Of a stretch of 6,651 bases of DNA, positions 1 to 6,651 are shown in pieces. The stretch comes from Gemmatimonadaceae bacterium. Its GTDB lineage: Bacteria > Gemmatimonadota > Gemmatimonadetes > Gemmatimonadales > Gemmatimonadaceae. A program made the translations under genes and the position numbers. The DNA lies in the NCBI GenBank assembly GCA_025451425.1, contig JANWKK010000253.1, positions 1 through 6,651 of the forward strand, given 5' to 3'. Position 1 is the stretch's first letter; each line of letters starts with the position of its first letter. Under the pieces are notes generated by a model, which had not been told where the DNA came from, did not search any database, and saw only the letters and a list, made by a program, of their open reading frames with translations.

Positions 1-73
1 CATCCCGGCGCACTCACAATTTCAAAATATTCCTGGCGTGCGGACCTATCACTGCACTTGGAGTCCGTCAGGG

Positions 74-102
74 GTGTCAGCGCCGTGTCAGCGGTTTCAG
101 CG
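74..102. repeat. Short tandem direct repeats GTGTCAGCG
   Basis: GTGTCAGCG occurs at 74-82 and 85-93, exactly 11 bases apart, followed directly by the variant GTTTCAGCG at 94-102. A further CGTCAGG lies at 67-72. An 11-base period puts the copies on one face of the helix, as in many operators, including those of SARP regulators. The array lies downstream of the leftward operon. It would be upstream of any further minus-strand gene beyond the left edge, since bases 3-1 read ATG on that strand. The rest of 1-121 shows only an AT-rich patch at about 19-34 and no terminator. The repeat is seen directly; an operator role is inference. Confidence 0.4.
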
Positions 103-121
103 GCCACTCTCGTATCCAAAG

Positions 122-592
122 TTAAGGCCCGGTGCCACCAATGATCTGCCGCAACGCATCGAGAGTGACAACGAGGATCCTCGCTGGACCGAATCCAGGC
201 AACTCCTGCCGCGTCATCTTTTGTAAACGCGAAACGTAGTCGTCTGCCAGGCGGTGCTCGTCGGGATTCAAGGACGAGAGTGAACGAAGGCCATGGAGCG
301 TAATCACCACCTGGTTCTTCAGCTCTTCGCCGTCAGTTTTGAGTGATCTGTTCAGTGAAGTAAACGCAGTGGCGAGGGTGATGGCATCGGCGTTCTCTTC
401 GCGCAGCAAAATCACTGTCCGGCCGTTGGTGCCGGGTTCCCGAACGATCGTTGCGGTCGCGGAAGAATCGGGAAGCGCCTTCACGAGGGCGAGTGTCATC
501 TGCTTCGCTTGCGCGCGGATCGGCGGCGCGGCTGCCATGCTGGTGAGCAGCAACCAGATCAGCGCCGACCAATGAGTTCTGTTCAAGGACAT
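122..592 (-). CDS. Exported protein of unknown function, 156 aa
   Basis: I do not recognise a family. Residues 1-29 form a signal peptide: a short basic N-terminus, a hydrophobic stretch (ALIWLLLTSMAAA) and an AQA cleavage site at 27-29. The mature part of about 127 residues is alpha/beta-like, with strands near 57-63 (GRTVILL) and 94-99, an acidic helix near 110-130 and a final strand near 138-144. It has no cysteines, no lipobox and no further membrane segment, so a soluble periplasmic or secreted protein is likely. The start at 592 is preferred over an in-frame ATG at 637 because GGAGA lies about 6 bases upstream and because 637 falls inside the preceding gene. It follows the lipoprotein gene by only 25 bases, so the two are probably co-transcribed and may act together in the cell envelope. 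Confidence 0.8.
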   Translation of the reverse strand: MSLNRTHWSALIWLLLTSMAAAPPIRAQAKQMTLALVKALPDSSATATIVREPGTNGRTVILLREENADAITLATAFTSLNRSLKTDGEELKNQVVITLHGLRSLSSLNPDEHRLADDYVSRLQKMTRQELPGFGPARILVVTLDALRQIIGGTGP

Positions 593-617
593 GCCGGTTC
601 TCCAGTTATTGGGGGCG

Positions 618-1625
618 CTACGATGGGTAGCAGACAATCGTCGTCTCGAAGAGTGATCCGTTTACGTAGAAATCGCCCTGCTCGCAGTGGAAGTAGGTGC
701 TCGTCGTCCCACCGCCAGATGGCGGATAGTAGGGAGCGTTCGGACCCGTTGGAGGCGGTGGCGGGCCTGACGGAACGCCAACGGGCCCCGTGGGCGAGGC
801 GGCGCTCGTGGAATCACCGCTTTGTTGACCACCCGCTGGACACGGCGAGGCCGAACTCGAGACCACTCCTGCCGCAGCGATGCTTGTTGAATTGCTTCCG
901 CTGCTCCCGCTGGAAACAATTCCGACGGTGCCACTGAATGGCGAACTCAGATTCGAGACGTAGTAACTAACGGTTCCGCTCCCAGACGCGTCGCACGTCG
1001 GCGCGTTATTGATAATCATCACGCCATTGAGTCGCCGTCGATTGTCGCAGCTGCCGAGGAGGACATCGGCACAGCTGATGATCTGCCCGGGACCCTGCGC
1101 AATCTCGCCGCTGTACGGAAAGGTCGAGCCGTCCTTTTTCGTTATGGTGATTCTTGACGCCGAGATGTCCGCTTGATCTCCGATGAAGGTGACCTCGGCT
1201 TCGACGCCATCAGGTACGTTGACGGACTGATCCACTTGGCCGAAATGCAGGGCCTCTCGATGCGAGAAAATCTGCGGCGGAGGCCGCAAGCTTCCCTCGT
1301 TGTCGGTGAGCAAGGCGTTAGGCCTAACCGCTGCAGGCGTGAATCCCGGATCGCCGACGCTGTCCGAGATTCCATTCGCTTTGCGCCAGGCATGCCTTGC
1401 CTCTCGATAGTCGGGATGACTTCCGCGAGCCCAGACCGCATCGAATGCATGAACCACCGAGTCAGCGAGCCTCCCGGCGAACACCCGTACGCCAGCTTGC
1501 CTGGGTGTCGTTACTTCTGGTTGCGACGGGTCGTGTCGCGGTGCCAGCGGCGAGTCATTGCATCCCGCGGCAAAGATTGTGAGCAGAATGGCGGCCCGGA
1601 ACGCCGTCGATGATCGTTCGTACAT
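618..1625 (-). CDS. Putative lipoprotein with cysteines and a proline/glycine-rich tail, 335 aa
   Basis: No family is recognised. The N-terminus (hydrophobic stretch AAILLTIFAAGC, residues 11-22) is a lipoprotein signal with lipidation cysteine C22; the -3 residue is Ala rather than the usual Leu, so the lipobox is acceptable but not ideal. Residues 130-235 look beta-rich and hold C185, C193 and C211. A Ser/Gly/Ala-rich linker with C262 leads to a proline-rich stretch (about 278-303, including five prolines in a row). A short C-terminal module follows with C314 and C332. The six cysteines after C22 suggest disulfides in an exported protein. The start is well defined: AGGAGG at 1634-1639 lies 8 bases before the ATG. 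A 5-base-pair hairpin (1644-1658) sits just ahead of the ribosome binding site. The gene is separated by 112 bases from the propeller gene upstream and by 25 bases from the next gene. Confidence 0.82.
   Translation of the reverse strand: MYERSSTAFRAAILLTIFAAGCNDSPLAPRHDPSQPEVTTPRQAGVRVFAGRLADSVVHAFDAVWARGSHPDYREARHAWRKANGISDSVGDPGFTPAAVRPNALLTDNEGSLRPPPQIFSHREALHFGQVDQSVNVPDGVEAEVTFIGDQADISASRITITKKDGSTFPYSGEIAQGPGQIISCADVLLGSCDNRRRLNGVMIINNAPTCDASGSGTVSYYVSNLSSPFSGTVGIVSSGSSGSNSTSIAAAGVVSSSASPCPAGGQQSGDSTSAASPTGPVGVPSGPPPPPTGPNAPYYPPSGGGTTSTYFHCEQGDFYVNGSLFETTIVCYPS
1317..1328. repeat. 12-base palindrome GTTAGGCCTAAC
   Basis: This is a perfect inverted repeat of the GTTAGG element inside the lipoprotein gene, encoding V-R-P-N. 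The CGTTAGG heptamer occurs eight times in the window on both strands, and here two copies of its core lie back to back. Presence is certain; function is unknown. Confidence 0.5.
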
Positions 1626-1737
1626 CGGATGTACCTCCTGTTTCGCGCTGATCGCGCGTCGTTAGGTGTTGCCTCGTTTGCGGGCGCCCCGGACGCACCA
1701 GCAAGGACGAGATGAGTGGGGAATGCGGCGTTGCGGG

Positions 1738-3030
1738 TCAGCTACAGGCGACGAGCGTCGTCATCATTGTGCCGAGCCAGTCGTGCGTGCGCCGAATGCC
1801 CCAGGTGAGGAACGGACGCTGCGCATCGTCAGTTCCGAGGGAAGGATTGAAAGGGTGAGGCCTCGCGTCGATGATCGTGAATGGACTCCAGCCGTTCGAC
1901 CACGAGCTGATGAGCATGCGCTCACCAATCCCGTCGGCGACTACGGTGAGAACAGAGTGGTCTCGTCGCAACAGAGTTTGCAATTCGTTAGCGTTCTCGA
2001 TGAGTGCGGTCGGTGTCGCCCGCTGCCACGTTACGCCACCGTCGAACGATTGAGTTGCGTAGATGCGGCCGGGGCTGCCACCTAACGTGACGCCCGTGGC
2101 GGGATGACCCTGCCGGTCGGTCTGCTGATACCAGAACGCATAGAGAACACCCCGCTCATCGGCGACGAGACGTGCGTCGAAGGCCGGAGCCTCATTGACT
2201 CTCGAGATCGCAATCGGCGCGGACCAGCTTTCGCCGCGATCATCGCTCCTCGTTAGGTACACGCCGGCAATCGCCGGCGCAGGAGGATGAGCAAGATCGC
2301 CCTGGACCATGAGCAGCAGGCGTCCCGAGCTCAATACCGTGATGTGCGGATAGCCCATGTACGCGCTCGGAATGTTCACGTGGCGCTCTGTCCACACGCC
2401 GCTATCCAGGCGCACGTAGCGCAATCCTTCACCCTGTATCGCGACCACGAGGTGCAGTGACCGGCCGTGGGCGACGAGCGGCGAAACCATGGCCGAGTTC
2501 CACATCACCGTTCCTTCGGTCGACAGCACTCGCGTCGGCGCGCTCCATTGCCGCCCGTCGAATCGGCCATACCACAAGCTGCGTACCATGAAGCTCGAGG
2601 ACATCTGCATGTTGTCTCGACTTCCCCAGATGACGTGCCCGATGCCGCTGTCATCGGCCGCTCCAACGGGAAGCCAAGGGCCGGAGAGAATGTCTTTCGG
2701 CCACGGTACCAGCTGAGCGACGCCGTGTCGTTCTACAAGTGCGCCGAGCGGGACATGCTCCACGCTCGAAGGCCTTCCACCAGGTGCGAGGGGCCAGACG
2801 AGGGTGCCTAGCGAGTCGTAGGTGCTCGTGGGCCACGCGGGGAGGAACACCTCGCCGCGCAAAGGAGCAATCGACGGCCGTTCCATGAATACCGTGTAAC
2901 CGTCGCGCGTCCGCACTTCGCGCGGCGGCAACCATCGCTCGCCTGTGCATGGCGAGTCCTGCGCTTGGGCAACGAAAGCGCCGGCGATCAGCGGCACGAG
3001 CGCCGAGAGCACTGCTGCAACGTTCCGCAC
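1738..3030 (-). CDS. Exported Asp-box (BNR/sialidase-like) beta-propeller protein, about 430 aa
   Basis: Two clear Asp-boxes (S-x-D-x-G-x-T/S-W) are present: SDDRGESW at residues 262-269 and SFDGGVTW at 328-335. Weaker blade-like pieces occur near 155-163 (RFDGRQW) and 207-213. Asp-boxes mark blade turns in sialidases and many other propellers. I see no convincing sialidase arginine triad or FRIP motif, so glycosidase activity is not supported; an exported binding or unknown-enzyme propeller is safer. Residues 1-23 are a signal peptide ending AQA. The start is taken as GTG at 3030 because GGAGAGG (3040-3046) lies 9 bases upstream. The ATG at 3054 would add 8 residues (438 aa) but has no ribosome binding site. 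The gene is divergent from the SARP-type regulator and could be its target. Confidence 0.82.
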   Translation of the reverse strand: MRNVAAVLSALVPLIAGAFVAQAQDSPCTGERWLPPREVRTRDGYTVFMERPSIAPLRGEVFLPAWPTSTYDSLGTLVWPLAPGGRPSSVEHVPLGALVERHGVAQLVPWPKDILSGPWLPVGAADDSGIGHVIWGSRDNMQMSSSFMVRSLWYGRFDGRQWSAPTRVLSTEGTVMWNSAMVSPLVAHGRSLHLVVAIQGEGLRYVRLDSGVWTERHVNIPSAYMGYPHITVLSSGRLLLMVQGDLAHPPAPAIAGVYLTRSDDRGESWSAPIAISRVNEAPAFDARLVADERGVLYAFWYQQTDRQGHPATGVTLGGSPGRIYATQSFDGGVTWQRATPTALIENANELQTLLRRDHSVLTVVADGIGERMLISSWSNGWSPFTIIDARPHPFNPSLGTDDAQRPFLTWGIRRTHDWLGTMMTTLVACS

Positions 3031-3056
3031 CGTTATTCGCCTCTCCGATGGCATCT

Positions 3057-3098
3057 CGTCATGCGCCCGACGCTATCGAATACCGTCACGCGCCCGAC
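3057..3098. promoter_or_regulatory. 15-base direct repeat in the divergent promoter region
   Basis: CGTCATGCGCCCGAC (3057-3071) recurs as CGTCACGCGCCCGAC (3084-3098), matching at 14 of 15 bases with starts 27 bases apart. A third partial copy, CGTCAC, begins at 3117. The repeats fill the gap between the propeller gene and the SARP-type regulator gene. SARP proteins are known to bind direct repeats near promoters, so this is a candidate operator for the neighbouring regulator. No convincing -10/-35 pair could be chosen on either strand. Confidence 0.5.
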
Positions 3099-3135
3099 AC
3101 CTCATCTGGCGTGTTGCGTCACCTCACCGCAGCCC

Positions 3136-4848
3136 ATGCTACGAATTCGCACACTCGGAGCGAGCGAGATCACGATCGGCGACGAGCGAATCGGTCCCGA
3201 ACAGCGGACCACATTCGTTCTTCTCCTCCTGCTCGCGACGCGCAGCCCTGCAGCTTGTTCTCGCCGCGAGCTGGCTTCGCTGCTCTGGCCAGACTCGCGC
3301 GAGACCGATCGAAATCACCGCCTTCGTTCCCTGCTCCATCGCCTGCGACGACGTGGAGTTCCGATAGTGTGTGCGGGGACGACGATCGCGCTCGGCGACC
3401 TCACGCTCGACATTGCTGCCTTCGCGCGACCGCCGCGATCGCTGGACGATATTCGCACACGGGTCTGTCTGGTCGGGCCCGTGCTGCCGAACCTCGACGT
3501 AACGTCGCCGGCTGCGCTCGCCGATCGTCTGGACGACGAGCGCGATGTCATCATTGCGACGCTGACACGCTGGCTGCGGACTTCGCTCCACATAGCACGA
3601 TCCGGCGGCGACTGGCCGCTCGTGGAGAAGCTCGCGCGCCTAACGCTGGAGTTGGAAGAAAGCAGCGAGGATGCCTGGCTGAGTTTGGCCGAGGCGCAGG
3701 TGCTTACGTCGGGCAGCGCGGCAGCTCTTCGCACGCTCGACGACTATGCCGCGCGCTTCGCCTTGCGTGAGCCGAGCTTGCCGATGAAGCTCCTTCGCCA
3801 GCGCATCGGCAACCCTCGTATTGCACACGAGGCCAGCATCGATGATCTGCCACTGATTGGCCGTGAAGAGGTCATGCGCCGCATCTGGTCAGCCATCAGT
3901 CGCGCGCGCGAGGGCTACGGCGGTTCCACGCTCCTGTGGGGCCCAGCAGGTATCGGCAAGACGCGCGTGCTGCGAGAAGTCGAGCGTGTGCGAACGATCG
4001 AATCGGTTCGCGTCGTTCGCATTGCAGCGCGGCCGGTGCATGCGCTCCGGCCATTCGCTCTGGTGGTCGACCTCATCGAACGACTACTCGACGAGCCGGG
4101 CGCTGTGGGCTGTGACCCGGACGCGTTCGCGAGGCTCCGCCGCATCGGGTCGATAGCTAACGATGCGCGAGACGCTCTGGCTCCCGATCGTCTCTTCGAT
4201 GACTTCACCGAGTTGCTCGCGGCGCTGGCAGAAGAAACCACCACTCTCGTTCTGATGGACGACATGCATGTCGTCGACACGGCAATCTGGCGATTCTGGA
4301 GCGCCATGTTTCGCTGGTGTATCGATCACCGCGTTCACTGGCTGCTTTGCTATCGGGCGCTCCGCGAGGTGGAGTTGTACTCACTCCCCGAAAGCAGCCT
4401 GCTTCATCGCGTTCCGATGGAATGCCTGGTGCGCACCGACGCCGCGAGGCTCGTCGACGTTGCGCGGTGCGGATACAGTCCGATCACTGTCGACGAGATC
4501 TTTCGTGACGTCGGTGGACATCCAGCGCTGCTTGTGGCGCGCGCGCGCGTCGAGGCCGAACTGCCGCGCTGGACGGAGCCTATCGTTGCCGATTGGATCG
4601 CGCGGATATCGAGTGACCACCTTCAGATTCTGCGGTCGCTCGCCACGTTAGGCGGCTCCGCGACGACGCGGGGGCTGATCGATCTTGGAATCGTCGGCCG
4701 CAGCGAGCTGGTCGCGGCGCTTGGCGAGCTGGCACGATACGGCATGGTCCACGAGGCCAGTGGCATCGTGTACGCCCATGGCGTCTGGGCCGACGCGGCG
4801 CTTGCCGCCCAGGGACGCACTGGTCAATTCGCGATACACCTCGACTGA
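3136..4848 (+). CDS. SARP/BTAD-type transcriptional regulator with AAA/STAND ATPase domain, 570 aa
   Basis: Residues 1-95 form an OmpR/SARP-type winged helix: the opening LRIRTLG strand, then ELASLLWPD followed by a basic recognition region (HRLRSLLHRLRRR, 61-73). Residues about 100-228 are a helical bacterial-transcriptional-activator (TPR-like) domain. The ATPase follows: domain entry LIGREE at 240-245, Walker A GPAGIGKT at 269-276, Walker B LVLMDD at 371-376 and a STAND-like GGHPALL at 460-466, then a winged-helix-like part up to about 555. Family members often run to about 1000 residues with C-terminal repeats; this one stops at 570, so the sensor region is absent or lost. The start is placed at 3136 because the conserved domain begins there; no good ribosome binding site is seen, and ATGs at 3061 and 2965 are in frame. 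It is divergent from the propeller gene and probably regulates it (inference). Confidence 0.88.
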   Translation: MLRIRTLGASEITIGDERIGPEQRTTFVLLLLLATRSPAACSRRELASLLWPDSRETDRNHRLRSLLHRLRRRGVPIVCAGTTIALGDLTLDIAAFARPPRSLDDIRTRVCLVGPVLPNLDVTSPAALADRLDDERDVIIATLTRWLRTSLHIARSGGDWPLVEKLARLTLELEESSEDAWLSLAEAQVLTSGSAAALRTLDDYAARFALREPSLPMKLLRQRIGNPRIAHEASIDDLPLIGREEVMRRIWSAISRAREGYGGSTLLWGPAGIGKTRVLREVERVRTIESVRVVRIAARPVHALRPFALVVDLIERLLDEPGAVGCDPDAFARLRRIGSIANDARDALAPDRLFDDFTELLAALAEETTTLVLMDDMHVVDTAIWRFWSAMFRWCIDHRVHWLLCYRALREVELYSLPESSLLHRVPMECLVRTDAARLVDVARCGYSPITVDEIFRDVGGHPALLVARARVEAELPRWTEPIVADWIARISSDHLQILRSLATLGGSATTRGLIDLGIVGRSELVAALGELARYGMVHEASGIVYAHGVWADAALAAQGRTGQFAIHLD

Positions 4849-4880
4849 CTCGCTGCGGCACTCAGTTGGGCGCTCGCGTC

Positions 4881-5789
4881 CTACAACGACTCGCCGCCGA
4901 TCAGAGCCGCCATGATGGCCTTCTGAATGTGCAGGCGATTCTCGGCCTCGTCCCACACGCGACTTTGCGGGCCGTCGATGACGTCGGCGCCCACTTCCTC
5001 ACCGCGGTGCGCAGGCAGGCAATGGAGAAAGATCGCCTTCTTCGACGCGCGCTTCATGAGCTTCGCGTTCACCGTATAGTTGGCGAAGGCCCGCGCGCGC
5101 TCGCGCTGCTCGTCCTCCTGACCCATCGACGCCCAGACGTCGGTATTCACCACGTCGGCGCCATCGGCCGCTTCCATCGGATCGCGCACGACACGGACCT
5201 TCGCGGTCTTGAGCGCGCGCGCGAGCAAGTGATCAGCAGGCTCGTATCCTTCCGGACAGGCGAGCGTGAGATCGAATCCAAACACATATGCGGCGTTGAT
5301 CCACGAATTCGCCATGTTATTACCGTCGCCGATCCACGCGTAGCGCAATTTGTCGATATCACCGAGCTGCTGCCTAACGGTGAGTAAGTCGGCGAGCACC
5401 TGGCACGGATGCACGAGGTCGGTGAGTCCATTGATCACGGGGACCGACGCGTACTTCGAGAGCTCCTCGATATCCTGGTGGGCGAACGTGCGAAGCATGA
5501 TTCCGTCGACGTACCGCGAGAGCACACGCGCCGTGTCCGCGATCGGCTCGCCGCGTCCGAGCTGGACGTCGCGCGGAGAGAGGAAGAGCGCGTGGCCGCC
5601 GAGCTGATAGGTGCCAACCTCGAACGACACGCGCGTCCGCGTCGACGATTTCATGAAGATCATCGCGAGCGACTTTCCTTCGAGCGGCCGCTTCTTGTAC
5701 TTGCCGGCTTTCATCTTGTCGGCGATGTCGAACAGGCTCGTGATCTCGTCGCGGGAGAAGTCGGGGATCTGGAGAAAGTCGCGTTCCAT
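4881..5789 (-). CDS. argF: Ornithine carbamoyltransferase
   Basis: The enzyme makes citrulline from ornithine and carbamoyl phosphate in cytoplasmic arginine synthesis. Carbamoyl-phosphate-binding residues are seen in SSTRTR (48-53), MLRTFAH with R100 and H104, and HPCQ (127-130). The ornithine side shows DGNN (155-158) and DVWASMG (217-223), and the catalytic loop is HCLPAHRGEEV (256-266). The SMG motif points to ornithine rather than N-acetylornithine as substrate. At 302 residues the length is normal. The start at 5789 gives the usual MERDFLQIPDFS opening; the frame stays open to an ATG at 5909, but the extra 40 residues match nothing expected and lie in GCGAG-rich DNA. No ribosome binding site is visible before 5789. 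No other arginine gene is adjacent. The gene converges on the SARP-type regulator gene, with 32 bases between the stop codons and no terminator seen. Confidence 0.96.
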   Translation of the reverse strand: MERDFLQIPDFSRDEITSLFDIADKMKAGKYKKRPLEGKSLAMIFMKSSTRTRVSFEVGTYQLGGHALFLSPRDVQLGRGEPIADTARVLSRYVDGIMLRTFAHQDIEELSKYASVPVINGLTDLVHPCQVLADLLTVRQQLGDIDKLRYAWIGDGNNMANSWINAAYVFGFDLTLACPEGYEPADHLLARALKTAKVRVVRDPMEAADGADVVNTDVWASMGQEDEQRERARAFANYTVNAKLMKRASKKAIFLHCLPAHRGEEVGADVIDGPQSRVWDEAENRLHIQKAIMAALIGGESL

Positions 5790-5796
5790 TCGAGTG

Positions 5797-5878
5797 GCGA
5801 GTGATGCGAGAGGAGTGGGAGCGAGCGCGCGAGCGACATCAAATAGCATCTCGCGAGCGCCAGCGAGCGAGTGGCGAG
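5797..5878. repeat. GCGAG-rich low-complexity leader of argF
   Basis: The pentamer GCGAG occurs eight times in 82 bases (starts 5797, 5806, 5821, 5829, 5853, 5863, 5867, 5874), and CGAGTGGCGAG is repeated at 5791-5801 and 5868-5878. In argF mRNA these read CUCGC. They begin just before the argF start codon, where a ribosome binding site would be expected. Presence is certain; whether it is a degenerate repeat, a protein-binding leader or chance composition is unknown. The remainder of the leader, 5879-6018, shows no clear structure or ARG-box-like palindrome. Confidence 0.5.
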
Positions 5879-6024
5879 CAAGTCGATAAGCTAGCAAATC
5901 TCGCAACATCCAAGAGGTCAGGCGGTCTGCAACGGCTGATGGGTGTCAGGTTCCTGCACAGCGCGTCGGAAGTGGGTGCTCGCCCGCGACTTAGCCGCGG
6001 CGCACGGTTGGGCCCGAGCGTTGC

Positions 6025-6032
6025 TTTATACG
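6025..6032. promoter_or_regulatory. Possible shared -10 region for argF and the riboswitch transcript
   Basis: This is the main AT-rich spot between argF and the aptamer. On the minus strand it reads TATAAA (6030-6025), a good -10 for argF that implies a leader of about 230 bases. On the plus strand it reads TATACG (6027-6032), a weaker -10 upstream of the aptamer. No good -35 at 16-18 base spacing was found in either direction, so this is tentative. Confidence 0.3.
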
Positions 6033-6055
6033 AGGCCAAACTGAAACACCGTCTC

Positions 6056-6148
6056 ACTCGATACTAGCACACCCGTCGCGAGGCGGGGCCGCAAAGCCAG
6101 GAGCGTCGAAGGGCAAGATGCCCGACGAGGTCGTCCGGTTGCCGAAGG
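6056..6148 (+). ncRNA. GEMM-I (cyclic-di-GMP-I class) riboswitch aptamer
   Basis: The RNA matches the GEMM-I architecture recalled from the Vibrio cholerae Vc2 aptamer. A 6-base-pair stem CCCGUC/GGCGGG (6072-6077, 6082-6087) is closed by a GNRA loop GCGA (6078-6081). Two bases later comes the signature CGCAAAGCC (6090-6098). A P3 hairpin follows: CGUC/GACG (6104-6107, 6124-6127) around GGGC/GCCC (6111-6114, 6120-6123). The conserved 3' element GGUUGCCGA lies at 6137-6145. Aligned without gaps to Vc2, ligand-contact A47 is A6093 and C92 is C6142, both conserved, while the G20 equivalent is A6066. GCACACC at 6067-6073 matches the GCAAACC element at six of seven positions. The usual P3 tetraloop-receptor sequence is not obvious. 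The 5' boundary and P1 are uncertain. A terminator and a small gene follow on the same strand, as expected for a cis-regulator. Confidence 0.78.
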
Positions 6149-6219
6149 TGAGCCAAGCCGCGCTTGGCCGGTCCGATCGTGAGATCGACCCGCAAGCGCG
6201 CCTCGACCTCCAAGGCATC
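6117..6219 (+). promoter_or_regulatory. Predicted antiterminator pairing between aptamer P3 and the terminator 5' arm
   Basis: GAUGCC (6117-6122) is complementary to GGCAUC (6214-6219), and GAGGUCG (6127-6133) is complementary to CGACCUC (6204-6210). The two blocks are collinear and antiparallel, with a 4/3 internal loop, so they can form one 13-pair interrupted helix. It would break the aptamer P3 and capture the terminator 5' arm. The looped-out part contains two local hairpins: GCCAAGC/GCUUGGC (6152-6158, 6162-6168) and a GUGA-capped stem at 6170-6190. The pairing is exact in sequence; formation in the cell is inference. Confidence 0.6.
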
Positions 6220-6262
6220 CACGCTGAGCGGCACGCTTCCGACTCACGCGAGATGCCTTTTT
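6212..6262 (+). terminator. Intrinsic terminator in the riboswitch expression platform
   Basis: The outer stem AAGGCAUC/GAUGCCUU (6212-6219, 6252-6259) is perfect over 8 pairs. Inner helices follow: CGC/GCG, then UGAG/CUCA with one bulged C, then CGG/CCG. A run of five T (6258-6262) and then CGTTTT completes a classic intrinsic terminator. It lies between the aptamer and the 67-residue gene, so it would act as an attenuator rather than as the end of a gene. No coding region ends just before it. Confidence 0.82.
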
Positions 6263-6304
6263 CGTTTTACTCGACTCGCCGCGATGACGCGGGAGGAGGT
6301 CAGA

Positions 6305-6508
6305 ATGTTCACACTTGGAACCAAACGCTCGGCGAACGCATTCGCCGATCTCGAGGCCCAGCTGCGCGCGTTAGGCGCGAGCGGCGACCGCCTCGCCGAA
6401 GCGACGACGTCGCTTCGGGCGTCCGCAAGAATTTTTGCCGCGGCTTCGGCCCGCCTGCGTACAAGCGCAGTGCGCCAGTTCACGCGGCCGGCACTGAAGC
6501 TGGTGTAA
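6305..6508 (+). CDS. Small protein of unknown function under riboswitch control, 67 aa
   Basis: I do not recognise a family. The protein is basic and alanine/arginine-rich, with no membrane segment and no cysteine. Residues about 12-53 look like one or two amphipathic helices (ADLEAQLRALG near the start, then SLRASARIF and ASARLR), compatible with a coiled coil or a nucleic-acid or membrane-surface binder, none of which is shown. The start is supported by GGAGGAGGT at 6292-6300, 4 bases before the ATG, among the best ribosome binding sites in the window. In-frame ATGs at 6164 and 6284 are less likely: the first would translate through the terminator, and the second lies just before the ribosome binding site. 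It is the first gene after the aptamer and terminator, so it is the direct candidate target. It contains one TTA leucine codon within a CGTTAGG heptamer. Confidence 0.72.
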   Translation: MFTLGTKRSANAFADLEAQLRALGASGDRLAEATTSLRASARIFAAASARLRTSAVRQFTRPALKLV

Positions 6509-6577
6509 TCGAAGGATTGGGGGAACAGAGGGGAGAGACAGGCAGCGTTGCGGTTGAGGGGCCGCCCGCTGCGACTG

Positions 6578-6608
6578 AGCAGGTCGGCGAATTGTTCGCC
6601 GGCCTGCT
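6578..6608 (+). terminator. Strong 14-pair hairpin after the small gene, possible terminator
   Basis: Bases 6578-6591 pair with 6595-6608 over 14 pairs including one G-U, with a three-base UUG loop. The sequence after it (TAGGTTTGTT) is only partly T-rich, so termination is possible but not certain. It begins 69 bases after the small gene's stop codon. A reading frame open to the right edge runs across it, so it could also lie inside a coding region. Confidence 0.45.
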
Positions 6609-6618
6609 TAGGTTTGTT

Positions 6619-6651
6619 ATGAAGGTCTTTGCTAGACCGCAGAGGAGGCGG
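6619..6651 (+). CDS. Possible start of a gene running off the right edge
   Basis: An ATG at 6619 opens MKVFARPQRRR and continues past the edge. The same frame is open from 6253 through the small gene in another phase. From 6508 on it reads plausibly (for example VEGPPAATEQVGELFAGLL), so a start further upstream, such as TTG 6517 or 6592, cannot be excluded. Only a weak AGG (6610-6612) lies before the ATG. No function can be assigned. Confidence 0.2.
   Translation, partial: MKVFARPQRRR

Follow-up and report, generated by a model that had tools for sequence, protein, structure and literature searches.

The locus and its orthologues

The window analyzed here, the whole stretch of 6,651 nucleotides, is Gemmatimonadota-like, judging from its ornithine carbamoyltransferase (positions 4881-5909, minus strand), which is 75-76% identical to Gemmatimonadetes MAG proteins. 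Positions 2965-4848 encode an AAA_16 ATPase, which also has a weak Trans_reg_C match under the cut-off for that family. A riboswitch leader adjoins the carbamoyltransferase gene divergently, and 3' of this leader lies a small gene of 67 codons. The features on either side of the riboswitch are:

6018-6030, plus strand: promoter-like block GCGTTGCTTTATA, shared without any change by the window and the three orthologues
6305-6508, plus strand: conserved gene encoding a 67-aa protein
6575-6611, plus strand: terminator-like hairpin 3' of the small gene

The block at 6018-6030 is a putative promoter and was not listed by the sigma-70 promoter scan.

When 395 genomes from the phylum were searched at the DNA level, orthologous leaders were identified in G249 (90% identity), G364 (87%), and G393 (83%), the three genomes that matched over most of the query, and a protein search recovered the same three among 179 genomes of the family. 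At all three loci the carbamoyltransferase gene is divergent, and downstream there is a gene on the other strand that was named by eye as HslU-like. At these loci the hslU-like gene and argF flank the riboswitch and small gene, which are on the opposite strand, so that the leader would be antisense to a possible hslU-argF transcript. At locus L001, an hslU-like gene (by eye) and argF are adjacent, approximately 25 bases apart. The window and its three orthologues are too closely related to count as independent, and because only three full orthologues were found, covariation among them is not decisive.

The small gene is coding, since the orthologues differ from the window mostly in the third position of codons (2/0/12, 9/2/26, and 12/6/23 at positions 1/2/3 over the first 56 codons of the three orthologues). 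A protein search in the correct frame returned 108 homologues, all unnamed or hypothetical. The protein has no Pfam match above cut-off (two weak matches, E 0.037 and 0.046) and no match in an NCBIfam scan, and its AlphaFold model consists of two helices at low confidence (pLDDT 68.6). A pattern search of viral contigs returned 508 stretches, none of which encoded a relative.

A c-di-GMP-I family aptamer

The preliminary description recognized a GEMM-I-like aptamer in the leader, and a covariance-model search bears this out. The leader carries a c-di-GMP-I (GEMM-I) family aptamer by its match to RF01051 at 6056-6146 (47.4 bits, E 2.7e-8, gathering threshold 35), and this was the one family returned by a gathering-threshold Rfam scan of 5950-6400. 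The three orthologous leaders score 47.9-49.1 bits against the same model. The elements of this region are:

6053-6057, plus strand: 5' strand of P1, CUCAC
6056-6146, plus strand: c-di-GMP-I (GEMM-I) family aptamer
6066, plus strand: A at the equivalent of Vc2 G20, a ligand contact
6093, plus strand: presumed equivalent of Vc2 A47
6142, plus strand: presumed equivalent of Vc2 C92
6148-6152, plus strand: 3' strand of P1, GUGAG
6159-6200, plus strand: hairpin between aptamer and terminator (CGCGCUUG...CAAGCGCG), with inner GGUC/GACC and CGAUC/GAUCG

Position 6142, in a UGCC that is invariant in all four sequences, is what we take to be the equivalent of C92 in the Vc2 sequence, and 6093, which we take to be the equivalent of A47, was placed partly on the same sequence. 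The C92 position is C in 63/63 parsed aptamers, a count that carries no evidential weight as it is built into the search pattern.

The window shares with RF01051 riboswitches the P1/P2/P3 plan and the A47 and C92 equivalents (the latter as we place it), in addition to the covariance match over gathering, but differs from them at position 20, which is A and not G, and in the P2 tetraloop, which is GCGA where the consensus has GAAA. The aptamer core is invariant in the window and the three orthologues, as is the inner CGAUC/GAUCG of the hairpin that follows it. P1 retains 5/5 pairs in the window, G364, and G393 and 4/5 in G249. Counted in one fixed register over 63 parsed aptamers, it averages 2.6/5 pairs versus 1.6-2.2 when the strands are slid, a mild support given that the register varies between subgroups and that 13 of 76 aptamers were unparsed.

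A related family, RF03167 (c-di-GMP-I-GGC), ranked first in a permissive scan of the whole window with the best E-value (48.6 bits, E 2.3e-9), but this score is below its gathering threshold of 59, and its consensus has G where the window has the A47 equivalent. The same model finds related loci (E up to 1e-4) in 200/395 genomes of the phylum, 92 of them over cut-off; by these matches, the phylum commonly carries GEMM-I-related aptamers. A single genome (G351) has as many as 11 RF03167 matches, and lipoprotein-like genes (by eye) lie downstream at many of the loci fetched. A literature search that left most subscription papers outside its reach found no paper on the c-di-GMP riboswitches of this phylum.

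A conserved terminator-like hairpin

The intrinsic terminator that had been placed 3' of the aptamer is likewise borne out, its stem and T-rich tail being kept in 4/4 sequences. It consists of the following parts:

6212-6219, plus strand: terminator 5' arm AAGGCAUC
6252-6259, plus strand: terminator 3' arm GAUGCCUU, pairing with 6212-6219
6258-6268, plus strand: U-tract TTTTTCGTTTT, whose two leading T are paired within the stem

The stem has 8/8 pairs in the window, G364, and G393 and 7/8 in G249, with further pairs above it. The fold of 6200-6268 has a z of -3.38, and none of 200 shuffles was as good. Across the orthologues this stem is kept, and drift and indels are seen above it, in the upper stem and the loop. 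T-scores of the tails are 3.95 in the window, 2.52 in G249, 2.75 in G364, and 2.42 in G393, levels reached at 4.5e-5, 0.0022, 0.0013, and 0.0027, respectively, of 355,452 sampled positions (from 0.54 Mb of fetched sequence, taken on both strands, with overlapping loci counted repeatedly). Relative to random positions in these sequences, strong hairpins are followed approximately 9, 23, and 40 times more often by tails scoring at least 2.0, 2.5, and 2.9, a comparison somewhat biased in favor of hairpins in that scoring of hairpin and leader tails, unlike that of random positions, began at the base following the final non-T in the 3' arm. The element is by these properties a conserved intrinsic-terminator-like hairpin, GC-rich and followed by a U-tract, between the aptamer and the gene. 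The orthologue tails are interrupted (TTTCGCG, TTTCGTA), making the strength of termination in those genomes uncertain.

Which aptamer strand could capture the terminator arm

In the preliminary description the antiterminator was formed by aptamer P3. The complementarities on which this proposal was built are exact: GGCATC (6214-6219) matches GATGCC both at 6252-6257 and at 6117-6122, and CGACCTC (6204-6210) matches GAGGTCG (6127-6133) in collinear register, letter for letter. These 13 exact pairs in two collinear blocks would speak for an antiterminator made by P3 strand 6117-6133 with 6204-6219, and in-register pairs are kept in 80.8% of cells versus 22-37% when slid, with the structure derived from the window itself. 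In the relatives, however, the pairs break without a single compensatory change: 13/13 stand in the window, 10/13 in G249, 11/13 in G364, and 8/13 in G393, and three of the six GAUGCC pairs and two of the seven GAGGUCG pairs are broken in at least one orthologue. Nor is the 13-bp two-block match in the window clearly beyond chance, as 45/2000 dinucleotide shuffles contained an aptamer-spacer match of at least 13 bp. Forcing the P3 state at length 6263, using the pairs that each sequence can form (only 8 in G393), places it above the free ensemble by 8.8 kcal/mol in the window, 7.6 in G249, 6.5 in G364, and 24.3 in G393. Its predicted probability is near zero at 13 transcript lengths, the highest values being 0.05 for the second block in the window and 0.25 for one block in G364. 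Given the broken pairs, the energy cost, and the low predicted probability, we rejected 6117-6133 as a conserved switch strand and consider it very unlikely. What survives of the earlier switch proposal is a GEMM-I-family aptamer and a terminator whose 5' arm an aptamer strand could capture; that strand is not the one named.

A better candidate is the 3' strand of the aptamer:

6140-6149, plus strand: candidate switching strand, comprising UGCC (6140-6143), complementary to 6214-6217, and AGGU (6146-6149), complementary to 6206-6209

In transcripts ending at 6230 and 6245, which do not yet include the terminator 3' arm, UGCC is predicted to pair with GGCA (6214-6217) in 4/4 sequences, with a probability of 0.61-0.97. 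In folding of the growing transcript it reaches 0.64-0.93 at lengths 6222-6250, P1 being nearly lost meanwhile, and falls to 0 when the aptamer is held. As the UGCC contains the putative C92 equivalent and adjoins P1, this pairing should exclude ligand binding. The second part, in which AGGU pairs with ACCU (6206-6209), could form in each of the four sequences and is predicted at 0.71-0.82 in the window and 0.00-0.14 in the orthologues.

This 3'-strand antiterminator is a prediction from folding models, and the controls on it are weak. Shuffled tails capture the UGCC at least as well in 15/200 cases and P1 is lost in 172/200; a 4+4 match of this type arises in 544/2000 shuffles; and the duplex of A by T strands is equaled by 62-275 of 500 composition shuffles in the four leaders. 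The antiterminator pairs are invariant in the four sequences, and in the RNAalifold consensus fold of these sequences 0/74 pairs have a change on both sides. At length 6262 holding the aptamer raises the G249 terminator from 0.21 to 0.85, and the terminators of the window, G364, and G393 stand at approximately 0.96 in either state. In these three, holding the aptamer thus changes the terminator little, and it changes the helix at the ribosome-binding site (see below) equally little, so that any ligand dependence would have to be kinetic. We regard 6140-6149 as the better, if unproven, candidate.

Two further pairings were set aside: a conserved alternative of 6135-6140 with 6166-6171 had a predicted probability of 0 at all lengths tested, and an RNAduplex comparison of aptamer against spacer was uninformative from G+C content, 175/1000 shuffles being as good.

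Loci L107, L234, and L240 each have a G20 aptamer before a glycerate-kinase-like gene (by eye), with a terminator-like hairpin. At L107 and L240 the aptamer 3' end CUGCC(A/G) faces (U/C)GGCAG just before the hairpin, with one matching change between the two loci, and L234 has one mismatch in this pairing. The pattern may represent a parallel case of 3'-strand capture.

Complementarity to the Shine-Dalgarno sequence

The segment that includes the ACCU also has a second possible partner, which the earlier account of the switch missed:

6205-6211, plus strand: anti-Shine-Dalgarno (anti-SD) GACCUCC, with 7/7 pairs to GGAGGUC (6295-6301) in 4/4 sequences
6292-6301, plus strand: Shine-Dalgarno (SD) GGAGGAGGUC, invariant in 4/4

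From this complete complementarity in all four sequences, control may act on translation as well as transcription. The anti-SD helix is part of the RNAalifold consensus fold, stacked directly under the terminator hairpin, and has a probability of 0.70-0.95 in free leaders extending to 6312 and of 0.25-0.97 at length 6303. Holding the aptamer shifts it, in the four leaders, from 0.93 to 0.97, 0.95 to 0.97, 0.90 to 0.96, and 0.70 to 0.70. As both sides are invariant, giving no covariation signal, and as an SD is easily matched (by its CCUCC run, 154/1000 shuffles pair with the SD as well), we regard the helix as suggestive. Dual transcription-translation control has been reported for the c-di-GMP-I riboswitch Bc1, where the two levels are driven oppositely and the assays described showed no response to c-di-GMP (PMC11218506).

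Control could be mainly translational, with GACCUCC sequestering the SD, the hairpin bringing the two together, and termination a minor effect. The 7/7 pairs in four sequences, the stacking directly beneath the hairpin, and the U-tracts of the orthologues, broken by CGCG or CGTA, fit such an arrangement. On the other hand, the tails are T-rich in 4/4 at levels found at no more than 0.28% of sampled positions, the CCUCC-SD pairing comes easily by chance, and the helix at length 6303 reaches only 0.25 in G364. We consider mainly translational control unlikely.

The ligand pocket

In Vc2, position 20 contacts the ligand together with A47 and C92 (PMC4744006). The spacings given in that source were also used in placing 6093, and they put A 6066 27 nt before it. 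Where the RF01051 consensus has G, the window and all three orthologues have A, a difference likewise missed in the preliminary description, and U19-A20 is common to the four sequences, away from consensus. Of the c-di-GMP-I contact set G20/A47/C92, the window therefore has the A47 and C92 equivalents and A at position 20, and we file it as an RF01051 family member with a variant pocket and not as a proven c-di-GMP sensor.

A at position 20, preceded by U, is the arrangement of the GEMM-Ib 3',3'-cGAMP riboswitches of Geobacter (PMC6456294, PMC7288161), where A14 of structure 4YAZ is equated with position 20 by our own reading. Changing A20 to G converts a Geobacter cGAMP riboswitch to c-di-GMP (PMC6456294), and cGAMP riboswitches can bind c-di-GMP too (PMC9262584). 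The present leader differs from the GEMM-Ib examples in belonging to another phylum and in its genomic context. The three orthologue genomes, whose completeness was not given, encode 28 GGDEF domains (E up to 1e-10). At what we take to be the place of the specificity site within the GHxxGD motif, 25 of these have Asp and three have Glu, and none has the Ser/Thr of Hypr-type enzymes; the site is that of PleD D344 (PMC7288161). SMODS (DncV-like) proteins were found in none of the three orthologue genomes and in one of 17 genomes with an A20 aptamer. Neither type of recognized cGAMP synthase was thus found in the orthologue genomes, which speaks against a cGAMP reading, and A at position 20 without such a synthase is the uncommon feature of this riboswitch. 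Its signal is probably a cyclic dinucleotide: A20 may tolerate c-di-GMP, or 3',3'-cGAMP may be made without a recognized synthase.

Aptamers with A at position 20 across the phylum

A strict pattern for A20 aptamers returned 47 rows in 45 of the 395 genomes, of which 27 rows were judged real by a spacing filter and a hairpin seen by eye; given the strictness of the pattern, 27/395 genomes is a lower bound. Among 79 parsed hits, three (L184, L079, and L203) were dropped as not being aptamers, leaving 76. Of these, 47 carry G20, and the 29 with A20, a share inflated by the targeted search, are made up of the 27, L082, and the window. The parse was limited to the canonical P2 length and core letters, and several fetched aptamers are missing from it, for example L084 (A20 by eye).

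Four of the 29 A20 aptamers, those of the window and its orthologues, precede the 67-aa small gene. STAS-domain genes (Pfam) follow 14 of the 29 (L125, L126, L128, L129, L131-L135, L143, L148, L149, L223, and L082), which suggests a cyclic-dinucleotide input to partner-switching regulators. Three G20 aptamers (L112, L137, and L142) also precede STAS genes, so the base at position 20 differs within one target group. The genes downstream of A20 aptamers L165, L170, and L171 are PilX-like by eye and without a Pfam match.

These aptamers could form a Gemmatimonadota A20 subfamily of GEMM-I that senses 3',3'-cGAMP or another dinucleotide other than c-di-GMP, made by a synthase that is neither a Hypr GGDEF nor SMODS. 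We hold this to be a minority prospect; if true, it would place a cGAMP-type regulon beyond Geobacter, one whose enzyme is missing. The position-20 change could also have cost the aptamer its binding, leaving a vestigial aptamer in a constitutive attenuator. U19-A20 is off consensus in the window and three orthologues and the terminator is predicted regardless of the aptamer in 3/4 sequences, as a vestige might have it, but the aptamer core is invariant in 4/4 and A20 recurs with intact cores in 27/395 genomes before varied targets, and we judge the loss of binding very unlikely.

Direction of control

The C. difficile riboswitch Cd1 is a transcriptional OFF riboswitch in which aptamer and terminator coexist; its antiterminator uses T, A, and H strands, joining the terminator strands to the aptamer 3' strand (PMC9262584). 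In the present leader, too, aptamer and terminator can coexist, and the terminator 5' strand is predicted to be capturable by the aptamer 3' strand. It differs from Cd1, as described there, in that the downstream element also carries an anti-SD, in position 20 of the pocket, and in being known from its sequence alone. Because the terminator 5' arm could be captured by an aptamer strand, the analogy with Cd1 predicts an OFF switch. The OFF direction put forward in the preliminary description is reasonable on this ground, still as an inference, and not through the P3 strand exchange from which it was derived.

An ON switch, in which the ligand prevents the terminator, would resemble the Geobacter pilM cGAMP riboswitch. 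That riboswitch is an ON switch (PMC9262584), and A at position 20 is common to cGAMP riboswitches and this leader. The pilM riboswitch has a different platform, with aptamer and terminator mutually exclusive (PMC9262584), whereas here they are separate segments that can coexist, as in Cd1. An ON switch is accordingly improbable in our view.

We give an even chance to a riboswitch of the GEMM-I family that turns OFF in the manner of Cd1, with the aptamer 3' strand capturing the terminator arm and the anti-SD. Its aptamer family, its conserved hairpin with a T-rich tail, the conserved anti-SD complementarity, and A20 can all be read from the leader itself; we infer the direction, the ligand, and the two-level control. 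Without ligand, 6140-6149, comprising the putative C92 contact and part of P1, would pair with GGCA (6214-6217) and ACCU (6206-6209), so that the terminator arm and the anti-SD would both be occupied and the small gene would be made. With ligand, P1 would close and C92 would be bound, so that GGCAUC could pair in the terminator and GACCUCC with the SD; the gene would then be OFF at transcription and, in read-through RNA, at translation.

The riboswitch is of a known type and, by the analogy with Cd1, probably shuts the small gene OFF. A conserved 67-aa family of hypothetical proteins thereby gains a likely cyclic-dinucleotide input. The leader would be a compact one, with one short segment suggested to serve both terminator capture and masking of the ribosome site, and if the anti-SD is real, the segment freed by the ligand would lower both transcription and translation. 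The occurrence of A20 in the window and in 28 other parsed aptamers, three of them the orthologous leaders, raises a direct question about the ligand of these riboswitches.
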